In this document: one piece after another, positions 1-64,000 of the stretch
Layout: every line of letters starts with the position of its first letter
Position numbering within the stretch: the stretch's first letter is position 1
NCBI GenBank assembly: GCA_025359125.1
Contig: JANYHI010000037.1
Span: 1-64,000 of the forward strand
DNA length: 64,000 bases
Reading direction: 5' to 3'
From: Cytophagales bacterium
GTDB lineage: Bacteria; Bacteroidota; Bacteroidia; Cytophagales; Cyclobacteriaceae
The notes under the pieces: model-generated
Seen by the model: the letters and a program-made list of their open reading frames with translations, nothing else
The model's database searches: none
Told to the model about the DNA's origin: nothing
Program-made: the position numbers and the translations under genes

Positions 1-3000
1 ATCTTCTGAGCTGATGAGCACATCTTCTAACACTACATCAAAACCATCTTTAAAAAGTTTTCCTGTTTTTTCGAGAGTAGATATTTCTTCTTTCACCAGC
101 GCATTTATAACAGCAGATACTTCTTTCATCTTCGGGCCATATTGCTTGCCTAGCTTCGCGAAATTTGGTTTTACCTTTTTCACGAGCAAGCCTGAAGTAT
201 CATCGATGTACTCAATTGACTTTACGTTTACTTCTGCTTTGATGATGGCTTCAACGCTACGCACACGAGCCGCAAACTTTTCATCTAACACAGGGAGCAA
301 TACTTTCTGCAGCGGAGTGCGCACTTTGATTTTGCTATTTTTACGAATAGAATGAACCAGCGAGCAGATGCGTTGCGCATAGCTCATTGAAACTTCTAAT
401 TCCGAATCTTTTCTTCTTGCATCTGCCTCGATTAGCAAAGTATGATGAATGGATTCATATTGAAGTGGAGTATTATTTTCTTTTGCTTTCGCGCGGATGT
501 TATCCGTTAGACTCTTGTATAACCACTCGCTAAAAAATGGCGCAATAGGTGCCATCAATTGCGCTGTTACCATCAAGCATTCGTATAAGGTTTCGTAGGC
601 GGCTCTCTTATCTTCCGTTAAAATTCCTTCGGCCTTGGTAAAAGAAGGTTGCCAAAATCTTTTTCTGTTGAGGCGCACATACCAATTAGAAACATGATCG
701 TTCACAAAATCTTGAATGGCGCGCGCTGCTTTGGTTGGCTCGTAATCTTCGTATGCAGCGGTAACTTCTTCAATCAGCGATTGCTCTTTGGTGATGATCC
801 ATTTATCCAAAGGAGCCAGTCGCTCGAACGGAATATTTTTCATTTCATCTTTTACGAAGCCATCAATATTGGCATACATGGCAAAGAAAGAATAGGTGTT
901 CATCAACGTGCCGAAAAATCTGCGTTGCGTTTCTTCAATGCCGGCTAAATCAAATTTTAAATTATCCCAAGGCGGAGCGTTCTCAATCATGTACCAACGC
1001 ACCACATCGGCTCCGTATTTACCAAGCGTTGCATACGGATCTACCACATTACCTTTGCGCTTGCTCATCTTTTCGCCATTCTTATCGAGCACGAGTCCGG
1101 TAGAAATTACATTTTTGAAGGCTACGCCTGGGTTGCCAACTTTTTTATTTACTGTTTTTATTTCTTCGCTGCTCTCGCTGAGCAATGCGGCAATGGCATG
1201 AAGCGTAAAAAACCACCCACGCGTTTGATCTACTCCTTCTGAGATATAATCTGCTGGATAAGAATTTTCAAAAACCTCTTTGTTCTCAAACGGATAATGC
1301 CACTGTGCGTAGGGCATGGCACCAGAGTCAAACCAAACATCAATTAAATCCGGCTCGCGAAACATTTTTTCTCCAGTAGAACTGGCAAGAATAATTTCGT
1401 CTACAAACGGCCGATGTAAATCAAAGTCCTGTGCATTGAAAGTTGAATTTTGAATTCCTGCCTTCTTCGCCTTTTCAATTTCTTCTTTTAGCTGAGCGAT
1501 AGAGCCAATGCAAATTTCTTCTCTGCCATCTTTCGTTCTCCAAATTGGTAGAGGAGTTCCCCAATAGCGCGAACGCGATAAATTCCAGTCTACCAAATTC
1601 TCTAACCAATTACCAAAGCGGCCAGTGCCTGTTGATTCCGGTTTCCAGTTAATGGTTTTGTTAAGCTCTACCATTTTATCTTTAAGCGCAGTGGTTTTAA
1701 TAAACCAGGCATCGAGGGGATAGTAGAGCACTGGCTTATCGGTGCGCCAAGAGTGCGGATACGTGTGTTCGTACTTTTCTACTTTAAAAGCTTTGTTCTC
1801 TTCTTTTAAAATAATGGAGAGGATAACATCGGTATTCTTGTAGTCAGGATGTTTCTCATCTTCATCTGTGTAGTTCTTTACATAAAAATCATCTGCGCCA
1901 AGCGGCTTGTGCGTTTTGATTTTATATTTCGATACTCCTTCTTTCAGCTTCTCGCCAATAGCGGTGATGAATTTTCCTTTTTTGTCTACGGTGGGCAATT
2001 CGTTCCCCGCTTCGTCTTTAACAGTTAGTGCGGGCACTCCGTTTTGTTTGGCTATACGAAAGTCATCGGCACCAAAAGTTGGCGAAGTATGTACTACGCC
2101 TGTTCCATCTTCTGTGGTTACGAAATCTCCCCCAATAACTTGAAAAGCTTTCTCAACTGCATAAAATGGTTTTACATACGGCATTAATTGCTCGTACTTA
2201 ATTCCCAGCAGTTGCTTTCCGCTAAATTCATTTACAATTTCGAATGGAATATTTTTATCGCCCGATTTATAATCGGATAGTTTCAGGTCTTTATTTTTTT
2301 CAATAAAATATTTTCCAACTAGGTCTTTGGCTAATACAACGCTGGCAGCTTTGAAGGTGTAAGGATTAAATGTATTTACTTGAACGTACTGAATTTTTTC
2401 TCCTATGGTAAGAGCCGTATTAGATGGAAGTGTCCAGGGTGTGGTTGTCCATGCTAAAATAAAAACATCTCCTTTGTTTTGCTTGAAAAGAAATTCTGAT
2501 TTAGCATTTTGCTCAACTTTAAACTGTGCTACCACGCTGGTGTCTTTTACATCTTTGTAGCAGCCCGGTTGATTCAACTCGTGCGAACTCAAGCCTGTGC
2601 CATCCGAAGGTGAGTATGGCTGAATGGTGTAGCCTTTGTACAGCAACCCTTTATCGTAAAACTTTTTTAAAATCCACCATAGCGATTCAATGTATTCTTT
2701 TTCGTAGGTGATGTATGGATTTTTTAAATCTACCCAGTAGCCCATCTTCGTAGTAAGATCGTCCCACTGGTCTTTGAATTTCATTACTGTTTCGCGACAC
2801 TTCTTGTTGTAGTCTTCGATAGAAATTTTCTTGCCTATATCATCTTTAGTAATGCCAAGCTCTTTTTCTACTTGCAGTTCTACCGGCAAGCCGTGTGTGT
2901 CCCAGCCGCCTTTGCGTTTTACCTGAAAGCCTTGCAATGTTTTATAGCGACAGAAAATATCTTTTACCGTGCGCGCCATTACATGATGGATGCCGGGCGT

Positions 3001-3159
3001 GCCATTAGCAGAAGGCGGGCCTTCATAGAAGGTAAAAGTTTTGGCACCTTCTCGATTGCTCACCGATTTTTCAAAAATCTGATTCTCTTTCCAAAACGCC
3101 AGCATATCGGTGGCAATGTTGGCGTAGTTGAGTTCTTTGGTTTCTTTATACTTGCTCAC
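1..3159 (-). CDS. ileS: Isoleucyl-tRNA synthetase, 3' end cut by the window edge
   Basis: Charges tRNA-Ile with isoleucine in the cytoplasm. I read 1053 residues without a stop; the C-terminus lies beyond position 1. The class I signatures are visible: the HIGH-equivalent ANGTPGIHHVMAR near residues 51-63 and GEKMSKRKGN near residue 695, with an editing domain (TTPWTLPSNTAL region) between them. The GTG at 3157-3159 is the best start (MSKYKETKELNYANIATDML); an in-frame stop lies about 24 bases upstream and there is no ATG nearby. The GTPGIHH form of HIGH is typical of the long IleRS type of Bacteroidota. Long plus-strand reading frames opposite this gene are shadows. Confidence 0.97.
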   Translation of the reverse strand, partial: MSKYKETKELNYANIATDMLAFWKENQIFEKSVSNREGAKTFTFYEGPPSANGTPGIHHVMARTVKDIFCRYKTLQGFQVKRKGGWDTHGLPVELQVEKELGITKDDIGKKISIEDYNKKCRETVMKFKDQWDDLTTKMGYWVDLKNPYITYEKEYIESLWWILKKFYDKGLLYKGYTIQPYSPSDGTGLSSHELNQPGCYKDVKDTSVVAQFKVEQNAKSEFLFKQNKGDVFILAWTTTPWTLPSNTALTIGEKIQYVQVNTFNPYTFKAASVVLAKDLVGKYFIEKNKDLKLSDYKSGDKNIPFEIVNEFSGKQLLGIKYEQLMPYVKPFYAVEKAFQVIGGDFVTTEDGTGVVHTSPTFGADDFRIAKQNGVPALTVKDEAGNELPTVDKKGKFITAIGEKLKEGVSKYKIKTHKPLGADDFYVKNYTDEDEKHPDYKNTDVILSIILKEENKAFKVEKYEHTYPHSWRTDKPVLYYPLDAWFIKTTALKDKMVELNKTINWKPESTGTGRFGNWLENLVDWNLSRSRYWGTPLPIWRTKDGREEICIGSIAQLKEEIEKAKKAGIQNSTFNAQDFDLHRPFVDEIILASSTGEKMFREPDLIDVWFDSGAMPYAQWHYPFENKEVFENSYPADYISEGVDQTRGWFFTLHAIAALLSESSEEIKTVNKKVGNPGVAFKNVISTGLVLDKNGEKMSKRKGNVVDPYATLGKYGADVVRWYMIENAPPWDNLKFDLAGIEETQRRFFGTLMNTYSFFAMYANIDGFVKDEMKNIPFERLAPLDKWIITKEQSLIEEVTAAYEDYEPTKAARAIQDFVNDHVSNWYVRLNRKRFWQPSFTKAEGILTEDKRAAYETLYECLMVTAQLMAPIAPFFSEWLYKSLTDNIRAKAKENNTPLQYESIHHTLLIEADARRKDSELEVSMSYAQRICSLVHSIRKNSKIKVRTPLQKVLLPVLDEKFAARVRSVEAIIKAEVNVKSIEYIDDTSGLLVKKVKPNFAKLGKQYGPKMKEVSAVINALVKEEISTLEKTGKLFKDGFDVVLEDVLISSED

Positions 3160-3225
3160 GGGTGTCGAAAAATAGTGCGCAATTTATAAAGAATCAGCGA
3201 TATTTAGGGGTCTGAATTTTAACTT

Positions 3226-3933
3226 ATGACCGAGAAAGAATTGCTTGGGGAAATTGTTACTTACTTCGAAAAAAATATTTTCGAGCAGCACATCATTGCT
3301 TCTTTAAAGGTTCATTCTAGGTTAAAATCATATAGCATCAATCCAATTGTCGTGAAGTATTTATCCAAAGTTCTAGATGATAAATATAGTGCTGAAGGCG
3401 TTGCAAAAGCATTGTATTATCCAAGGGTTTTAGGAACTTCAATTAATACATCCTTCGGAACACGTATTCAAAATATGTTTGTGGATTTAGAAATTGCCAG
3501 TGGATCTTTGATAAAAGGAATGGATATTGAGTTTACTGATACGGAAGATGGGAGAAAAAAATGGTGTCAGTTAAAGTCTGGCCCTAACACTATTAACTCA
3601 GAAGATGTAAAGCCATTGATCAAGAAATTTACTGATACCATTCGGTTGGCTAAAACAAATAATGCCTACTTAAGCAATACAGATTTTATCGTGGGGGTAT
3701 TGTATGGAGAACCCTCAGAATTAAGTATGCATTATAAACTTATTGATAAGACTCATCCTGTTTTTGTTGGCAAAGAGTTTTGGTATAGGATAACGGGATT
3801 TCCTAACTTTTATCCAAAACTGGTCAAAGCATTACATACGAGTATCTCCAATCTTGACACAAAAGACATTTTCAAGAAAGGTTGTGATGAACTGGCAAAA
3901 GAAATTAAATCATCTCCTCTTTTTCATTTTTAG
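3226..3933 (+). CDS. Type II restriction endonuclease, EcoO109I/PmeII-like PD-(D/E)XK family
   Basis: A 235-residue protein. Segments YYPRVLGTSINTSFGT (64-79), MDIEFTDTEDGRKKWCQLKSG (split catalytic region, 99-119), VGVLYGE and VFVGKEFW resemble the EcoO109I-like restriction enzyme group as I remember it. D100 and the Q115-x-K117 pair are the likely PD-(D/E)XK metal and catalytic residues. It converges with the cytosine-5 methyltransferase gene and overlaps its 3' end by 24 bases, the usual arrangement of a type II R-M pair. It would cut unmethylated DNA at the site the partner methylates. Specificity cannot be read from sequence; GGNCC-like sites are only a family-based guess. The start is ATG, 66 bases from ileS, which runs the other way. 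Confidence 0.8.
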   Translation: MTEKELLGEIVTYFEKNIFEQHIIASLKVHSRLKSYSINPIVVKYLSKVLDDKYSAEGVAKALYYPRVLGTSINTSFGTRIQNMFVDLEIASGSLIKGMDIEFTDTEDGRKKWCQLKSGPNTINSEDVKPLIKKFTDTIRLAKTNNAYLSNTDFIVGVLYGEPSELSMHYKLIDKTHPVFVGKEFWYRITGFPNFYPKLVKALHTSISNLDTKDIFKKGCDELAKEIKSSPLFHF

Positions 3934-5157
3934 TTCCTTGTAGTAGCTGTTCAAAAATTTCACGATTGAATAGCCAATTTCTTTTCCAAGGTTAACCGGA
4001 ACGGCATTTCCAATTTGTTTGTACTGTTGAGCCAATGAACCTACAAATTCCCATGAATCCGGGAAGGTTTGAATTCTCGCATACTCCCTAACCGTAAATG
4101 GTCTAGTCTCAGACGGATGACATCTTTCAGTCTGCTTTTGAGCAGGGCTGCAGGTTAAAGTAAGACATGGTTCATCCCATCCTATTCGCCTGGCAATACC
4201 AGTCTTTCCACCACCCAAATAAAAACTGCCACCCATAAATTTCTTCTGAATAGGCAAGGGCAAGTCTCTCCAATAACCTTTCGGAGGAACTAAATCTAAC
4301 ACATCTTTTTTGCTTTTTGGATAAAGAGCTCCCTTTGATTTGGGAACATTGGACTCAAAAAGTTCGCCTCTCTTTAACGCATCAGCAAGCGTATAGATTT
4401 TTTTATACGGTTTAGGATATTCATACTTTGATTTGATGTCTTTCCGAACGCCAACCAAAATTAATCGCTCTCTCTTTTGAGGCACTTTAAAAGTAACTGC
4501 TTTTAAAATTTGAACGGGGACTACGTTATATCCGATTTCGTCCAAAATGGAAATCATTCCTCGCAACGTCTTCCCATTATCATGAGAAAGCAAACCTCTT
4601 ACATTTTCTCCTATGCAAATAGGCGGGTTTACTTCTTGAACTACTCGAGCAAACTCGTAAAACAAAGTACCTCTGGCATCTTTTAATCCAAGCTTTTTCC
4701 CAGCGTAACTGAATGCTTGGCAAGGGAATCCACCAGTTACTACATCTACCTTATTATAATATGCTGAAAAATCAAAAGACTTTATGTCTCCTTCAAGTAC
4801 CTTCCAGTTCGGACGATTGTGTCTTAAAGTTTGACATGCCCACTTGTCGATTTCATTTAGAGCCACACATTTCAAACCTGCGTTTTCCATACCAATTGCT
4901 AAACCACCAGCACCAGCAAAGAGCTCTAATATAGAATAGGGCTGATTTGGTTTCTCATAGTTAGTTGTGGTATCCCTGATGTCTTCAGAGAAAAAATCCG
5001 CAAAGAGAGTTTCAACCGCTTCCCTATGATAAACTCGATAATTACTCATAGGTTCTCGAACAGCAGTCAATTTGCCTTCACGATCCCATCTTCTCAACGT
5101 TTCTTTACTTTTTCCGATTAATTCTGAGGCCTCAGACAGAGTTAAGTATTTATTCAT
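3910..5157 (-). CDS. DNA cytosine-5 methyltransferase with N-terminal helix-turn-helix
   Basis: Modification enzyme of the R-M pair, 415 residues from the ATG at 5155-5157; a TTG six bases upstream is also in frame. Residues 1-50 form a MerR/excisionase-type helix-turn-helix (YLTLSEASELIGKSKETLRR, then YRVYHREAV). The m5C methylase motifs follow in order: motif I LELFAGAGGLAIG, motif IV GGFPCQAFS with catalytic Cys about 146, motif VI ENVRGL, motif VIII QKRERLILVG, a target-recognition stretch, motif IX TVREYARIQTFPD, and motif X QIGNAVPVNLG. By analogy with m5C methylases that carry an extra HTH and repress their own promoter, this domain may autoregulate the pair; that is inference. Confidence 0.93.
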   Translation of the reverse strand: MNKYLTLSEASELIGKSKETLRRWDREGKLTAVREPMSNYRVYHREAVETLFADFFSEDIRDTTTNYEKPNQPYSILELFAGAGGLAIGMENAGLKCVALNEIDKWACQTLRHNRPNWKVLEGDIKSFDFSAYYNKVDVVTGGFPCQAFSYAGKKLGLKDARGTLFYEFARVVQEVNPPICIGENVRGLLSHDNGKTLRGMISILDEIGYNVVPVQILKAVTFKVPQKRERLILVGVRKDIKSKYEYPKPYKKIYTLADALKRGELFESNVPKSKGALYPKSKKDVLDLVPPKGYWRDLPLPIQKKFMGGSFYLGGGKTGIARRIGWDEPCLTLTCSPAQKQTERCHPSETRPFTVREYARIQTFPDSWEFVGSLAQQYKQIGNAVPVNLGKEIGYSIVKFLNSYYKELKMKKRR

Positions 5158-5259
5158 AACCAAATTATATAACCTTATACAATGGTTACAAATCTATATT
5201 TAAATTTGGTTTCAATAAAAAAAGCTGGTGAAATAATTTCGACAGGGAATCTGAGTGAA

Positions 5260-7677
5260 CTACTCTGCCGACCCCGACCGATCGTGAATTTTAATCTTAC
5301 TTAAATCGATGGCTTCATCCTCTTCTTCGCCATAGAAGGCCGGGTCGAAGTCATCGATTAATAATTTTTCGCCCTTCACTTTCTTCGGCTTATCAAACGT
5401 CATGATTAATGCAGGCAACAAAATTAAATTGGTAAACATTGAAATGACCAAGGTGGTAGAAGTCAACAATCCTAATGCAATGGTTCCACCAAATGATGAG
5501 AAGGCAAACAAAATAAATCCTGCAAACAAAACGATAGAAGTGTAGATGATACTCTTGCCCGTTTCTAAAATACTTTCACTTACCGAAACGGGAACAAAGA
5601 ACCCATTCGCTAGTTGCTCTTGCCTGTACTTTGCTAAAAAGCGAATAGAGTTATCAACAGAAATACCAAAAGTGATACTGAAAATTAATGCCGTGCTAGG
5701 TTTTAAATCAATACCCAAATAACCCATAATGCCCGCGGTAATCATTAATGCAATTAAATTTGGTACTAATGAAATGATAATCATGCGCACATCTGAAAAA
5801 AGTATGGCCATAGAAAGGGTAATCAAAATGAAAGCGAGCAAAAGACTTTCTTTTAGATTGGAGATTAGAAATTTATTTCCTTTGATGAAAAGTTTAGTAG
5901 TACCTGTTACACTTGTTTTAATTTCAGAGCCTTCGAAGATTTTATTCATGCGCGGCTCAATTACTTCATGCACTAATGAATCTAAGCGCTTCGATCCGAT
6001 GTCGGCAATTTGCATCGAGATTCTCATCCGGGTAAACGTAGAGTCTACAAATGATTTTAATAATCCCGAATTATCGGTTTGTCCTTTCATGTAACGAAGA
6101 ATATAACCGCTCTCTGCTTTGCTTGGCAATTCGTATTTCGCAGGATTGTAATTGTAGAAAGCTTGCTTAGATGCCTTTACTAAACTGATTACAGAAATAG
6201 GTCTTGATACAACAGAAATAGAATCGATAAAATTTTCAAATTCATCTATCTTTTGTAGATTTTTAATATTCAATACTCCTCTGCGCTTGCCCGTGTTTAC
6301 TTCAATTTCTAAAGGCATAATGCCACTAAAGTTCGCTTCAAAGAAATTAAGGTCTTTTCTAATCTGACTTTCTTTTGGCACATCGTCCATCATAAAAGAA
6401 ACAGACTGTAGGCGGGTCATTCCCAACACGGCAAAAAGTGCTACTGCCACGGACACAATATAAATTGCAGGACGATACTGATGCACCAGTAGGTCAATGT
6501 ATTTTAAGAATGATCCAAGAATTTTAAAGTTAAGATGTTTAAGATGTTTGGGTGTGGGTTCGGGCAACCACGAAAAAATTCCTGGAATCATAATCAGGCT
6601 CACCACAAATAAAGCCATAATGTTGATACCAGCTACAATTCCGAATTCGCGTAACACCAGAATATCGGTTGTCAATAAAGTAAGAAAGCCGATGGCAACT
6701 GTAAGGTTGGTAAGAAACATGGCAAGCCCCATCTTATTTACTACGGCAGCAATGGCTTCTTCTTTATTTTTTCGCTTCGAATATTCGAGGTGATATTTAT
6801 TTAAAAGGTAGATCGCATTGGTAATACCAATGGTAACAATTACAGGAGGGATCAGCCCGCTTAGTAAAGTAATTTTATAGCCAAATAAAGCTAGTGTGCC
6901 CATTACCCACACCACCACAATTCCGATGATGATCATTGAGAAGAGAACTGCACGGAAGGAGCGGAAGAAAAAAAACATGATCACGCCAGTTACCAATGCC
7001 GAGAGGTAAAGGAAAATCTGCATTTCTTTTCTTACCTCAGTTGCCATCATCGAGCGGATAAAGGGTAAGCCCGCATAGCGTAATTGAATGCCCGTATCTT
7101 TTGTGAAAGAATTGCCTTGTTCTACTAAAGATTTGGTCATGGCAATGCGCTTCTCAGAGTTCATCACTTCTTTGGTGATAGAAATCAGCATCATGGTTGC
7201 CCCATTCTGTTCATTCACTATTTGCCCCATATAAAATTTCTGATTGCGCATGGCACCCATCAGACTATCTAATTGTGCTTGAGAATTTATTTCTTTAGGA
7301 AATAGTGCATCTAAAAAGAAACGAGTGTTCGCGGTGTCTTTGCGAATGATTTTTATTTCCGGAAGACTCAACACATTGTTCACACCAGAAATTTCTTTGA
7401 CTGATTTATTAAGGGAGCGAAAGCGATTGAAGTTTTGAAGCGTGTAGATGGCACTATCTCTGAAGCCAACGGCAATAATGTTTCCATCTTCGCCAAACTG
7501 TGCCTTAAACTTTTGGAGAAATACCATCTCAGGATCATCGAGCGGAACAGTTCGAGCGAGGTCGTAGCTCATTTGCACTTTGGTGGCATGATACCCCATG
7601 AAAAGGGTAATCAAAAGTATTACCCCAATAAGGGCTAACCGAAATCGAATAATGAAATTAGCAATACGTGTCCACAT
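5260..7677 (-). CDS. RND/MMPL family inner-membrane exporter
   Basis: An 805-residue membrane protein. One helix lies near the N-terminus (LALIGVILLITLFMGYHATK), a large periplasmic domain follows, then a block of five or six helices (about 220-370). The same arrangement repeats in the second half, ending with helices at about 620-775. This duplicated layout is the MMPL/hopanoid-exporter branch of RND proteins, which move lipids or hydrophobic substrates using the proton gradient. The acidic C-terminal tail is cytoplasmic. I chose the ATG at 7675-7677 over a TTG nine bases upstream. No membrane-fusion or outer-membrane partner lies next to it, so the substrate is unknown. Confidence 0.85.
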   Translation of the reverse strand: MWTRIANFIIRFRLALIGVILLITLFMGYHATKVQMSYDLARTVPLDDPEMVFLQKFKAQFGEDGNIIAVGFRDSAIYTLQNFNRFRSLNKSVKEISGVNNVLSLPEIKIIRKDTANTRFFLDALFPKEINSQAQLDSLMGAMRNQKFYMGQIVNEQNGATMMLISITKEVMNSEKRIAMTKSLVEQGNSFTKDTGIQLRYAGLPFIRSMMATEVRKEMQIFLYLSALVTGVIMFFFFRSFRAVLFSMIIIGIVVVWVMGTLALFGYKITLLSGLIPPVIVTIGITNAIYLLNKYHLEYSKRKNKEEAIAAVVNKMGLAMFLTNLTVAIGFLTLLTTDILVLREFGIVAGINIMALFVVSLIMIPGIFSWLPEPTPKHLKHLNFKILGSFLKYIDLLVHQYRPAIYIVSVAVALFAVLGMTRLQSVSFMMDDVPKESQIRKDLNFFEANFSGIMPLEIEVNTGKRRGVLNIKNLQKIDEFENFIDSISVVSRPISVISLVKASKQAFYNYNPAKYELPSKAESGYILRYMKGQTDNSGLLKSFVDSTFTRMRISMQIADIGSKRLDSLVHEVIEPRMNKIFEGSEIKTSVTGTTKLFIKGNKFLISNLKESLLLAFILITLSMAILFSDVRMIIISLVPNLIALMITAGIMGYLGIDLKPSTALIFSITFGISVDNSIRFLAKYRQEQLANGFFVPVSVSESILETGKSIIYTSIVLFAGFILFAFSSFGGTIALGLLTSTTLVISMFTNLILLPALIMTFDKPKKVKGEKLLIDDFDPAFYGEEEDEAIDLSKIKIHDRSGSAE

Positions 7678-7827
7678 AGCCGCCAAAGCTAAGAATTTTT
7701 AGTCTCACCAAAACTCTTGACACGCGCAAACCACACGAAACATAATTAAAGGGGATCGAGTAAATATCTGATTTTATGCCTAACATTACTTGAGTTAGCG
7801 TCTACCTAAACCTAACTTTAGTTTAAA

Positions 7828-8868
7828 ATGAATTCCTCTTTAAAGAAGGCAGCCATTCTTATGGCTACTATTTCATTTATATCAGTACTATGTTGGGAGT
7901 TATATGTGCGAAGCATTGGCTTTGATGCATCCTTTGATGACGATCCATCTATTTGGGCAGATAAGAGACGTGAAGTATATAAAACCGTGGAAGAAGCAAC
8001 GGTATTTATTGGCTCGTCACGCATCAAGTTTGATTTAGATATTGCTACATGGGAAAGTGTAACGGGCAATCACGCAATTCAATTAGCCTGTGTAGGAAGC
8101 AACCCAATTCCGTTGCTGAGAGATTTAGCAGATGACGAAAATTTTAAAGGACGCGTTGTTGTTGATGTTACAGAGGGGCTATTCTTCTCACCTTCAATGG
8201 GAAGTTCCTCTACACCCAATAAAAATCTGAAATTTTATAAAGACGAAACGCATGCGCAGCGCGCAAGTTTTTTAGTGAATACAGTCGTAGAGTCGCAATT
8301 AGTTTTTTTAGATAAAGACAGATTGTCGCTAAACGCAAAACTTATTGAGTTGAGAATACCCAACCGCCAGGGGGTGTTTCAATTTCCAATTTTTCCTCCC
8401 GATATAGGTAGATGTTATTTCAGCAGGCAAGAATACATGACCGATAAATTTTTGACTGACACAAGTCAACAAAATCAAACCAAAAAAATTTGGGCATTCT
8501 TTAGAAAAATGAATAGAGATAAACCCCCACAAGGTGCTAAGCTTGATTCAATTTTCACAGTGGTTAAAACAGCTGTAGACAAAATCAGGGCAAGAAGCGG
8601 GCAAGTGTTTTTTGTGCGCACTCCTTCCAGCGGGCCTTTGTACGAAGGAGAGAAAAGGGGATTTCCCAGAGAAATGTATTGGGATGAATTGTTAAAGAGA
8701 ACCCAATGTGTTGGAATTCATTTTGCTGATTATGCCGGTATAGATAAACTACAGTGTCCGGAGTTTTCGCACTTAAGTCAGCCAGATGCAATCTTCTATA
8801 CCAAAAATCTGATCAAAATATTGAGCGAAGAGAAGGGATGGAAATTTTCTAAGATAACTCACCCATAA
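7828..8868 (+). CDS. Membrane-anchored SGNH/DltD-like protein, partner of the MBOAT gene
   Basis: A 346-residue protein with an N-terminal membrane anchor (KKAAILMATISFISVLCWEL) and a periplasmic domain. VFIGSSRIKFDLD near residue 60 looks like the nucleophile block of AlgX/DltD-type SGNH proteins, and CPEFSHLSQPDAIFYTKNL near the C-terminus resembles the Asp/His block (here EFSHLS). It lies 29 bases upstream of an MBOAT acyltransferase on the same strand, a common pairing in which the MBOAT passes an acyl group across the membrane and the SGNH-like protein transfers it to a glycan. The assignment rests on these two blocks and the neighbour; the acceptor is unknown. Confidence 0.65.
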   Translation: MNSSLKKAAILMATISFISVLCWELYVRSIGFDASFDDDPSIWADKRREVYKTVEEATVFIGSSRIKFDLDIATWESVTGNHAIQLACVGSNPIPLLRDLADDENFKGRVVVDVTEGLFFSPSMGSSSTPNKNLKFYKDETHAQRASFLVNTVVESQLVFLDKDRLSLNAKLIELRIPNRQGVFQFPIFPPDIGRCYFSRQEYMTDKFLTDTSQQNQTKKIWAFFRKMNRDKPPQGAKLDSIFTVVKTAVDKIRARSGQVFFVRTPSSGPLYEGEKRGFPREMYWDELLKRTQCVGIHFADYAGIDKLQCPEFSHLSQPDAIFYTKNLIKILSEEKGWKFSKITHP

Positions 8869-8897
8869 ACTTGCTGCAACGCTAACCTTTCTTCGAT

Positions 8898-10343
8898 ATG
8901 GTATTTAACTCATACACGTTTATTGTTTTTTTTGCTGTCGTATTGTTTTTGCACAATCTTCCTTTTACCTGGCAGGTAAAAAAAATAAATCTGCTGCTGG
9001 CCAGCTATCTTTTTTATGCTGCGTGGAATCCTCCATTTATTTTACTGCTATGGCTTTCTACGGTTATAGATTTTTATGTTGGTAGAGCTCTGTACACGCA
9101 ACAGAATCAATACAAGAAACATTTCTTACTCGTTATTAGCTTAATTGGCAACTTGGGTATGTTATGCTTTTTTAAGTATGGAACATTCTTATTGGAGAAT
9201 TTTACTTTTTTAGTAAATGCGCTTGGCGCGGATTTCCATCCGGCAAAGCCTAACATTATTCTTCCTGCCGGAATATCTTTTTACACCTTCACTACTTTGT
9301 GTTACACAATTGACATGTACAAAAAAGAGAGCGCACCAGTTAAATCTATGCTCGATTTTTCGTTGTTCGTAACCTTTTTTCCGCATTTAGTTGCCGGGCC
9401 AATTGTAAGACCTCCACAACTAGTTCCACAGTTTGAAACAGAACGTAAAGCTAGTCAGAAGCAAATGCTGCAAGGCTTACTCTTAATCTCACTTGGCTTA
9501 TTTATGAAAGTGGTTTTAGCCGACAGCATGTTGTCGCAGGTGGCCAACGATGTGTTCGATTCAAAAGCTATGCTAAAGACACTTGATGCGTGGATGGGTG
9601 TATTGGCGTTTTCAGGGCAAATATTTTTTGATTTCTCAGGCTATTCAACCTGTGCGGTGGGCGTAGCATCTTGCCTTGGCTTTGTGCTGCCAGAAAATTT
9701 TTTATACCCCTACGCGGCCATCGGATTTTCCGATTTCTGGAGACGCTGGCATATTACTTTATCAAGTTGGCTAAGAGATTATTTGTATATACCAATAGGT
9801 GGAAATAGAAATGGACAATTTAGAACATACATCAATTTAATGATTACCATGTTACTCGGTGGCTTGTGGCATGGTGCCAACTGGACGTTTGTGGTTTGGG
9901 GTGCTCTCCACGGTTTGTACTTATCGGTAGAAAAGTTAATGGTAGATTTTAGGAAGAAAGCAAACGTAACACCTTTAGAAATCAAAGAAGTAAAAAGCAA
10001 AACTCTTCCTAATTTTTTATTGGCTCTGCTCACTTTCTTTTTTATCAATGTAACGTGGGTCTTCTTCCGAGCCCCCAACTTTACATCAGCGTGGCAATTA
10101 CTTACAGCCATGTTTACAGCAGCGCCAAAAGCAGAAGTGCTATTGACTACTTTAAGCATCATTAAAGTTTCTTTAATAATTTTTTTGTTGGTTCTATTTC
10201 ATTGGCTGATGCGCGATACAAGAATATTGGTAGTGGCGGAAAAAATGCCGTGGTGGTTGCTAGGAATAATCTGGTCTGTACTATTGTTATTACTCATCTG
10301 GAGCCAGGAGAGCAGCAGTTCATTTATTTACTTTCAGTTTTAA
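8898..10343 (+). CDS. MBOAT family O-acyltransferase (AlgI/DltB-like)
   Basis: A 481-residue polytopic membrane protein. The AlgI/DltB signature is clear: FSDFWRRWHITLSSWLRDYL followed by YIPIGGNR and LGGLWHGANWTFVVWGALHG, where the His in GLWHG is the conserved catalytic residue. Such proteins move acyl (often acetyl) groups from a cytoplasmic donor to an extracytoplasmic acceptor. The gene follows the SGNH-like partner by 29 bases and ends 19 bases before the converging hydroxylase gene. No glycan-synthesis genes adjoin it, so the acceptor cannot be named. Confidence 0.92.
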   Translation: MVFNSYTFIVFFAVVLFLHNLPFTWQVKKINLLLASYLFYAAWNPPFILLLWLSTVIDFYVGRALYTQQNQYKKHFLLVISLIGNLGMLCFFKYGTFLLENFTFLVNALGADFHPAKPNIILPAGISFYTFTTLCYTIDMYKKESAPVKSMLDFSLFVTFFPHLVAGPIVRPPQLVPQFETERKASQKQMLQGLLLISLGLFMKVVLADSMLSQVANDVFDSKAMLKTLDAWMGVLAFSGQIFFDFSGYSTCAVGVASCLGFVLPENFLYPYAAIGFSDFWRRWHITLSSWLRDYLYIPIGGNRNGQFRTYINLMITMLLGGLWHGANWTFVVWGALHGLYLSVEKLMVDFRKKANVTPLEIKEVKSKTLPNFLLALLTFFFINVTWVFFRAPNFTSAWQLLTAMFTAAPKAEVLLTTLSIIKVSLIIFLLVLFHWLMRDTRILVVAEKMPWWLLGIIWSVLLLLLIWSQESSSSFIYFQF

Positions 10344-10362
10344 AAAGTAAACAAAGAGATAA

Positions 10363-11631
10363 TCAATCGGCAGTTTTAAGGCTCTCTTGATCTTTTTGTT
10401 GAAGCGCAAAGTAAACGGCTCCGCCTATTGAAAGAATAAAATAGGCGATAAGAACATGACTAATTCCATTAACAAAATTATTAGCACCGAACCAATCTCC
10501 ATTTGTTAGAATCAAGTAAACTCCAAAAGCTCCTCTTACGCCTTCCCAAAAAATGGAAGAAAAGTTATTGTCCATTAAATCGGTGAGAGCATAGACAGTG
10601 AGAAAGATGAATGCGCCATATAAAAAAATATTTGGTGTGCCAATGCTTGCCAGATTACCGAATAGATAACTTATAAAAAGTAGTAGAGTTACTAATTGAA
10701 ACCAGCTCCATGCCATCGATCCTTTGGCGTTTGCCGGATCATACTTTTGATAACTGTAAACGTCTTTAATTTTTTGTAACGGATATTTTTCGGCCACATC
10801 GGTTGGTCGCCAGCCCAACGGCATAAACCAGATTTTAAATTTGTCTTCAATTTTTTTGGCATGCCATGCATCTTTAATCAACAGCCATAAATGCATAAAA
10901 TTAATTTTGATAGGGTTCCAAGTTTGAACAGGACGCGTAACGCCATACACTGCGGGCACATCTTTTATCTCTTCTTGATAGGTATTAAAAAGCTTATCCC
11001 AGAAAATGAAAATTTGACCATAGTTTTTATCTAAGTATTCCGGATTGATGGCGTGATGAACCCGGTGATGAGAAGGGGTAACAATAATTTTTTCCAAAAA
11101 ACCCATTCTGCCAATATGCTGAGTGTGATACCAGAACTGGGCGAACAAATGAAGCGGAGCAACAATTGCAATCACTTGAGGTGGCACTCCTAAAATAGCA
11201 GCAGGCAATAAGAATACTGCAAATATTTTTACGATAGATGAAATGCTTTGGCGTAGCGCACAAGCCAGATTAAATTCTTCGCTGCTGTGGTGAACAATGT
11301 GATTGTTCCAAAAGAAATTATACTCGTGAGCGATACGATGCACCCAGTAGCCTGCGAAGTCTAGCGCTACAAAAGCAATTGCATAAGTGAGCCATCCGCT
11401 AGGCACTTGAGCGATTTGAACTTTTTGTAGTAACCAAGGATAGGAAATGATGACTACACTTAAGCCTAAGACATCTTTTGTGGAATTGGTAATGCCCGAG
11501 GCAAGACTTGAAATAGCATCGTTTATTCGAACGGTATCATTTCCTTTTCGCCAACCCCACCACTTTTCAAATAACACCAACAATAGAAATGCTGGCATGG
11601 CAATCAATAAAATTTTTCCGTAGGTTTCCAT
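10363..11631 (-). CDS. Fatty acid hydroxylase/sterol desaturase superfamily membrane protein
   Basis: A 422-residue di-iron membrane protein. The eight-histidine pattern is visible: HRIAHEYNFFWNNHIVHHSS (HxxxH and HxxHH) and later SHHRVHHAINPEYLDKNYG. Additional hydrophobic segments follow at the C-terminus. The family uses a di-iron centre to hydroxylate or desaturate lipids; the TMEM195/alkylglycerol monooxygenase-like branch is possible. An open frame extends 120 bases upstream into the dgt 3' end. The ATG at 11631 (METYGKILLIAMPAF) immediately precedes the first membrane helix, so I place the start there, 52 bases after dgt. Confidence 0.85.
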   Translation of the reverse strand: METYGKILLIAMPAFLLLVLFEKWWGWRKGNDTVRINDAISSLASGITNSTKDVLGLSVVIISYPWLLQKVQIAQVPSGWLTYAIAFVALDFAGYWVHRIAHEYNFFWNNHIVHHSSEEFNLACALRQSISSIVKIFAVFLLPAAILGVPPQVIAIVAPLHLFAQFWYHTQHIGRMGFLEKIIVTPSHHRVHHAINPEYLDKNYGQIFIFWDKLFNTYQEEIKDVPAVYGVTRPVQTWNPIKINFMHLWLLIKDAWHAKKIEDKFKIWFMPLGWRPTDVAEKYPLQKIKDVYSYQKYDPANAKGSMAWSWFQLVTLLLFISYLFGNLASIGTPNIFLYGAFIFLTVYALTDLMDNNFSSIFWEGVRGAFGVYLILTNGDWFGANNFVNGISHVLIAYFILSIGGAVYFALQQKDQESLKTAD

Positions 11632-11683
11632 AAACGAAAAGTCATCAAACTTAATCAATCTTGGTTGGGAAATCAATGATGGA

Positions 11684-13006
11684 CTACAGAGCAATTCCTT
11701 TGATTTTTCTAAACAGGCTAAGGGCATGCCTATCGGTAAGGCCCGATACAAAGTCTATTACTTGGCGAATTACACCGTAGGTATTAGTTGGATCTTGCCG
11801 AATGGCCCAGCGAACTTCTTCTGGAAAGAGCACAGAAAGATTTGCATACTTTCTAGTTTGTCCGTGCCCTGCCAAATGAAAACCGGCAAGTATAAACTCT
11901 TGTAGTAAACCCGGCAATACTTCGTGGCCCGAAGCTTCAATCTCCACTACATTTCTGGAGTGATAGATTTTTTCAATCGAAATTTTACTGATAAAATCTA
12001 GTGCTTTTTTAGAAGGGCAAACATCCGTTAAAGCAGAATCGAATGTGCCGTTTAAAATCGCTTCTTCCTGATCCAAGAAAAGAGCTGTGCATTCATCTAC
12101 TAACTTGCCAATAACTAAAGCACGCAATACACCAAGCTTTTCGTTCAGGCTAATATGCTTTTTTAATTTTTCGCTATTGAACTGATCGCCCAAAATAGCG
12201 GCCATCATTTGAACGGTATCATCAAAGCTAACCAAGCCCAACCTACAGCCATCTTCTAAATCGATAATGCTGTAACAAATATCATCTGCGGCTTCTACTA
12301 AAAATGCCAGCGGATGTCGACACCATGAATTATTTCCTAATGATACTAACCCAAGTTGATCGGCTGCCTTTTTAAAATATTCTTCTTCACTTTTAAAGAA
12401 GCCAAATTTCTTCTGACTCTTTTTAGATTTATCGCGCGCAGTAAAAAATGCTGGGCAAGGATATTTTGTAAACGCTCCCAATGTGGCAGCGGTTAGTTTT
12501 AATCCGTACTGTTTTTTATTGAGGATGCGAAAGCCTTGCGCATTACCTTCAAACTTGATCAGGTCATTCCACCCGCCTTCGCTTACTTTATTTTTGAATG
12601 CTTGCCCTTGCGGGTGATGAAGAAAAAAATCACTCAGCGCATCTTCGCCTGCATGGCCAAACGGTGGATTGCCCAAATCATGTGCGAGTGAGGCGGCTGC
12701 TACAATAGCACCAAAATCAAACAGAGAAAAATCTTTTTCTAGTTGTGGGTGGCGTTGCAAAATAACTTCACCTACTCGCTTACCCAAAGATCTACCCACA
12801 CTCGATACCTCTAAACTGTGCGTAAGCCGCGTGTGCACAAAATCATGTTCGGGCAATGGGTGAACTTGCGTTTTATCTTGCAGCCTGCGAAAGGGATGTG
12901 AGAAAATGATTCGATCATAATCTTGCTCAAACGCACTGCGCGATGGCTCTTTGCTATCGGGTTTTTGATCTAATCGTTGCGGGGAAAGAAGTTGCTGCCA
13001 ATTCAT
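11684..13006 (-). CDS. dgt: Deoxyguanosinetriphosphate triphosphohydrolase (dGTPase)
   Basis: A 440-residue HD-domain enzyme that hydrolyses dGTP (or other dNTPs) to deoxynucleoside and triphosphate, affecting dNTP pools. Visible motifs: HPFRRLQDKTQVHPLP, HTRLTHSLEVSSVGRSLG, and the HD pair AASLAHDLGNPPFGHAG, all hallmarks of the dGTPase family. Its ATG overlaps the stop of the upstream vapC-like gene by one base (TAATG), so translation of dgt is probably coupled to the toxin-antitoxin pair. Confidence 0.95.
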   Translation of the reverse strand: MNWQQLLSPQRLDQKPDSKEPSRSAFEQDYDRIIFSHPFRRLQDKTQVHPLPEHDFVHTRLTHSLEVSSVGRSLGKRVGEVILQRHPQLEKDFSLFDFGAIVAAASLAHDLGNPPFGHAGEDALSDFFLHHPQGQAFKNKVSEGGWNDLIKFEGNAQGFRILNKKQYGLKLTAATLGAFTKYPCPAFFTARDKSKKSQKKFGFFKSEEEYFKKAADQLGLVSLGNNSWCRHPLAFLVEAADDICYSIIDLEDGCRLGLVSFDDTVQMMAAILGDQFNSEKLKKHISLNEKLGVLRALVIGKLVDECTALFLDQEEAILNGTFDSALTDVCPSKKALDFISKISIEKIYHSRNVVEIEASGHEVLPGLLQEFILAGFHLAGHGQTRKYANLSVLFPEEVRWAIRQDPTNTYGVIRQVIDFVSGLTDRHALSLFRKIKGIAL

Positions 13007-13392
13007 TAGATCAAATAAAGCCCTTTAATGAATTTGAAATCTTTTCTGTTTAGTGTGAAGAGTTTATAACCTAAGTCTATAGTAGAGGCAGCAATAAGCG
13101 CATCAGGAATCGTAAGTCCGTGACTTAACGAATATTGAAGTAATAATTTTCGATGAAGTAAATCTATAGAGGATGTCAACGATAAAATTGGAAATCGATT
13201 TAGCTCTTTAAGTAGTTTGGATAAATGCGATTTATTAGTTGCTCCTAATACCATTTCTGAGAAAGAAATAGAGCTAATACAGAGATTAGTTGTTCCCAAA
13301 TCAATTAAGGTTGAAACTACTCCGTTATTGTTTCGATCGATTACCTCAATCAAAATATTGGTATCGCAAACTACCAATTTCTCTTTTTCCAC
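13006..13392 (-). CDS. PIN-domain ribonuclease toxin, VapC-like
   Basis: A 128-residue PIN protein. The acidic residues are in place: VVCDTNILIEV at the N-terminus, SFSEMVLGA in the middle, and IPDALIAASTIDLGYKLFTLNRKDF at the C-terminus. PIN toxins of type II systems cut RNA and are held inactive by the antitoxin. The start is GTG at 13390-13392, inside the antitoxin 3' end (22-base overlap), and the stop overlaps the dgt start. Length and context fit VapC; the RNA target is not predictable. Confidence 0.87.
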   Translation of the reverse strand: MEKEKLVVCDTNILIEVIDRNNNGVVSTLIDLGTTNLCISSISFSEMVLGATNKSHLSKLLKELNRFPILSLTSSIDLLHRKLLLQYSLSHGLTIPDALIAASTIDLGYKLFTLNRKDFKFIKGLYLI

Positions 13393-13601
13393 GATAAACT
13401 TCTAAGGTGTTCTTTGCTAATTAATTGGCCTTTAAGTAAACCTCCCATAGCCGCCAACTCCTCTGGAGTTAATTTGCTTTTGAGAGCTTCCTTTTTACCC
13501 TTTGTCTTTTCTTGCCTAATAGAAATATCTAATCGACTAAGCAAATCTTTAATGAGCTTCGAGTCTTTTTTACTTTTGATATCTATCACCAAAGTTTCCA
13601 T
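13371..13601 (-). CDS. Antitoxin of the PIN toxin pair
   Basis: A 76-residue lysine-rich protein, METLVIDIKSKKDSKLIKDL at the N-terminus and a basic tail. It overlaps the toxin start by 22 bases, the typical antitoxin-first order. The N-terminal strand-helix segment resembles that of the second antitoxin in this window (40929-41156): LVIDIKSK versus LVLNVKNK, followed by LL-x-R. It probably neutralises the toxin with its C-terminal half. Called from position and size rather than a well-known family. Confidence 0.7.
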   Translation of the reverse strand: METLVIDIKSKKDSKLIKDLLSRLDISIRQEKTKGKKEALKSKLTPEELAAMGGLLKGQLISKEHLRSLSWKKRNW

Positions 13602-13623
13602 ACATCAAATTTACAAATTAAAA

Positions 13624-14214
13624 CTACTCCTTCAATACTAAGTCAATACACATAACAGCGGCCAAAATTAATAGCCGAAGCGGATGATCGGCAGGAACCT
13701 CAGAACTGATTTGCAAAATATAATTATCAGCTGATGTAAATAATTCTTTTCCAAGACCACTCCATTTCTTTGTTACCGTTGCAAACTCTTTCCCATCGTT
13801 TGAAACAAATCGAAAATCCCAACTTGTCCATTTTCCTTTTAGCATACAAAGAGGGCGCTCGCTAGCATCTAACACTTCGAATTTTCCCCCAATAGAAAAA
13901 AGTTTTTGTTTGAATTTTCCAATGATTCTGTTTTTATCGTCCACCACTTCTACTTCCGATAAAAATATAGAAACACCCCTTTTAACAATTAATATCAATT
14001 CGCCTTCTGGCGTTTTGATTTCCATATTAAAAGGTGTCATCCTTTTATAATCTGTGAACCGAAACATTTTGGTAAAAAACCCCAGATTTTCTTCGCGGCA
14101 TTGCAATACAATTTGTTTAGTATCCGGATCGAAAATATCAAAGCTGTTGGCCGCCTTAAATATTTTTACATGCTCCTTTACAAAGAAGAGGTTTTTATTG
14201 AGAGTGGGATGCAT
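13624..14214 (-). CDS. LURP-one/phospholipid-scramblase-like protein
   Basis: A 196-residue protein whose alternating strands (FDIFDPDTKQIVLQCREE, FNMEIKTPEGELILIVKRG, FEVLDASERPLCMLKGKW, FRFVSNDGKEFATVTKKWSG) match the tubby-like beta-barrel of LURP-one-related and scramblase-like proteins. The hydrophobic C-terminal stretch (HPLRLLILAAVMCIDLVLKE) agrees with that family. Function in bacteria is not established. It overlaps the upstream mtfA-like gene by 20 bases and ends 22 bases before the antitoxin, so it is part of the same transcription unit. Confidence 0.65.
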   Translation of the reverse strand: MHPTLNKNLFFVKEHVKIFKAANSFDIFDPDTKQIVLQCREENLGFFTKMFRFTDYKRMTPFNMEIKTPEGELILIVKRGVSIFLSEVEVVDDKNRIIGKFKQKLFSIGGKFEVLDASERPLCMLKGKWTSWDFRFVSNDGKEFATVTKKWSGLGKELFTSADNYILQISSEVPADHPLRLLILAAVMCIDLVLKE

Positions 14215-14959
14215 AGAATTGAATTGGGTCTTGGTTGAAAATTTGTACTAAAATACTATAGAGTTCAGGTTGGGAGGTTTTAAATTTTGACGAACGCTCG
14301 AAAAAATTCTCTACCGCTACAGCAAAAAATTCTTCCATGCTTTCAAATGCATACTTCCGAAAGAAATGCTCGTTATCTTCTTTTAGCCGGGGCATTTCTT
14401 GATGAGCATAATTTTCAAATTCGTTTATCCAATGTGAGCTAATTACTTCGTATTCATGCCCCATAAGCTTATGTTCGAGCCAAAGGGCATGTGCAAATTC
14501 ATGTAAGAGCAAATTTAGACCATCGTCTTTACGGTTCAATCCTTCTGCAATTCCGCGCCAGCTAAATACAATAGTTTTAAGTCCCGGGTTCACTTCTCCC
14601 TTATGTCGTTTATGCGTGATTTTAGAATTGTAAAAATCAGGATATACAATAATTCGCTCAAAAAAGGTAAGGCTTGTGTTGGGAAGAAAGAGAACTAATT
14701 GAGAAGCGGCTGAAGCAATAATTGTTTTCATCGCGCGCTTCAGTTCCATTTTATCGCGTTCTATAAAATCAAAATATTCGTAATGATCTTTTACAAGTCT
14801 TAGAAATTTATTCTTCAACTTTTTAGGCAAAGCCGAATAGTAGGGATACTTGTGATTAAGAAAATGATGAAAAATGGGGCGGTAATAAAATCGAAAGCGC
14901 AACTCTTCATAAAGTGAAATGAAGAGTTGCGCTACCCCGCCCAGTATTTCAAATACCAT
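14195..14959 (-). CDS. MtfA-like zinc peptidase (M90 family)
   Basis: A 254-residue protein with an HExxH zinc site (LLLHEFAHALWLEHKLMG) and a downstream MEEFFAVAVENFFE segment that supplies the third ligand region, as in MtfA. Escherichia coli MtfA binds the glucose repressor Mlc and has peptidase activity; there is no sign of that pathway here, so only the fold and the zinc site are safe. An N-terminal hydrophobic segment suggests membrane association. It directly abuts glyQS (no gap) and overlaps the LURP-like gene by 20 bases. Confidence 0.85.
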   Translation of the reverse strand: MVFEILGGVAQLFISLYEELRFRFYYRPIFHHFLNHKYPYYSALPKKLKNKFLRLVKDHYEYFDFIERDKMELKRAMKTIIASAASQLVLFLPNTSLTFFERIIVYPDFYNSKITHKRHKGEVNPGLKTIVFSWRGIAEGLNRKDDGLNLLLHEFAHALWLEHKLMGHEYEVISSHWINEFENYAHQEMPRLKEDNEHFFRKYAFESMEEFFAVAVENFFERSSKFKTSQPELYSILVQIFNQDPIQFYASHSQ

Positions 14960-16501
14960 TTATATTTTCTTCAACAATGCAGCCATCGAAACGGAATCTT
15001 GAATAACAGATTTAATAGCATGGATGGCAATGCGTTCTTGCTTCATGGTATCGCGAACGCGAATGGTTACCGTGTCGTCTTGTAAAGTTTGATGATCTAC
15101 TGTGATGCAATACGGGGTACCGATGGCATCCATTCTGCGGTAACGCTTGCCAATGTTATCCTTGTCTTCGTAAAAGCAACGGAAATCAAATTTTAAATCG
15201 TTGAAGATGGCTTCTGCTTTTTCTGCTAATCCATCTTTTTTCATAAGTGGTAAGATGGCCACTTTATGGGGCGCTAGCGCAGGAGGTATGCGCAACACCA
15301 CACGCTCGCTGCCGTCTTCCAGTTTTTCTTCGGTATATGATTTTGAAAGAATAGATAAGAACAGGCGATCTAACCCAACAGAGGTTTCTACCACATATGG
15401 AATATAATTTTGATTTTCTTCTGAATCAAAATATTGCAATTTTTTGCCAGAGAATTTTTCGTGGCTCTTCAAATCAAAATCTGTGCGACTATGAATTCCT
15501 TCCAGCTCTTTAAATCCCATGGGGAAATTAAATTGAATATCGCATGCAGCATTGGCATAATGTGCGAGATTTAAGTGATCGTGGAAACGATAATTTTCTG
15601 CACCTAGTCCAAGTGTTTGGTGCCACTTCATTCTTTTTGCTTTCCAGAATTCGTACCACTTCATCTCTTCGCCCGGCTTCACAAAAAATTGCATTTCCAT
15701 TTGCTCAAACTCGCGCATTCTAAAAATAAACTGGCGGGCTACAATTTCATTTCTAAAGGCCTTTCCTATTTGTGCAATTCCAAAAGGAATTTTCATGCGT
15801 CCGGTTTTTTGCACATTTAAAAAATTAACAAATATTCCTTGTGCTGTTTCGGGGCGGAGATAAATCTTGTTGGTATCTTCTGCCACAGAACCCATCTCGG
15901 TAGAGAACATTAAATTAAACTGTCGCACATCGGTCCAATTTTTTGTTCCCGAAACAGGATCGGTAATTTCCATGTCTACAATTAATTGTTTCATGGCTTC
16001 CATGTTAGAGCTTCCCAGCGCATCTTTCATGCGGGTGTTCGCTTCATCAATTTTTTTCTGATATTCTACCACACGGCCATTGGTGCTCAAAAACATCGCC
16101 TTATCAAAAGTTTCGAATCGCTTGGCTGCTTTCTCTACCTCCTTATCAATTTTGTCCTGAATCTTAGCAATGGCATCTTCTACCAGCACATCGGCACGGT
16201 ATCTTTTTTTAGAATCTTTGTTATCCACCATTGGATCGTTGAAAGCATCTACGTGGCCGGAGGCTTTCCACACGGTAGGGTGCATGAAAATGGCTGAGTC
16301 TATCCCTACGATATTCTCATGCATCATAGTCATAAATTTCCACCAGTATTCTTTGATATTATTTTTTAACTCTGCCCCATTTTGTCCGTAATCGTAAACG
16401 GCACTAAGACCATCATATATTTCGCTGGATTGAAAAATAAAACCGTACTCCTTAGAATGGGAGATTACATTTTTTAAAAGATTGTCTTCTTGATTTGCCA
16501 T
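14960..16501 (-). CDS. glyQS: Glycyl-tRNA synthetase, single-chain (dimeric) type
   Basis: A 513-residue class II synthetase that charges tRNA-Gly. Class II motifs are visible: motif 2-like GKAFRNEIVARQFIFRMREF with EQMEMQFFV, motif 3 at YVVETSVGLDRL, and the C-terminal anticodon-binding domain (PPALAPHKVAILPL onward, ending TIRVRDTMKQERI). This is the alpha2 type, not the alpha2-beta2 GlyQ/GlyS type. The ATG at 16501 (MANQEDNLL) is preferred over a TTG nine bases upstream. It heads a compact minus-strand run through mtfA-like, LURP-like, antitoxin, vapC and dgt. Confidence 0.96.
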   Translation of the reverse strand: MANQEDNLLKNVISHSKEYGFIFQSSEIYDGLSAVYDYGQNGAELKNNIKEYWWKFMTMMHENIVGIDSAIFMHPTVWKASGHVDAFNDPMVDNKDSKKRYRADVLVEDAIAKIQDKIDKEVEKAAKRFETFDKAMFLSTNGRVVEYQKKIDEANTRMKDALGSSNMEAMKQLIVDMEITDPVSGTKNWTDVRQFNLMFSTEMGSVAEDTNKIYLRPETAQGIFVNFLNVQKTGRMKIPFGIAQIGKAFRNEIVARQFIFRMREFEQMEMQFFVKPGEEMKWYEFWKAKRMKWHQTLGLGAENYRFHDHLNLAHYANAACDIQFNFPMGFKELEGIHSRTDFDLKSHEKFSGKKLQYFDSEENQNYIPYVVETSVGLDRLFLSILSKSYTEEKLEDGSERVVLRIPPALAPHKVAILPLMKKDGLAEKAEAIFNDLKFDFRCFYEDKDNIGKRYRRMDAIGTPYCITVDHQTLQDDTVTIRVRDTMKQERIAIHAIKSVIQDSVSMAALLKKI

Positions 16502-16507
16502 AAGGCG

Positions 16508-16515
16508 CAAAGATA
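16508..16515 (-). promoter_or_regulatory. Candidate -7 box upstream of glyQS
   Basis: The minus strand reads TATCTTTG, an exact match to the Bacteroidota -7 consensus TAnnTTTG. It lies only seven bases from the chosen ATG, so transcription from it would give a very short or absent leader. I could not find a clear -33 TTG at 17-23 bases, so the call is weak. Confidence 0.3.
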
Positions 16516-16579
16516 GTTTTTTGAAAATTGCCTGCCAGTTGTGCGGTAAAGTTTTTTCGGTTGGAAGCTAAAGAGCAAA

Positions 16580-17878
16580 TTAATTCAAAGGCAAGTGAAT
16601 AGTGAACTTTGTGCCGCGACCGATTTCGGAATGGAGCGAAATATTTCCGTCTAATTTTTCGATTGTCTCTTTTACGATATAGAGACCCAAGCCAGAGCCT
16701 GTTGATTGCTCTGAAGCCCGAAAGAACATGTCAAATACCTTCGCTTGATATTCATAGGCAATACCTACTCCATTATCTTGAATTTCTATTTCTAATTTTT
16801 GATCACGTTTGGTGGCAGCAATATCTACAAAAGGACTTTGTTTAGAAGGATCATGATATTTCAGCGAGTTGCTGATAAGATTATTCAATACTACGCGAAG
16901 CCGTGCACGATCGGTTTCAACTTCAAGATCAGGGGAAAAATTATAAGAAAAACCGATTCGCTCAAACCCCTCTGCGTAGCGAAGACCATCAATCACTTCT
17001 TTGGTAATATCCATAAGGCTGAAGCTTTCTTTTTGCAGAGCTAATCTTGAATTGCGAGAGTAGTTGATGATTTCTAAGATAAAAGTGTCAAGATTTTTGA
17101 TCCTGCCACGCATCATTTGTAAACAAACCTTTACTTCTTCTGGATCATTGGTGAGCTGTGCAATTTCAATAAGCCCAAGCATGGAGCTGAGCGGAGCCTT
17201 TAAATCATGGGATGCACTGTAAACAAACCGATCTAACTCTTCATTCGTTTTTGAAAGCAATTCATTTTTTAGAAGAATCTGCTTTTCTGAATGATGATTA
17301 AGTTTTAAAAGAAATAAAAATATCATCACAGACAGGGTAAGTCCAATAGTGAAATTAAAAATAAAGGTGGTGCGGATGTACGATTCAGAATGAACCAGAC
17401 TTTGTTGTTCGGGTGTTAGTATAGATATTTTCACTGCGTATACATATGAAAGTACAAACAGACCTAAAGAGAAAAGGCAAAATAGTATACTAATGTATTT
17501 ATTCTGATAACCAAATAATGCCAACGCCATCAGTGCGCAAACTATAAAGTACAAGTACGTACCTGCGGTGTAAGTATCGTTTGAAGCAAAAACGTAAATG
17601 AGAAGATTTGAATTGATAAGAAAAATAACATTGGCCAACGTATATTTTTCATGTCGGTTTAAAAAGATACACAGGCCGCAAACCAACATCCCACTCAGAT
17701 AATAGCCATAGAAACCAACAACACCATTTGCTCCGTCAATTATCATATAAATGATGCCAAGCAAAATGGCTAAAGCTGATAATTGCCCGCATAGCATAGC
17801 CGACTTATAGACAGCCCTCGAGGCAATGTATTTGCCTTTTCTGATTACTAAATTTCTGATTACTTGATTAACATTCAT
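16580..17878 (-). CDS. Membrane sensor histidine kinase
   Basis: A 432-residue kinase. About six membrane helices fill residues 35-200. A HisKA domain follows with the phosphorylated His in SASHDLKAPLSSMLGL, then a HATPase domain with N box NLISNSLKYHD, G1 DNGVGIAYEY and G2 GSGLGLYIVKETIEKLDG. It probably senses a membrane or small-molecule signal; no response regulator is adjacent. The frame stays open 213 bases further upstream into the divergent UspA gene, but the ATG at 17878 (MNVNQVIRNLVIRKG) gives a normal N-terminus and an 85-base divergent gap. Confidence 0.9.
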   Translation of the reverse strand: MNVNQVIRNLVIRKGKYIASRAVYKSAMLCGQLSALAILLGIIYMIIDGANGVVGFYGYYLSGMLVCGLCIFLNRHEKYTLANVIFLINSNLLIYVFASNDTYTAGTYLYFIVCALMALALFGYQNKYISILFCLFSLGLFVLSYVYAVKISILTPEQQSLVHSESYIRTTFIFNFTIGLTLSVMIFLFLLKLNHHSEKQILLKNELLSKTNEELDRFVYSASHDLKAPLSSMLGLIEIAQLTNDPEEVKVCLQMMRGRIKNLDTFILEIINYSRNSRLALQKESFSLMDITKEVIDGLRYAEGFERIGFSYNFSPDLEVETDRARLRVVLNNLISNSLKYHDPSKQSPFVDIAATKRDQKLEIEIQDNGVGIAYEYQAKVFDMFFRASEQSTGSGLGLYIVKETIEKLDGNISLHSEIGRGTKFTIHLPLN

Positions 17879-17963
17879 AAGACTCAAAAAAAATAAAGAT
17901 AACTTCAAAAAGCGATTTAAATAATAGTATGATTTGTAACCAGCCTTAGTAACTTGTGGAGTC

Positions 17964-18818
17964 ATGTCAGTGAATTTTAAAAAAATAGGTTTGGCTATTG
18001 CCTTTTCTCCTACTTCGAAGACTCTTCTTAGGGAAGCGACTAAATATACCTTACTCTTTAAGGCAGAATTGATTTTGATACACGTAGGCAACCATAGTGT
18101 GTTGGAAGAAGAGAAGATGAAAGCTTTACTAAAAACGTTTACGGTTAAGCCAATAATTTTATGGAGAAAAGGTAGCCCTACAGAAGAAATTTTAAAAGCC
18201 TGCCAGCAAGAAGGTATAGATTTATTGGTTGCAGGCGCGCTGAAAAAGGAAAATCTACTTCAAATGTATATTGGTACGGTAGCCAGAAAAATAATGCGTA
18301 AAGCAAATTGCTCTGTACTCTTAATTCAAAATCCCGAAGCAGAAGAAAGCCCTATTCAAAATATTGTTGTAAATGCCGAAGACAGCCCTTTTATTGAACA
18401 GGCAATTGAAGTAGGCTGTTATATCGGGCAGCTGCAAAAAACACAATGGATTCATATAACACGCGAGCTTAAGTTGTTGGGTCTTGCTTTATCTGCAAAC
18501 GAACAATGTACAGAAGATGAGTATCACGAAAGCATGCAGGGTATGGTGCGCGAAGAAGTGATTGAAGTAGAAAAAATACTTGGCAAAATTCCACATCAAA
18601 ATCTGAAAGTCAACATCAAAATGCTTTCTGGTAAATCGGGCTTCGAGCTGGCAAAATTTTCTGAACGAAAAAAAGCAGACTTGCTTATTGTGGGTGCCCC
18701 CGAGCGAAGATTCTATTTATTGGATCGCATATTTCCGCATGATCTTGAGTATATATTCGCCAATCTTCCTTGCAGTTTATTAGTCGTCAATTTTAGAAAG
18801 CAATCTAAGAATGGGTAA
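17964..18818 (+). CDS. Universal stress protein, two Usp domains
   Basis: A 284-residue tandem UspA protein. The first half begins KIGLAIAFSPTSKTLLREA and ends with the nucleotide-binding end LVAGALKKENLLQMYIGTVA then RKANCSVLLIQ. The second half is more diverged and ends KADLLIVGAPERRFYLLDRI and LPCSLLVVNF. It overlaps the following CPA2 antiporter gene by eight bases, so it may modulate that transporter; this coupling is inferred from overlap only. Confidence 0.88.
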   Translation: MSVNFKKIGLAIAFSPTSKTLLREATKYTLLFKAELILIHVGNHSVLEEEKMKALLKTFTVKPIILWRKGSPTEEILKACQQEGIDLLVAGALKKENLLQMYIGTVARKIMRKANCSVLLIQNPEAEESPIQNIVVNAEDSPFIEQAIEVGCYIGQLQKTQWIHITRELKLLGLALSANEQCTEDEYHESMQGMVREEVIEVEKILGKIPHQNLKVNIKMLSGKSGFELAKFSERKKADLLIVGAPERRFYLLDRIFPHDLEYIFANLPCSLLVVNFRKQSKNG

Positions 18819-20043
18819 GCTAAGCCATGCAGATGTTGTGCACTTGCTCATTCAATTGAGTATAATGCTTTTATTGGGAAGACTTCTATCTGAAGGATTG
18901 AGAAAGTTTAAACAACCCGCAGTAATAGGAGAAATAATTGCCGGAATACTTTTAGGTCCAACTATTCTTGGTATGATTAACCCTGAGTGGTTCCAAGCCT
19001 TGTATCCGGTGCCTAGCGCAACAGCCACCGTACTAACGGGCTTTGTTCAAGTAGCGGTGATTATGCTATTATTTATTGCCGGGTTAGAGGTTGATTTACA
19101 TATTGTATGGCAGCAAGGCAGGAAGGCCATTTCAACGAGTTTGCTTGGATTAATTGTGCCCTTCTCATTAGGTTTTGTTTTTCCGTATCTCTTTCCTGAT
19201 TTTTTTGGAATAGCCGATAAGCATGAGCAATTAACATTTGCACTTTTTATGGGCACGGCCATGGCAATTTCTGCACTACCCGTTATTGTCAGAATATTAA
19301 TGGATTTGAATTTATTCAAATCTAAAATGGGAATGTTGGTAGTAACTTCTGCCATGATTGATGATGTAGTGGGCTGGCTTATCTTTTCAGTTATTCTGGG
19401 GATGATAGGTAAGCGCGGAGATACTATGTCTATTTTCAATACTGTTTTGCTAACGATTTCTTTTGTTGTGCTAACGCTCACCATAGGCAGAGGTTTGCTC
19501 AATAGAATTTTGCCGTGGATTAATAAAAAATTAGCCTGGCCGGGTGGTATATTATCTATTTCTTTAGCCGTTTGTTTTTTAGGAGCTGCCTTTACAGAGT
19601 ACATTGGGCTTCATGCTATTTTTGGTGCCTTTATTATTGGCGTTGCTTTTGGAGATTCAAAACATTTTAGCGAGCGAGCCAAAGAAATTGTGCATCAGTT
19701 TATTAACAACATTTTCGCACCCTTATTTTTTGTTTCCATTGGCTTGCGTGTGAATTTCATTGCCAATTTTGACTTTGCTTTAACCGCAGCCATTGTAGCC
19801 ATTGCATTTGCCGGAAAAATAATTGGAAGCGGATTGGGTACACGCCTCGGTGGATTTTCGTGGCGAGAGTCTATCGCTGCTTCATTTGGTATGAATGCTC
19901 GCGGAGCCATGGAAATAATTTTAGGATTAGTGGCGTTAGAGAACGGATTGATCAACGAACGTGTTTTTGTCTCGCTCGTAATTATGGCGTTGATCACCAG
20001 CATTACCAGTGGGCCATTAATGAAATGGGTGCTGAAGAAGTAA
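18811..20043 (+). CDS. CPA2 family cation:proton antiporter (KefB/NapA-like membrane domain)
   Basis: A 410-residue polytopic protein with about 12 helices. Typical segments: FKQPAVIGEIIAGILLGPTI, then FIAGLEVDL, and AMIDDVVGWLIF, whose two adjacent aspartates are the ion-binding motif of CPA2 antiporters. The last half includes LHAIFGAFIIGVAFGD and the conserved FGMNARGAMEIILG. It lacks the C-terminal TrkA-N/RCK domain of Kef channels and ends at the membrane. It probably exchanges Na+ or K+ for protons. Translationally coupled to the upstream UspA gene. Confidence 0.92.
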   Translation: MGKLSHADVVHLLIQLSIMLLLGRLLSEGLRKFKQPAVIGEIIAGILLGPTILGMINPEWFQALYPVPSATATVLTGFVQVAVIMLLFIAGLEVDLHIVWQQGRKAISTSLLGLIVPFSLGFVFPYLFPDFFGIADKHEQLTFALFMGTAMAISALPVIVRILMDLNLFKSKMGMLVVTSAMIDDVVGWLIFSVILGMIGKRGDTMSIFNTVLLTISFVVLTLTIGRGLLNRILPWINKKLAWPGGILSISLAVCFLGAAFTEYIGLHAIFGAFIIGVAFGDSKHFSERAKEIVHQFINNIFAPLFFVSIGLRVNFIANFDFALTAAIVAIAFAGKIIGSGLGTRLGGFSWRESIAASFGMNARGAMEIILGLVALENGLINERVFVSLVIMALITSITSGPLMKWVLKK

Positions 20044-20109
20044 TTTATCTTAATTTTGGCAGATGCCCCCCAATCGTCTAATTTTAAAAGATTTTAGTTG
20101 TTAATTTTC

Positions 20110-20604
20110 ATGCATCAGGCCACTATAAATAATCAAACTTATCAAGTAATTGCTACCGACAATGGTTACGAAGTAAATGGCGAACTATTGAGTTGGGATA
20201 TAAGCCCTATTTCAGCTGGTCACTATCACATTCTTTTTAAGAATAAATCTTATCGGGCAGAGTTAGTAAAAGTAGATGCTCAGACAAAAGCAGTAACATT
20301 AAAAATTAACGGAAAAAATTATACGGTTAATTTAAAAAGTAAGTTTGATTTGTTGCTTGATAAGATGGGTATTAATAGCGCGTCATCTAACAAGCTTAAT
20401 TCTATAAAAGCCCCCATGCCAGGATTAATAATTGATTTGAAAATAAAAGTTGGAGACGAAGTAAAGAAAGGAGACATTTTATTGATACTCGAAGCAATGA
20501 AGATGGAGAATATATTGAAATCTCCGGGAGATGGGTTGGTAAAGGAAGTGAAAATTAAAAAAGGGGATAGTGTAGAAAAAGGGCAAGTGTTGGTAGGATT
20601 TTAA
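20110..20604 (+). CDS. Biotin carboxyl carrier (biotinyl/lipoyl-domain) protein
   Basis: A 164-residue protein with the biotinylation motif EAMKMENILKS near the C-terminus, preceded by IKAPMPGLIIDLKIKVGDEV, the usual hammerhead sequence of biotinyl domains. The N-terminal half resembles the beta-rich region of carrier subunits of acetyl/propionyl-CoA carboxylases. No biotin carboxylase or carboxyltransferase gene adjoins it, so its partner enzyme is elsewhere. I use the ATG at 20110 rather than a TTG 12 bases upstream. Confidence 0.88.
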   Translation: MHQATINNQTYQVIATDNGYEVNGELLSWDISPISAGHYHILFKNKSYRAELVKVDAQTKAVTLKINGKNYTVNLKSKFDLLLDKMGINSASSNKLNSIKAPMPGLIIDLKIKVGDEVKKGDILLILEAMKMENILKSPGDGLVKEVKIKKGDSVEKGQVLVGF

Positions 20605-20612
20605 CAAGAAAT

Positions 20613-20978
20613 ATGGAAAATATTAAAGAATCGATATTTAAATTTTTACGATTAGATAATCTGATTGGCAACCTGACGGGGTATGTAGAAACACAGGTGA
20701 AGTTAGTGAAGTTAGAAGTGAAAGATGAAGTAGCTAAAATTCTATCACGTGGATTGGTGATCGCATCTGTTCTGATGTTGTTCGTTCTTTTTCTTCTTTT
20801 TTTTAGCATTGGATTAGCCCATTATTTTAATGATGTTTTTGAACAGGCTTATATTGGTTATTGGATAGTATCTGGAATGTACGGCCTGCCATGCATAATT
20901 TTTTTACTTTTCAGAAAGCCCATTAGTGCAGCTATTGAAAAATATTTCGCTAAACAAATTAAAAATAAAGAAAACTAG
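20613..20978 (+). CDS. Phage-holin-family-III/YqjE-like membrane protein
   Basis: A 121-residue protein with an N-terminal amphipathic part (NIKESIFKFLRLDNLIGNLT, then VKLVKLEVKDEVAK) and two membrane helices (LVIASVLMLFVLFLLFFSIG and GYWIVSGMYGLPCIIFLLF). This is the layout of the holin superfamily III/YqjE proteins found widely outside phages. It starts eight bases after the biotin carrier gene and sits one base before the next small membrane-protein gene. Role unknown. Confidence 0.6.
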   Translation: MENIKESIFKFLRLDNLIGNLTGYVETQVKLVKLEVKDEVAKILSRGLVIASVLMLFVLFLLFFSIGLAHYFNDVFEQAYIGYWIVSGMYGLPCIIFLLFRKPISAAIEKYFAKQIKNKEN

Positions 20979-20979
20979 C

Positions 20980-21366
20980 ATGGAGTTTTTAGAAACGCAG
21001 GATCCCGAAAGAAGAAAGTTAATTGAAACTTCCGATAGGCATAAATACGAATTAGACAAAGAGATAAAATCAATTTCTGATAAAACAGAAAAGACTCTAA
21101 ACAACGCCTTGATTATTGGAGGCGTATTGGCAGCCACTTATTTAGTAGTAAGCTCTTTTTCTTCAACTAAGAAGAAAAAGAAATCAAAAATGAAACCTGC
21201 AGATAATACAAATGAGGTGGAGGAAGATGAAGAAGTGTCTCCAACTTTATTTTCACAAATTGGTGCCAAGGTGGCAGACGCGGCCACAATAGTGTTGTTA
21301 GATTTAGCAAAAGAAGCACTGGCAGAATTTTTAAAAAATAGGAAACAAAAAGATGGCGATTCTTAA
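20980..21366 (+). CDS. Small single-helix membrane protein, unknown function
   Basis: A 128-residue protein: a charged N-terminal coiled-coil-like part (RRKLIETSDRHKYELDKEIK), one helix (NNALIIGGVLAATYLVVSSF), a lysine-rich patch, an acidic segment, and a C-terminal amphipathic helix. I do not recognise a named family. It follows the holin-like gene closely and overlaps the GGGP synthase start by 14 bases. A frame upstream is open, but the ATG at 20980 gives a normal N-terminus right after the previous stop. Confidence 0.65.
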   Translation: MEFLETQDPERRKLIETSDRHKYELDKEIKSISDKTEKTLNNALIIGGVLAATYLVVSSFSSTKKKKKSKMKPADNTNEVEEDEEVSPTLFSQIGAKVADAATIVLLDLAKEALAEFLKNRKQKDGDS

Positions 21367-22117
21367 AGGCTTAGAAGAACGTTACCGTCAAGGAAAAAAA
21401 TCAATTGCCGTATTGGTTGATCCTGACAAAGTCGAAGATCCATCGCAATTAGATCCGCTCATTCGCCTTGCAAATGAGAATTGTGTTGATTTCTTTTTTG
21501 TTGGAGGCAGCTTAGTTACTACCACTAATATGGGCGATGTAATCCGACATATTAAAGAAAATGTTTCTATACCAGTCGTCATTTTTCCAGGTAGTACCTT
21601 GCAGATAGACCCCGCAGCTGATGCCATTTTATTTTTGTCACTCATCTCTGGAAGGAATCCTGATTACCTGATTGGACAACATGTAGTAGCAGCTCCGATC
21701 TTAAAAAATAGTAGGCTAGAGATAATGCCCACCGGGTATGCACTAATTAACTCAGGAAAGACTACATCTGCAGCTTATGTAAGCAACACCACTCCAATTC
21801 CAGAAGATAAATATTCGCTAGCGGCATGTACTGCCCTCGCAGGCGAAATGTTAGGCTTACGCCTGATTTATTTAGATGCAGGCAGCGGAGCCGAGCGCGC
21901 AATTAGCGCCAAAATGATCACCACTGTTCGCAAGACAATCAATGTTCCTTTAATCATTGGTGGAGGAATTAATACGAGCGAAAAGGCGATTACAGCTTTG
22001 GAGGCTGGTGCCGATATGATTGTAATTGGCAATGCCCTAGAGAAAGATCCCAATTTACTGACTGAGATTTCAGATAAAGTCTATGATTGGAATCAGTCTG
22101 TTAAATCAGAGAGATAG
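21353..22117 (+). CDS. Geranylgeranylglyceryl/heptaprenylglyceryl phosphate synthase (PcrB family)
   Basis: A 254-residue TIM-barrel prenyltransferase joining a polyprenyl diphosphate to glycerol-1-phosphate through an ether bond. Motifs: SIAVLVDPDKV at the N-terminus, VDFFFVGGSLVT, then LIYLDAGSGAERAIS and PLIIGGGINTSEKAI with VIGNALEKDP, the phosphate-binding end. Bacteroidota members are known to make geranylgeranylglyceryl phosphate, an archaeal-type lipid precursor. It follows the small membrane protein gene with a 14-base overlap and precedes the Kdo cluster. Confidence 0.93.
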   Translation: MAILKGLEERYRQGKKSIAVLVDPDKVEDPSQLDPLIRLANENCVDFFFVGGSLVTTTNMGDVIRHIKENVSIPVVIFPGSTLQIDPAADAILFLSLISGRNPDYLIGQHVVAAPILKNSRLEIMPTGYALINSGKTTSAAYVSNTTPIPEDKYSLAACTALAGEMLGLRLIYLDAGSGAERAISAKMITTVRKTINVPLIIGGGINTSEKAITALEAGADMIVIGNALEKDPNLLTEISDKVYDWNQSVKSER

Positions 22118-22220
22118 CTAAAGTGCAAAACGAAATTGATATCGCACCAATCGATCGTTTGGCTTTGAATGAATCCTCTTCAGGTAATTCTTTTCCATTT
22201 CCCAATCCCCTATTTATTCC

Positions 22221-22228
22221 TATTTTTG
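22221..22228 (+). promoter_or_regulatory. Candidate kdsA promoter, -7 box
   Basis: TATTTTTG matches the Bacteroidota -7 consensus TAnnTTTG and lies 33 bases before the kdsA ATG. A TTTC (22198-22201) 19 bases upstream is a weak -33 candidate. The box is in the 143-base gap between the GGGP synthase and kdsA, so the Kdo cluster may have its own promoter. Confidence 0.4.
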
Positions 22229-22260
22229 CAAGCCCATTTGGGGCTAAAAACCGCTAAATC

Positions 22261-23112
22261 ATGGAAAAAAAGATAGTTAGGGTAGGTAATATAGAATGCG
22301 GAAGTGATGACCTCTTCCTCATTTCAGGGCCTTGCGTAATCGAGGAGGAAAAAATAATGATGGAGACAGCCGAGAAATTAAAAATAATTTCAGAACGTCT
22401 GAAGATCAAGGTCATTTACAAATCATCTTTTCAAAAAGATAATCGCAGCAGCTTAAAATATTATACCGGTCCAGGGCTATCAAAAGGTGTAGCACTTTTA
22501 GCTAAGATTAAAGAACAATTTGGATTTCCGTTGCTTACAGATATTCATTACCCTGATCAGGCCGCTGCCGCGGGTGAGGTAATTGATGTACTTCAAATTC
22601 CGGCTTACTTGTGTATGCAAACAGATTTGATGGTAGCAGCGGCTAAGACTAAGCGTGTGATTAATATTAAACACGGTCAGTTTTTAGCTCCCGATAACAT
22701 GAAGCACCCTGTAGGTAAGTGTGTGGACAGTGGTAACGATCAAATTATTTTAACAGAACGCGGATTCACTTTTGGCTACAACGATTTGATTGTTGATCCT
22801 AGAAGTTTCTATCACATGAATAAAATTGGATACCCTGTAGTATTTGATGTAACGCATGCAATTCGCAAGTATGGTATTCCTAGTGCCGATGTAAAAGGAG
22901 GAGCTCGTGAATTTTTACCCGTGCTTTCGCGCGCAGGTGTTGCCGCAGGAGTAGACGGTATTTTCATAGAAGCGCATCCTGACCCTGACAAAGCTTTATG
23001 CGATGCCGCCAGCCAATTAAATATCAATCAACTAGAAGAATTTTTAAAACCACTTATTGAACTTCATACAGTGGAAGTAAAATTCCGCGAAAAATCTCTT
23101 ATTACTCATTAA
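22261..23112 (+). CDS. kdsA: 3-deoxy-8-phosphooctulonate synthase (Kdo-8-P synthase), metal-dependent type
   Basis: Condenses phosphoenolpyruvate with arabinose-5-phosphate to Kdo-8-phosphate for lipopolysaccharide. It has 283 residues. FLISGPCVIEEE carries Cys25, the metal ligand that separates the metal-dependent class (as in Aquifex) from the Asn-containing E. coli type; VTHAIRKYG and IEAHPDPDKALCD supply the expected His, Glu and Asp ligands. FKSSF-like YKSSFQKDNRSS and TDIHYPDQ are present. It begins the kdsA, transaldolase-CBS, kdsC-like run. Confidence 0.96.
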   Translation: MEKKIVRVGNIECGSDDLFLISGPCVIEEEKIMMETAEKLKIISERLKIKVIYKSSFQKDNRSSLKYYTGPGLSKGVALLAKIKEQFGFPLLTDIHYPDQAAAAGEVIDVLQIPAYLCMQTDLMVAAAKTKRVINIKHGQFLAPDNMKHPVGKCVDSGNDQIILTERGFTFGYNDLIVDPRSFYHMNKIGYPVVFDVTHAIRKYGIPSADVKGGAREFLPVLSRAGVAAGVDGIFIEAHPDPDKALCDAASQLNINQLEEFLKPLIELHTVEVKFREKSLITH

Positions 23113-23122
23113 ACTTTAAACC

Positions 23123-24130
23123 ATGGAATTGTATTTAGACTCAGCCGACCTTAAAGAAATTGAAGAAGCATTTCAGCTTGGCTTTTTAAACGGACTTACC
23201 ACTACGCCAACATTTATGCACCGCGGTGGTGTTACCGATGTAGACGGATTGATTGTAAAATTATCAAAGATTGTTCCCGTTCTTCAAATCGAAGCATTGG
23301 GCGATACGGCTGAGCAAGTTTTAGCGGAAGCAAAACGCCAATTAGACTTAGGTCTTGATCCTACAAAAACAGTTTTTAAAATTCCCGTTTCTTTAGAAGG
23401 TGTTAAAGCGTGTAACTTATTGCGTAAGTCTGGGCTGTTGGTAAATGTGCATTTGGTGTACACTCTTCAGCAAGCGTATATGGCTATGCATGCAGGTGCA
23501 ACCTATGTGTGTCCGTTAGTGGGTCGTTTGCAAGATCAAGGGCACGATGCGTTGGATTTAGTAAGCCAATGTGTAAACGCAGTTGATCATTATGGATACG
23601 ATACGAAAGTAATGTTCTCTTCTGTTCGCCATGCAGAGCACGTGCGCAACGCTATTAATTTAGGCGTTCACACTATTACTGCTCCTTGGAAAGTAATGAA
23701 AGCACTTACAGACAATAATCTTACTGCTTTAGGAACACAACAATTTGTGGAACATACCAAGTTGATGACCGTGCGAGTGAAGGATGTGCTTAGCAGCAAA
23801 AACCCTATCGTAACGGCCGATACTTCTGTAACAGATGCATTGGTTAAAATGACTGAGTATGGTTTTGGTAGCATTACGGTTACAAAAGACAACAAAGTAG
23901 TTGGTGTATTTACCGATGGTGACTTGAGAAGAAAGCTTCAAGAGAATGGCCGTGAAATCTTGACTAAGAAAATTGGTGAGTTCCAATACAAAGAGCCGGT
24001 TTCAATTGATGCAGATTCTCTTTTGAACGAGGCTGCTGATTTATTTAAGAAAACAAAGGTAGATACCATTTTGGTAACAGAAAGTGGCAAGCCTGTTGGC
24101 ATGTTAGATATTCAAGACTTGAAAGATTAA
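23123..24130 (+). CDS. Transaldolase/fructose-6-phosphate aldolase-like domain fused to KdsD-like CBS pair
   Basis: A 335-residue fusion. Residues 1-215 align by eye with the FSA/TalC fold: MELYLDSADL with Asp6, VFKIPVS with Lys86 (Schiff-base lysine, Lys85 in E. coli FsaA), and CPLVGR with Arg135. Asn28 of the usual TTNPS is Thr (TTTPTF) and the FSA Tyr131 position is Leu132, so substrate use may differ. Residues about 217-335 are two CBS domains close to those of arabinose-5-phosphate isomerase KdsD (GVFTDGDLRRKL, then TILVTESGKPVGMLDIQDLK). It lies 10 bases after kdsA and 11 before a kdsC-like gene. It may supply or control arabinose-5-phosphate; that is inference. Annotation as plain transaldolase would miss the CBS half. 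Confidence 0.85.
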   Translation: MELYLDSADLKEIEEAFQLGFLNGLTTTPTFMHRGGVTDVDGLIVKLSKIVPVLQIEALGDTAEQVLAEAKRQLDLGLDPTKTVFKIPVSLEGVKACNLLRKSGLLVNVHLVYTLQQAYMAMHAGATYVCPLVGRLQDQGHDALDLVSQCVNAVDHYGYDTKVMFSSVRHAEHVRNAINLGVHTITAPWKVMKALTDNNLTALGTQQFVEHTKLMTVRVKDVLSSKNPIVTADTSVTDALVKMTEYGFGSITVTKDNKVVGVFTDGDLRRKLQENGREILTKKIGEFQYKEPVSIDADSLLNEAADLFKKTKVDTILVTESGKPVGMLDIQDLKD

Positions 24131-24141
24131 TTCAACTATTT

Positions 24142-24828
24142 TTGGAAGCGGCCGGTATACAATCTTTATTCGCTGATATAGGCGGAAGGTTTTGTGTACC
24201 GGCCGCTGACATTCAAGCCAAGCTAAAAAAAGTAAAAGCATTTATTTTTGATTGGGATGGTGTATTCAACGATGGTTCTAAGCGCGACCTTACCGGAAGC
24301 GGTTTTTCTGAGCCCGATGCCATGGGCACCAATATGCTGCGCTTTAGTTACTGGCTTCAAAATAAATCGCTACCGATTACCGCTATCATAACAGGCGAAG
24401 AAAATGAATCTGCACTCTTTTTAGGAAATCGTGAGCGATTTACTTCTCTCTACTTCAAAGCATCTAATAAACTTAAATCGTTCGAACATTTATTAATTGC
24501 AAATAAATTACAAAGTCATGAAGTAGCTTTTGTTTTTGATGATGTTCTTGACTTGGCAGTGGCCGCACAATGCGGAGTAAGGATAGCTGTTCATAGAAAA
24601 ACTAATCCGTTGTTTAATCAATTTATAATTGAAAATAAAATTTCTGACTATCTCACCGGCCAGTCTGGCGGTAACCAATCGGTGAGAGAGGCTTGTGAGT
24701 TAATGATTGGCCTTTATGGAAATTATAACGAAGCTGTCTCTAACCGAATGCAATTTTCGGATTTGTATAAAGAGTATTTAGCTCAGCGGCAGCAAATAGA
24801 AACTGCTATTTATACCGGAATTTCTTAG
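24142..24828 (+). CDS. KdsC-like HAD phosphatase
   Basis: A 228-residue HAD protein with no cap domain. Motif I is IFDWDGVFNDG, motif II ITGEEN, motif III KASNKLKSFEHL (Lys), and motif IV VFDDVLDLAVAAQCGVRIAV, which closely follows the KdsC pattern. KdsC removes phosphate from Kdo-8-phosphate; the position directly after kdsA and the transaldolase-CBS gene supports that. It is longer than the usual roughly 190 residues, with extra N- and C-terminal parts. The start is uncertain: TTG at 24142 is the best standard codon, and the frame is open upstream. Confidence 0.75.
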   Translation: MEAAGIQSLFADIGGRFCVPAADIQAKLKKVKAFIFDWDGVFNDGSKRDLTGSGFSEPDAMGTNMLRFSYWLQNKSLPITAIITGEENESALFLGNRERFTSLYFKASNKLKSFEHLLIANKLQSHEVAFVFDDVLDLAVAAQCGVRIAVHRKTNPLFNQFIIENKISDYLTGQSGGNQSVREACELMIGLYGNYNEAVSNRMQFSDLYKEYLAQRQQIETAIYTGIS

Positions 24829-24852
24829 TTTAATTTCTGATTTATTACATTG

Positions 24853-24879
24853 ATTCCAGTGCTTTGACAGCATTGGAAT
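24853..24879. terminator. Bidirectional terminator hairpin
   Basis: TTCCAGTGCT (24854-24863) pairs with AGCATTGGAA (24869-24878) around a five-base loop, with one G-T wobble. A T-rich run (AAAGTTTTTTTAG) follows on the plus strand and the minus side is also AT-rich. It lies between the converging KdsC-like gene and the T9SS cargo gene, so it can end both transcripts. Confidence 0.7.
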
Positions 24880-24900
24880 TAAAGTTTTTTTAGATGCTGA

Positions 24901-26410
24901 CTACTTTTTAATTATTATTTGTCTAGTTGTTAAATCTTGACCGCTTTGTACACTTAAGTAATATAAACCTTCTTGAATACCTTGTGTGTCGAACGTTACC
25001 TTGCCATTTTTACTTTCTGCTGAACGGAGTTCTACATTGGAATGGTTCAACAGTCTTGCGCTGAAATGTTCAGTGTTGTTTTTCTTAACTTTTGTGTAAT
25101 CATCAACATTGTTCTCAGTCGTTAAGTCCGTTGAAGTCGTTTCAATTGTCAAACTATTCGATGTAGGGTTTGGATAAACCGCAATTCTCAACTGAATACC
25201 ACCACCGCCACCTCCTGTGGGAGTTACTCGCAATCTACTCACAGAACTATTGCCGCAAGCATTAACCCCAAAAGCTTGAAGTTGGCCTCCACTGTCCAAC
25301 AATCAAACTAGGGGTAAGCGTATCAATTATGCCGTTGATGTTACCACCATTTTGACTCCACAGAGGATTTCCATTATACGGAAGAAGCCAATTGTGATAA
25401 GCAGCACCTTGGGCTGCATATGCCGACACGTATTGGTAGATGCCTCCGATTGATGGCGCTATTTCCCCTGACACTGGGCCTGGAGGAGCTGGTATGCCAA
25501 GCCAAACATTAGTCGATTGTGTGTTTGATCCGCAGGCATTAGCTAGAGTTGCTGATACTGTTACGTAACCGCCATAGTTGTTTAACCTTTTTGCAGCACC
25601 TGTGGGAGTCACTTCAAGACCTGAGGTATTACCAGATGACCAAACTAGACTTGTATTTGATGGCTGATTGGAAACTGTCATTGTACCTGTTGTGCAGATT
25701 AGAGGAGGATTAAATGAAAGAGGTATTTGAAGGTTGTTAATATTACCTGGAGATAATTGTACCCATGCAGAGCGAGGAATTGCGGAGATGCCAGCTATAT
25801 CTGCGAGTGGCCCAAGATGTGTAGTGAAGCCACACGCACTTCTTGCAGCTACAGCTACTGTGGCGGACAATGAACTTCCTGCCGTCCAATTGGTATAGTT
25901 GATTGTTAACTGTGGGGCTGATGTATTAACTGTACCTGTTGGCGAGACTCCTGTCCCTGTAATTTGCCAAGTGTAACCAACGATGTTTGTAGTAGATGAT
26001 ACCGATGCTTGCAAGGTAATACTACTTGTACCACACAGTAAAACAGTACTTGGTCCTGAAATTGAGGCTTGCGTAATAGAATTAATCTGTACAGATAGAT
26101 TTCCGCAAATTGTTCCAATAGCTCCAGAGGCAACATTATCCCATTTGACATCTGCCCAAAGTGTTCCGTCAGTATTTACCCCACTGGCAATTACAGAATT
26201 ACTTGGAGTTCCATTAGGCGTAACACAACCATTACAAATCCAACCGAGATTATCACAAGCCCCACCATTTACATCTTTAGGTGCAGAAGTGTATCTATAA
26301 GTAGTGTTCGGACAAAGGTTTGCGCTTGTCCCTGTTGGCTTTTGAGCGAATAAATTTGATGGAATTATTAAAACGATTACCAGTGTTGCAAGTTTGAATA
26401 TTGTATTCAT
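24901..26410 (-). pseudogene. Frameshifted T9SS-secreted protein gene
   Basis: Two overlapping frames together make one roughly 500-residue exported protein. The first (from 26410) starts with a signal peptide (MNTIFKLATLVIVLIIPSNL, cleavage after FAQ) and has repeated beta-sandwich, PKD/Ig-like segments rich in Cys, Thr and Gly. The second (ending at 24901) carries a type A T9SS C-terminal sorting domain (LRIAVYPNPTSNSLTIETT, ending EGLYYLSVQSGQ and RQIIIKK). Removing one A from the AA at 25298-25299 (plus strand) joins them as SLIVDSGGQLQAFGV. So it is either a single-base insertion pseudogene or a sequencing error. Function of the passenger region is unknown. Confidence 0.8.
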
Positions 26411-26414
26411 AATA

Positions 26415-27221
26415 TTATTGGAGTTTATTAAAGAGTTTTTTACTATTAGCTAGTCTTATTCCAAGCATGAGCGAGTAGGAATTGTTATATAAAGGGGGAG
26501 ACCCAGAATATAAGTCGTGAAATTTTGAAATTTGTCTTAAGCCGTAGCTATTTGAAAACTGAATTGTAAATTTGGTTTTATTTTTAAAATGGCAGGTGTA
26601 ACCAAAATTAAAGAGTAGCCCAAAATCATCTGGATTAAAATATCCCTTTTGTGTTGCTGAACGTGAAGGATAATAGTATTGAATATTAACTTTTGAATTT
26701 TGAAGTAGCCCAAAATAACCCCCAGCACCAACATTAAAGTGTGAGCACTTTCCTAGTATTAATTGTGGTAAAAGAGAGATTGTTATATAGTCACTATTCT
26801 CTTCACTCGAAGAAATAGTTGCCCTACCTAAAGTTCCGGTTGAGAATGATATTGAATCGGTCTTTTGACTTATCCCTTTAGTTTCCCACAAAATTCTAGC
26901 ATGTAACTCAAAATATCTACTAAATGTATGCACTAGTCCTACTCCGATAGAATATCCGATCCTATTATTTAATACAGTAGAATAGTACACGCCTCCACCC
27001 CCCCCACCAGTTGTAGAATTGATGCCTCTTATTGTTGAAGAGTTGACTCCAAACAAGAACTCAATTGCAGTGATCTTTGGTTTAGGATAATATTTTTGAA
27101 TAGTCAAAGTGTCTTGGGCTAAAGAGGAAGACATAAAATAAGCGTAACAGATAATGAATAGCAAAAACCTTATTATGCTCTTTTCAAAATAGAAACTTTT
27201 TTTTGAATGCGAAACCCTCAT
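26415..27221 (-). CDS. Outer-membrane beta-barrel protein with poly-G tract
   Basis: A 268-residue exported protein. A hydrophobic signal segment (IIRFLLFIICYAYFMSSSLA) precedes alternating strands ending in aromatic residues, as in the OmpX/PorT-like barrels of Bacteroidota. A run of six glycines follows STT near residues 70-76; on the coding strand it includes eight consecutive G. It ends five bases before the T9SS cargo gene start, so the two are probably co-transcribed. Exact family not recognised. Confidence 0.65.
   Translation of the reverse strand: MRVSHSKKSFYFEKSIIRFLLFIICYAYFMSSSLAQDTLTIQKYYPKPKITAIEFLFGVNSSTIRGINSTTGGGGGGVYYSTVLNNRIGYSIGVGLVHTFSRYFELHARILWETKGISQKTDSISFSTGTLGRATISSSEENSDYITISLLPQLILGKCSHFNVGAGGYFGLLQNSKVNIQYYYPSRSATQKGYFNPDDFGLLFNFGYTCHFKNKTKFTIQFSNSYGLRQISKFHDLYSGSPPLYNNSYSLMLGIRLANSKKLFNKLQ
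26998..27005. repeat. C8/G8 homopolymer inside the beta-barrel gene
   Basis: Eight consecutive C on the plus strand (G on the coding strand), within the poly-glycine codons of the outer-membrane protein. Such tracts are prone to slippage and can switch a frame on and off. Confidence 0.9.
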
Positions 27222-27350
27222 AATTGCATTTCAAAGAAGAACATTTATTCCCATCTCTCCAAATATTTATTTATACCATACGTTACAGAGTTGCTTTCTT
27301 TACTCCATACTGAAATTAGAAATTATAAGAATCATCAGCACAACTTCCTA

Positions 27351-27387
27351 AAAAAAACACCACAACAATCTCGGTGTGTTGTGGTGT
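27351..27387 (-). terminator. Terminator of the LytS/LytTR operon
   Basis: ACACCACAACA (27357-27367) pairs perfectly with TGTTGTGGTGT (27377-27387), an 11-base stem with a nine-base loop. Read on the minus strand the stem is followed by seven T. It lies just past the LytTR regulator gene, the downstream gene of its operon. Confidence 0.88.
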
Positions 27388-27414
27388 AAAAACTTAACCA
27401 AAAACAAAAAAACC

Positions 27415-28164
27415 TTACACCACCTTCTTTCTTATTTGCTTCGCATAGGTTCGGCTTACCGGAAAACTTTTTCCGCTTTGCATCTTCACAATCATGCCGC
27501 CATTAAAGTGGCGCTCTATTTCTTTAAGGTAATTGACATTAACAATGGTAGAGCGATGCACACGAATAAATGTATCCGGATTCATAATTTCTTCCAGCTT
27601 GCCAATACCCGATGAACTTACAAATTGATCGTTCTTGGTAGAGATAATAGTATAATCACCAGAGGCCTCTAAATAAATAATTTCTTCTATCGGCAAATTA
27701 AAAAGCTTCTCAGACTTCTGTACAAAGATGTGAGAGTCGTAGCTCTCTCTGGGCTTCACTTCGCGCAGCCCTCCCAAAAGATCTTCAATTCTCCCTTCTT
27801 CCATTTTCTTGCGTTTAAGTGCTCGCTCAATAGCAGCTTTAAATCGTTCTTCATCCACAGGCTTTAGCAAATAGTCAATCGCATTTCGTTCAAAAGCTTT
27901 GATGGCATATTGATCGTAGGCAGTAGTAAAGATGACGTATGGTTCGTGGTCAATTTCATCCAATACATCAAAGCCATTCAGGCCAGGCATTTGCACATCT
28001 AAAAAGATCAAGTCAGGCTTTAATTTATTTATTTTCTCTACAGCCTCTGAGCCTTTTGCGCATTCATCTAATAGCTCAATCTCGTCAATAGACGATAAGT
28101 ACTCGCGAAGGAGATCGCGCGCTAACTTTTCATCATCAATAATCAGGCAGGTTGCTTTTGTCAT
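27415..28164 (-). CDS. LytTR-type response regulator
   Basis: A 249-residue regulator. Residues 1-120 are a receiver domain: IIDDE acidic pair, phosphorylated Asp56 in LIFLDVQMPG, and the Lys in YLLKPVDEERF. Residues 140-249 are a LytTR DNA-binding domain (IIYLEASGDYTIIS, FIRVHRSTIVNVNYLKEIER, FPVSRTYAKQIRKKVV). It overlaps the upstream LytS-like kinase by four bases (ATGA), which phosphorylates it by inference. Confidence 0.96.
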   Translation of the reverse strand: MTKATCLIIDDEKLARDLLREYLSSIDEIELLDECAKGSEAVEKINKLKPDLIFLDVQMPGLNGFDVLDEIDHEPYVIFTTAYDQYAIKAFERNAIDYLLKPVDEERFKAAIERALKRKKMEEGRIEDLLGGLREVKPRESYDSHIFVQKSEKLFNLPIEEIIYLEASGDYTIISTKNDQFVSSSGIGKLEEIMNPDTFIRVHRSTIVNVNYLKEIERHFNGGMIVKMQSGKSFPVSRTYAKQIRKKVV

Positions 28165-29387
28165 ATAATTTGAGGTTCTAAATTTTCTTCATTCGTAACT
28201 GTGGCTTCCTGAACGTGTTTGTCTTCCACAAAAAAGCGCACGCTGTACCCTTTTTCACTTGCCTTTACACGCAAGCCCGATTGTGGGCCAAAGTAACTCT
28301 TCAATCGAAGGTCGGTATTTGCCATTCCAATTCCGCTGGAGCTTCCGTCCATAACTTTTTTTGCGTTAGAACCTAGCCCATCGTCTCGTACTTCAAATAA
28401 AATTACTTTACCCGATCTTCTAACAAGTAACGAAATAGTTCCACCATCTTCTTTAGGGCCTATTCCATACTTAACAGAATTTTCCACCAGCGGTTGTAAA
28501 ATCATAGGAGGTATTTCAATGTTCAGGCAAGTGAGATCAATATCTTTTTCAAAACGAAGACGATCTCCAAATCGTACTTGTTGAATCTTTACATAGTTTT
28601 CGATGAACTCAATTTCATCACTGAGTTTTACCAACTCCTCGCCATGCGAATCAAGCGCATAGCGAAAAATATCTGATAAATTAGTTATCACTTTACGGGC
28701 TTGCTCTTTGCTGGTGTTAACTAACGTGCTGATAGAATTTAACGTATTAAAAAGAAAATGAGGATTGATTTGAGATTTAAGAAGAGATATCTGCATCTCT
28801 TTATTTTTTATTGCTAGTTGACTTTTTTCTTTTTCTTGTCGTTGAATGCCCTGAAAATATCGGATCACATAATAAATACCAACAGTAATAATATACTGGT
28901 CGTGAAAGCGAAGAGCATCCCAACTTAATAAGTCTAACATGTATTCTTTCCAATGCACAAAATATATTAGGCCATCCATGTAATCATTGAAATAATAGGA
29001 GAGCGTTCCCATTAAAAAAAAGAAAAGAATAATGCCCGTTATATGCCCTGCTATCTGAAATACGGGTTTGTAATTAGAAAGTAAGTGAGACCAAACGAAA
29101 ATTAGAATGATAAAAAAGCAAAGTGCTTCATACAAAAAGAGAGCATTCCAAAGTACGTAATAAGCAGGGTTTACAAACTGCCACTCTATAATTGCGCTAA
29201 TGGCAAAATTGATAAAATACCATAGGCAGATTAAGCCGTAGGCACGTTTCCAAATTTTGGGTATTCTATCAAATAACTTCACGAGAGTAAGATTCTTTAT
29301 AAATTTAACAAAACGCAGGTAAAGACTTTTAGTGTTAGCTAAATTACGATGAAACAACGTTAATTTCGATAAAAGATCTCCTCGCAA
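28161..29387 (-). CDS. LytS/YehU-type sensor histidine kinase
   Basis: A 408-residue kinase with about four to six membrane helices in residues 45-190, then the His_kinase domain with SQINPHFLFNTLNSISTLVN and a HATPase region (LQPLVENSVKYGIGPKEDGG, DDGLGSNAKK, GSSSGIGMANTDLRLKSYFG). It pairs with the LytTR regulator. The start is uncertain: I give the TTG at 29387, but a GTG about 105 bases downstream (preceding KLFDRIPKIW) is also possible. Confidence 0.92.
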   Translation of the reverse strand: MRGDLLSKLTLFHRNLANTKSLYLRFVKFIKNLTLVKLFDRIPKIWKRAYGLICLWYFINFAISAIIEWQFVNPAYYVLWNALFLYEALCFFIILIFVWSHLLSNYKPVFQIAGHITGIILFFFLMGTLSYYFNDYMDGLIYFVHWKEYMLDLLSWDALRFHDQYIITVGIYYVIRYFQGIQRQEKEKSQLAIKNKEMQISLLKSQINPHFLFNTLNSISTLVNTSKEQARKVITNLSDIFRYALDSHGEELVKLSDEIEFIENYVKIQQVRFGDRLRFEKDIDLTCLNIEIPPMILQPLVENSVKYGIGPKEDGGTISLLVRRSGKVILFEVRDDGLGSNAKKVMDGSSSGIGMANTDLRLKSYFGPQSGLRVKASEKGYSVRFFVEDKHVQEATVTNEENLEPQII

Positions 29388-29461
29388 CCGTTAATTAATC
29401 CGTAACTTGTTGGGTGTTTAAAATAATAGTCATTCATCTTTCTGAACCGGTGAAATAAAAG

Positions 29462-30667
29462 ATGAAATATTTTCTGATCCTAATTTGCACGTTGGGTTCA
29501 TTCGTTACCCTCGCACAGCGAATTACCATTTCCGGAAAAGTAATTGACCGAGAAACAAAGGAAGTGTTGCCCTTTGCTTCAATTGGCATTCTAGGTAAAC
29601 CCATCGGTACGATTTCGAATTTGCAAGGCGAGTTTGATTTTCATATTCCGGCTAACTTGCGAAACGATATTCTTGCCGTAAATATGCTTGGCTATAAAAC
29701 ATATCAAGAGCCGGCATGGACTTTAGTGGGGGATTCAATAATTATACGAATGGAAAAATCCACACAAGTTCTTAAAGAAGTTGTGATTATGGATTCTTTG
29801 AAAGGTGGAGACATTTTACACATTGCCATTTCCAGAATTGAAGAAAACTATCCAGATAAACCTTTTTTAATGGATGGCTTTTATCGCGACTTAAAAAAAG
29901 TAGCTGATACATACATTTCTCTTTTGGAAGCAGCCGTTAAAATTTATGATGAAGATTATCGCGAGCCACGCAATAAATTTAAACTTCGAGAGCGAGTTGG
30001 TTTAAAAGAAGTGAGAAGAAGCCTTGGCTACACCAGTAAATTCACTTCTTTTTTTGATCAGGATAATCTGCTAGAAGATTTACTCCTCAATAATAATATT
30101 CGGTATCGTCAGTTTCCGGAAGAAGAAATTTTCTTTAGTAGCTTGAATCGCGAAAAGGATTCTTTTTACAATGGTCATGAGGTTTTTGTTGTTTCGCATT
30201 CGAAGGATTATTTATTGCGATTATACATTGATAAGGTGACCTATGGAATTATTCACCTCGATTATGAAAACCACCAACAAGATGAGCTGGAAAAAAAACG
30301 CGGACTAGTAAGCAAATTCGTGTGGATAAAGCGAGTTATAGATTTTAAACTGTATGAAGGGAAACTGTTTCTTAATTATTTAACGGTTGATTCAAAAATT
30401 AATTGGTACGATACCGAAACCGGTGAATTAAAATTTGAAACAGAATTGCTGCGGCAGCTTTTGATTAACCAAATAATACCGAATACAAATGAACGGATTA
30501 CCTCGCGCGAAAAAATGAAAAACTATGGTTTGCAATATCAAGATAAGGAATACAACAAAGAATTTTGGCAGAATTACAACGTGATTAAAGAAAGCCAACT
30601 AGATAAAAAAATAATTAAGGATTTAGAACGCGATCAACCCTTGGAAAAACAATTTATTGATGAGTAG
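29462..30667 (+). CDS. Exported protein with carboxypeptidase-regulatory-like N-terminal domain
   Basis: A 401-residue protein. A signal peptide (MKYFLILICTLGSFVTLAQ) is followed by a CarboxypepD_reg-like beta-sandwich (ITISGKVIDRETKEVLPFAS, then GTISNLQGEFDFHIP and MLGYKTYQE), as found at the front of SusC proteins. The remaining roughly 290 residues have no TonB-dependent barrel and are rich in charged residues; no catalytic motif was recognised. It is divergent from the LytS-like kinase gene (74-base gap), and ends 19 bases before the converging DUF6048-like gene. Confidence 0.8.
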   Translation: MKYFLILICTLGSFVTLAQRITISGKVIDRETKEVLPFASIGILGKPIGTISNLQGEFDFHIPANLRNDILAVNMLGYKTYQEPAWTLVGDSIIIRMEKSTQVLKEVVIMDSLKGGDILHIAISRIEENYPDKPFLMDGFYRDLKKVADTYISLLEAAVKIYDEDYREPRNKFKLRERVGLKEVRRSLGYTSKFTSFFDQDNLLEDLLLNNNIRYRQFPEEEIFFSSLNREKDSFYNGHEVFVVSHSKDYLLRLYIDKVTYGIIHLDYENHQQDELEKKRGLVSKFVWIKRVIDFKLYEGKLFLNYLTVDSKINWYDTETGELKFETELLRQLLINQIIPNTNERITSREKMKNYGLQYQDKEYNKEFWQNYNVIKESQLDKKIIKDLERDQPLEKQFIDE

Positions 30668-30686
30668 TCAGGGTAGGATGATAGTT

Positions 30687-31397
30687 CTATTTGATAGCAT
30701 TGCTTGCACCTTTCTTTTTGAATTTCGGAAGAGGAATCCTCCAAAATAATTGATAGTTGAATCCCCAATACGGAGCTTCTTCTGCCAAGCCATAGCCGGG
30801 CATATCATACGGAAGTAACTTGGTGCCTCCGCTAACGGATGGCGCAAATTTTAAACGGGCGTTCATACCCATCCAAAAGCCACTGAACATCTGCACACGT
30901 AAGCCACTCGTAACCTCAATCCAATTTCCTGAAACGCTTTCGTTTGAAAGTTCAGTAGAAGTTGATCCAAAACCAGTATAAGATGCAGCATTTGAATACT
31001 TAACCGATTCTCGAAAAGAAGAAATGCCGTAGCGAAGGCCAAGAAAAAACATATTCTTATCTGGGTCTTTCAGCAGAAAATTAACATCTGTGCCAATTCG
31101 CAAATAAGTGCCTGAGTTTTTATAGTTGCCATTACCGAGCAATTGATCAGTAGCCCAATATCCATAATCAACTGTAAAAAAATAACGATAGAAATCAGTA
31201 TCTACATTTATCTCCCAACCTTTAAAAGAATTGTCTCTGCTCCGGATTAAGGTGAGTACATCTGTACCAATTCGTATACCTGTTGGAAGGTATTTATTCT
31301 GCAAAGTATCTATACGAATTTTAATTGGCTTTGAATTTTGGGCAAGCGCAGAGCAGCAAAAAAAAACTACAGTCAGACTAAAAAAATACCTGCACAT
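30687..31397 (-). CDS. DUF6048-like outer-membrane protein
   Basis: A 236-residue exported protein (signal peptide ending CCSALAQ) with barrel-type strands such as GWEINVDTDFYRYFFTVDYG and MFFLGLRYGISSFRES. The order matches the DUF6452-DUF6048 pair common in Bacteroidota. It overlaps the upstream gene by 20 bases and probably acts with it at the outer membrane; function unknown. Confidence 0.65.
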   Translation of the reverse strand: MCRYFFSLTVVFFCCSALAQNSKPIKIRIDTLQNKYLPTGIRIGTDVLTLIRSRDNSFKGWEINVDTDFYRYFFTVDYGYWATDQLLGNGNYKNSGTYLRIGTDVNFLLKDPDKNMFFLGLRYGISSFRESVKYSNAASYTGFGSTSTELSNESVSGNWIEVTSGLRVQMFSGFWMGMNARLKFAPSVSGGTKLLPYDMPGYGLAEEAPYWGFNYQLFWRIPLPKFKKKGASNAIK

Positions 31398-31872
31398 TGG
31401 TGTTGTTTTTTAGTAATTGAGTACTGACTAATTTATACTTAGTTGCATCAAAACTAGTTTGAACTACTTTGAGATCTAAAAAATAAGTGTACGCTCCGCA
31501 CTTAGGCGCTATTACGCGAGTTTCATCTGCAAAGCTAAATTGAATAGAGTCCAGTCGTGTAGTAGCCCCAGAAACTGATCTGCGATTTAGGTAATAGGTA
31601 ATGGTTTTATTTTTTGGATTAATTGGGAGGGTTATACTGGTGTAACTTTTATCCTTTACGTATTTGATAAAAGAAGAATCGATACCAGAAACCTTTACAT
31701 AATCAAAAATTAGTGCTGAGTCTACCACTGATTTCAGCAAGGTGATTTTATCCGTTTTCGTTTGCTTAAAATCGATTTTAATAGTAGTAGATGCCGTAAC
31801 AATGCAATCAGGTTCGTTAAAACACGAAGCTCCAAATAGAATGGCCAATAAAGGAATTAGAATGCGAGTCAT
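31378..31872 (-). CDS. DUF6452-like lipoprotein
   Basis: A 164-residue predicted lipoprotein. MTRILIPLLAILFGASCFNE has a lipobox with the lipidated Cys at about residue 17, so the ATG at 31872 is chosen over an upstream GTG-type start 30 bases earlier. The rest is beta-rich. It precedes and overlaps the DUF6048-like gene. Divergent from rimO. Confidence 0.65.
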   Translation of the reverse strand: MTRILIPLLAILFGASCFNEPDCIVTASTTIKIDFKQTKTDKITLLKSVVDSALIFDYVKVSGIDSSFIKYVKDKSYTSITLPINPKNKTITYYLNRRSVSGATTRLDSIQFSFADETRVIAPKCGAYTYFLDLKVVQTSFDATKYKLVSTQLLKNNTNVQVFF

Positions 31873-31963
31873 TTTTTTGTAGCACAAATATACTTCAACC
31901 ACTGTGCCAACATCCGTTCTTGCGCACGTATTTTTCGTAAATTTGTCACCTTATTTAAATCAT

Positions 31964-33274
31964 TTGAAAACCAAAGGCGCTAAAAAAACGAAAGTCAATA
32001 TTGTAACACTGGGTTGTTCTAAAAATCTGGTAGATTCTGAAGTATTGCTCACCCAATTAAAAGGTAACGGTATTGACGTTACACATGAGTCAAAGAAAGA
32101 CGACTCAAATATTGTGGTCATTAATACGTGTGGATTTATTGATAATGCAAAGCAAGAATCGATTGATACTATTCTACGATATGTAGATGCAAAAGAAGAA
32201 GGGCTTGTAGAGAAAGTGTACGTTACCGGTTGCCTTTCTCAGCGCTATAGCCAAGATTTAGAAAAAGAAATTCCTGAAGTAGATGCTTGGTTTGGCACTC
32301 GTGATTTATCGCGCTTACTAAAGCAATTAAATGCAAACTACAAGCATGAGTTAGTAGGAGAACGTATTCTCACCAACCCGAGTCATTTTGCTTACCTAAA
32401 AATTTCAGAAGGCTGTGATCGTCCTTGTTCTTTTTGTGCCATTCCGCTGATGCGTGGAAAACACCTCTCTCGCCCGATGGAAGAGTTGGTGTTAGAAGCT
32501 AATAATCTGGCGAAGAAGGGAACGAAAGAATTATTATTGATTGCACAAGATTCTACTTACTATGGATTGGATATTTACAAAAAAAGAAACCTTTCTGATC
32601 TACTCAAACGATTATCAGATGTAGAAGGAATTGATTGGATCAGATTACATTATGCTTTTCCTTCCGGCTTTCCTATGGATGTGCTCAATACAATGGCTGA
32701 GAGAAATAATATCTGTAAGTATTTAGATATTCCACTTCAACATGGATCATCCGAAATGCTAAAGATGATGAAGCGAGGCATCACCCGCGAAAAGACAGAA
32801 GAACTGTTACAAACCATTCGAGCCAAAGTGCCTGGCATTGCCATTCGCACTACGCTGATTGCTGGTCATCCGGGAGAGACAGAAGCCTACTTTGATGAGA
32901 TGATGCACTTTGTAGAGCAATCTCGTTTCGATCGGTTGGGTGTTTTCCCGTACTCGCACGAAGAAAACACACATTCCTATTCTTTTGTGGATGATGTGCC
33001 AGCTGAAATAAAACAAGAAAGAGTAGATGCCTTGATGGAATTACAGCAAGGAATTTCATCGGAGTTGAATCAGGCAAAAGTTGGCAACACCTATAAAGTA
33101 TTGATCGATCGAAAAGAAGGAGGAAATTTTATTGGGCGCACCGAATACGATTCGCCTGAAGTAGATAATGAAGTGATCTTTGAAGGATCAAGTGAATACT
33201 TGCGAATGGGAGACTTTGTACAGGCAAAAGTAATTAGTGCTACCGAGTTTGACCTGATGGCGCAAGTCGTTTAG
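31964..33274 (+). CDS. rimO: Ribosomal protein S12 methylthiotransferase RimO
   Basis: A radical-SAM enzyme that adds a methylthio group to Asp88 of ribosomal protein S12. It has 436 residues from the TTG at 31964. Domains in order: UPF0004 (VNIVTLGCSKNLVDSEVLLT, then VINTCGFI), the radical-SAM core with SEGCDRPCSFCAIPLMRG (CxxxCxxC), and a C-terminal TRAM domain (VDNEVIFEGSSEYLRMGDFV). A GTG 60 bases upstream is in frame, but the TTG gives MKTKGAKKTKVNIVTLG, the usual N-terminus. Confidence 0.96.
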   Translation: MKTKGAKKTKVNIVTLGCSKNLVDSEVLLTQLKGNGIDVTHESKKDDSNIVVINTCGFIDNAKQESIDTILRYVDAKEEGLVEKVYVTGCLSQRYSQDLEKEIPEVDAWFGTRDLSRLLKQLNANYKHELVGERILTNPSHFAYLKISEGCDRPCSFCAIPLMRGKHLSRPMEELVLEANNLAKKGTKELLLIAQDSTYYGLDIYKKRNLSDLLKRLSDVEGIDWIRLHYAFPSGFPMDVLNTMAERNNICKYLDIPLQHGSSEMLKMMKRGITREKTEELLQTIRAKVPGIAIRTTLIAGHPGETEAYFDEMMHFVEQSRFDRLGVFPYSHEENTHSYSFVDDVPAEIKQERVDALMELQQGISSELNQAKVGNTYKVLIDRKEGGNFIGRTEYDSPEVDNEVIFEGSSEYLRMGDFVQAKVISATEFDLMAQVV

Positions 33275-33371
33275 AATTTTTTAACAATTACAACCGTTCA
33301 GCAAATAACCTTGCAGGCACCTAAGGCGTTTATTGCGATTATGATTTTTAATTATCTGATTTGTTGTTGAT

Positions 33372-34937
33372 ATGACTACTAGAAAGATTGACTTTCAAGA
33401 CACCCACGCGTTTAGCTCTTTCTTCCTCGACTACATACAGCAAAAAGATTCCCTTAAAAAATTCTATCATCACTTTCCACTAAAGGAAAATTTTATTCAT
33501 CAGATAAAGGAAAAATCTGCTTTCCCACAGGCTAAGCGTTCTATTTTAGTTGAAGAGTTGGTAAAGCAATATGGCGACTTAAAAATAACTGAAAGTGTAA
33601 AAGAGAACATTCAATCTTTAAAAGATCAAAAAACGTTTACCATTACAACGGGACATCAGCTTAATATTTTTACCGGACCCCTTTATTTCATTTATAAAAT
33701 CATCACGGTAATCAATGCCTGCAAAGAGTTAAAAGCCGCTCACCCCGATTATCATTTTGTTCCGGTGTATTGGATGGCATCCGAAGATCATGATTATGAA
33801 GAGATTAAATATTTTCGACTTTACGGAAAAAAATATATTTGGGAAACCAATCAACAAGGAGCAGTAGGAAGATTTCACACAAAAGAGTTTAAAGGTTTAC
33901 TGGATGAAATACCGGGCGAACTAAGTCTTTTTAAAGAAGCCTACAGTCAAGGTAAAAATTTAGCTGATGCAGTGCTGAGATATGTAAATACTCTTTTTGG
34001 CGATGAAGGCCTCATAATAATTGATGCCGATAATCGAACATTCAAAAAATCTTTTAGTACGGTAATCAAAGACGATTTATTTATTCACAGCGCCAAAAAA
34101 TTGGTGGACCAAACCACCCAAGAACTACAAGCACTTGGTTATCACACGCAAGTGAATGCACGCGAAATTAATCTCTTTTACCTCGCAGATGGCCTTCGCA
34201 GCCGATTAGAAAAAACAGAAGTAGTAGGCTTTCAGGTGGTTGATACCGATATAAAATTTACGGATAAAGAAATTGAAAGGATGATTTCTGAAGAGCCTGA
34301 GAAATTTAGTCCTAATGTAATTTTGCGGCCACTGTACCAAGAAATGATTTTGCCTAATCTAGCTTACTGCGGTGGTCCAGCAGAATTAGTTTATTGGCTG
34401 CAACTGAAAGAGGTTTTCGAAAAATTCCAAACTCCCTTTCCAGTTTTATTACCTCGCTCTTTTGCTCTTATCATTGACTCACCCTCTTTAAAAAAGTTTG
34501 AGAAAACAAGACTTGAGATAAAAGATCTTTTTGAAGAGAAAAATTATTTGTTTAATCATTGGATAACTAAAAACAGCCATCATCAACTTTCGCTGGGCAA
34601 AGAATTGGAATCAATTCAATCTACATTGAATCAAATCAAAGTGAGAGCTGCGAAAATTGACAGTACGCTCACCAAATTTGTAGGAGCCGAAACACAACGA
34701 ACTATTAATGGCTTAGAAAAAATTGAAAAGAAAATGCTGCGGGCAGAAAAACGGCATCATGCAGACAAATTAAAACAAATAGAAGCAGTGAAAGATGCTC
34801 TTTTCCCTAATGGGAATTTACAAGAACGAACAGATAATTTTTTGAATTTTTATCAAAGCGATCCATCATTCATTCAAAAAATTGAAAAAGAACTAGACCC
34901 CTTTGATTTTAGATTCAATGTGTTGAGCTATGACTAA
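33372..34937 (+). CDS. bshC: Bacillithiol biosynthesis cysteine-adding enzyme BshC
   Basis: A 521-residue protein predicted to add cysteine to glucosaminyl-malate, the last step of bacillithiol synthesis. Conserved segments: TFTITTGHQLNIFTGPLYFI, FVPVYWMASEDHDYEEI, PVLLPRSFALII and the helical C-terminal coil around residues 400-480, all as in the BshC family. It overlaps the folate cyclo-ligase gene by eight bases. Other bsh genes are not in the window. Confidence 0.95.
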   Translation: MTTRKIDFQDTHAFSSFFLDYIQQKDSLKKFYHHFPLKENFIHQIKEKSAFPQAKRSILVEELVKQYGDLKITESVKENIQSLKDQKTFTITTGHQLNIFTGPLYFIYKIITVINACKELKAAHPDYHFVPVYWMASEDHDYEEIKYFRLYGKKYIWETNQQGAVGRFHTKEFKGLLDEIPGELSLFKEAYSQGKNLADAVLRYVNTLFGDEGLIIIDADNRTFKKSFSTVIKDDLFIHSAKKLVDQTTQELQALGYHTQVNAREINLFYLADGLRSRLEKTEVVGFQVVDTDIKFTDKEIERMISEEPEKFSPNVILRPLYQEMILPNLAYCGGPAELVYWLQLKEVFEKFQTPFPVLLPRSFALIIDSPSLKKFEKTRLEIKDLFEEKNYLFNHWITKNSHHQLSLGKELESIQSTLNQIKVRAAKIDSTLTKFVGAETQRTINGLEKIEKKMLRAEKRHHADKLKQIEAVKDALFPNGNLQERTDNFLNFYQSDPSFIQKIEKELDPFDFRFNVLSYD

Positions 34938-35496
34938 AGAGGAGACCAGAAAAAATTTCCTTCAAAAAAGAAAGACCCTTTCGGAGGCAGAATTTCAGCA
35001 ACTCAACCTTCAACTCTACCATCAATTTTTCACTCAGCTTGATCTTTCCTTTATCAAGTGCATTCATGTTTTTCTTCCCATCGAAGGCAAACGAGAGCCC
35101 GATACGTGGCCAATCATTGACCGAATTAGAAGAGAATTTCCTCATGTACGGATTTCTATTCCTCGAGTAGTTGAAAGCGAATTAGAGAATATATATTTCG
35201 AAGGTCTACATCAGCTAAAAAAAAATAAGTGGGAAATTTTAGAACCTCAACAAGGTGTGCCCACTCCATCTATAAAAATTGATTTAGTGTTAGTGCCTTT
35301 ACTCGCGTTCGATAGGTTTGGAAATCGTGTGGGCTACGGAAAAGGATTTTATGATAAGTTTCTTTCTCAGTGTAGAACTGATTGTAAAAAAATAGGCATT
35401 TCTATATTTCAGCCAATTGAAAAAATGGAAGACGTTAATAGTTTTGATATAAAACTAACTGGCTGCTTGACCCCAACAGAATTTTTTCAATTTTAA
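34930..35496 (+). CDS. 5-formyltetrahydrofolate cyclo-ligase
   Basis: A 188-residue enzyme converting 5-formyl-THF to 5,10-methenyl-THF with ATP. Motifs: FLQKRKTLS at the start, IDLVLVPLLAFDRFGNRVGY and GKGFYDKFL, the nucleotide-binding end of the family. Overlaps bshC by eight bases and the converging agmatine deiminase 3' end by four. Confidence 0.92.
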   Translation: MTKEETRKNFLQKRKTLSEAEFQQLNLQLYHQFFTQLDLSFIKCIHVFLPIEGKREPDTWPIIDRIRREFPHVRISIPRVVESELENIYFEGLHQLKKNKWEILEPQQGVPTPSIKIDLVLVPLLAFDRFGNRVGYGKGFYDKFLSQCRTDCKKIGISIFQPIEKMEDVNSFDIKLTGCLTPTEFFQF

Positions 35497-36569
35497 ATAG
35501 CTGGCTCTTGCTGACTTAGGCAATGGAAAGATCCCAGTCCCCAAATAATATCGGTAGAGTCTAACCCGATTACTCTTCTATCTCCAAAACATTTTTGAAT
35601 AATCTCTAACGCCTTGTCATCATTCTTATCCCGAAAGGTAGGGACGACTACATATTTATTAGCAATGTAAAAGTTTGCGTACGAGGCAGGCAATCGTTGC
35701 CCATCATAAACTACTACAGCAGGCATCGGCAATTCAACTACTTCAATAGCTTTCCCGTTTTCTAATTTCATTTTATGAAGCAACGCTACATTGTCTTTTA
35801 AAATTGCATAATTCTCATCTGCTTTACTGTCCTCTACAACAGTCACCACTGTAGTTTCATTTACAAAGCGAGTAATGTCATCAATGTGCCCGTCAGTATC
35901 ATCTCCAACTATTCCATCGCCCAACCAAAGAATAGTAGAAACTCCATAATAATTAGTAAGATACTCCTCAATTTGTTTTTGACTGAGGTGAGGGTTTCTG
36001 TTTTTATTTAACAGACAAGCAGTAGTTGTCAATACGGTTCCCCTTCCATTAAAATCTACTGAGCCGCCTTCCATTACAATGCCTGGATTGATGACGGGAA
36101 TATTATAATGTTGAGCAATTAAAGTAGGGATCACATCGTCTAAATCAAAAGGAGGATATTTTCCACCCCAAGCATTGTAGCCCCAATCTAAAATCATTTT
36201 CTTCTTCTCTGTTGGATTAATTAAAAAAGCCGGGCCATGATCGCGACACCACGCATCGTTGGTTGGATGAAAAAAGAATTTTACCTGATCTAAATTTGCA
36301 TTCGCTTTTTGTAGATGTGCGATGGCAAACTCTTTCATCCGATCATCAGCCACATTAATATTGACCAACTCACCTTCTGCCACGTGCTTGATAAACTCAG
36401 CATAGACAGGAAAAATAGTTTCAATCTTTCCGGGCCAAGAAGCTTCTTTGTGCGGCCAGCTTAGCCAAGTAGCGGTGTGTTTAGCAAATTCAGCAGGAAA
36501 AAAATAGCCTTGTTGTTGAGGAGTTAGTAAGTCTGAATATTCGGAAGTCGGGAAGTTTGTTTGAGGCAT
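35493..36569 (-). CDS. aguA: Agmatine deiminase
   Basis: A 358-residue guanidino-modifying enzyme that turns agmatine into N-carbamoylputrescine. Visible: WCRDHGPAFLI, the EGGSVDFNGRGTVLTTTACL block, GDDTDGHIDDITRFV and the catalytic Cys in GLGSFHCLSQQEP near the C-terminus. It pairs with the N-carbamoylputrescine amidase gene 200 bases upstream on the same strand. The arginine decarboxylase is not in the window. Confidence 0.95.
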   Translation of the reverse strand: MPQTNFPTSEYSDLLTPQQQGYFFPAEFAKHTATWLSWPHKEASWPGKIETIFPVYAEFIKHVAEGELVNINVADDRMKEFAIAHLQKANANLDQVKFFFHPTNDAWCRDHGPAFLINPTEKKKMILDWGYNAWGGKYPPFDLDDVIPTLIAQHYNIPVINPGIVMEGGSVDFNGRGTVLTTTACLLNKNRNPHLSQKQIEEYLTNYYGVSTILWLGDGIVGDDTDGHIDDITRFVNETTVVTVVEDSKADENYAILKDNVALLHKMKLENGKAIEVVELPMPAVVVYDGQRLPASYANFYIANKYVVVPTFRDKNDDKALEIIQKCFGDRRVIGLDSTDIIWGLGSFHCLSQQEPAI

Positions 36570-36769
36570 ACTTAAGATTTTAAAGCTTTACGAAGTCCAT
36601 TTATCATAACTAGAATTTTCGCAACTGGAGTAAATTTTATTAAAATCTACTTCCTATATTATTTTTCTTCTTTTCGCAAGATAAATGCAACTAACAACTT
36701 CAATATTCGAGCGCACTTAAATGCCATTGTATTTTACTTTCGGACTTATCGGACTAAATAACTCACTGA

Positions 36770-37645
36770 CTACTCATCAATAAATCTTTTGGTAATGGGC
36801 TGATATGAATCAATTCTTCTGTCGCGCAAGAATGGCCAATGCGTGCGGTAGCTATCTGTTTTATTTAAGTCGATCTCTAACACATTTACTTCTTCATTTT
36901 CGTGAGAAGCTTTATAGAGAATGGTTCCGAAAGGATTGGTGATGAATGAACCACCCCAGAATTTCATTGCTCCATCTTGTTCAAAGCCAACCCGATTTAC
37001 ACTCACCACGTGCACACCATTGGCAACCGAATGACTTCTTTGTATTGTTTGCCACGCATTGTACTGCTCGGTATTGGTAGCCTCATCTTGCGAAGTAGCC
37101 CAACCAATAGCGGTCGGATAAAATAAAATTTCCGCACCCATCAGCGCGGTAATGCGAGAAGCCTCGGGATACCATTGATCCCAACAAATTAAAATGCCGA
37201 TAGTAGCAAATTTTGTTTTGAACGTTTTGTAACCTAAATCTCCGGGCGTGAAATAAAATTTTTCGTAGTACGATGGATCGTCTGGGATGTGCATCTTTCT
37301 ATACTTACCTAAATATGATCCATCCGCATCAAGCACAGCGGTTGTATTGTGATAAATCCCTTGCGTACGTTTTTCAAATAATGAAGCAATGATTACAATC
37401 CCTAATTCTCTTGCAACACTGGATAAAGATTCTGTTGATGGGCCGGGTATTGCTTCGGCCAATTTAAAGTGTTCGTAATCCTCTACATCACAAAAATAAA
37501 GTGATGTAAAAAGTTCTTGAAGACAAACTACTTGAGCACCTTTAGCTGCAGCCTCTCGAATTTTAACAATTGCCTTCTGCAAATTTTCGGAAGGATTTTT
37601 AGTGCAGCTCATTTGCACCGTACCTACTTTCACTAATTTACTCAC
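36770..37645 (-). CDS. aguB: N-carbamoylputrescine amidohydrolase
   Basis: A 291-residue nitrilase-family hydrolase giving putrescine from N-carbamoylputrescine. The Glu-Lys-Cys triad is visible: VVCLQELFTSLYF, YRKMHIPDDPSYYEKFYFTP and LICWDQWYPEASR. The start is GTG at 37645 (MSKLVKVGTVQMSC). A 200-base AT-rich gap with no recognised feature separates it from aguA. Confidence 0.95.
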   Translation of the reverse strand: MSKLVKVGTVQMSCTKNPSENLQKAIVKIREAAAKGAQVVCLQELFTSLYFCDVEDYEHFKLAEAIPGPSTESLSSVARELGIVIIASLFEKRTQGIYHNTTAVLDADGSYLGKYRKMHIPDDPSYYEKFYFTPGDLGYKTFKTKFATIGILICWDQWYPEASRITALMGAEILFYPTAIGWATSQDEATNTEQYNAWQTIQRSHSVANGVHVVSVNRVGFEQDGAMKFWGGSFITNPFGTILYKASHENEEVNVLEIDLNKTDSYRTHWPFLRDRRIDSYQPITKRFIDE

Positions 37646-37664
37646 ACCTATTTTATTTAAGCCG

Positions 37665-37672
37665 CAAAGTTA
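37665..37672 (-). promoter_or_regulatory. Candidate aguB promoter, -7 box
   Basis: Minus strand TAACTTTG matches TAnnTTTG, 20 bases upstream of the aguB start. A TTG (minus) lies 23 bases further, at the edge of the accepted spacing. Confidence 0.4.
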
Positions 37673-37752
37673 AAATATATTTCCACGCAAAGGCGCAATG
37701 AATACCCAGCTTTTTGTTCGCCTTGACCTAGTGATATAAAGCCGAAGAGAAA

Positions 37753-39654
37753 TTACTTTTTCAAATTGGCATCTAGAAATTTCAGAACCTCCTCCGATGC
37801 TTTAATATTATTTTCTTTCTTCACAAAGCCATGGCCTTCATCGGGGAAAATAACATATTCTACGTTCACTCCATTTTTTCGTGCATTGGCTACGATTTCG
37901 TCAGACTCAACTTGTAACACTCGCGGGTCATTACTGCCTTGCAAAACAATAAATGGCTTGGTGATTTTGTTGGTATGGAAAAGCGGTGACTTCGCATAAA
38001 GTGTAACTGAATCAACTGTGTTAGGATCTCCCAACTCAACATAAAGTGCTTTGCGTTGTGCCTCCCACCAAGGTGGAATGCTGCGAAGCGTTCTGATCCA
38101 ATTGGTAACACCAAAAAGATTTACACCAACTTTAAACTCTTCAGGCGCAAAGGCAAGGGCAGCCATTACCATGTAGCCACCGTAGCTTCCGCCATAAATT
38201 CCAATTTTATCTGCATCGATGTATGGTAGCGAAGCCAACAATTTTTTAGACTCTACGCAATCTTTCAAATCTTCATTTCCATGTTTACGATCGTCAGCAG
38301 CATAAAAAGTTTTTCCATATCCTGAACTTCCGCGATTATTAACCGCCAACACAGCATAGCCATGGTTTACTAAGTGTTGAAGAGCTGCAGAATAATTTAG
38401 TCTAGTTTGTCCGCCTGGGCCTCCGTGAATCCATAACAACGCAGGAATTTTCTGACCTTCTTTAATTCCTTTAGGCTTATAGAGTAAACAAGGTATTTCC
38501 ATTCCATCAAATGATTTGAAGCGCACTACTTCTCCTGCTACCAAATCCTTCGGATCAATCTCCTTAGTCATGGTAGATGTAAGTTGTTTTACTTCTTTCG
38601 TTTCAAAATTGTAAACAAATAAATTACTAGGCGATTTTGAACTGCTTACGTAAAACGACATCAACTTTTCGCTGTCGGAGATATTTACACCTGTGATATC
38701 TCCTTCCGGCAAACCATCAATCGAAACTAATTTTCCGCCTTCTTGCTCGTTATAAATTTTAATTTCTGTTCGTGCATCGTTATTAATAGCCACCACGCGG
38801 TACTTTCCATTTCTTGAGAGGTAGGCATACATAATATCCCACGGTGCCTCTTCTACTTTTTTCTTTTCGGATGTTTCTATATTGTAACTAGACAAATACA
38901 TAAATTCACTTCCTTCATCAGTAAGATAGAATAAAGTTTTGCCATCTAAGCTAAAATACTGAGCATTGTATTGAGCATCTCCATCGTGTTTAGAAAGTAA
39001 ATTCATTTTACCAGATTGCGTATCGAGCAAATACATGTTTGAATTGTTGGTAGTGATGGTTTCGCTTAGCGCGATGTAGCGATCATCATTTGAGATAACA
39101 TCGGGATTTAGACCTTTCTCATTTTTATATAAAAGTGTTGAAGGATACACTTTTGTTTCTCCGCCCGAAACCTGAACATTATAAAGATCAAAATATTTTT
39201 TGTCTCTGCTATTGGAAGAATAATACATCAATTTCTTGTTGTAACTCCATCCCGCAAATTGTGCTTTGGCGGTAGAGTCTTGAATGAGATCCTGCACAAA
39301 TCCATCTTTTGAGCGCACGAACAAATGATTGATTTCATTGCCTCCTTTATCGCTGGTGTACAGAATCCGATCGTCATTAGGAAAATACGATTGACTAAAA
39401 ATTGAATTATCAGTAGAAGAGGTAAGTTGTTTTTCAGCTCCTGTTTTCAAATCAATTTCATAGACATTAAAAATTCCGGTTGCCTTGCTGTTGTAAACGA
39501 TCTTTGTTTCATCGGGCGAAAACGAACCTCCATTGATTTGGACAATGTCCATAAACTGATTGACGGTATATTGCTTTACTGTTTCTTCTTTAGGAGCATT
39601 GCAACTCGAAAGAATAAAAAACAAACAAGCAGCGAGTATTATTGAATATTTCAT
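37753..39654 (-). CDS. S9 family (prolyl oligopeptidase-like) peptidase, lipoprotein
   Basis: A 633-residue protein. The N-terminus MKYSIILAACLFFILSSCNA is a lipoprotein signal with lipidated Cys18. Residues 35-370 are a beta-propeller (repeated D-x-x-I-x-Y-S type strands, such as SFSPDETKIVYNSKATG). The C-terminal alpha/beta hydrolase has Ser in IGIYGGSYGGYMVMAA, an Asp near GSNDPRV and the His in FPDEGHGFVKKEN. It probably degrades peptides at the cell envelope. Confidence 0.93.
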   Translation of the reverse strand: MKYSIILAACLFFILSSCNAPKEETVKQYTVNQFMDIVQINGGSFSPDETKIVYNSKATGIFNVYEIDLKTGAEKQLTSSTDNSIFSQSYFPNDDRILYTSDKGGNEINHLFVRSKDGFVQDLIQDSTAKAQFAGWSYNKKLMYYSSNSRDKKYFDLYNVQVSGGETKVYPSTLLYKNEKGLNPDVISNDDRYIALSETITTNNSNMYLLDTQSGKMNLLSKHDGDAQYNAQYFSLDGKTLFYLTDEGSEFMYLSSYNIETSEKKKVEEAPWDIMYAYLSRNGKYRVVAINNDARTEIKIYNEQEGGKLVSIDGLPEGDITGVNISDSEKLMSFYVSSSKSPSNLFVYNFETKEVKQLTSTMTKEIDPKDLVAGEVVRFKSFDGMEIPCLLYKPKGIKEGQKIPALLWIHGGPGGQTRLNYSAALQHLVNHGYAVLAVNNRGSSGYGKTFYAADDRKHGNEDLKDCVESKKLLASLPYIDADKIGIYGGSYGGYMVMAALAFAPEEFKVGVNLFGVTNWIRTLRSIPPWWEAQRKALYVELGDPNTVDSVTLYAKSPLFHTNKITKPFIVLQGSNDPRVLQVESDEIVANARKNGVNVEYVIFPDEGHGFVKKENNIKASEEVLKFLDANLKK

Positions 39655-39729
39655 AAGGGTAATTATTTTCGGATAACGAATGTAGGAAGAATCTATAAGA
39701 TTGACTTAGGATACAACGAACAAGAGAAA

Positions 39730-40611
39730 TTATTTTCTATTGGCTAAATAAACTCCACCTAAGATGGCGACCATTCCAATGAAGTGTCCGGTGTATAATT
39801 TCTCGCCATCTAGCACGCCCCACATCACAGAAACAATGGGCATAATGTAAGTAACCGAGCTGGCGAAAAGTGGAGTCGAAATTTGTAACAACTTATTAAA
39901 AATTAAATTCGCGACAGCCGTACTCATCAGGGCAAGAATGATAATAAACCCTGCCGCTTGCCATGCGCCTGGCACGGTAACCAGTTTGTTAGTGAAGTCG
40001 GTAAAACCAAAAAGATATACTAGTGCAAATGGCCAAATCAATAATAACGAAACACTGGTAATGGTTAATGATCCCAAGCCTTGCACTTTAAATTTGATAA
40101 AGTTAACATTGGCTCCATAGAAAGCACAAGCTAACACGACTAACAACGCATACACATTAAATCCTTCTATCGAACCTTCCGCCCGTGCGAGTGCTAAGAT
40201 GATGGCTCCGCCAAAACTTATTAATAATCCCACCACTGCCATTCCGCGAAAGCGTTGGTGAAAAAATACCGCTCCTAAAACCATTGCCCATAAAGGCGAC
40301 AGCGTATTTAAAATTCCCGTTACCGAACTTTGTAAACGAGTTTGTGCTAACGCAAATAAAAAGGCGGGAATGAAAATGGCCATCATGCCCGAAAGAAAAA
40401 GTTTTAGATGGTCTCCCTTCTTTAATTCCTTCCATCGCAAAAAGGCAAAAGGCAGTAAAAAGATGGTAGCCGCGGCCACCCTAAGCGAACCAACTTCTTC
40501 AGGAGAAAAAACTTTAAGACCTTGTTTGATAAGGATGAAAGAGGTGCCCCAGATGAGGGAGAGGAGGATGAGCAAGAAGATGGCAGTGCCCCTATTATTA
40601 TTTTCTGGCAT
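39730..40611 (-). CDS. EamA/DMT family transporter
   Basis: A 293-residue protein with ten helices in two EamA repeats (LILLSLIWGTSFILIKQGLK in the first; LVVLACAFYGANVNFIKFKV in the second), ending MVAILGGVYLANRK. DMT proteins export or import small metabolites; the substrate is not predictable. Its start lies inside the 3' end of the RelE-like toxin gene (14-base overlap). Confidence 0.9.
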   Translation of the reverse strand: MPENNNRGTAIFLLILLSLIWGTSFILIKQGLKVFSPEEVGSLRVAAATIFLLPFAFLRWKELKKGDHLKLFLSGMMAIFIPAFLFALAQTRLQSSVTGILNTLSPLWAMVLGAVFFHQRFRGMAVVGLLISFGGAIILALARAEGSIEGFNVYALLVVLACAFYGANVNFIKFKVQGLGSLTITSVSLLLIWPFALVYLFGFTDFTNKLVTVPGAWQAAGFIIILALMSTAVANLIFNKLLQISTPLFASSVTYIMPIVSVMWGVLDGEKLYTGHFIGMVAILGGVYLANRK

Positions 40612-40939
40612 GGGCTTGAATTCGTTTCAGTCGTTCTTGAATATCTGCTAGTGCAATATTCTCCACCTCAGATTTATCATAGACAGCAACAAGAAAAATT
40701 ATTTCATTTATTATTTGAATATAAGTGATAATCCTAGCACCTCCAGATTTGCCTTTACCCTTTGAAGAAATCGCCATTCTGACTTTATAACACTCAGCTC
40801 CTAGTGAAGTACCTAATCGAGGGTTTTGAAGAAGTTCTTGAACTAAAGTAGAAATATCTTTTTTTAATGAAGGATGCTTCTTTGCGAGCTTTTTTAGCTC
40901 TCGTTCAAAAAAGGGTGTGGGGATAATTTTAAAGCTCAC
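40598..40939 (-). CDS. RelE/ParE-superfamily toxin
   Basis: A 113-residue basic protein: MSFKIIPTPFFERELKKLAK at the N-terminus, LVQELLQNPRLGTSLGAECY in the middle and GGARIITYIQIINEIIFLVA then VYDKSE at the C-terminus, the RelE/ParE/HigB layout. Such toxins cut mRNA on the ribosome or inhibit gyrase. The start is GTG, overlapping the antitoxin by 11 bases; the 3' end overlaps the EamA transporter start by 14 bases. Confidence 0.85.
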   Translation of the reverse strand: MSFKIIPTPFFERELKKLAKKHPSLKKDISTLVQELLQNPRLGTSLGAECYKVRMAISSKGKGKSGGARIITYIQIINEIIFLVAVYDKSEVENIALADIQERLKRIQAHARK

Positions 40940-41156
40940 GAAGCAATTGATCGAAGGACTTCGTCTTCGTTTGATCTTTTTTATATTGATTTATAAAATC
41001 AACCGTCTCATCTAATTCACACAAAAATTGCTTTTCTTTGGCAGTAAATTTTTTTGCCTTTGGCTCTATAACTTCAACAAATTCCATTCTCTTAAGCAAT
41101 TCCATCAAGAAAGGAAGTTTACTTTTATTTTTTACGTTTAAAACCAATTGAGACAT
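40929..41156 (-). CDS. Antitoxin of the RelE-like pair
   Basis: A 75-residue protein, MSQLVLNVKNKSKLPFLMEL at the N-terminus and an acidic/basic helical tail (TAKEKQFLCELDETVDFINQ). It precedes and overlaps the toxin. The first 25 residues resemble the antitoxin at 13371-13601, which is paired with a PIN toxin. Called from position, size and that similarity. Confidence 0.72.
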   Translation of the reverse strand: MSQLVLNVKNKSKLPFLMELLKRMEFVEVIEPKAKKFTAKEKQFLCELDETVDFINQYKKDQTKTKSFDQLLREL

Positions 41157-41207
41157 GTTCTCATTTTTAATATAACAAAGATATAAAGTAAAAATTGATT
41201 TCGGGAA

Positions 41208-42197
41208 TCATACCAACTCCCTCTCGTAAATCTCTGCCACGTCATTTAATATTTGATAAATCTCATCCACGCTACCGGCCTCCACCAATTTCATACGATG
41301 TAGCTTAAAATCCGGAACGCCTTTAAAATAATTAGTGTAGTGCCTGCGCATTTCAAAAATGCCAAGCTTGTCGCCTTTCCAGCGAATAGAAAAATCTAAA
41401 TGCTTACACGTAACTTCAATGCGTTTGGCAATAGTTGGTTGTGGCAAATGTTCTCCTGTTTTAATGAAGTGTTTCACTTCCTTGAAAAACCAAGGCGCAC
41501 CAATAGCGGCACGGCCAATCATTACTCCATCTACACCATATCTATTTTTATACTCTACTGCTTTTTCTGGAGAATCAATATCGCCATTGCCAAACACCGG
41601 AATATTCATGCGCTGATTCTCTTTGATTTTTCCAATCAACGTCCAATCAGCAGAACCTTTATACATCTGCACGCGCGTGCGGCCATGAATAGTCAACGCT
41701 TTGATGCCAATGTCTTGTAATCGTTCGGCTACCTCCACAACATTTTTTGTATTCTCATCCCAGCCCAAGCGGGTTTTTACCGTTACCGGGAGATGAGTAG
41801 CCTTCACAATCTCTTCTGTCATTTTCACCATCTTGGGGATGTCTTGCAAAAGAGCCGCACCCGCTCCGCGACAAGCTACCGCTTTTACTGGACAGCCATA
41901 ATTAATATCAATCAAGTCTGGATTTACTTCAGTAGCAATTTTTGCCGACTCCACCATGTTGCCTATGTCTCCACCAAACAGTTGAATTCCAATGGGGCGC
42001 TCATATTCAAATATGTCTAGCTTTTGGCGGCTCTTTGCAGCATCACGAATCAATCCTTCTGAAGAAATAAATTCAGTGTACATTAGATCGGCACCCCCTT
42101 CTTTACAGACCGCACGGAAAGGAGGATCACTCACATCCTCCATGGGAGCGAGTAAAAGGGGAAAATCTCCTAAATCTATGTTTCCGATCTTTGCCAC
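41208..42197 (-). CDS. dusB: tRNA-dihydrouridine synthase, DusB-like
   Basis: A 329-residue flavoprotein that reduces uridine in the tRNA D-loop. Motifs: LLLAPMEDVSDPPFRAVC, IDINYGCPVKAVACRGAGAA (with the active-site cysteine), VKTRLGWDE, ALTIHGRTRVQMYKG and DGVMIGRAAIGAPWFF. The start is GTG at 42197. It lies 51 bases upstream of the second antitoxin gene. Confidence 0.93.
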   Translation of the reverse strand: MAKIGNIDLGDFPLLLAPMEDVSDPPFRAVCKEGGADLMYTEFISSEGLIRDAAKSRQKLDIFEYERPIGIQLFGGDIGNMVESAKIATEVNPDLIDINYGCPVKAVACRGAGAALLQDIPKMVKMTEEIVKATHLPVTVKTRLGWDENTKNVVEVAERLQDIGIKALTIHGRTRVQMYKGSADWTLIGKIKENQRMNIPVFGNGDIDSPEKAVEYKNRYGVDGVMIGRAAIGAPWFFKEVKHFIKTGEHLPQPTIAKRIEVTCKHLDFSIRWKGDKLGIFEMRRHYTNYFKGVPDFKLHRMKLVEAGSVDEIYQILNDVAEIYERELV

Positions 42198-42276
42198 GTT
42201 TGATTATTCGTTCAAAACCGCTTTGTTTGCGGATCGTTCCGCGTAAGCGACAACAAAATTACTATTTTATTCCTGC

Positions 42277-43182
42277 ATGGAAACTACTGAGAAACCCGTT
42301 TGGTTCGTTTTACTTTTGGTAATTGTGGGTGGGTTTGCAGGTTTACTAATGGGACAAGCCATTGGTATTGGTCTGGCTTCCTTAATTTATTCGGGAGATA
42401 TTCTTTCGGCCATGCTTAATCCAAGGGATGAAAACTTGAGAGTTCCTCTCTTGATCGTGCAGGCAACAACCTCGCTTGGAGGTTTTTTAATTGCGCCTTA
42501 TTTTATTTGGAATGCAATGCGAAAAAAAGGCCTTGCCTATTTTAATCTGAAAGTATTAAACCCAGCATTTATTCTTCTGATTTTTGGAATCGTGTTTTCA
42601 TTTGTGGTTGTAGATTCCATCATCATCGAGTGGAATCAAAATATTCACTTTCCTGATTTTTTAAAATCTTTTGAGCAATGGGCTCGTGCGAAAGAAGATC
42701 AATTGGCAGACCTCACCAAAATGCTGACCAATTTTAGCTCGCCTGCAGAATTTGCAATTGCATTTTTGGTAGTAGCAATCTTTGCAGGTACTTGTGAAGA
42801 ATTTTTCTTTAGAGGAATTATTCAAACCGAATTTTTTAAAGGAACTAACAATATTCATGTAGCCATTTGGGGCACCGCTTTTTTGTTCAGTGCCATACAC
42901 GCTCAGTTTTTTGGATTTGTGCCGCGCATGTTGCTAGGCGGCTTGTTCGGGTATTTGTATTTTTGGTCGGGTAATCTTTTGGTGCCTATAGTTGCTCATA
43001 TCTTTAACAATGGCTTCTCTTTAATAATGATTTATCTTTTTCAGTTAAAGATTATAACCACAGACTTTGATTCTCCACAAGCTGCACCCATAAGCTTGAT
43101 CATCCCTAGTTTAATTGTTGCCATTGCATTACTTTATTTTTTCAAAAAAAGATTTTCACCTTCTAATACTTCTATCTCTTGA
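42277..43182 (+). CDS. CPBP family intramembrane protease
   Basis: A 301-residue polytopic protein with the CPBP/CAAX-protease motifs: CEEFFFRGIIQ (EExxxR), AIHAQFFGFVPRMLLGG and VPIVAHIFNNG. Such proteins cleave or process membrane proteins. It overlaps cdsA by four bases (TTGA). Divergent from dusB. Confidence 0.9.
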   Translation: METTEKPVWFVLLLVIVGGFAGLLMGQAIGIGLASLIYSGDILSAMLNPRDENLRVPLLIVQATTSLGGFLIAPYFIWNAMRKKGLAYFNLKVLNPAFILLIFGIVFSFVVVDSIIIEWNQNIHFPDFLKSFEQWARAKEDQLADLTKMLTNFSSPAEFAIAFLVVAIFAGTCEEFFFRGIIQTEFFKGTNNIHVAIWGTAFLFSAIHAQFFGFVPRMLLGGLFGYLYFWSGNLLVPIVAHIFNNGFSLIMIYLFQLKIITTDFDSPQAAPISLIIPSLIVAIALLYFFKKRFSPSNTSIS

Positions 43183-44009
43183 CTGCTACTCCAAAAAAAT
43201 TCAGCAATCTTCCACAGCGTTTGGCTACTGCTCTCCTTGGCGCCTTTGGAATTATTTTCGGAGTAGTATATAGCGAGTGGACGTACCTGGCTATTTTCTT
43301 TATCATTTGCTTTTTCTCCTTACGTGAATTTTATAAACTATCGGGATTAGATGGAGTGGTTCCTCAAAAAACTTTTGGCACCATCTGTGGCTTAACTATT
43401 TTCTTTCTTTCTTTTTTCATAGAAAGAGGAACCATATCTTATCGCTACTATTTTATTTTTTTTCCACTCTTGTCATGTGTGTACATGATTAAACTTTACA
43501 AAAAATTTGAGCGTAAGCCTTTCACTAATATTGCCTTCACGTTTCTTGGTATTTTTTACATTGCAGTACCACTAGCCCTTTTGCATATTGCTGCTTTTGA
43601 AAATGGTAAATATAATTTTGAAATCATATTTGGTTGTCTTTTCATTTTATGGGCTACCGACACAGGAGCTTACTTTGCCGGCTCGATGTTTGGCAAGCGA
43701 AAATTATTTGAGCGCATCTCACCTAAAAAATCTTGGGAGGGTGTAGTTGGCGGAGCACTGCTTGCCATTGCTATGACGTGGGGCATTTCATACTTCTTTG
43801 TAACTCTTGCGCTTTGGCAATGGATGAGTATCTGCGTGATAATTGTGATTGGTGGAGTATATGGAGATCTTGTTGAATCACTTTTAAAGCGAAGTATCGA
43901 AATTAAAGATTCTGGCAGCAGCTTGCCTGGTCATGGCGGATTTTTAGACCGCTTCGATGGGTTATTCATTTCTGCTCCTTTTATCGTAGCGTTTCTGGAG
44001 ATTTTTTAA
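43179..44009 (+). CDS. cdsA: Phosphatidate cytidylyltransferase (CDP-diacylglycerol synthase)
   Basis: A 276-residue membrane enzyme making CDP-diacylglycerol from CTP and phosphatidic acid. The C-terminal signature is clear: LVESLLKRSIEIKDSGSSLP then GHGGFLDRFDGLF. Seven or eight helices. The start is TTG, coupled to the CPBP gene by a four-base overlap. Confidence 0.95.
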   Translation: MTATPKKFSNLPQRLATALLGAFGIIFGVVYSEWTYLAIFFIICFFSLREFYKLSGLDGVVPQKTFGTICGLTIFFLSFFIERGTISYRYYFIFFPLLSCVYMIKLYKKFERKPFTNIAFTFLGIFYIAVPLALLHIAAFENGKYNFEIIFGCLFILWATDTGAYFAGSMFGKRKLFERISPKKSWEGVVGGALLAIAMTWGISYFFVTLALWQWMSICVIIVIGGVYGDLVESLLKRSIEIKDSGSSLPGHGGFLDRFDGLFISAPFIVAFLEIF

Positions 44010-44173
44010 ATAATTAAGATAAGTAGGGTAAAAATAAAGCTTCCGCTATGGCTTTATTGCTCAAAATTAATTTTCTCTAAAATTTAAAATTCTTCTGTTT
44101 TATTTCTGATTTCTATACCGAATCAAAAGATTCAACCTTTTTTAAATGAATTACCCGATCTGCCCAATTTATT

Positions 44174-44181
44174 TATCTTTG
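44174..44181 (+). promoter_or_regulatory. Candidate glutamate dehydrogenase promoter, -7 box
   Basis: TATCTTTG matches TAnnTTTG and lies 54 bases upstream of the gdhA ATG in a 226-base gap. No convincing -33 box was found. Confidence 0.45.
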
Positions 44182-44235
44182 CAACCGATTTCGACCCGCT
44201 TTACGGATTGAGATCTTAAACAAAACATTTTGACA

Positions 44236-45510
44236 ATGGCTTACATAGAACCAGCTCCCCTCCTCGACAAAGAGAATCCATTTGAAGCAATGATGTCTCG
44301 CTTCCGCACGGCATCTCAAATTTTAGGACTGGAAGAAGAAGTTTACAATGTCTTGAAAGTGCCAGCAAAGCAAGTGATCGTTTCGCTGCCGGTGACGATG
44401 GACGATGGTAGTATCCGCGTATTTGAAGGATACCGCGTTATTCACTCCACCATCTTAGGTCCTTCAAAAGGAGGTATTCGTTTCGACCCGCATGTAAATT
44501 TGGATGAAGTGAAAGCATTAGCTGCATGGATGACGTGGAAGTGTGCGGTGGTTGATATCCCTTATGGTGGAGCAAAAGGAGGTGTTGCTTGCAACCCTCG
44601 CGAAATGAGTGCCGGTGAAATTGAACGCTTGATGCGAGCCTACACATTATCAATGATCGATATTTTTGGGCCTGATAAAGATATTCCAGCACCAGACATG
44701 GGCACAGGCCCACGCGAGATGGCTTGGTTGATGGATGAATATTCAAGAACACAAGGAATGACGGTGAATGCCGTGGTAACGGGTAAGCCAATTGTATTGG
44801 GCGGTTCATTAGGAAGAACAGAAGCAACCGGTCGTGGTGTAATGGTTTCTGCGCTTGCCGCGATGGAGAAATTAAAAATCAATCCATACAAAGCAACGTG
44901 TGCCGTGCAGGGGTTTGGTAACGTTGGTTCATGGGCTTCTAGACTTTTATCGGAACGTGGGTTGAAAGTTCAAGCCATAAGTGATTTGGGCGGAGCATAC
45001 TACAATGAAAATGGAATTGATATTGAAGCAGCGGTAAAATATCGTGATGCTAATAAAGGATCATTAGAAGGATTTGCGAACGCAGAGAAAATTGGTGCAG
45101 GTGAAATTTTAACCCTAGACGTTGATGTGTTGGTTCCTGCCGCTACTGAAGATGTTATCACAGGAAGCAATGCGGGAAGCATTAAAGCAAAATTAATTGT
45201 AGAAGGTGCTAACGGCCCGACCTCTTCGAAGGCTGACAGTATTATTTACGATAAAGGGATCAGCGTTGTGCCAGATATTTTGGCGAATGCTGGTGGCGTA
45301 ACGGTATCTTATTTCGAGTGGGTACAAAACCGTTTAGGTTATAAATGGACCGCTGATCGTGTAAATAGAAGAAGTGATCGAATCATGAAAGATGCCTTTG
45401 ACAACGTTTACAAAACAGCTACGGAGTATAAAGTTTCGTTGCGCATTGCTGCTTACATGGTTGCAATTGATAAAGTTGCTAAGACTTATAAATACAGAGG
45501 AGGGTTTTAA
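44236..45510 (+). CDS. Glutamate dehydrogenase (Glu/Leu/Phe/Val family)
   Basis: A 424-residue enzyme interconverting glutamate and 2-oxoglutarate plus ammonia. Catalytic region VVDIPYGGAKGGVACNPREM with the key Lys, then KDIPAPDMGTGPREMAW; the NAD(P) fold begins AVQGFGNVGSWASRLL; it ends RIAAYMVAIDKVAKTYKYRG. A TTG six bases upstream is also in frame but the ATG at 44236 is preferred. A terminator hairpin follows. Confidence 0.95.
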   Translation: MAYIEPAPLLDKENPFEAMMSRFRTASQILGLEEEVYNVLKVPAKQVIVSLPVTMDDGSIRVFEGYRVIHSTILGPSKGGIRFDPHVNLDEVKALAAWMTWKCAVVDIPYGGAKGGVACNPREMSAGEIERLMRAYTLSMIDIFGPDKDIPAPDMGTGPREMAWLMDEYSRTQGMTVNAVVTGKPIVLGGSLGRTEATGRGVMVSALAAMEKLKINPYKATCAVQGFGNVGSWASRLLSERGLKVQAISDLGGAYYNENGIDIEAAVKYRDANKGSLEGFANAEKIGAGEILTLDVDVLVPAATEDVITGSNAGSIKAKLIVEGANGPTSSKADSIIYDKGISVVPDILANAGGVTVSYFEWVQNRLGYKWTADRVNRRSDRIMKDAFDNVYKTATEYKVSLRIAAYMVAIDKVAKTYKYRGGF

Positions 45511-45531
45511 TTTTAAATCTTATTCAATTAT

Positions 45532-45563
45532 AAAACAGGCGACCGAACTTGGTCGCCTGTTTT
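45532..45563 (+). terminator. Rho-independent terminator of glutamate dehydrogenase
   Basis: AAAACAGGCGACC (45532-45544) pairs perfectly with GGTCGCCTGTTTT (45551-45563) around a six-base loop, 22 bases after the stop codon. The stem ends in T on the plus strand. Confidence 0.92.
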
Positions 45564-45569
45564 ATTTAC

Positions 45570-45802
45570 ATGATTTTTAAAATATTAGTTTGTGGGATTG
45601 GTGGGTGTATTTATATTATTATCTCTTTCTGAAAAATGGATAAGGAAGAAAATTACGCGTGCGCTTAGCATTGAGTTGAATAAGCTTAATCGCCTTTTCT
45701 GCTATTGCTGATTGCCTACAACTTCCATTCACACCTTATTACAGAGTTGAAAGTGACGAAATGCTTAGGCTATTTGCAGAAAAAAGATTGGAAATTTTAT
45801 AA
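45570..45802 (+). other. Intergenic stretch with fragments of a decayed small protein
   Basis: Between the glutamate dehydrogenase terminator and the 3' end of anmK. The plus strand has a hydrophobic piece (VGLVGVFILLSLSEKWIRKK) ending at a stop near 45710, and in another frame a piece ending LPFTPYYRVESDEMLRLFAE at 45800. Joined by one frame change they look like a small membrane protein, but there is no start. Possible gene remnant. Confidence 0.25.
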
Positions 45803-47002
45803 TCACTTTGGAAAAGAAATTTTTCCCATAGACACATTTGGAATTCCATTGCGGCCATTGCTGTATTGAACATTTCCCCCACAAACACATTCATTGGCGA
45901 GTGTTGCAAACAATATTGCCTCTTTTGCATCGGGATTAATTCCTAAATCAGAAGTAGTTAAAAAAATTACATTCGGTAGTTGTCGTTTTATATTTTCCAT
46001 CAACAGCGGATTATGGATACCTCCTCCGCTCGAATAGATCGTAAATGCTTGATTCGTCAATTCTTTTTTTAATGCGGCTACGATCATATCAGCAGAAAAA
46101 TGATTGAGCGTTGCCATCGTATCTTCAAATGAAATAATTTGAGTGCTTGACTTTACCTGAGCTTTTTCCAAATAATCAAGATTAAAAACTTCTGGGCCAG
46201 TTGTTTTAGGAAATGGTTGATCGAAAAAAGAATTTTGCTTAAGCATCTTTAGCAAATTTTCATTACAAGTTCCCTTTCTGGCAATTTCAGCATTCTCATC
46301 AAAAAATTTACCAGCCACATTTTTTTGTATCAACGCATCCATCAATGTATTACCCGGGCCCACATCTGTGCTAAATACTTCATATCCATTTAGGTTGCCT
46401 GGTAAATAAGTAAAATTGGCAATCCCTCCGATGTTGAGCATCACTCTGTTTTCTCCCTTCCTAGAAAAAATCAAGAAGTCCCCGTATGATGCAAGCGGTG
46501 CACCCTCACCACCGCCTGCAATATGTTTTTGTCTAAAGTCGCTAATAGTAATTACTCCGGTGGCAACTGCTATGTGATCGCCATCGCCAATTTGTAAAGT
46601 AGCGTTGCCAAAGCCTAACTGGTTATGTTGAAGTTTAGGTGCATGATAAATAGTTTGACCATGACTTGCAATCAAATCAATTTGTTGTGGTTCGATATTC
46701 CAAGAAGCTAAACACCTTAAAATCATTTGAGCATGAACTAACCCTACCCATGGATTAAGTAAACATACCTTCTCTAGGTTTACTTGTTGTTTAGAAAAAA
46801 CAGATTTTATTTCAGCTTTGAAAGCATCGTCATATGCTACCGTTTCAAAATTTAATAATTCAATTTTTGTATTTTGTCCATTGCCCACAAATCGACAGAG
46901 GGCAATATCTAATCCATCCAACGATGTGCCTGACATTAAACCTATGATTAGTCTTTCAGATTTTCCTGCTATCTGAAAAAGTTTTTCTACTTGCGAATTC
47001 AT
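45803..47002 (-). CDS. anmK: Anhydro-N-acetylmuramic acid kinase
   Basis: A 399-residue enzyme that phosphorylates anhydroMurNAc to MurNAc-6-phosphate during peptidoglycan recycling. LIIGLMSGTSLDGLDIALCR at the N-terminus and DVGPGNTLMDALIQKN (ATP site) are family hallmarks. It starts immediately after the BrkB gene (no gap). Confidence 0.95.
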   Translation of the reverse strand: MNSQVEKLFQIAGKSERLIIGLMSGTSLDGLDIALCRFVGNGQNTKIELLNFETVAYDDAFKAEIKSVFSKQQVNLEKVCLLNPWVGLVHAQMILRCLASWNIEPQQIDLIASHGQTIYHAPKLQHNQLGFGNATLQIGDGDHIAVATGVITISDFRQKHIAGGGEGAPLASYGDFLIFSRKGENRVMLNIGGIANFTYLPGNLNGYEVFSTDVGPGNTLMDALIQKNVAGKFFDENAEIARKGTCNENLLKMLKQNSFFDQPFPKTTGPEVFNLDYLEKAQVKSSTQIISFEDTMATLNHFSADMIVAALKKELTNQAFTIYSSGGGIHNPLLMENIKRQLPNVIFLTTSDLGINPDAKEAILFATLANECVCGGNVQYSNGRNGIPNVSMGKISFPK

Positions 47003-47998
47003 TTATCTAGTCGATTTTTCCATTCTAGATTTTCGCTGATAAGCCTCTACCGATTGAACCTTGCTACCATAATGCAAACTCGCATTAATTTCATAGCCAT
47101 ACAAAAGAATAATAGTTACTAATTGTATCCATGCCATTAACGCAATTAACGCACCGATAGAACCATACACTTTATTATAGCTACCGAAATTTGTAATGTA
47201 AAACGAGAAGCCATACGAGATACCAATGATTGCCAACGCAGCTAAAAGAGATCCAATTGAAAAAAATTGCCAGTTGTAATGAACTGCGGGGCCAAAATAA
47301 TAAATGCACGATATGGCCACAAAGAAAACGACAAAGATTATAACAAAGCGCAACGCGAAAAGCAGGTAAATAGTAAATGCATCTAAATTAAGATGACTAA
47401 ATTCGGAAAAATGGCTGGTGATATAGTCAAGGGCAATCTGTCCGACTATCAAAAGAATGATAGCGGAAAATAAAACTAGTGCCAGCATAAGAGTTAACCC
47501 CAAAGAAGTTAATCTCATTCGAAGCCAATGTCTTTTTTCTACCGTACGATAGCATGCATTAAAGGTGCGCATCAGTGCCATCATTCCATTGGTTGAGAGA
47601 TATAGAGCGAAGACAAATCCTAACGTTAAAAGTCCGCCTCGTTGATTGCTGATAATATCAAATACAGTCGAGGAGATGGTATCAAACATGGAGGCTGGCA
47701 CCAACTCTTTTATAAACTCCATTATCGTCTTGGTAGTGATTTCTGGAAAATAAATAGAGATATATGGAATTAATGTGAACAAGAAAATTATTGCTGGGAA
47801 GGTGGCCAAAATAAAATTATAAGCTACTCCGTTCGCCCTGTCCATAATCTCATCTTCTTCAATATTGTAGGTAAATATTTTAAGAAACTTGTAGAGAGAT
47901 AAATTATCGAATTTTTTAAACTTTATTTTCTTGAGCCACTTTCTACTTGTGCGTGCAGTAGAAAATTTTAAAATTCGTTTTCGAGTTATGTATTCCAT
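47003..47998 (-). CDS. YihY/BrkB family membrane protein
   Basis: A 331-residue polytopic protein (six helices). DRANGVAYNFILATFPAIIF, LYLSTNGMMALMRTFNACYR and KVYGSIGALIALMAWIQLVT are typical. Family members were once called RNase BN, now regarded as transporters of unknown substrate. It directly precedes anmK and follows the thioesterase by one base. Confidence 0.9.
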   Translation of the reverse strand: MEYITRKRILKFSTARTSRKWLKKIKFKKFDNLSLYKFLKIFTYNIEEDEIMDRANGVAYNFILATFPAIIFLFTLIPYISIYFPEITTKTIMEFIKELVPASMFDTISSTVFDIISNQRGGLLTLGFVFALYLSTNGMMALMRTFNACYRTVEKRHWLRMRLTSLGLTLMLALVLFSAIILLIVGQIALDYITSHFSEFSHLNLDAFTIYLLFALRFVIIFVVFFVAISCIYYFGPAVHYNWQFFSIGSLLAALAIIGISYGFSFYITNFGSYNKVYGSIGALIALMAWIQLVTIILLYGYEINASLHYGSKVQSVEAYQRKSRMEKSTR

Positions 47999-47999
47999 C

Positions 48000-48407
48000 T
48001 CAATTAAAATAAGGCATCAATACATCCATAAAAACTTTTGGAGGACGACATGGCTTGCCTGTAATCTTATCTACAAATGCTAAAAGTGTTTCCCCTTCGT
48101 GGATCAGAATTCCAGATGCGTTATAAATCGAATAATTAAAACAAATTCGCACACTAGGCTTTGTTAATATAGTGGTGACAATTTTAAGATGATCATCATA
48201 CAATGCAGCTTGATGATACTTAGATTTATTTTCTAGCACGGGCATCATTACGCCCATTCCTTCTAATTCTTTATACGTAAGGCCTAATTGCCGAAGGCTT
48301 TCAACACGACCTACTTCATAATACATCGCATAGTTTCCATAGTATACATAACCCATTTGATCGGTTTCACTGTAGCGTACTCGCACAAATGTTTCGGAGG
48401 TATACAT
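48000..48407 (-). CDS. Acyl-CoA thioesterase, hot-dog fold (YbgC/FadM-like)
   Basis: A 135-residue hot-dog protein. RVRYSETDQMGYVYYGNYAM carries the Asp of the 4-hydroxybenzoyl-CoA thioesterase-like active site, followed by YYEVGRVESLRQLG. It hydrolyses acyl-CoAs by family. Its ATG overlaps the mltG stop by one base (TAATG). Confidence 0.9.
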   Translation of the reverse strand: MYTSETFVRVRYSETDQMGYVYYGNYAMYYEVGRVESLRQLGLTYKELEGMGVMMPVLENKSKYHQAALYDDHLKIVTTILTKPSVRICFNYSIYNASGILIHEGETLLAFVDKITGKPCRPPKVFMDVLMPYFN

Positions 48408-49462
48408 TAGTTCTTTTTAAGAGCTTCGCCTTTTTTTATTTCTGCGCTCAGTGCTTTTTGGTATTTGCGTGCATTAATATTATGTTCACTTAGGTTAGCT
48501 GCAAAAGCATGATAACCAGAGAAGTCTTCCTTAGCGCACATATAGTAATAATTGCTTTTAGTATAATTTAATACTGCTTCGATACTAGCGATTTGCGGAA
48601 CATTGATCGGACCTGGAGGTAAGCCGGGATGTTTATAGGTATTGTAGGGAGAATTAATTTCTTTGTGTCCATTCAGTACACGCTTAAGTGAAAAATCTCC
48701 AGATGCATAAACCAGCGTAGGGTCTGCCTGCAACGCGATATCTTTTTTCAGTCTATTCAAATAGAGGCCTGCAATCATCGGAGCTTCATCTTGCTTTACT
48801 GTTTCGGCTTGAACGATAGAAGCTAAAATGGAAACTTCAATGGGAGTGAGTTCAAGTTTCTTAGCTTTGTCTAATCTCTCTTTATTCCAAAAATGATTAA
48901 ACTCCTCATGCATTTTCTCTATCAAATCTTGTGGGGTAACGTTGAAGTACACTTCGTACGTGTTTGGTAAAAACATGCAGCGAACATTTTCTTTTGTAAA
49001 CCCATCCTTATTATTTTCAACAAACTCATCGAGCGCATCTTTAAACTCTTCGGTAGAAACTCCGATGTTCTTGGTCAGCTTCTCTGCTAATTCGTCTGTT
49101 AGCCGCGCGTAAGAGAATGTAATTTTAATAGGCTCTTGCTTTCCCGATTTTAAAACTTTTATCGCTTGGAGATTTGTCATCCCCGATTTTAAAATAAATC
49201 TACCAGGCACTATTTTCTTATCATAGCCAGAGAGGCGAGCCAAAAAACCAAACGAAACCATATCGTTCACATACCCACCCTTGCCTAAGTTTTCTAGCAC
49301 CGTGCGATAGCTTGTGCCTGGGCGCACCAAAAAAACTTTATCTTCTCGTTCCACTAAAATATTAGAAACATAAATAATCTGATAGGCATAAAATGTAAAT
49401 GATATCAGCAGCACCGAGCCAACCAAAAAAAGAACCAGCTTAGCTTTCTTTATTTCACCCAT
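48407..49462 (-). CDS. mltG: Endolytic transglycosylase MltG
   Basis: A 351-residue bitopic protein with one N-terminal helix (LVLFLVGSVLLISFTFYAYQ), a LysM-like middle and the YceG catalytic domain: LASIVQAETVKQDEAPMIAG with the catalytic Glu, then LQADPTLVYASGD and NSPYNTYKHPGLPPGPI. It cuts nascent peptidoglycan strands. Confidence 0.95.
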   Translation of the reverse strand: MGEIKKAKLVLFLVGSVLLISFTFYAYQIIYVSNILVEREDKVFLVRPGTSYRTVLENLGKGGYVNDMVSFGFLARLSGYDKKIVPGRFILKSGMTNLQAIKVLKSGKQEPIKITFSYARLTDELAEKLTKNIGVSTEEFKDALDEFVENNKDGFTKENVRCMFLPNTYEVYFNVTPQDLIEKMHEEFNHFWNKERLDKAKKLELTPIEVSILASIVQAETVKQDEAPMIAGLYLNRLKKDIALQADPTLVYASGDFSLKRVLNGHKEINSPYNTYKHPGLPPGPINVPQIASIEAVLNYTKSNYYYMCAKEDFSGYHAFAANLSEHNINARKYQKALSAEIKKGEALKKN

Positions 49463-49478
49463 AATTAAAAATTGACTT

Positions 49479-49486
49479 CAAAAATA
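49479..49486 (-). promoter_or_regulatory. Candidate mltG promoter, -7 box
   Basis: Minus strand TATTTTTG matches TAnnTTTG, 17 bases upstream of the mltG start. No clear -33 box. Confidence 0.35.
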
Positions 49487-49516
49487 CGAAAAGTAAATTT
49501 GTGCATTAGTATAAAA

Positions 49517-49545
49517 TTTGCGCTCTCATTTAATAGTTAACTTTG
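49517..49545 (+). promoter_or_regulatory. Promoter of the tsaC-like gene
   Basis: TTTG (49517-49520) and TAACTTTG (49538-49545) are separated by 17 bases and match the Bacteroidota consensus TTG-N17-23-TAnnTTTG. The -7 box is only seven bases before the ATG, predicting a leaderless or very short-leader transcript. Confidence 0.6.
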
Positions 49546-49552
49546 TTGTTAA

Positions 49553-50176
49553 ATGGCCGCAGAATTTCTTTCCATACATCCGCTCAATCCTGAACCTAGA
49601 AAAATAAATAGAGTAGTTGAAGTATTGCAAAAAGGAGGCATAATTATTTATCCGACTGATACTATTTATGGCATTGGTTGCGACTTAACCAATAAAAGAG
49701 CAGTAGAACACCTTTGTGTGATTGAAAAAATCAAGCCACAGAAAATGAATCTATCATTTATCTGTAATGACTTAAGTCACATATCTCAATACGTAAAAAG
49801 AATAGATACCCCCGTATTCAAAGTTTTAAAAAAGCTACTCCCGGGCCCGTTCACTTTTATATTTGAATCAAATACCAACGTGCCAAAAATTTTAGGTATA
49901 AATAAAAAAACGGTCGGAATCAGAATTCCAAATCATCCCATTCCATTAGAAATTGTTAAACTTTTGGGCAACCCGCTTATCACTTCTTCTATTAAAGACG
50001 ATGATGAAATAAAAGAGTATACTACCGATCCCGAAGAAATTTATGAAGACTTTAAAAATAAAGTAGACCTGATAATAAATGGTGGGCAAGGTGGAAATAT
50101 TCCATCAACGATTATAAATTTTACCGATGGTGAGCCAATTGTGCAAAGGCAAGGGTTGGGGGTGTTTGCCGCATAA
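49553..50176 (+). CDS. L-threonylcarbamoyladenylate synthase (Sua5/YciO/YrdC family)
   Basis: A 207-residue protein that forms threonylcarbamoyl-AMP for tRNA t6A37 by family. [38 protein letters not shown] and [11 protein letters not shown] are conserved. It lacks the C-terminal Sua5 domain and is YciO/TsaC-like in length; the YciO branch is possible. Confidence 0.9.
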
Positions 50177-50452
50177 GTAAGGAAAAAATTTCAAATCGAT
50201 AAGCAGATGATGATAACGTCCATTGCTCTGCCCGTTTGGTGTGCGCACTATAGAACTTTAAGTTTAAATTTCCTGCGCTGGGGTTTTAACTATCAATTAT
50301 TTTGGAGGATTCTCCTATTGAAATTTAAAACAAAGAGCCACTCATAATCCTATCAAATACCATGATTTATTCTATCGAAATGATAGGGATTTTTGTAGTT
50401 TTAAATAGGATATGAATACTATATGCCAGTTGATAATTATTTCTAGAAATAG
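50177..50452. other. Gene-free stretch with small palindromes
   Basis: No gene was seen in these 276 bases between the converging tsaC-like gene and ftsY. CTATC/GATAG (50372-50386) forms a small stem followed by ATTTTTG, a weak terminator candidate. A 24-base palindrome, ATAATTATTTCT/AGAAATAGTTAT with one mismatch, covers 50433-50456 and overlaps the ftsY stop. Confidence 0.4.
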
Positions 50453-51409
50453 TTATCTGTTAAACAGCGAATCCACAAACTCTTTCTTATTAAAAGTTTG
50501 AAGATCTTCGACCTTTTCGCCCACGCCAATATATTTTACGGGAATCTTAAACTCATCTGAAATACCAATGACAACACCGCCTTTTGCTGTGCCATCTAAT
50601 TTGGTAATAGCGAGGCAACTCACATCTGTAGCCTTCGTAAACTCACGCGCTTGCACTACTGCATTTTGTCCCGTGCTTCCATCTAAAACCAGCATCACAT
50701 CGTGTGGCGCATCGGGTAAAACTTTTTGAATGGCTCGTTTGATCTTAGAAAGCTCCTGCATCAAATTAATTTTTGTATGCAGGCGTCCGGCTGTGTCGAT
50801 GATGATCACATCAGCACCCATCTCTAAACCTTTTTCAACTGCTTCAAAAGCTACAGCCGATGGATCGACATTCATACCTTTTGCAATAACTGGAATGCCC
50901 ACGCGAATCCCCCATAATTTTAATTGCTCTACTGCTGCTGCGCGAAAAGTATCAGCGGCACCCAGCACAACAGATTTTCCTTTTTTCTTAAACTGTGCAG
51001 CAAGTTTACCGATGGTAGTGGTTTTGCCCACGCCATTAACGCCCACCACAAGTAAAACATAAGGCTTTAGCCCAACGGGTGTTTCAAAGTCAGCTAAATC
51101 ATCCGTATTATTTTCAGAAAGGAGTGAAGCAACTTCTTCTTTTAAGATGTTATCCAATTCTGCGGTGCCTAAATATTTGTCTTTTGCTACCCGGGTTTCA
51201 ATTCGTTGAATAATTTTTAGAGTGGTATCCACCCCCACGTCAGAAGTGATCAAGATTTCCTCTAGATTATCTAGCACTTCCTCATCAACTGTAGATTTTC
51301 CGGCAATGGCTTTCCCCAACTTGCCAAAGAAGCTGTCTTTTGTTTTTTGTAATCCCTGATCTAGAGATTCTTTGTTTTCTTTTGAAAATAAATTGCCGAG
51401 GAAAGACAT
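50453..51409 (-). CDS. ftsY: Signal recognition particle receptor FtsY
   Basis: A 318-residue SRP-GTPase (NG domain, with only a short N-terminal A domain). Motifs: GVNGVGKTTTIGKLAAQFKK (P loop), VLGAADTFRAAAVEQL, IIDTAGRLHTK and AITKLDGTAKGGVVIG. It directs SRP-ribosome complexes to the membrane. It follows the ribosomal-protein block after a terminator. Confidence 0.96.
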   Translation of the reverse strand: MSFLGNLFSKENKESLDQGLQKTKDSFFGKLGKAIAGKSTVDEEVLDNLEEILITSDVGVDTTLKIIQRIETRVAKDKYLGTAELDNILKEEVASLLSENNTDDLADFETPVGLKPYVLLVVGVNGVGKTTTIGKLAAQFKKKGKSVVLGAADTFRAAAVEQLKLWGIRVGIPVIAKGMNVDPSAVAFEAVEKGLEMGADVIIIDTAGRLHTKINLMQELSKIKRAIQKVLPDAPHDVMLVLDGSTGQNAVVQAREFTKATDVSCLAITKLDGTAKGGVVIGISDEFKIPVKYIGVGEKVEDLQTFNKKEFVDSLFNR

Positions 51410-51430
51410 AGTTTTAATTCTTTACTAAAT

Positions 51431-51453
51431 AAAAAAGTCCCTCGAGGGGACTT
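51431..51453 (-). terminator. Terminator after rpmB-rpmG-DUF4295
   Basis: AAGTCCC (51435-51441) pairs with GGGACTT (51447-51453). On the minus strand the stem runs into TTTTTTATTT. It lies between the small DUF4295 gene and ftsY. Confidence 0.75.
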
Positions 51454-51475
51454 CTTCTGAAAGGCGGATAGCTAC

Positions 51476-51631
51476 TTATTTTTTAGCTAAAGTATCTTTA
51501 ACAAGATCAGTTACAACAATTTCTTCTTTGAAGATGTAAGCTCCTGTTTTGTCAGATTTTACGGCACGAATCACTTTTGCGTAGTTCTTGCTGTCTGTTT
51601 TCTTAAGTGATGCAACTACTTTCTTTGCCAT
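51476..51631 (-). CDS. DUF4295 small protein
   Basis: A 51-residue basic protein, MAKKVVASLKKTDSKNYAKV at the start and DLVKDTLAKK at the end. The fixed position after rpmG and the sequence fit the DUF4295 family of Bacteroidota, whose role is unknown but may be ribosome-related. It begins three bases before the rpmG stop region ends (gap of two bases). Confidence 0.85.
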   Translation of the reverse strand: MAKKVVASLKKTDSKNYAKVIRAVKSDKTGAYIFKEEIVVTDLVKDTLAKK

Positions 51632-51633
51632 GA

Positions 51634-51816
51634 TTATTTAATTTCTTTGTGGAGGGTATATTTTTTCATAACTGGGTTGTACTTCTTAAGCTCTAAGCGC
51701 TCAGTCGTATTCTTCCTGTTTTTGGTGGTAATGTGACGGCTCATGCCCGCAAGGCCGCTAGTTTTGTGCTCTGTGCACTCTAATATTACCTGAATTCTGT
51801 TTTTGTTACGTGCCAT
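51634..51816 (-). CDS. rpmG: 50S ribosomal protein L33
   Basis: A 60-residue protein; [20 protein letters not shown], then [20 protein letters not shown] and [13 protein letters not shown] match L33. Zinc-ligand cysteines are not in the usual four-Cys pattern, so this looks like the C-minus form. It is in a block with rpmB and DUF4295. Confidence 0.95.
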
Positions 51817-51835
51817 TATAGTAGTGTGTTAAATA

Positions 51836-52075
51836 TTAGGCAGTGAAAGTTCTTTTTTCTTTGGCTTCCTTAATAACCGCTGAAATCCCTCTCAAATTGA
51901 TTGTTTTAATCGCTTTGGTAGAAACCTTTAAGGTGATCCACTTATCCTCTTCAGGAATAAAAAAGCGCTTTGTTTGAAGATTTGGATAAAATCTACGCTT
52001 AGTCTTGTTGTTCGCGTGAGAAACTTTGTTTCCTGTCTGCGGTCTTTTTCCTGTAATTTGACAAACCCGTGCCAT
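51836..52075 (-). CDS. rpmB: 50S ribosomal protein L28
   Basis: A 79-residue protein; [20 protein letters not shown] and [20 protein letters not shown] are typical of L28. First gene of the rpmB-rpmG-DUF4295 block. A CCCTTTT/AAAAGGG stem at 52095-52111 lies in its leader. Confidence 0.96.
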
Positions 52076-52205
52076 AAAAAAATTAGTTTTAAAGCCCTTT
52101 TTTGAAAAGGGACTGCAAATATCGGCAAAACCACCTCAATTAAACAAGTGAAGCTAAAAATTATATAAAGTTTGTTAATCTGCTCTGTTTTAAGGTTTTT
52201 CGAGG

Positions 52206-54134
52206 ATGAAAATTCTTCTCTTAGTAATTCTTATCAGTTTTAGCTTAACATCTACAATCTTAAGTCAGCATCAAGGTGTCGATAGCCTTTTGCACATATT
52301 AAAAGAACAAACAGGTAAAGCCAGAGCAAAAACATTAATTGAATTATGCTGGGAGTATAGATTTAGTAATGCCGATACGGCTAGGGTTTTTGGAGTAGAA
52401 GGATTAGAGCTGGCTCGTAAACTTAAACTCACTTCTCTGGAAGCAGATGCGCTTAATTTTATAGGAGTTACTCATGAGGCACAAGGAAACTATACCGAAG
52501 CACTCGATTTTGAACTGAAGGCACTCGCCATTAGAAGGAATCTTGGCGATGATGTGAGAACAGCCAATACACTTAATAACATTGGAATAGTTTACGATGA
52601 GCAGGGCAATTACCAGAAATCATTAGAATATTATTTTGAGGCCCGAAAAATTTATGAGCGGCTTCAAGATCTTCCCAAGATTGGGATGGTGATCAATAAT
52701 ATCGGCATTGTTTTAAAAGCGCAAAAAGAATATATGCGAGTGATTGGGTATTATCATGAAGCCTTAGTCATTTATCAAAAACTGAATAATAAGTTTGGTG
52801 TGGCGGCTTGTCACACCAATCTTGGTTCTGTGTTTTTACTTACAAAAGGGTTTGATAGTGCCCTTTATTATTCTCAACGGGCAGCAATAGAATTTGAGGC
52901 TATTAATAATCGACAGTTTTTAGCAACAGCCCTTTACAATACAGGTATGGCTTTCCATAAATTACAAAACCAGCAAGAGGCTATTAAAAACCTGTTAAAA
53001 GCCAAAAAGCTTTGTGAAGAATTTGACAATAAGCGCGAGCTGTCTTCTATCTTAATTTATTTGGCGGGCATCGATCGGGAGGCGGGAAAAATTAAGGATG
53101 GGATCTCCACCGCCCAGCATGGATTAGAAATAGCAATTAGAATCTCGTCTCACGAACAGATTATGGAAGCTAGAAAGGAGTTGGCAAATCTTTATTCTGT
53201 CAATAAGAATTTTGAAGAGGCATTGAAACAGTATCGCCAATATGATGTCGCTAAAGATTCGTTATTTGAAATAAATAAATCAAAACAAATTACCGAAATC
53301 CAAACTCGTTATGAAACCGAAAAAAACGAAAATAAAATTCTTCTGCTAGGGCAAGAAAATAAATTAAAAGATTCTAACATCCGACAAAATCAGCTCTTAA
53401 TAGTTTCTCTTGTGGGCATATTATTAGGTGGGGTAGCGTTAGGCTTTTTATATCGCACTAGAAGTAAGCTTACTCAACAAGCAGAACTAGAATCGACCAG
53501 AGCGAGTTTGCGCGAAAGTCAACTGCAGGCAGTGATTGCCTCTCAGGAAGAAGAGCGCAAACGCTTTGCTGCCGATTTGCACGATGGACTTGGCCAAATG
53601 ATTTCTGCGGTGCGAATGGGCTTGTCAAAAGAGACGTTAGAGAAAAGTATGGTCGATCATTCACTCTCATTGCTAAATGATATGAATATCGAAATCAGAA
53701 ATATTGCTTTCAACTTAATGCCTCAAGTTTTAGTAAACAGTGGGCTAGAGGAGGCATTAAAAGAATTTGCCTCTCGATTGATGCGCACAGTAGGAATTAA
53801 CATTCAGGTTCAAACTTTTGATCTTGATCGTAAGATGCCATCTGAGCTTCGGGTGGCTTTGTATCGAATTAGTCAAGAGTGGGTAAACAACATCATTAAG
53901 TATAGTTCCGCTACCGAGACTTCAATACAGGTAGTGAAACACCCGCAGGAATTGCTATTAACTATTGAAGATAACGGCAAGGGATTTAATCCTTCCAAGC
54001 TTACGCAAAGTCAGGGAAACGGATGGAAGAATATTAATTCACGACTGCATCTGATAAAAGGACATCTTGAAATTGATTCACAAGAAGGCAGACAGAATAC
54101 AACGTTGATAATTACAATACCACAAGTTATTTAA
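52206..54134 (+). CDS. TPR-containing NarL-type sensor histidine kinase
   Basis: A 642-residue kinase. A signal sequence (MKILLLVILISFSLTSTILS) leads into about seven TPR repeats (residues 60-340, e.g. ANTLNNIGIVYDEQGNYQKS), a coiled linker, one membrane helix (LLIVSLVGILLGGVALGFLY, near 400), then HisKA_3 with FAADLHDGLGQMISAVRMGL (phosphorylated His) and a HATPase (VALYRISQEWVNNIIKYSSA, EDNGKGFNPSK). The periplasmic TPRs are the likely sensor. Its expected partner is the LuxR-type regulator at 54799-55428. Confidence 0.93.
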   Translation: MKILLLVILISFSLTSTILSQHQGVDSLLHILKEQTGKARAKTLIELCWEYRFSNADTARVFGVEGLELARKLKLTSLEADALNFIGVTHEAQGNYTEALDFELKALAIRRNLGDDVRTANTLNNIGIVYDEQGNYQKSLEYYFEARKIYERLQDLPKIGMVINNIGIVLKAQKEYMRVIGYYHEALVIYQKLNNKFGVAACHTNLGSVFLLTKGFDSALYYSQRAAIEFEAINNRQFLATALYNTGMAFHKLQNQQEAIKNLLKAKKLCEEFDNKRELSSILIYLAGIDREAGKIKDGISTAQHGLEIAIRISSHEQIMEARKELANLYSVNKNFEEALKQYRQYDVAKDSLFEINKSKQITEIQTRYETEKNENKILLLGQENKLKDSNIRQNQLLIVSLVGILLGGVALGFLYRTRSKLTQQAELESTRASLRESQLQAVIASQEEERKRFAADLHDGLGQMISAVRMGLSKETLEKSMVDHSLSLLNDMNIEIRNIAFNLMPQVLVNSGLEEALKEFASRLMRTVGINIQVQTFDLDRKMPSELRVALYRISQEWVNNIIKYSSATETSIQVVKHPQELLLTIEDNGKGFNPSKLTQSQGNGWKNINSRLHLIKGHLEIDSQEGRQNTTLIITIPQVI

Positions 54135-54146
54135 CTAAGGGTTAGT

Positions 54147-54176
54147 GGGTATTTCAGGATACCCCGAACAGGGTAT
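54147..54176. promoter_or_regulatory. Three alternating GGGTAT half-sites
   Basis: GGGTAT (54147-54152), ATACCC (54159-54164) and GGGTAT (54171-54176) form overlapping inverted repeats with a 12-base period. ATACCCCGAACAGGGTAT lies 21 bases before the next gene. A similar TACCCAACAAAGGGTA lies at 55455-55470. Possible operator of the nearby two-component system. Confidence 0.45.
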
Positions 54177-54196
54177 TTACTAACAATTGCTAAAGG

Positions 54197-54760
54197 TTGA
54201 ATTTTGAAGTAACCTTCTCCTTTGTGGAATACACATTTAAAAACTCGATCAAGCACAGCCCTTGCACTATTCTGCTTGCAGAATATAATATGAGTGTGCA
54301 ATCAGCAAAACAAGAAAGAACAATTTCTTATGCCTCTGTTACATCCGTTCGACTTACTAAGTCGAATGGAAAATTCTTTAAAACGATCATTAATGTTGAT
54401 AACGAAGAATCAGTAGAAATATCAAACTGTTTCTGTTTGAAGGATGGTACTAAAGAAGACAGATCTCGTCAATACGAAACCTTCATACGAGTCCTCCACT
54501 TTCACCTAAAGCAAAAAAGCTCGGCCACTTACTCTTCTGGAAATAGCTGGAATAAAATTTTATTATTGAGTGTAGGTTGTTTGCTTATATCATTACTAAT
54601 TTCTGTTGCGTTAGATTTTTTGCGGGTAAGTTTTTTAGATAGGTCAACTCAAACCTTGTTAATGGCTACTCTAATAGCAGGGTTTTTAATTTCTGCTTCT
54701 TGGCCCTTCTGGCCACATCAGTATATTCCCGATCAAATACCGCCTCAGTTTTTACCTTAG
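54197..54760 (+). CDS. Membrane protein with PH-like N-terminal domain, unknown function
   Basis: A 187-residue protein. The N-terminal half is beta-rich (VTFSFVEYTFKNSIKHSPCT, TISYASVTSVRLTKSNGKFF, TIINVDNEESVEISN) and resembles small PH-like domains; two helices follow (ILLLSVGCLLISLLISVALD and LLMATLIAGFLISASWPFW). The start is TTG at 54197. It lies between the TPR kinase and the LuxR-type regulator, so it may be an accessory protein of that pair. Confidence 0.6.
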   Translation: MNFEVTFSFVEYTFKNSIKHSPCTILLAEYNMSVQSAKQERTISYASVTSVRLTKSNGKFFKTIINVDNEESVEISNCFCLKDGTKEDRSRQYETFIRVLHFHLKQKSSATYSSGNSWNKILLLSVGCLLISLLISVALDFLRVSFLDRSTQTLLMATLIAGFLISASWPFWPHQYIPDQIPPQFLP

Positions 54761-54798
54761 GTTTTTTTCAGATCAATACAAATCTTATTTTTAGAGAT

Positions 54799-55428
54799 AT
54801 GGAGACTGCTATAAAAATAGTTTTGGTTGACGACCATCAAATTGTGTTGGATGGATTAAAATCTTTATTAGATGCGGATGATGCTTTCGAGGTATTAGCA
54901 GCTGTTAACAGTGGAGAACAGGCGCTTATTACTTTAGAGAAAAATCAACCCCATATTTTGCTCTCTGATTTTTCATTGCCCGGAATAAATGGACTTGAGC
55001 TGTCTACTATTGTTAAAGAGAAATATCCATCCGTAAAACGAGTGCTTCTAAGTATGCATGATGAGGCACACCTGATTAGACAGATTATGAAGACAGGCGT
55101 GGACGGCTATTTACTTAAAAGCATAGAACAAGTAGAATTAAAGCAAGCCCTGCGTCAGATCTATAGCGGCTTACCGTATATGAGTCCTGAAATCACAAAA
55201 ATGATTTTAACTGATTTAAGTGGTGACAAAAAGGAAGAGCTCTTAACGGAAAGAGAGTTAGAGATTCTTAAACTTATAGTTAAAGAATATTCTAATAAAG
55301 CCATTGCAGAAAAACTTTTCATTAGCGAACGCACGGTAGAAACGCACCGAAAAAATATTTTTAGAAAAACGAATACTGGCTCTTTGGTAGGGTTGGTAAA
55401 ATTTGCCTTTGCACAAAATCTAGTCTGA
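54799..55428 (+). CDS. NarL/LuxR-type response regulator
   Basis: A 209-residue regulator from the ATG at 54799. The receiver has VDDHQ, phosphorylated Asp57 in ILLSDFSLPG and the Lys in GYLLKSIEQ. The HTH is LTERELEILKLIVKEYSNKA and ISERTVETHRKNIFRKTNTG, standard LuxR. It follows the PH-like gene by 38 bases and is the probable partner of the TPR kinase. A palindrome directly follows its stop. Confidence 0.95.
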   Translation: METAIKIVLVDDHQIVLDGLKSLLDADDAFEVLAAVNSGEQALITLEKNQPHILLSDFSLPGINGLELSTIVKEKYPSVKRVLLSMHDEAHLIRQIMKTGVDGYLLKSIEQVELKQALRQIYSGLPYMSPEITKMILTDLSGDKKEELLTERELEILKLIVKEYSNKAIAEKLFISERTVETHRKNIFRKTNTGSLVGLVKFAFAQNLV

Positions 55429-55450
55429 ATATCCGTATTAGTACGGATAT
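55429..55450. promoter_or_regulatory. Perfect 9-base inverted repeat, candidate operator
   Basis: ATATCCGTA (55429-55437) and TACGGATAT (55442-55450) around TTAG, immediately after the regulator stop and 74 bases before the next gene. There is no T run, so it is not a good terminator. Its core ATCCGTATTAGTACGGA recurs at 63297-63313. Confidence 0.55.
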
Positions 55451-55454
55451 AAAT

Positions 55455-55470
55455 TACCCAACAAAGGGTA
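55455..55470. promoter_or_regulatory. TACCC-N6-GGGTA inverted repeat
   Basis: TACCCAACAAAGGGTA, similar to the ATACCCCGAACAGGGTAT site at 54159-54176. Upstream of the exported-protein cluster. Confidence 0.4.
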
Positions 55471-55523
55471 TATTATGATCATATTTAAATCAGCAATTTT
55501 GAATTTTGCATTTAAGATTGCGC

Positions 55524-55997
55524 ATGAGAAAATTATTTTCCTTCCAACTTCTTTTCATTTTTCCAATCGTCTTAGTAGCTACACAAGCTTTTGCTCAAGA
55601 AGGCAAGGTGAGTGGCGCAGACAGTAAAGAAGCTACAAACGAAATTAACCGACCGCGTAACAAAGCAAATGCAGTTGTAGGTTCACCCAATGAGCCATCC
55701 GATCCAGCCACACAAGCAATTGTGGAAGAGATAAAAGCCCAACTTGCCACCATGGCTAGTAAACCATTGATGGAACTTATCGAGTTTTGCAAGAAGAAAG
55801 AGATAGTAGGCGATTTTGTAGTTGACTTAACGGTAGAAGGCAAAGGAAAAATAGTAACCGTATTTATGGTATCTACTCCTGAAATTGAGATGCCCAAGAA
55901 AAACGCATTAAAAGATAAACTTACTCAACTTAGTTTCGACAACATAAAAATGCCTAAAAAAGAAAGAGTAAAATTGCGCTACACATTTAAATTTTAA
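55524..55997 (+). CDS. Exported protein of unknown function
   Basis: A 157-residue protein with signal peptide (MRKLFSFQLLFIFPIVLVAT, cleavage near AFAQ) and a mixed alpha/beta domain (IVEEIKAQLATMASKPLMEL, VVDLTVEGKGKIVTVFMVS). I do not recognise a family. It lies nine bases before the PQQ-propeller gene. The ATG at 55524 is preferred to an upstream TTG at 55506. Confidence 0.7.
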   Translation: MRKLFSFQLLFIFPIVLVATQAFAQEGKVSGADSKEATNEINRPRNKANAVVGSPNEPSDPATQAIVEEIKAQLATMASKPLMELIEFCKKKEIVGDFVVDLTVEGKGKIVTVFMVSTPEIEMPKKNALKDKLTQLSFDNIKMPKKERVKLRYTFKF

Positions 55998-56006
55998 ACC
56001 CTCACT

Positions 56007-57653
56007 ATGAAAAAACCAATTCTAATTTTTATGATGACCCTTGCCGTGTTCATTGCACGTTCGCAAGATGATATGACCGAGATCTACAAAAAAGAGATTG
56101 ACCATTCTTTTGATTATACTGCCAACGGCAACGAGGAAAAAGATGCTTATTCGTATGCCTCAAGTGCGAAAGAAGTTACTGTATTTAATAATCTAACAGG
56201 TGAGATACTATGGAACAAAAAGTACAGCGAAATCTCCAAAGAGCTTGGCAAGGTAGATGAAGTTATTCCTATGTGGGATGCGAAGGTGATCTTTGTGTTC
56301 GATCGCAAAATGGGCAAAGACAAGATGGCCTGCATTGATGCTACAACAGGCACGCTATTATGGGTCTCCAATAAATATCAGGATGTGGGCGAAGAGAGTG
56401 TTATTTATATCGCTTCACTAGGTGCATTTGCCGTTACCACCAAAGAAAGCCTTACTATGATTAAAGCACGTTCTGGTGAAGAGCTTTGGCAAACCAATAA
56501 ATTCAAAGGTATAGTAGGTGCGTATGAAGTGCAGAACGATGGATCGATTGTAATGATCAATATGAAGGCTACTCTGTTGGGTTCATTGTTCTCTGGTTTA
56601 AAAAATCAAATCATCCGAATCAACACTAAAAATGGAGACATCATTTGGGATCAAACCTATCGCGGTATTGTAGAAAAGAAACTCGTAACGCGCGAGCGTT
56701 TGGTTGACCTAAAAATGGAAGACAACAAAGTATTTCTTTATATGAATGGTATTCAAGTATTTGATTATGCTAACGGTAAGCCATTGTGGGCTGCAGTGTA
56801 TGATCAAACACCTAATGTAGTGAAAGAAAATGGGGGAGTTGCGTATGGCGTGGTAGCGAAGCCAGTAGTAGTTGGAGAGTATATCTATGTGCTTGACTTG
56901 GTTAACAAGAGAAATCAATACCTAAAAAAATATGCGATTAAAACAGGTAAAATGATTTGGCAATCGGCTGAGATTAAAGATGCCAAAGCCATTCCTGGTA
57001 TTTATGTAGAGGGCGATAAAGTAATATTGCAAGTAGGGGGCACGGTGGAAGTGCAATACATTCGTAAAATAAAAGACGGAACTGTATCTGGAGTGAAAAC
57101 TGAAAATGTAAAGCCCCTGAATGTTCAGTGCTTTAATGCGATTACTGGCGAGCAGTTATGGGAATCAGAGAAAATGAAGAAGGGGTTAACTAACTTATTC
57201 TTATCAGGTAACAACGTAATAGTTTGTTCTGGCAAAGCTTTGTATTCAATGGATATTGCCACTGGCAAAGAAAATTATGAAAAGCCATTGAAAGAAGATA
57301 ACGTTGGCGAAGCCGACCAGATAATAGATTTTAAAGATCAGGTAATTATCATTGGAGAGAAAGGAGTGAGTTCACGAAAAAAATTAGATGGTTCACTCAC
57401 GGCTTCTAGCAAATTCAAAAAGTCTACTCCGCTTGCGCGCAACGGAAACATATTGTACGGTGACAACACGTTAGTTCTTTATACCGAAGGAAGCGACTAT
57501 GCCGTGTACGATTTGAATACGGTTAAATACAAACGCTTCGATGCACGCAAAGATGCCAGAGCTTATTTGTCGGAAGATGGACTTAACTTATATGTATTTG
57601 AATCGGGTACCATGATTAGAAAATCGAAGGTTACAAAATTGAGTGCTAAATAA
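56007..57653 (+). CDS. Exported PQQ-like beta-propeller protein
   Basis: A 548-residue protein. A signal peptide (MKKPILIFMMTLAVFIARSQ) precedes repeated A-x-x-G-x-x-x-W propeller blades such as NLTGEILWNKK, DATTGTLLWVSN, NTKNGDIIWDQT, AITGEQLWESEK. BamB-like scaffolds and quinoprotein dehydrogenases share the fold; no PQQ-enzyme active-site residues are evident, so a scaffold or binding role is more likely. A terminator follows. Confidence 0.82.
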   Translation: MKKPILIFMMTLAVFIARSQDDMTEIYKKEIDHSFDYTANGNEEKDAYSYASSAKEVTVFNNLTGEILWNKKYSEISKELGKVDEVIPMWDAKVIFVFDRKMGKDKMACIDATTGTLLWVSNKYQDVGEESVIYIASLGAFAVTTKESLTMIKARSGEELWQTNKFKGIVGAYEVQNDGSIVMINMKATLLGSLFSGLKNQIIRINTKNGDIIWDQTYRGIVEKKLVTRERLVDLKMEDNKVFLYMNGIQVFDYANGKPLWAAVYDQTPNVVKENGGVAYGVVAKPVVVGEYIYVLDLVNKRNQYLKKYAIKTGKMIWQSAEIKDAKAIPGIYVEGDKVILQVGGTVEVQYIRKIKDGTVSGVKTENVKPLNVQCFNAITGEQLWESEKMKKGLTNLFLSGNNVIVCSGKALYSMDIATGKENYEKPLKEDNVGEADQIIDFKDQVIIIGEKGVSSRKKLDGSLTASSKFKKSTPLARNGNILYGDNTLVLYTEGSDYAVYDLNTVKYKRFDARKDARAYLSEDGLNLYVFESGTMIRKSKVTKLSAK

Positions 57654-57672
57654 TTTTTGATTGTAAGTAAAT

Positions 57673-57701
57673 ACCCTTCGGACGTCAACTATCCGAAGGG
57701 T
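57673..57701 (+). terminator. Terminator after the PQQ-propeller gene
   Basis: ACCCTTCGGA (57673-57682) pairs perfectly with TCCGAAGGGT (57692-57701), nine-base loop, followed by TATTTATTA. Confidence 0.85.
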
Positions 57702-57728
57702 TATTTATTAAAAAATAAACCCAATACC

Positions 57729-59660
57729 ATGAGACTACTTTTACTATTAATGTTAGTTTCCACAATCACTTTTGCCCAACGCAAAAAAAATGTGGTAGTG
57801 GGCGACCAAGGCGCTATAAACTATGAGCAAGGCAAAAGCTATTATGATAAAGAAAAATATACTGACGCCATTCCGTATTTTGAAAAGGCCGTGGGCATCG
57901 ATGCTAAAAATGAAGATGCCAGTTACTACTTAGGTCTTTGTTACCGATTTACATCACAGCCACAGCAGGCAATAACACAGTTAAGAAGTCTAGAGAAAAT
58001 AAACCCAGACTATTGGGCTTATATGTATTACGAAATGGGCTTAGCGTATGAAGAACTAAAACAGTATGATAATGCTGCCGTGAGCTTTGATACTTATTCA
58101 AAGAAAGCTACGCGCGATGCATCCCGAACTTTATTAATACATAAGGCGCAATACAAAAGTAACTATAACAAACGCCAAGCTGAGCTAGGGCAAATGAAGA
58201 CCACCATGCGAACGCCCACAAAACTTTCCGCACAAATTAATAGTAACTACGCTGACTATATGCCGGCACTTGATCCAACCGGTTCAAAGCTTTATTTCAC
58301 TTCCGTGCGATTAGGAGGCATCAAAGACGATGATCAAACAGCCAAAGAAGGTGATGAAGATATTTACTTCATTGAGAAAACAGGTAATGAATGGACTGCT
58401 CCTAAACTATTGCCAGAGCCCATTAACTCTGGAAACAACGAAGGTGCCGCATGTTTTTCTGCCGATGGACAATTGATGGTATACACAGCTTGCGGAAGAG
58501 ATGGCGGTGTTGGTAGCTGCGATCTTTATATTTCTACTTTAGAGGGAAAGCAATGGACACAACCTATTAACCTCGGGAATGTGGTTAATAGTGAAGAGTG
58601 GGATTCGCAGCCTACCATTTCTTATGATGGGAATAAAATCATTTTTACCTCTTCTCGTGCAGGTGGTTATGGCTCAGAAGATTTGTACATGATTGAAAGA
58701 AATATTTTTGGAGAATGGGGGCCGCCTATGAATCTCGGCCCATCTATCAATACCCCTTTTAGTGATATGTCGCCATTTTTAAGTCAAGATGGAAAGACGT
58801 TATACTTTGCCTCCGAAGGGCATCCGGGATATGGCAGTCATGATCTATTCAAAACCGTATATGAAAATGGAAAGTGGACTACACCTATAAATTTAGGAAG
58901 ACCTTTAAACACAATGGGTAAGGACACTTACTTTACCATTGGCGGATCTGGTGAGATTGGTTATTTCGCCTCCAATCGTGAGGGAGAACAATTAGATTTA
59001 TTTGAAGTAGAAATACCCGAAGAGATGCGCCCAGCGCCCACAGTGGTGGTAGAAGGTATTGTTACCAACGCTAAGACAAAAGCCTTGGTAGGAGCGTATG
59101 TAATGGTAGAAGATGTAAACACTGGCGAGTTGATTGCTATTAATAAAAGTAATAGCGCCACCGGAAAATATTTGGTGGTATTGCCAGCGGGCAAAACGTA
59201 CAGCGTGTCGGCCAATAAAGAAGGCTTCTTTTTTCACTCTGAATTATTTGAAGTGGCTAGCACTTCAAAATTTCAAACTATTAAAAAAGATATAGAGCTT
59301 AAGCCAATTGAGAAGGGTGCGAAGATTGTAATCAACAATATTTTTTTCGAAACAGGCAAGGCAACCCTTTCGCCACAAAGTAATGTAGAGCTTGAGAAGG
59401 CTGTTGATCTGTTGAAGACAAATCCTACCATGACCATTGAAGTAGGTGGCCACACCGATAATGTTGGCGATGATGCGTACAACATGAAACTCTCACACGA
59501 CAGATCAAAATCTGTACGCGAGTATTTGGTGAAGGCAGGCATTGCAAGTGAGCGTGTTCAAGCTAAGGGATACGGAGAATCTAACCCTATTGCTACTAAT
59601 GATACAGAAGATGGGCGAAAGGCAAACCGAAGAACAGAGTTTGTGATATTGGAGTTTTAA
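57729..59660 (+). CDS. OmpA family protein with TPR and PD40 repeats
   Basis: A 643-residue outer-membrane-associated protein. A signal peptide (MRLLLLLMLVSTITFAQ) is followed by TPRs (residues 30-140), PD40/WD40-like blades (DYMPALDPTGSKLYFTSVR, QPTISYDGNKIIFTSSRAGG, SPFLSQDGKTLYFASEG), a CarboxypepD_reg-like domain (GIVTNAKTKALVGAYVMVED) and a C-terminal OmpA peptidoglycan-binding domain (MTIEVGGHTDNVGDDAYNMK, AKGYGESNPIATN). The layout matches PorE/PG-associated proteins of Bacteroidota, which anchor envelope complexes, including T9SS. A role as T9SS PorE is possible but not shown. The upstream terminator suggests its own promoter. Confidence 0.88.
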   Translation: MRLLLLLMLVSTITFAQRKKNVVVGDQGAINYEQGKSYYDKEKYTDAIPYFEKAVGIDAKNEDASYYLGLCYRFTSQPQQAITQLRSLEKINPDYWAYMYYEMGLAYEELKQYDNAAVSFDTYSKKATRDASRTLLIHKAQYKSNYNKRQAELGQMKTTMRTPTKLSAQINSNYADYMPALDPTGSKLYFTSVRLGGIKDDDQTAKEGDEDIYFIEKTGNEWTAPKLLPEPINSGNNEGAACFSADGQLMVYTACGRDGGVGSCDLYISTLEGKQWTQPINLGNVVNSEEWDSQPTISYDGNKIIFTSSRAGGYGSEDLYMIERNIFGEWGPPMNLGPSINTPFSDMSPFLSQDGKTLYFASEGHPGYGSHDLFKTVYENGKWTTPINLGRPLNTMGKDTYFTIGGSGEIGYFASNREGEQLDLFEVEIPEEMRPAPTVVVEGIVTNAKTKALVGAYVMVEDVNTGELIAINKSNSATGKYLVVLPAGKTYSVSANKEGFFFHSELFEVASTSKFQTIKKDIELKPIEKGAKIVINNIFFETGKATLSPQSNVELEKAVDLLKTNPTMTIEVGGHTDNVGDDAYNMKLSHDRSKSVREYLVKAGIASERVQAKGYGESNPIATNDTEDGRKANRRTEFVILEF

Positions 59661-59839
59661 GTTTTTGTTGAGAGTTTCTGCAAGATAAATTGTGCGAAGG
59701 CTGATCGACATTTGCAATGTCGAACCATGATGATCTGGATTTTAAATTCTTTTTATTTGGGTTCGGGATTGCAACTCCCTAACAGCGGAAGAAAAATTGG
59801 CAAAGGTCACTCAACAAATTCTTGCTGAAAAAAATACAA
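59661..59839 (+). repeat. REP-like palindromes and a protein fragment
   Basis: CGACATT/AATGTCG (about 59705-59721, three-base loop) and GGGATTGCAACTCCC (59766-59780) are small palindromes of the kind seen near REP-associated transposases. Downstream the plus strand reads LTAEEKLAKVTQQILAEKNT to a stop at about 59863 with no start. Probably remnant DNA between the OmpA gene and the converging CHAT gene. Confidence 0.35.
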
Positions 59840-62800
59840 TCAATTCGCCCCCACCTGAATAAACGGAGCCCAGTAGTATGGATTATTAAAATTACTTGAC
59901 TTAATTAATCTTAGTTTTGCCAAGCGCAAAGAAGTGGCTTGATCTTTTCCGGAAAGTAGTTCGCTATAAAATTCAATCATCAATTCCGAAGTACTGGCAT
60001 CAGAAACTTTCCAAAGCGATGCAATAACATTTTTAGCTCCTGCAAAAAGAAAGGCAGTAGAAAGACCCCTTACGCCCTCACCTTCTATTTTTTTACCCAA
60101 CGCAGTTTCGCAAGCAGATAGTGTAACCAATTCTGCCTGAAGTGAAAGACCTAGAATTTCGCCAGTATATAAAATACCATCTTCAGTTGATTTTGGATCT
60201 TGCGTTAATAATAAACCCGAGAGCTCTGGGTATTGGCTATTTACAAACCCGTGCGTTGCTAAATGAATGATATTAAATTTTCCCAGCTCACCTTTTTTAA
60301 TCAGATCTTCGCTCGCATCTTCCTCCAGAAAAAAACGTGACGTTAATCCCTTAGCTACATGTATTTGATTTATTTTTTCTACCTCGGTGCGTGTGCCGGG
60401 AAGCGGAGTGATATAATCTCCATTAACACTAAAGGCGCGACTGGTATTATCTGCTTTCTTAGAATATTCTACAAACCGTTCGCAGCTCTTGGTTACAAAA
60501 TTAGTTTCCTTATCAGCAAATACAGGAGCCATAGCTATAATGGATTTTTTTTCTTTTGACATAGGCTTATCAGTATTTAAAAGAAGTGCAGCCGAATAAG
60601 AATAGTGAATGATATATTTTTCTATTAAAAATTGATCGGCACCAAGTGATTCAAAAGGAAGATAGTTTAAAGGCCCCACGGGAATAATAATAATCTTTTC
60701 GGGTTGCGGTATTCCCATTTCTGCCATCGCTTCTTCTACAGGCGCCCATATAAGGTTGGTAATTTTTGATGCAAGTTGTTTGTAGGATGATTCTTGAAAT
60801 TTTAATTGATTGATATAACCTCTTATTAATTTGTCTAAACCAATATCTGATTTAATTCTTTTTAAAATCATTGAATTTTTACTGCACACCAATACATATT
60901 TAGCAGAATCCGTAATCGTATAAGAAACTAATAGGGTAGTTGGTTCAATTATTTTTTTGAGATCGCTCCACTTTGGTAGTGCTCTATTATTATTGATTGA
61001 ACTTAATTTCGGAGCAAGCTCCTCCATTTTAATTTGTATCTCCTGTCGTTCTTTGGTCAGTTCAAATTCTTCTGTTTTAAGTTTAGTAACAAGCGTTAGA
61101 TTTTGTTCTGTGTAGGCAGATGCTAGTTGTTGAGCTAGGTTGTTTAATCTTATTTGAAGTTCTACTTTTTTTGATAAAAGTTCTTTTGGTATCCGCGTCA
61201 GCGATTTTGCATTGCTCTGTCGGATATCGCTGAATAATTCATTTGCCTTGCTTCTTTCAGCAAAATAAAATGCTTTTTCAATAAAGTGCTCATCCTTAGT
61301 TAAATGAAATAGATTATCGGCTAACTGCATTCCCGCTTCTGTAAAAAATGCATTTAGCTTAGAAAGTTTTAATCGGTCGGCCGAGCTACTAAAATCATTT
61401 GCTGTTTTTTTAATCAGTAAATCTGCAACCTCTAGTTGTTGCAAGCCCTTCAATAAATTTACTCTATCTCCTTTTATCCGAAACCAATCTGCTTTTGAAA
61501 TGTAGGAGCTAATCAAATCATAATAATTAATGTAATCCTCTTTTGTAGGGTTCACATCAATCGACAAATTTTCAAATTGAAAAGTATTGGCGACAATTGA
61601 TTTTTGAAAACATTCAATTGCCTTTTGTTGATTATTGGCAATTGAATAGGCCGCTCCGAGTTCGTTGTAGATTTTAGCTTTGTTGTAGCTCTTAGAATCT
61701 GCATCAAAAATCACTTTGGCTTTCTCAAGATTTTCAATTGCATGCTTTAAATCTTGCTTGATCAAATAATTTCTGCCTATGTCCATATAGGTTATTCCCA
61801 AATCTTTTTCATTGGCCTTTGGCGATTTCAAAAGAATAGCTTCTGCTTGATGAAGCAATTCTAAGGCTTGATCATTTTGATTTGTTATTTCATAGCTAAG
61901 CCCCATGCTGCCTACTGTCATGGCAACTGTAGAATGATTTTCGCCATATGAATTAGAATATATTTCTTTTGCCTGGAGTTTGTATTTCAATGCTAGGTTA
62001 ATATCCTCAAGTGCATCATAGGCTTGCCCAATAGCATCATAGAGTTCTGCATAGTATGGATTTTTTGGATAATGATTTGTTTCTAAAATTGAAAGTGCTT
62101 TAAAATTGTAGGTCAGACTTTTGTCGCTCTCACCATCATTATACGCAACAACGGCTTTGTGTTTATAAATCTCAGCTGCTTCCAAACTATTTTTTCCAAT
62201 AACATTTTCGGCATACGCGAGTGCTTGATCAACTACCTGATTTGATTTTTCGGATTGACCTAAACCATTTAAAGTTCTTGCTATATCTAAAAATAAGTAG
62301 ATAACGCTTTCCGAACTTTTGGGTGGAGCTTTTTGATATATAGAAAGTGCTTCCTGATAATTAATCAAAGCAGTATTCCAATCTCCCATACTTTTATTGG
62401 CTTCACCAATATTGACGAGCGGTTGACAATAATTGTCGGCATCTTTTCCAAAGATGGATTCCGTTAAGTCCTTGGCTTTTTTATAATATTCAATAGCCAA
62501 TTGAAATTTATGTTGAGATTTAAATGTGTTGCCGAGAGCATTATAAAACATCCCAAGCATTTCTGTTTTCTTAGTAGAATTAAGCAAAGAAATTCCCTGG
62601 TTGAAACTCGCTAAGGCCTTGTCATATTCTTGTAATTCTGTTTGGTTAAGGCCAATGGTGTAATAGCAGCTAGCAATGTCTTCTAATGATGTGTCTTCAT
62701 TCTTTTTATAAACAGAAACCGCGCTTACCAGATCGTCAATTGAAAGTTGATAATGGGCAAGTTGTTGATGAGCCAAAGAGCGATTGATAAGTTCTTGTGC

Positions 62801-63244
62801 AAAGGTCTTTGAATTTCCTTTTCCAATCTCTGTATAAAAGTTAATGGATTTTGTATATGCAACTAGTGCTTTTTCAAAATTACTCATCACATTTAAATAC
62901 GTGTATCCTAAGTCACTTTGTAACTTTGCGTGAAGTTCAATTTGTTCAGATGATTTTTTAGGGGTTATTAGAATAGCATCTTGAATGATTTTTTCTGCTG
63001 ATTCGCCATCATTTATTTCCTGATAAACAATTGAGATGGCTTGTGTAGAAATATAGTATCGGTAGTAATTTTTTTCTTGTAGAAATTCTGCTTGTGATTT
63101 TACGAAAGACTGAATGGCATTTGTGTTATCTCCTTTATCTAGCCATTCTTTTGCTTCTTTAAAATAAAAATCCCCTTTACTTTGCTGAGAGAATACTCCA
63201 ACAGAATGAAGAAGAAATAGAATTAGAAACAAAGCATTTTTCAT
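59840..63244 (-). CDS. Exported TPR-CHAT (caspase-like) protein
   Basis: A 1134-residue protein with signal peptide (MKNALFLILFLLHSVGVFSQ), about 15 TPR repeats from residue 25 to 620 (ELYDAIGQAYDALEDINLAL type), a coiled-coil linker (650-780) and a C-terminal CHAT domain. The caspase-like dyad is intact: IIHLATHGFVNSQYP (His near 994) and VTLSACETALGKKIEGEGVR (Cys near 1046), followed by LSTAFLFAGAKNVIASLWKV. CHAT proteases cleave partner proteins; the signal peptide places this one outside the cytoplasm. The ATG at 63244 is preferred over an upstream in-frame start. Not seen next to any known effector. Confidence 0.9.
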   Translation of the reverse strand: MKNALFLILFLLHSVGVFSQQSKGDFYFKEAKEWLDKGDNTNAIQSFVKSQAEFLQEKNYYRYYISTQAISIVYQEINDGESAEKIIQDAILITPKKSSEQIELHAKLQSDLGYTYLNVMSNFEKALVAYTKSINFYTEIGKGNSKTFAQELINRSLAHQQLAHYQLSIDDLVSAVSVYKKNEDTSLEDIASCYYTIGLNQTELQEYDKALASFNQGISLLNSTKKTEMLGMFYNALGNTFKSQHKFQLAIEYYKKAKDLTESIFGKDADNYCQPLVNIGEANKSMGDWNTALINYQEALSIYQKAPPKSSESVIYLFLDIARTLNGLGQSEKSNQVVDQALAYAENVIGKNSLEAAEIYKHKAVVAYNDGESDKSLTYNFKALSILETNHYPKNPYYAELYDAIGQAYDALEDINLALKYKLQAKEIYSNSYGENHSTVAMTVGSMGLSYEITNQNDQALELLHQAEAILLKSPKANEKDLGITYMDIGRNYLIKQDLKHAIENLEKAKVIFDADSKSYNKAKIYNELGAAYSIANNQQKAIECFQKSIVANTFQFENLSIDVNPTKEDYINYYDLISSYISKADWFRIKGDRVNLLKGLQQLEVADLLIKKTANDFSSSADRLKLSKLNAFFTEAGMQLADNLFHLTKDEHFIEKAFYFAERSKANELFSDIRQSNAKSLTRIPKELLSKKVELQIRLNNLAQQLASAYTEQNLTLVTKLKTEEFELTKERQEIQIKMEELAPKLSSINNNRALPKWSDLKKIIEPTTLLVSYTITDSAKYVLVCSKNSMILKRIKSDIGLDKLIRGYINQLKFQESSYKQLASKITNLIWAPVEEAMAEMGIPQPEKIIIIPVGPLNYLPFESLGADQFLIEKYIIHYSYSAALLLNTDKPMSKEKKSIIAMAPVFADKETNFVTKSCERFVEYSKKADNTSRAFSVNGDYITPLPGTRTEVEKINQIHVAKGLTSRFFLEEDASEDLIKKGELGKFNIIHLATHGFVNSQYPELSGLLLTQDPKSTEDGILYTGEILGLSLQAELVTLSACETALGKKIEGEGVRGLSTAFLFAGAKNVIASLWKVSDASTSELMIEFYSELLSGKDQATSLRLAKLRLIKSSNFNNPYYWAPFIQVGAN

Positions 63245-63296
63245 TACAAAAATTTGTTGAATAGATGCAAGATATGCAATACGCCTATTCACCGCC

Positions 63297-63313
63297 ATCC
63301 GTGCTAGTACGGA
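63297..63313. promoter_or_regulatory. Second copy of the ATCCGT-TACGGA palindrome
   Basis: ATCCGTGCTAGTACGGA matches the site at 55431-55447 in 15 of 17 positions. It lies 53 bases before the CHAT start and 99 before the methyltransferase start, in their divergent gap. Confidence 0.55.
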
Positions 63314-63336
63314 GAATGATTTATTCCCATTTAAAA

Positions 63337-63344
63337 TATTTTTG
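63337..63344 (+). promoter_or_regulatory. Candidate methyltransferase promoter, -7 box
   Basis: TATTTTTG matches TAnnTTTG, 67 bases before the methyltransferase ATG. The leader that follows contains the GTCCG repeats. Confidence 0.4.
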
Positions 63345-63372
63345 TAAAAATGATGTTGTCAGTCTGGCATTT

Positions 63373-63407
63373 GTCCGTAAATTTGTCCGTGTCCGTAAAA
63401 ATGTCCG
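63373..63407 (+). repeat. Four GTCCG direct repeats
   Basis: GTCCG at 63373, 63385, 63391 and 63403 (spacing 12, 6, 12), all on one strand, ending five bases before the methyltransferase ATG. Too regular and too close to the start to be ignored: candidate operator or integrase-type binding sites. Confidence 0.6.
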
Positions 63408-63411
63408 CGAT

Positions 63412-64000
63412 ATGATAAATGTTAAGTTCTATTTAGATAAAGCTGATAAAAGCAAAAGGTCTCCAATACATCTTGTAATCAGGCAAAAGGATGTGCAGGT
63501 TAAAGTTTCAACTGGTGAAAAGATTCTGAAAAAGGATTGGGATAGTAAAAATCAGATTGTCAAGGAGTCAGAATATAGCCATAAGTCAATAAATAAGTTC
63601 TTGTCATTTCTGAAACAAGAAGTCGAAAAATATTTTAACCCAGTTCCTCACACACATTTTACAGATAAGAAGGTCAAAGAGAAGATTTTGTCTTTGGTCA
63701 ATAGTCGAAAAGTTAACACTGATGTCAAAATTGTCTGCGAAGACTCTGCTGAATATGAAAGTAAAACAAAGACAACTTTTGTTGATTTGTTTGCCGGAGC
63801 TGGGGGCTTTAGTGAGGGCTTTTTACAAGCGGAACATGGGAGTCGATATTATGATTTTTTGTTGGGAAGTGACATTAATGAGAATTGTGAATTGACCCAC
63901 CTTGCTCGCTATAATTATCAACTTGGAATGGATGCAGAGTTCTTGCGTCAGGATATTACAGAGCCAGACTTTTTGGAAAATTTATTAAAGAAGCTAAAGA
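63412..64000 (+). CDS. Cytosine-5 DNA methyltransferase with integrase-like arm-binding domain, 5' part
   Basis: The visible 196 residues run off the right edge. Residues 1-50 (VKFYLDKADKSKRSPIHLVI, then VKVSTGEKILKKDWDSKNQI) resemble the arm-type DNA-binding domain of Bacteroidota tyrosine recombinases; 55-100 look like the start of the SAM-like core-binding domain. Residues 121-196 are the front of an m5C methylase: motif I FVDLFAGAGGFSEG, motif II GSDINENC, motif III LRQDIT. The catalytic Cys motif lies beyond the window. The ATG at 63412 is the only sensible start; an ATG 12 bases upstream hits a stop at once. Likely part of a restriction or mobile island. Confidence 0.8.
   Translation, partial: MINVKFYLDKADKSKRSPIHLVIRQKDVQVKVSTGEKILKKDWDSKNQIVKESEYSHKSINKFLSFLKQEVEKYFNPVPHTHFTDKKVKEKILSLVNSRKVNTDVKIVCEDSAEYESKTKTTFVDLFAGAGGFSEGFLQAEHGSRYYDFLLGSDINENCELTHLARYNYQLGMDAEFLRQDITEPDFLENLLKKLK

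Follow-up and report, generated by a model that had tools for sequence, protein, structure and literature searches.

The first committed step to the Kdo of the outer membrane depends on D-arabinose-5-phosphate (A5P), for which, to our knowledge, a SIS-fold isomerase is the sole supplier known in bacteria. The isomerases KdsD, KpsF and GutQ are composed of a SIS domain and two CBS domains. Aldolases of the TalC/FSA family (TIGR00875) are able to form the same sugar phosphate: according to PMC9947464, E. coli FSA converts glycolaldehyde and glyceraldehyde-3-phosphate (G3P) to A5P, glycolaldehyde assimilation has so far used this enzyme and engineered TalB, and a better Ara5P aldolase is wanted. 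PMC9947464 also states that TalB F178Y gives R5P. This fits badly with PMC8208507, where TalB F178Y and Fsa gave 2S,3R products from glycolaldehyde and E4P and the same was assumed for G3P. Here we describe a transaldolase–CBS fusion encoded among Kdo genes, which in many Bacteroidota most likely does the job of a missing KdsD by different chemistry. No earlier report connecting such a fusion with Kdo or A5P was found in the literature searched, which consisted mostly of papers available without subscription.

The kdsA–fusion–kdsC locus and its proteins

The following features were identified in the window, that is, the whole 64-kb stretch of DNA that was analysed:

22261–23112, + strand: kdsA (ORF call), 283 aa, 3-deoxy-D-manno-octulosonate-8-phosphate (KDO8P) synthase, type F, the clade linked to the fusion
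23123–24130, + strand: fusion of a TAL/FSA domain and two CBS domains, 335 aa (ORF call, Pfam, NCBIfam)
23129–23776, + strand: transaldolase/FSA-like barrel domain, fusion residues 3–218 (Pfam TAL_FSA range)
23378–23380, + strand: codon of Lys86 of the fusion, the predicted Schiff-base lysine (residue comparison)
23450–23452, + strand: codon of His110 of the fusion (read from the sequence)
23777–24127, + strand: CBS domain pair, fusion residues 219–335, presumed regulatory (Pfam CBS, KpsF profile)
24142–24828, + strand: divergent KdsC-like HAD phosphatase, 228 aa, TTG start

The tight packing noted in the original prediction was confirmed by the ORF calls, with gaps of 10 bases between kdsA and the fusion gene and 11 bases between the fusion gene and the KdsC-like gene. 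The order kdsA–fusion–kdsC was found again in relatives, showing that the arrangement is not due to chance. The TTG start of the KdsC-like gene and its surrounding context were kept in all six close relatives examined.

KdsA matched Pfam DAHP_synth_1 and exceeded the NCBIfam curated cut-offs of TIGR01362 and PRK05198 (335.1 and 354 bits against 314 and 242, respectively), and its best relatives of solved structure were KDO8P synthases. In the KdsA tree, the fusion-linked proteins formed a separate clade (SH-aLRT 100) on a long branch. The KdsC-like protein had no Pfam match, and its best NCBIfam match was KdsC at 61.8 bits, under the cut-off of 208. It could be aligned to E. coli KdsC (2r8e), and inspection by eye located the KdsC motif positions (DxD, IITG, K and DDxxD), which we take to be catalytic.

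The fusion matched Pfam TAL_FSA (118 bits, residues 3–218) followed by two CBS stretches. Its N-terminal part scored 157.7 bits with TIGR00875, below the curated FSA/TalC cut-off of 245.95, and its C-terminal part matched just the CBS half of the KpsF/KdsD profile (TIGR00393 positions 153–267, 71 bits). Neither Pfam nor the KpsF profile detected a SIS isomerase domain in the fusion, the barrel being TAL_FSA instead. The protein had been described as keeping the CBS part of KdsD with the SIS part gone. The absence of SIS and the similarity of the CBS domains stand, but the CBS pairs of the fusions formed their own clade (SH-aLRT 96) beside that of KdsD and not nested in it, in a tree of 48 rows (22 fusion, 23 KdsD, 3 other) where 20 of 45 inner branches were left open and several end branches were long. 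We read the resemblance as similarity rather than demonstrated descent.

The AlphaFold2 model, for which the window protein was combined with 43 of the 80 locus sequences, had a mean pLDDT of 84 and a pTM of 0.57, with residues 29–35 and 199–205 below 50. The top Foldseek match was the TalC-type transaldolase 3r8r (TM by target 0.88), and all 50 matches listed belonged to the transaldolase family, FSA included. Alignment of the barrel with FSA and TalC bore out the residues named beforehand: D6, K86 and R135 are present, the Asn of TTNP is T28, and the position of FSA Tyr131 is L132. Lys86 and the phosphate-binding residues are kept, but the donor pocket of TalC is altered. K86, E57, N108, H110, C130, L132, R135, S167 and R169 each occurred in 81 of 81 fusion sequences, as did the changes N28T, T110H, S130C, F132L and A166S relative to TalC; conservation of Asp6 and T28 is partly selected, since both lie in the search patterns used for the fusions. 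The ten-row residue alignment was drawn up without the sequence of L027.

The fold and the 33–36% identity to TalC would suit an ordinary pentose-phosphate transaldolase or fructose-6-phosphate aldolase that lies among Kdo genes by chance. This reading is disfavoured and we consider it highly improbable: the FSA/TalC cut-off is exceeded by a second gene of the genome but not by the fusion, the pocket is changed, and the fusion clusters with Kdo genes and excludes KdsD, as described below.

Distribution of the fusion and KdsD

The window genome was rated 100% complete, and searches of it with PF01380 and the KpsF profile found no SIS-type KdsD. PF01380 detected GlmS (two domains), GmhA, PGI/PMI and MurQ and nothing else, the last three being identified above NCBIfam cut-offs, and the KpsF profile gave CBS matches alone at E < 0.01. 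A separate TalC (TIGR00875, 281.8 bits) is available for the pentose phosphate side.

Among 39 relatives, the fusion was found in 17, KdsD above its cut-off in 18, both in none and neither in four; all 34 relatives with kdsA had exactly one of the two. The window's genus (25 genomes) contained 13 genomes with the fusion, 11 with KdsD and one with neither. Across the phylum, the fusion occurred in 6 of 395 genomes, window genome counted, which was too few for an exclusion test, and the order was therefore sampled instead. In the order sample of 291 genomes, 240 had kdsA: 69 with the fusion alone, 165 with KdsD alone, two with both and four with neither. The 51 genomes without kdsA comprised 46 with neither, two with the fusion and three with KdsD. 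KdsD was called there at E 1e-40, a threshold that weaker KdsD could escape; the control Bacteroides ihuae, which lies below the family cut-off, was detected. The two genomes with both suppliers had two KdsA each, one per clade, and eight families included fusion genomes as well as KdsD genomes. The genomes compared were mostly drafts and are related by descent, and the Fisher p value for the association in this sample is therefore purely descriptive.

Three of the four kdsA genomes with neither supplier were partial or contaminated (94%/6%, 79% and 69%). The fourth, G682, was rated 100% complete and counts against the proposal. Inspection by eye of 19 kb round its kdsA revealed no SIS gene, and an A5P source other than the fusion or KdsD is presumably present in this genome. 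Its kdsA adjoins an ordinary kdsC. KdsB was found in all 29 good relatives and likewise in five of five relatives without kdsA, and is therefore not specific support for A5P supply.

The fusion might instead act on the Kdo genes as a regulator or sensor, A5P being supplied by a different SIS enzyme; GlmS and GmhA are candidates, and the window genome encodes one of each. CBS domains often sense nucleotides, which would agree with such a role. GFAT-type SIS enzymes are also able to make A5P from Ru5P: in PMC11301363, human GFAT isomerised Ru5P to A5P and several eukaryotic GFATs rescued an E. coli A5P-isomerase mutant. The invariant catalytic residues of the barrel argue against a sensor. GlmS, moreover, is near-universal and would not account for the mutual exclusion, and we regard this explanation as quite unlikely.

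A survey of kdsA neighbourhoods, suggested with the original prediction, showed that the same fusion recurs, mostly among Kdo genes. The 80 fusion loci contained kdsA, kdsC, kdsB, kdnA and kdnB in 66, 66, 26, 43 and 42 cases, respectively, and KdsD in none, matches below 35% identity being taken as CBS matches and left out of the KdsD count. One of the fusions, at L127, belongs to Chryseolinea serpens DSM 24574. Some contigs are common to these loci and the relatives' genomes. The order kdnA–kdnB–kdsA–fusion–kdsC–kdsB occurred in 14 of 80 loci, and seven lacked all five genes. At four of these seven (L162, L178, L179 and L180), the fusion stood alone with more than 3.6 kb of flank on each side, and it was not adjacent to kdsA in G034 and G027; such cases speak against the proposal. 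The genes kdnA and kdnB are 8-amino-Kdo genes, known from Shewanella and represented by PDB 5k8b and 5k8c; relatives of both were found upstream of kdsA in the KdsD genome G285 as well.

Fusion-clade KdsA was found in at least seven KdsD-only genomes without the fusion, six of them of one genus (eight of 165 were flagged by score and examined, and seven held). Two of these loci were opened; both read kdsA–kdsC–kdsB with the fusion absent, a fusion-type KdsC and a solo KdsD elsewhere. Since fusion-clade KdsA occurs in KdsD-only genomes, it most likely uses A5P, and one Kdo cassette appears to operate with either the fusion or KdsD as supplier.

The same loci bear on the idea that this KdsA uses a different sugar phosphate, which the fusion would form or remove, the cluster product being a Kdo-like acid and not Kdo. 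The separate, long-branched KdsA clade and the divergent, sub-cut-off KdsC would fit this idea, and kdnA/kdnB in 42–43 of 80 loci suggest an end product that is often modified. However, fusion-type KdsA is present in SIS-KdsD genomes without the fusion, accompanied by fusion-type KdsC in the two opened. KdsA also exceeds the KDO8P-synthase cut-off, and the PDB relatives of KdnA/KdnB carry names as enzymes of Kdo itself. We therefore judge it improbable.

Proposed role and chemistry of the fusion

The absence of a SIS KdsD, the genome's own TalC, the near-complete mutual exclusion and the KdsA shared with KdsD genomes support the proposal that the fusion takes the place of KdsD. The case named beforehand as refuting it, a full-length KdsD in this genome with the fusion confined to the pentose phosphate pathway, did not arise. 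It is, with good probability, a non-orthologous replacement of KdsD that supplies A5P. KdsA would condense this A5P with PEP to Kdo-8-phosphate, and the KdsC-like phosphatase and KdsB would carry it on to CMP-Kdo; in clusters with kdnA and kdnB the end product would be CMP-8-amino-Kdo.

If the fusion supplies A5P, a Schiff-base aldol route has roughly an even chance of being the chemistry. The barrel keeps K86, D6 and E57 and the phosphate-binding R135, S167 and R169, and its donor pocket is remodelled (T28, H110, C130, L132); K86 may form an imine with an aldose or a C2 aldehyde and not with a ketose. A5P could arise by aldol addition of free glycolaldehyde and glyceraldehyde-3-phosphate. The plain aldol route is made less likely by the lack of any abundant source of free glycolaldehyde known to us. 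Alternatively, retro-aldol cleavage of ribose-5-phosphate would yield the aldol pair within the site, where it would be retained and rejoined, so that the net reaction is an epimerisation at C2. The signal sensed by the CBS pair is presumably a nucleotide or a product of the pathway.

The same role could be filled by other chemistry, the barrel being an acid–base isomerase from Ru5P to A5P that uses His110 and Glu57 as bases and does not depend on a Schiff base. Ru5P is the KdsD substrate, the net reaction would equal that of KdsD exactly, and Thr110 of TalC is replaced by His in every fusion. Against this, the Schiff-base lysine and Asp6 (the latter partly selected by the search pattern) are both kept, and neither would be required by a plain isomerase. 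This variant, which overlaps with the preferred A5P-supply reading, is possible but doubtful.

Taken as a whole, the proposal of a new A5P synthase family of transaldolase fold, with Schiff-base C–C chemistry under CBS control, exchanged with KdsD many times in Bacteroidota and often located in 8-amino-Kdo clusters, seems to us about evenly balanced. If it is true, a second, unrelated enzyme fills a step that many Bacteroidota genomes would otherwise lack, and annotations as plain transaldolase would be corrected. Inhibitors of KdsD would miss fusion-bearing bacteria, and the fusion would be a natural A5P-forming aldolase or epimerase.

Comparison with known systems

The fusion shares its barrel and Lys86, Asp6, Glu57, Asn108, Arg135, Ser167 and Arg169 with TalC/FSA (3r8r, 1vpx, 3s0c and E. 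coli FSA). Unlike these enzymes, it has two C-terminal CBS domains, a Kdo-gene setting, a sub-cut-off score and the five fixed changes given above (N28T to A166S). The 8-amino-Kdo (Kdo8N) clusters are related through the KdnA/KdnB relatives that roughly half of the 80 fusion loci encode upstream of kdsA; unlike them, the 64-kb window contained neither kdnA nor kdnB. With KdsD, KpsF and GutQ, the fusion has in common a CBS pair, a one-for-one exchange among genomes and the proposed place in the pathway, whereas it is without a SIS domain, its catalytic fold is unrelated and its CBS pair is not nested in that of KdsD.

The kdsA–fusion–kdsC cluster and its genome

The predicted trio was recovered in the window, where three genes are closely packed, only 10 and 11 bases apart:

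22261–23112, forward (+): kdsA, scoring above the KDO8P-synthase cut-off
23123–24130, forward (+): fusion of 335 aa, with a TAL/FSA-like barrel and two CBS domains according to domain profiles
24142–24828, forward (+): divergent KdsC-type HAD phosphatase with a TTG start; KdsC is its best profile match, below the cut-off

The barrel of the fusion scored 158 bits against the FSA/TalC model (cut-off 246), and its CBS part aligned with the CBS half only of the KpsF/KdsD profile. A full-length KdsD, named in the original prediction as the contrary finding, was found by neither the SIS-domain nor the KpsF/KdsD profile search of this genome, a 3.68-Mb draft of 87 contigs with a completeness rating of 100%. 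Five SIS matches were obtained. Two share one 615-codon frame, which we take to be GlmS from its two-SIS-domain architecture, and the others lie in GmhA, a PGI/PMI and MurQ, all three above NCBIfam cut-offs. The KpsF/KdsD profile returned CBS domains only, plus three matches with E of 0.012 or worse inside the SIS genes just named. A separate TalC scored 282 bits, above the FSA/TalC cut-off, which gives the pentose phosphate pathway a TalC of its own.

Distribution of the fusion and KdsD

Among 39 relatives, 17 carried the fusion, 18 an SIS KdsD above the cut-off, none both and four neither; all 34 kdsA-bearing relatives had exactly one of the two. The 25 genomes of the window's genus comprised 13 with the fusion, 11 with KdsD and one with neither. 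In 291 genomes of the order, searched at E up to 1e-60 for the fusion and 1e-40 for KdsD, these were found in 73 (three matches partial) and 170 (169 above the cut-off), respectively, and kdsA in 240. The kdsA genomes divided into 69 with the fusion only, 165 with KdsD only, two with both and four with neither, while the 51 genomes lacking kdsA included 46 with neither, two with the fusion and three with KdsD. These genomes are related and non-independent, so the Fisher value for the association is descriptive. Both genomes with two suppliers carry two KdsA, one per clade, and one of them is rated 7% contaminated. In the complete-rated genome G682 (locus L260, contig C24), kdsA and an ordinary kdsC were present and neither KdsD nor the fusion was found. 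KdsD of the control Bacteroides ihuae was detected at the same E limit despite scoring below the family cut-off, so such forms were within reach of the search. Fusion genomes and KdsD genomes occurred together within eight families (f1, f4, f5, f9, f11, f68, f71 and f72), so the two genes were probably exchanged repeatedly in evolution.

Were GlmS, to our knowledge near-universal, the source of A5P, this mutual exclusion would be left unexplained. A GFAT/GlmS-type SIS enzyme is a remaining but unlikely rival: one article (PMC11301363) describes isomerisation of Ru5P to A5P by human GFAT and rescue of an E. coli A5P-isomerase mutant by several eukaryotic GFATs.

Gene neighbourhoods and KdsA types

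Named contigs were scanned and the best 80 of at least 549 relatives kept, many of whose loci end at contig ends; the record titles were Bacteroidota or kin throughout, except for one MAG titled Azovibrio. These 80 loci contained kdsA (66), kdsC (66), kdsB (26), kdnA (43) and kdnB (42), and KdsD in none. The order kdnA–kdnB–kdsA–fusion–kdsC–kdsB, sometimes with an extra gene in between, occurred in 14 loci (L130, L133, L138, L139, L144, L147, L149, L153, L154, L157, L158, L161, L168 and L177). Many fusion clusters thus look like 8-amino-Kdo clusters, which suggests that many Bacteroidota make this sugar. The closest solved structures to KdnA and KdnB of genome G285 were 5k8b (430 bits, runner-up 176) and 5k8c (429 bits, runner-up 93, a near copy aside), respectively; no NCBIfam model naming KdnA or KdnB matched these proteins above its own cut-off. 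Seven loci held none of the other Kdo genes sought, four of them with more than 3.6 kb on both flanks, and the fusion did not adjoin kdsA in genomes G034 and G027. No kdnA or kdnB lay beside the window's cluster.

A PcrB/GGGP-synthase-family gene (21353–22117) lies immediately upstream of the window's kdsA, and such a gene was seen upstream in six of the 80 fusion loci. A gene of ~220 aa with a signal-peptide-like start separated kdsA from the fusion in L132, L141, L143, L151, L152, L174, L181 and other loci.

KdsB was present in 36 of the 39 relatives, including 29 of 29 good-quality ones, yet also in five without kdsA, and so indicates only possible CMP-Kdo-type activation. Those five, with no kdsA match at E 1e-40, are G006 and G035 (<90% complete), G031 and G037 (small, 1.6 Mb) and G033 (one contig, 3.3 Mb).

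In a quick tree of 61 chosen rows, the fusion-linked KdsA formed one clade (SH-aLRT 100, branch 1.52), with other clades besides. Identity to the window's KdsA in 27 chosen genomes was 71–89% within this clade and 38–47% outside. KdsA scores flagged eight of the 165 KdsD-only genomes; all were checked and seven confirmed as fusion-type, namely six in genus g20 (family f11) and G524. The eighth, G580, has a partial KdsA gene of the other type. The six g20 KdsA adjoin those of fusion-bearing g11 (also f11) in the tree; other g20 members gave scores typical of other clades, so the genus is mixed. The opened loci of two of the six, G285 and G674, read kdsA, fusion-type kdsC (47% identity to the window's) and kdsB, with no fusion; a solo SIS KdsD lies elsewhere in each (in G285, 320 bits against KpsF, cut-off 204). 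Because this KdsA type occurs beside the fusion or with an SIS KdsD, the simplest reading is that it uses A5P and that the two are interchangeable sources. That fusion-linked KdsA makes another product is disfavoured, being at odds with a KdsA type common to both kinds of genome. The central proposal, that the fusion stands in for KdsD, is therefore supported by the failure to find KdsD, the mutual exclusion and the shared KdsA type. Genome G632, which has a fusion-type KdsA and an SIS KdsD, also carries a second, very divergent KdsA-like gene (L251 on contig C1; 38% identity, branch 1.97).

Proposed chemistry and active site

We consider it likely that the fusion supplies A5P; it is probably a new enzyme type for a known step. 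According to one paper (PMC9947464), E. coli FSA joins glycolaldehyde to G3P to form A5P, while R5P is also ascribed to TalB F178Y; A5P formation by an FSA-like enzyme is thus chemically sound. The same aldol route in the fusion would need a source of free glycolaldehyde, and we can name none. Retro-aldol cleavage of R5P followed by re-addition could give A5P without one. By our reasoning, an imine formed by the lysine with C2 of Ru5P would on its own yield no aldose, so an isomerase acting on Ru5P would have to rely on acid-base catalysis, with His110 as a candidate residue.

Compared with TalC-type enzymes, the fusion retains D6, E57, K86, N108, R135, S167 and R169, whereas N28, T110, S130, F132 and A166 are changed to T, H, C, L and S, respectively. 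Each state was found in 81 of 81 fusions; D6, T28 and T30 were in the scan patterns and thus partly selected, the other positions not. A purely regulatory role is disfavoured, being at odds with the invariant catalytic residues. By the S..F..R spacing, we map C130, L132 and R135 of the fusion to S176, F178 and R181 of TalB. A review (PMC3962226) assigns tuning of the donor to S176 (FSA A129) and phosphate binding to R181, and describes F178Y as converting the transaldolase to an aldolase. The residue changes and this mapping suggest that, relative to TalB and TalC, the pocket of the fusion has kept its phosphate end and rebuilt its donor end, which may fit a C2 aldehyde or an aldose as donor in place of dihydroxyacetone.
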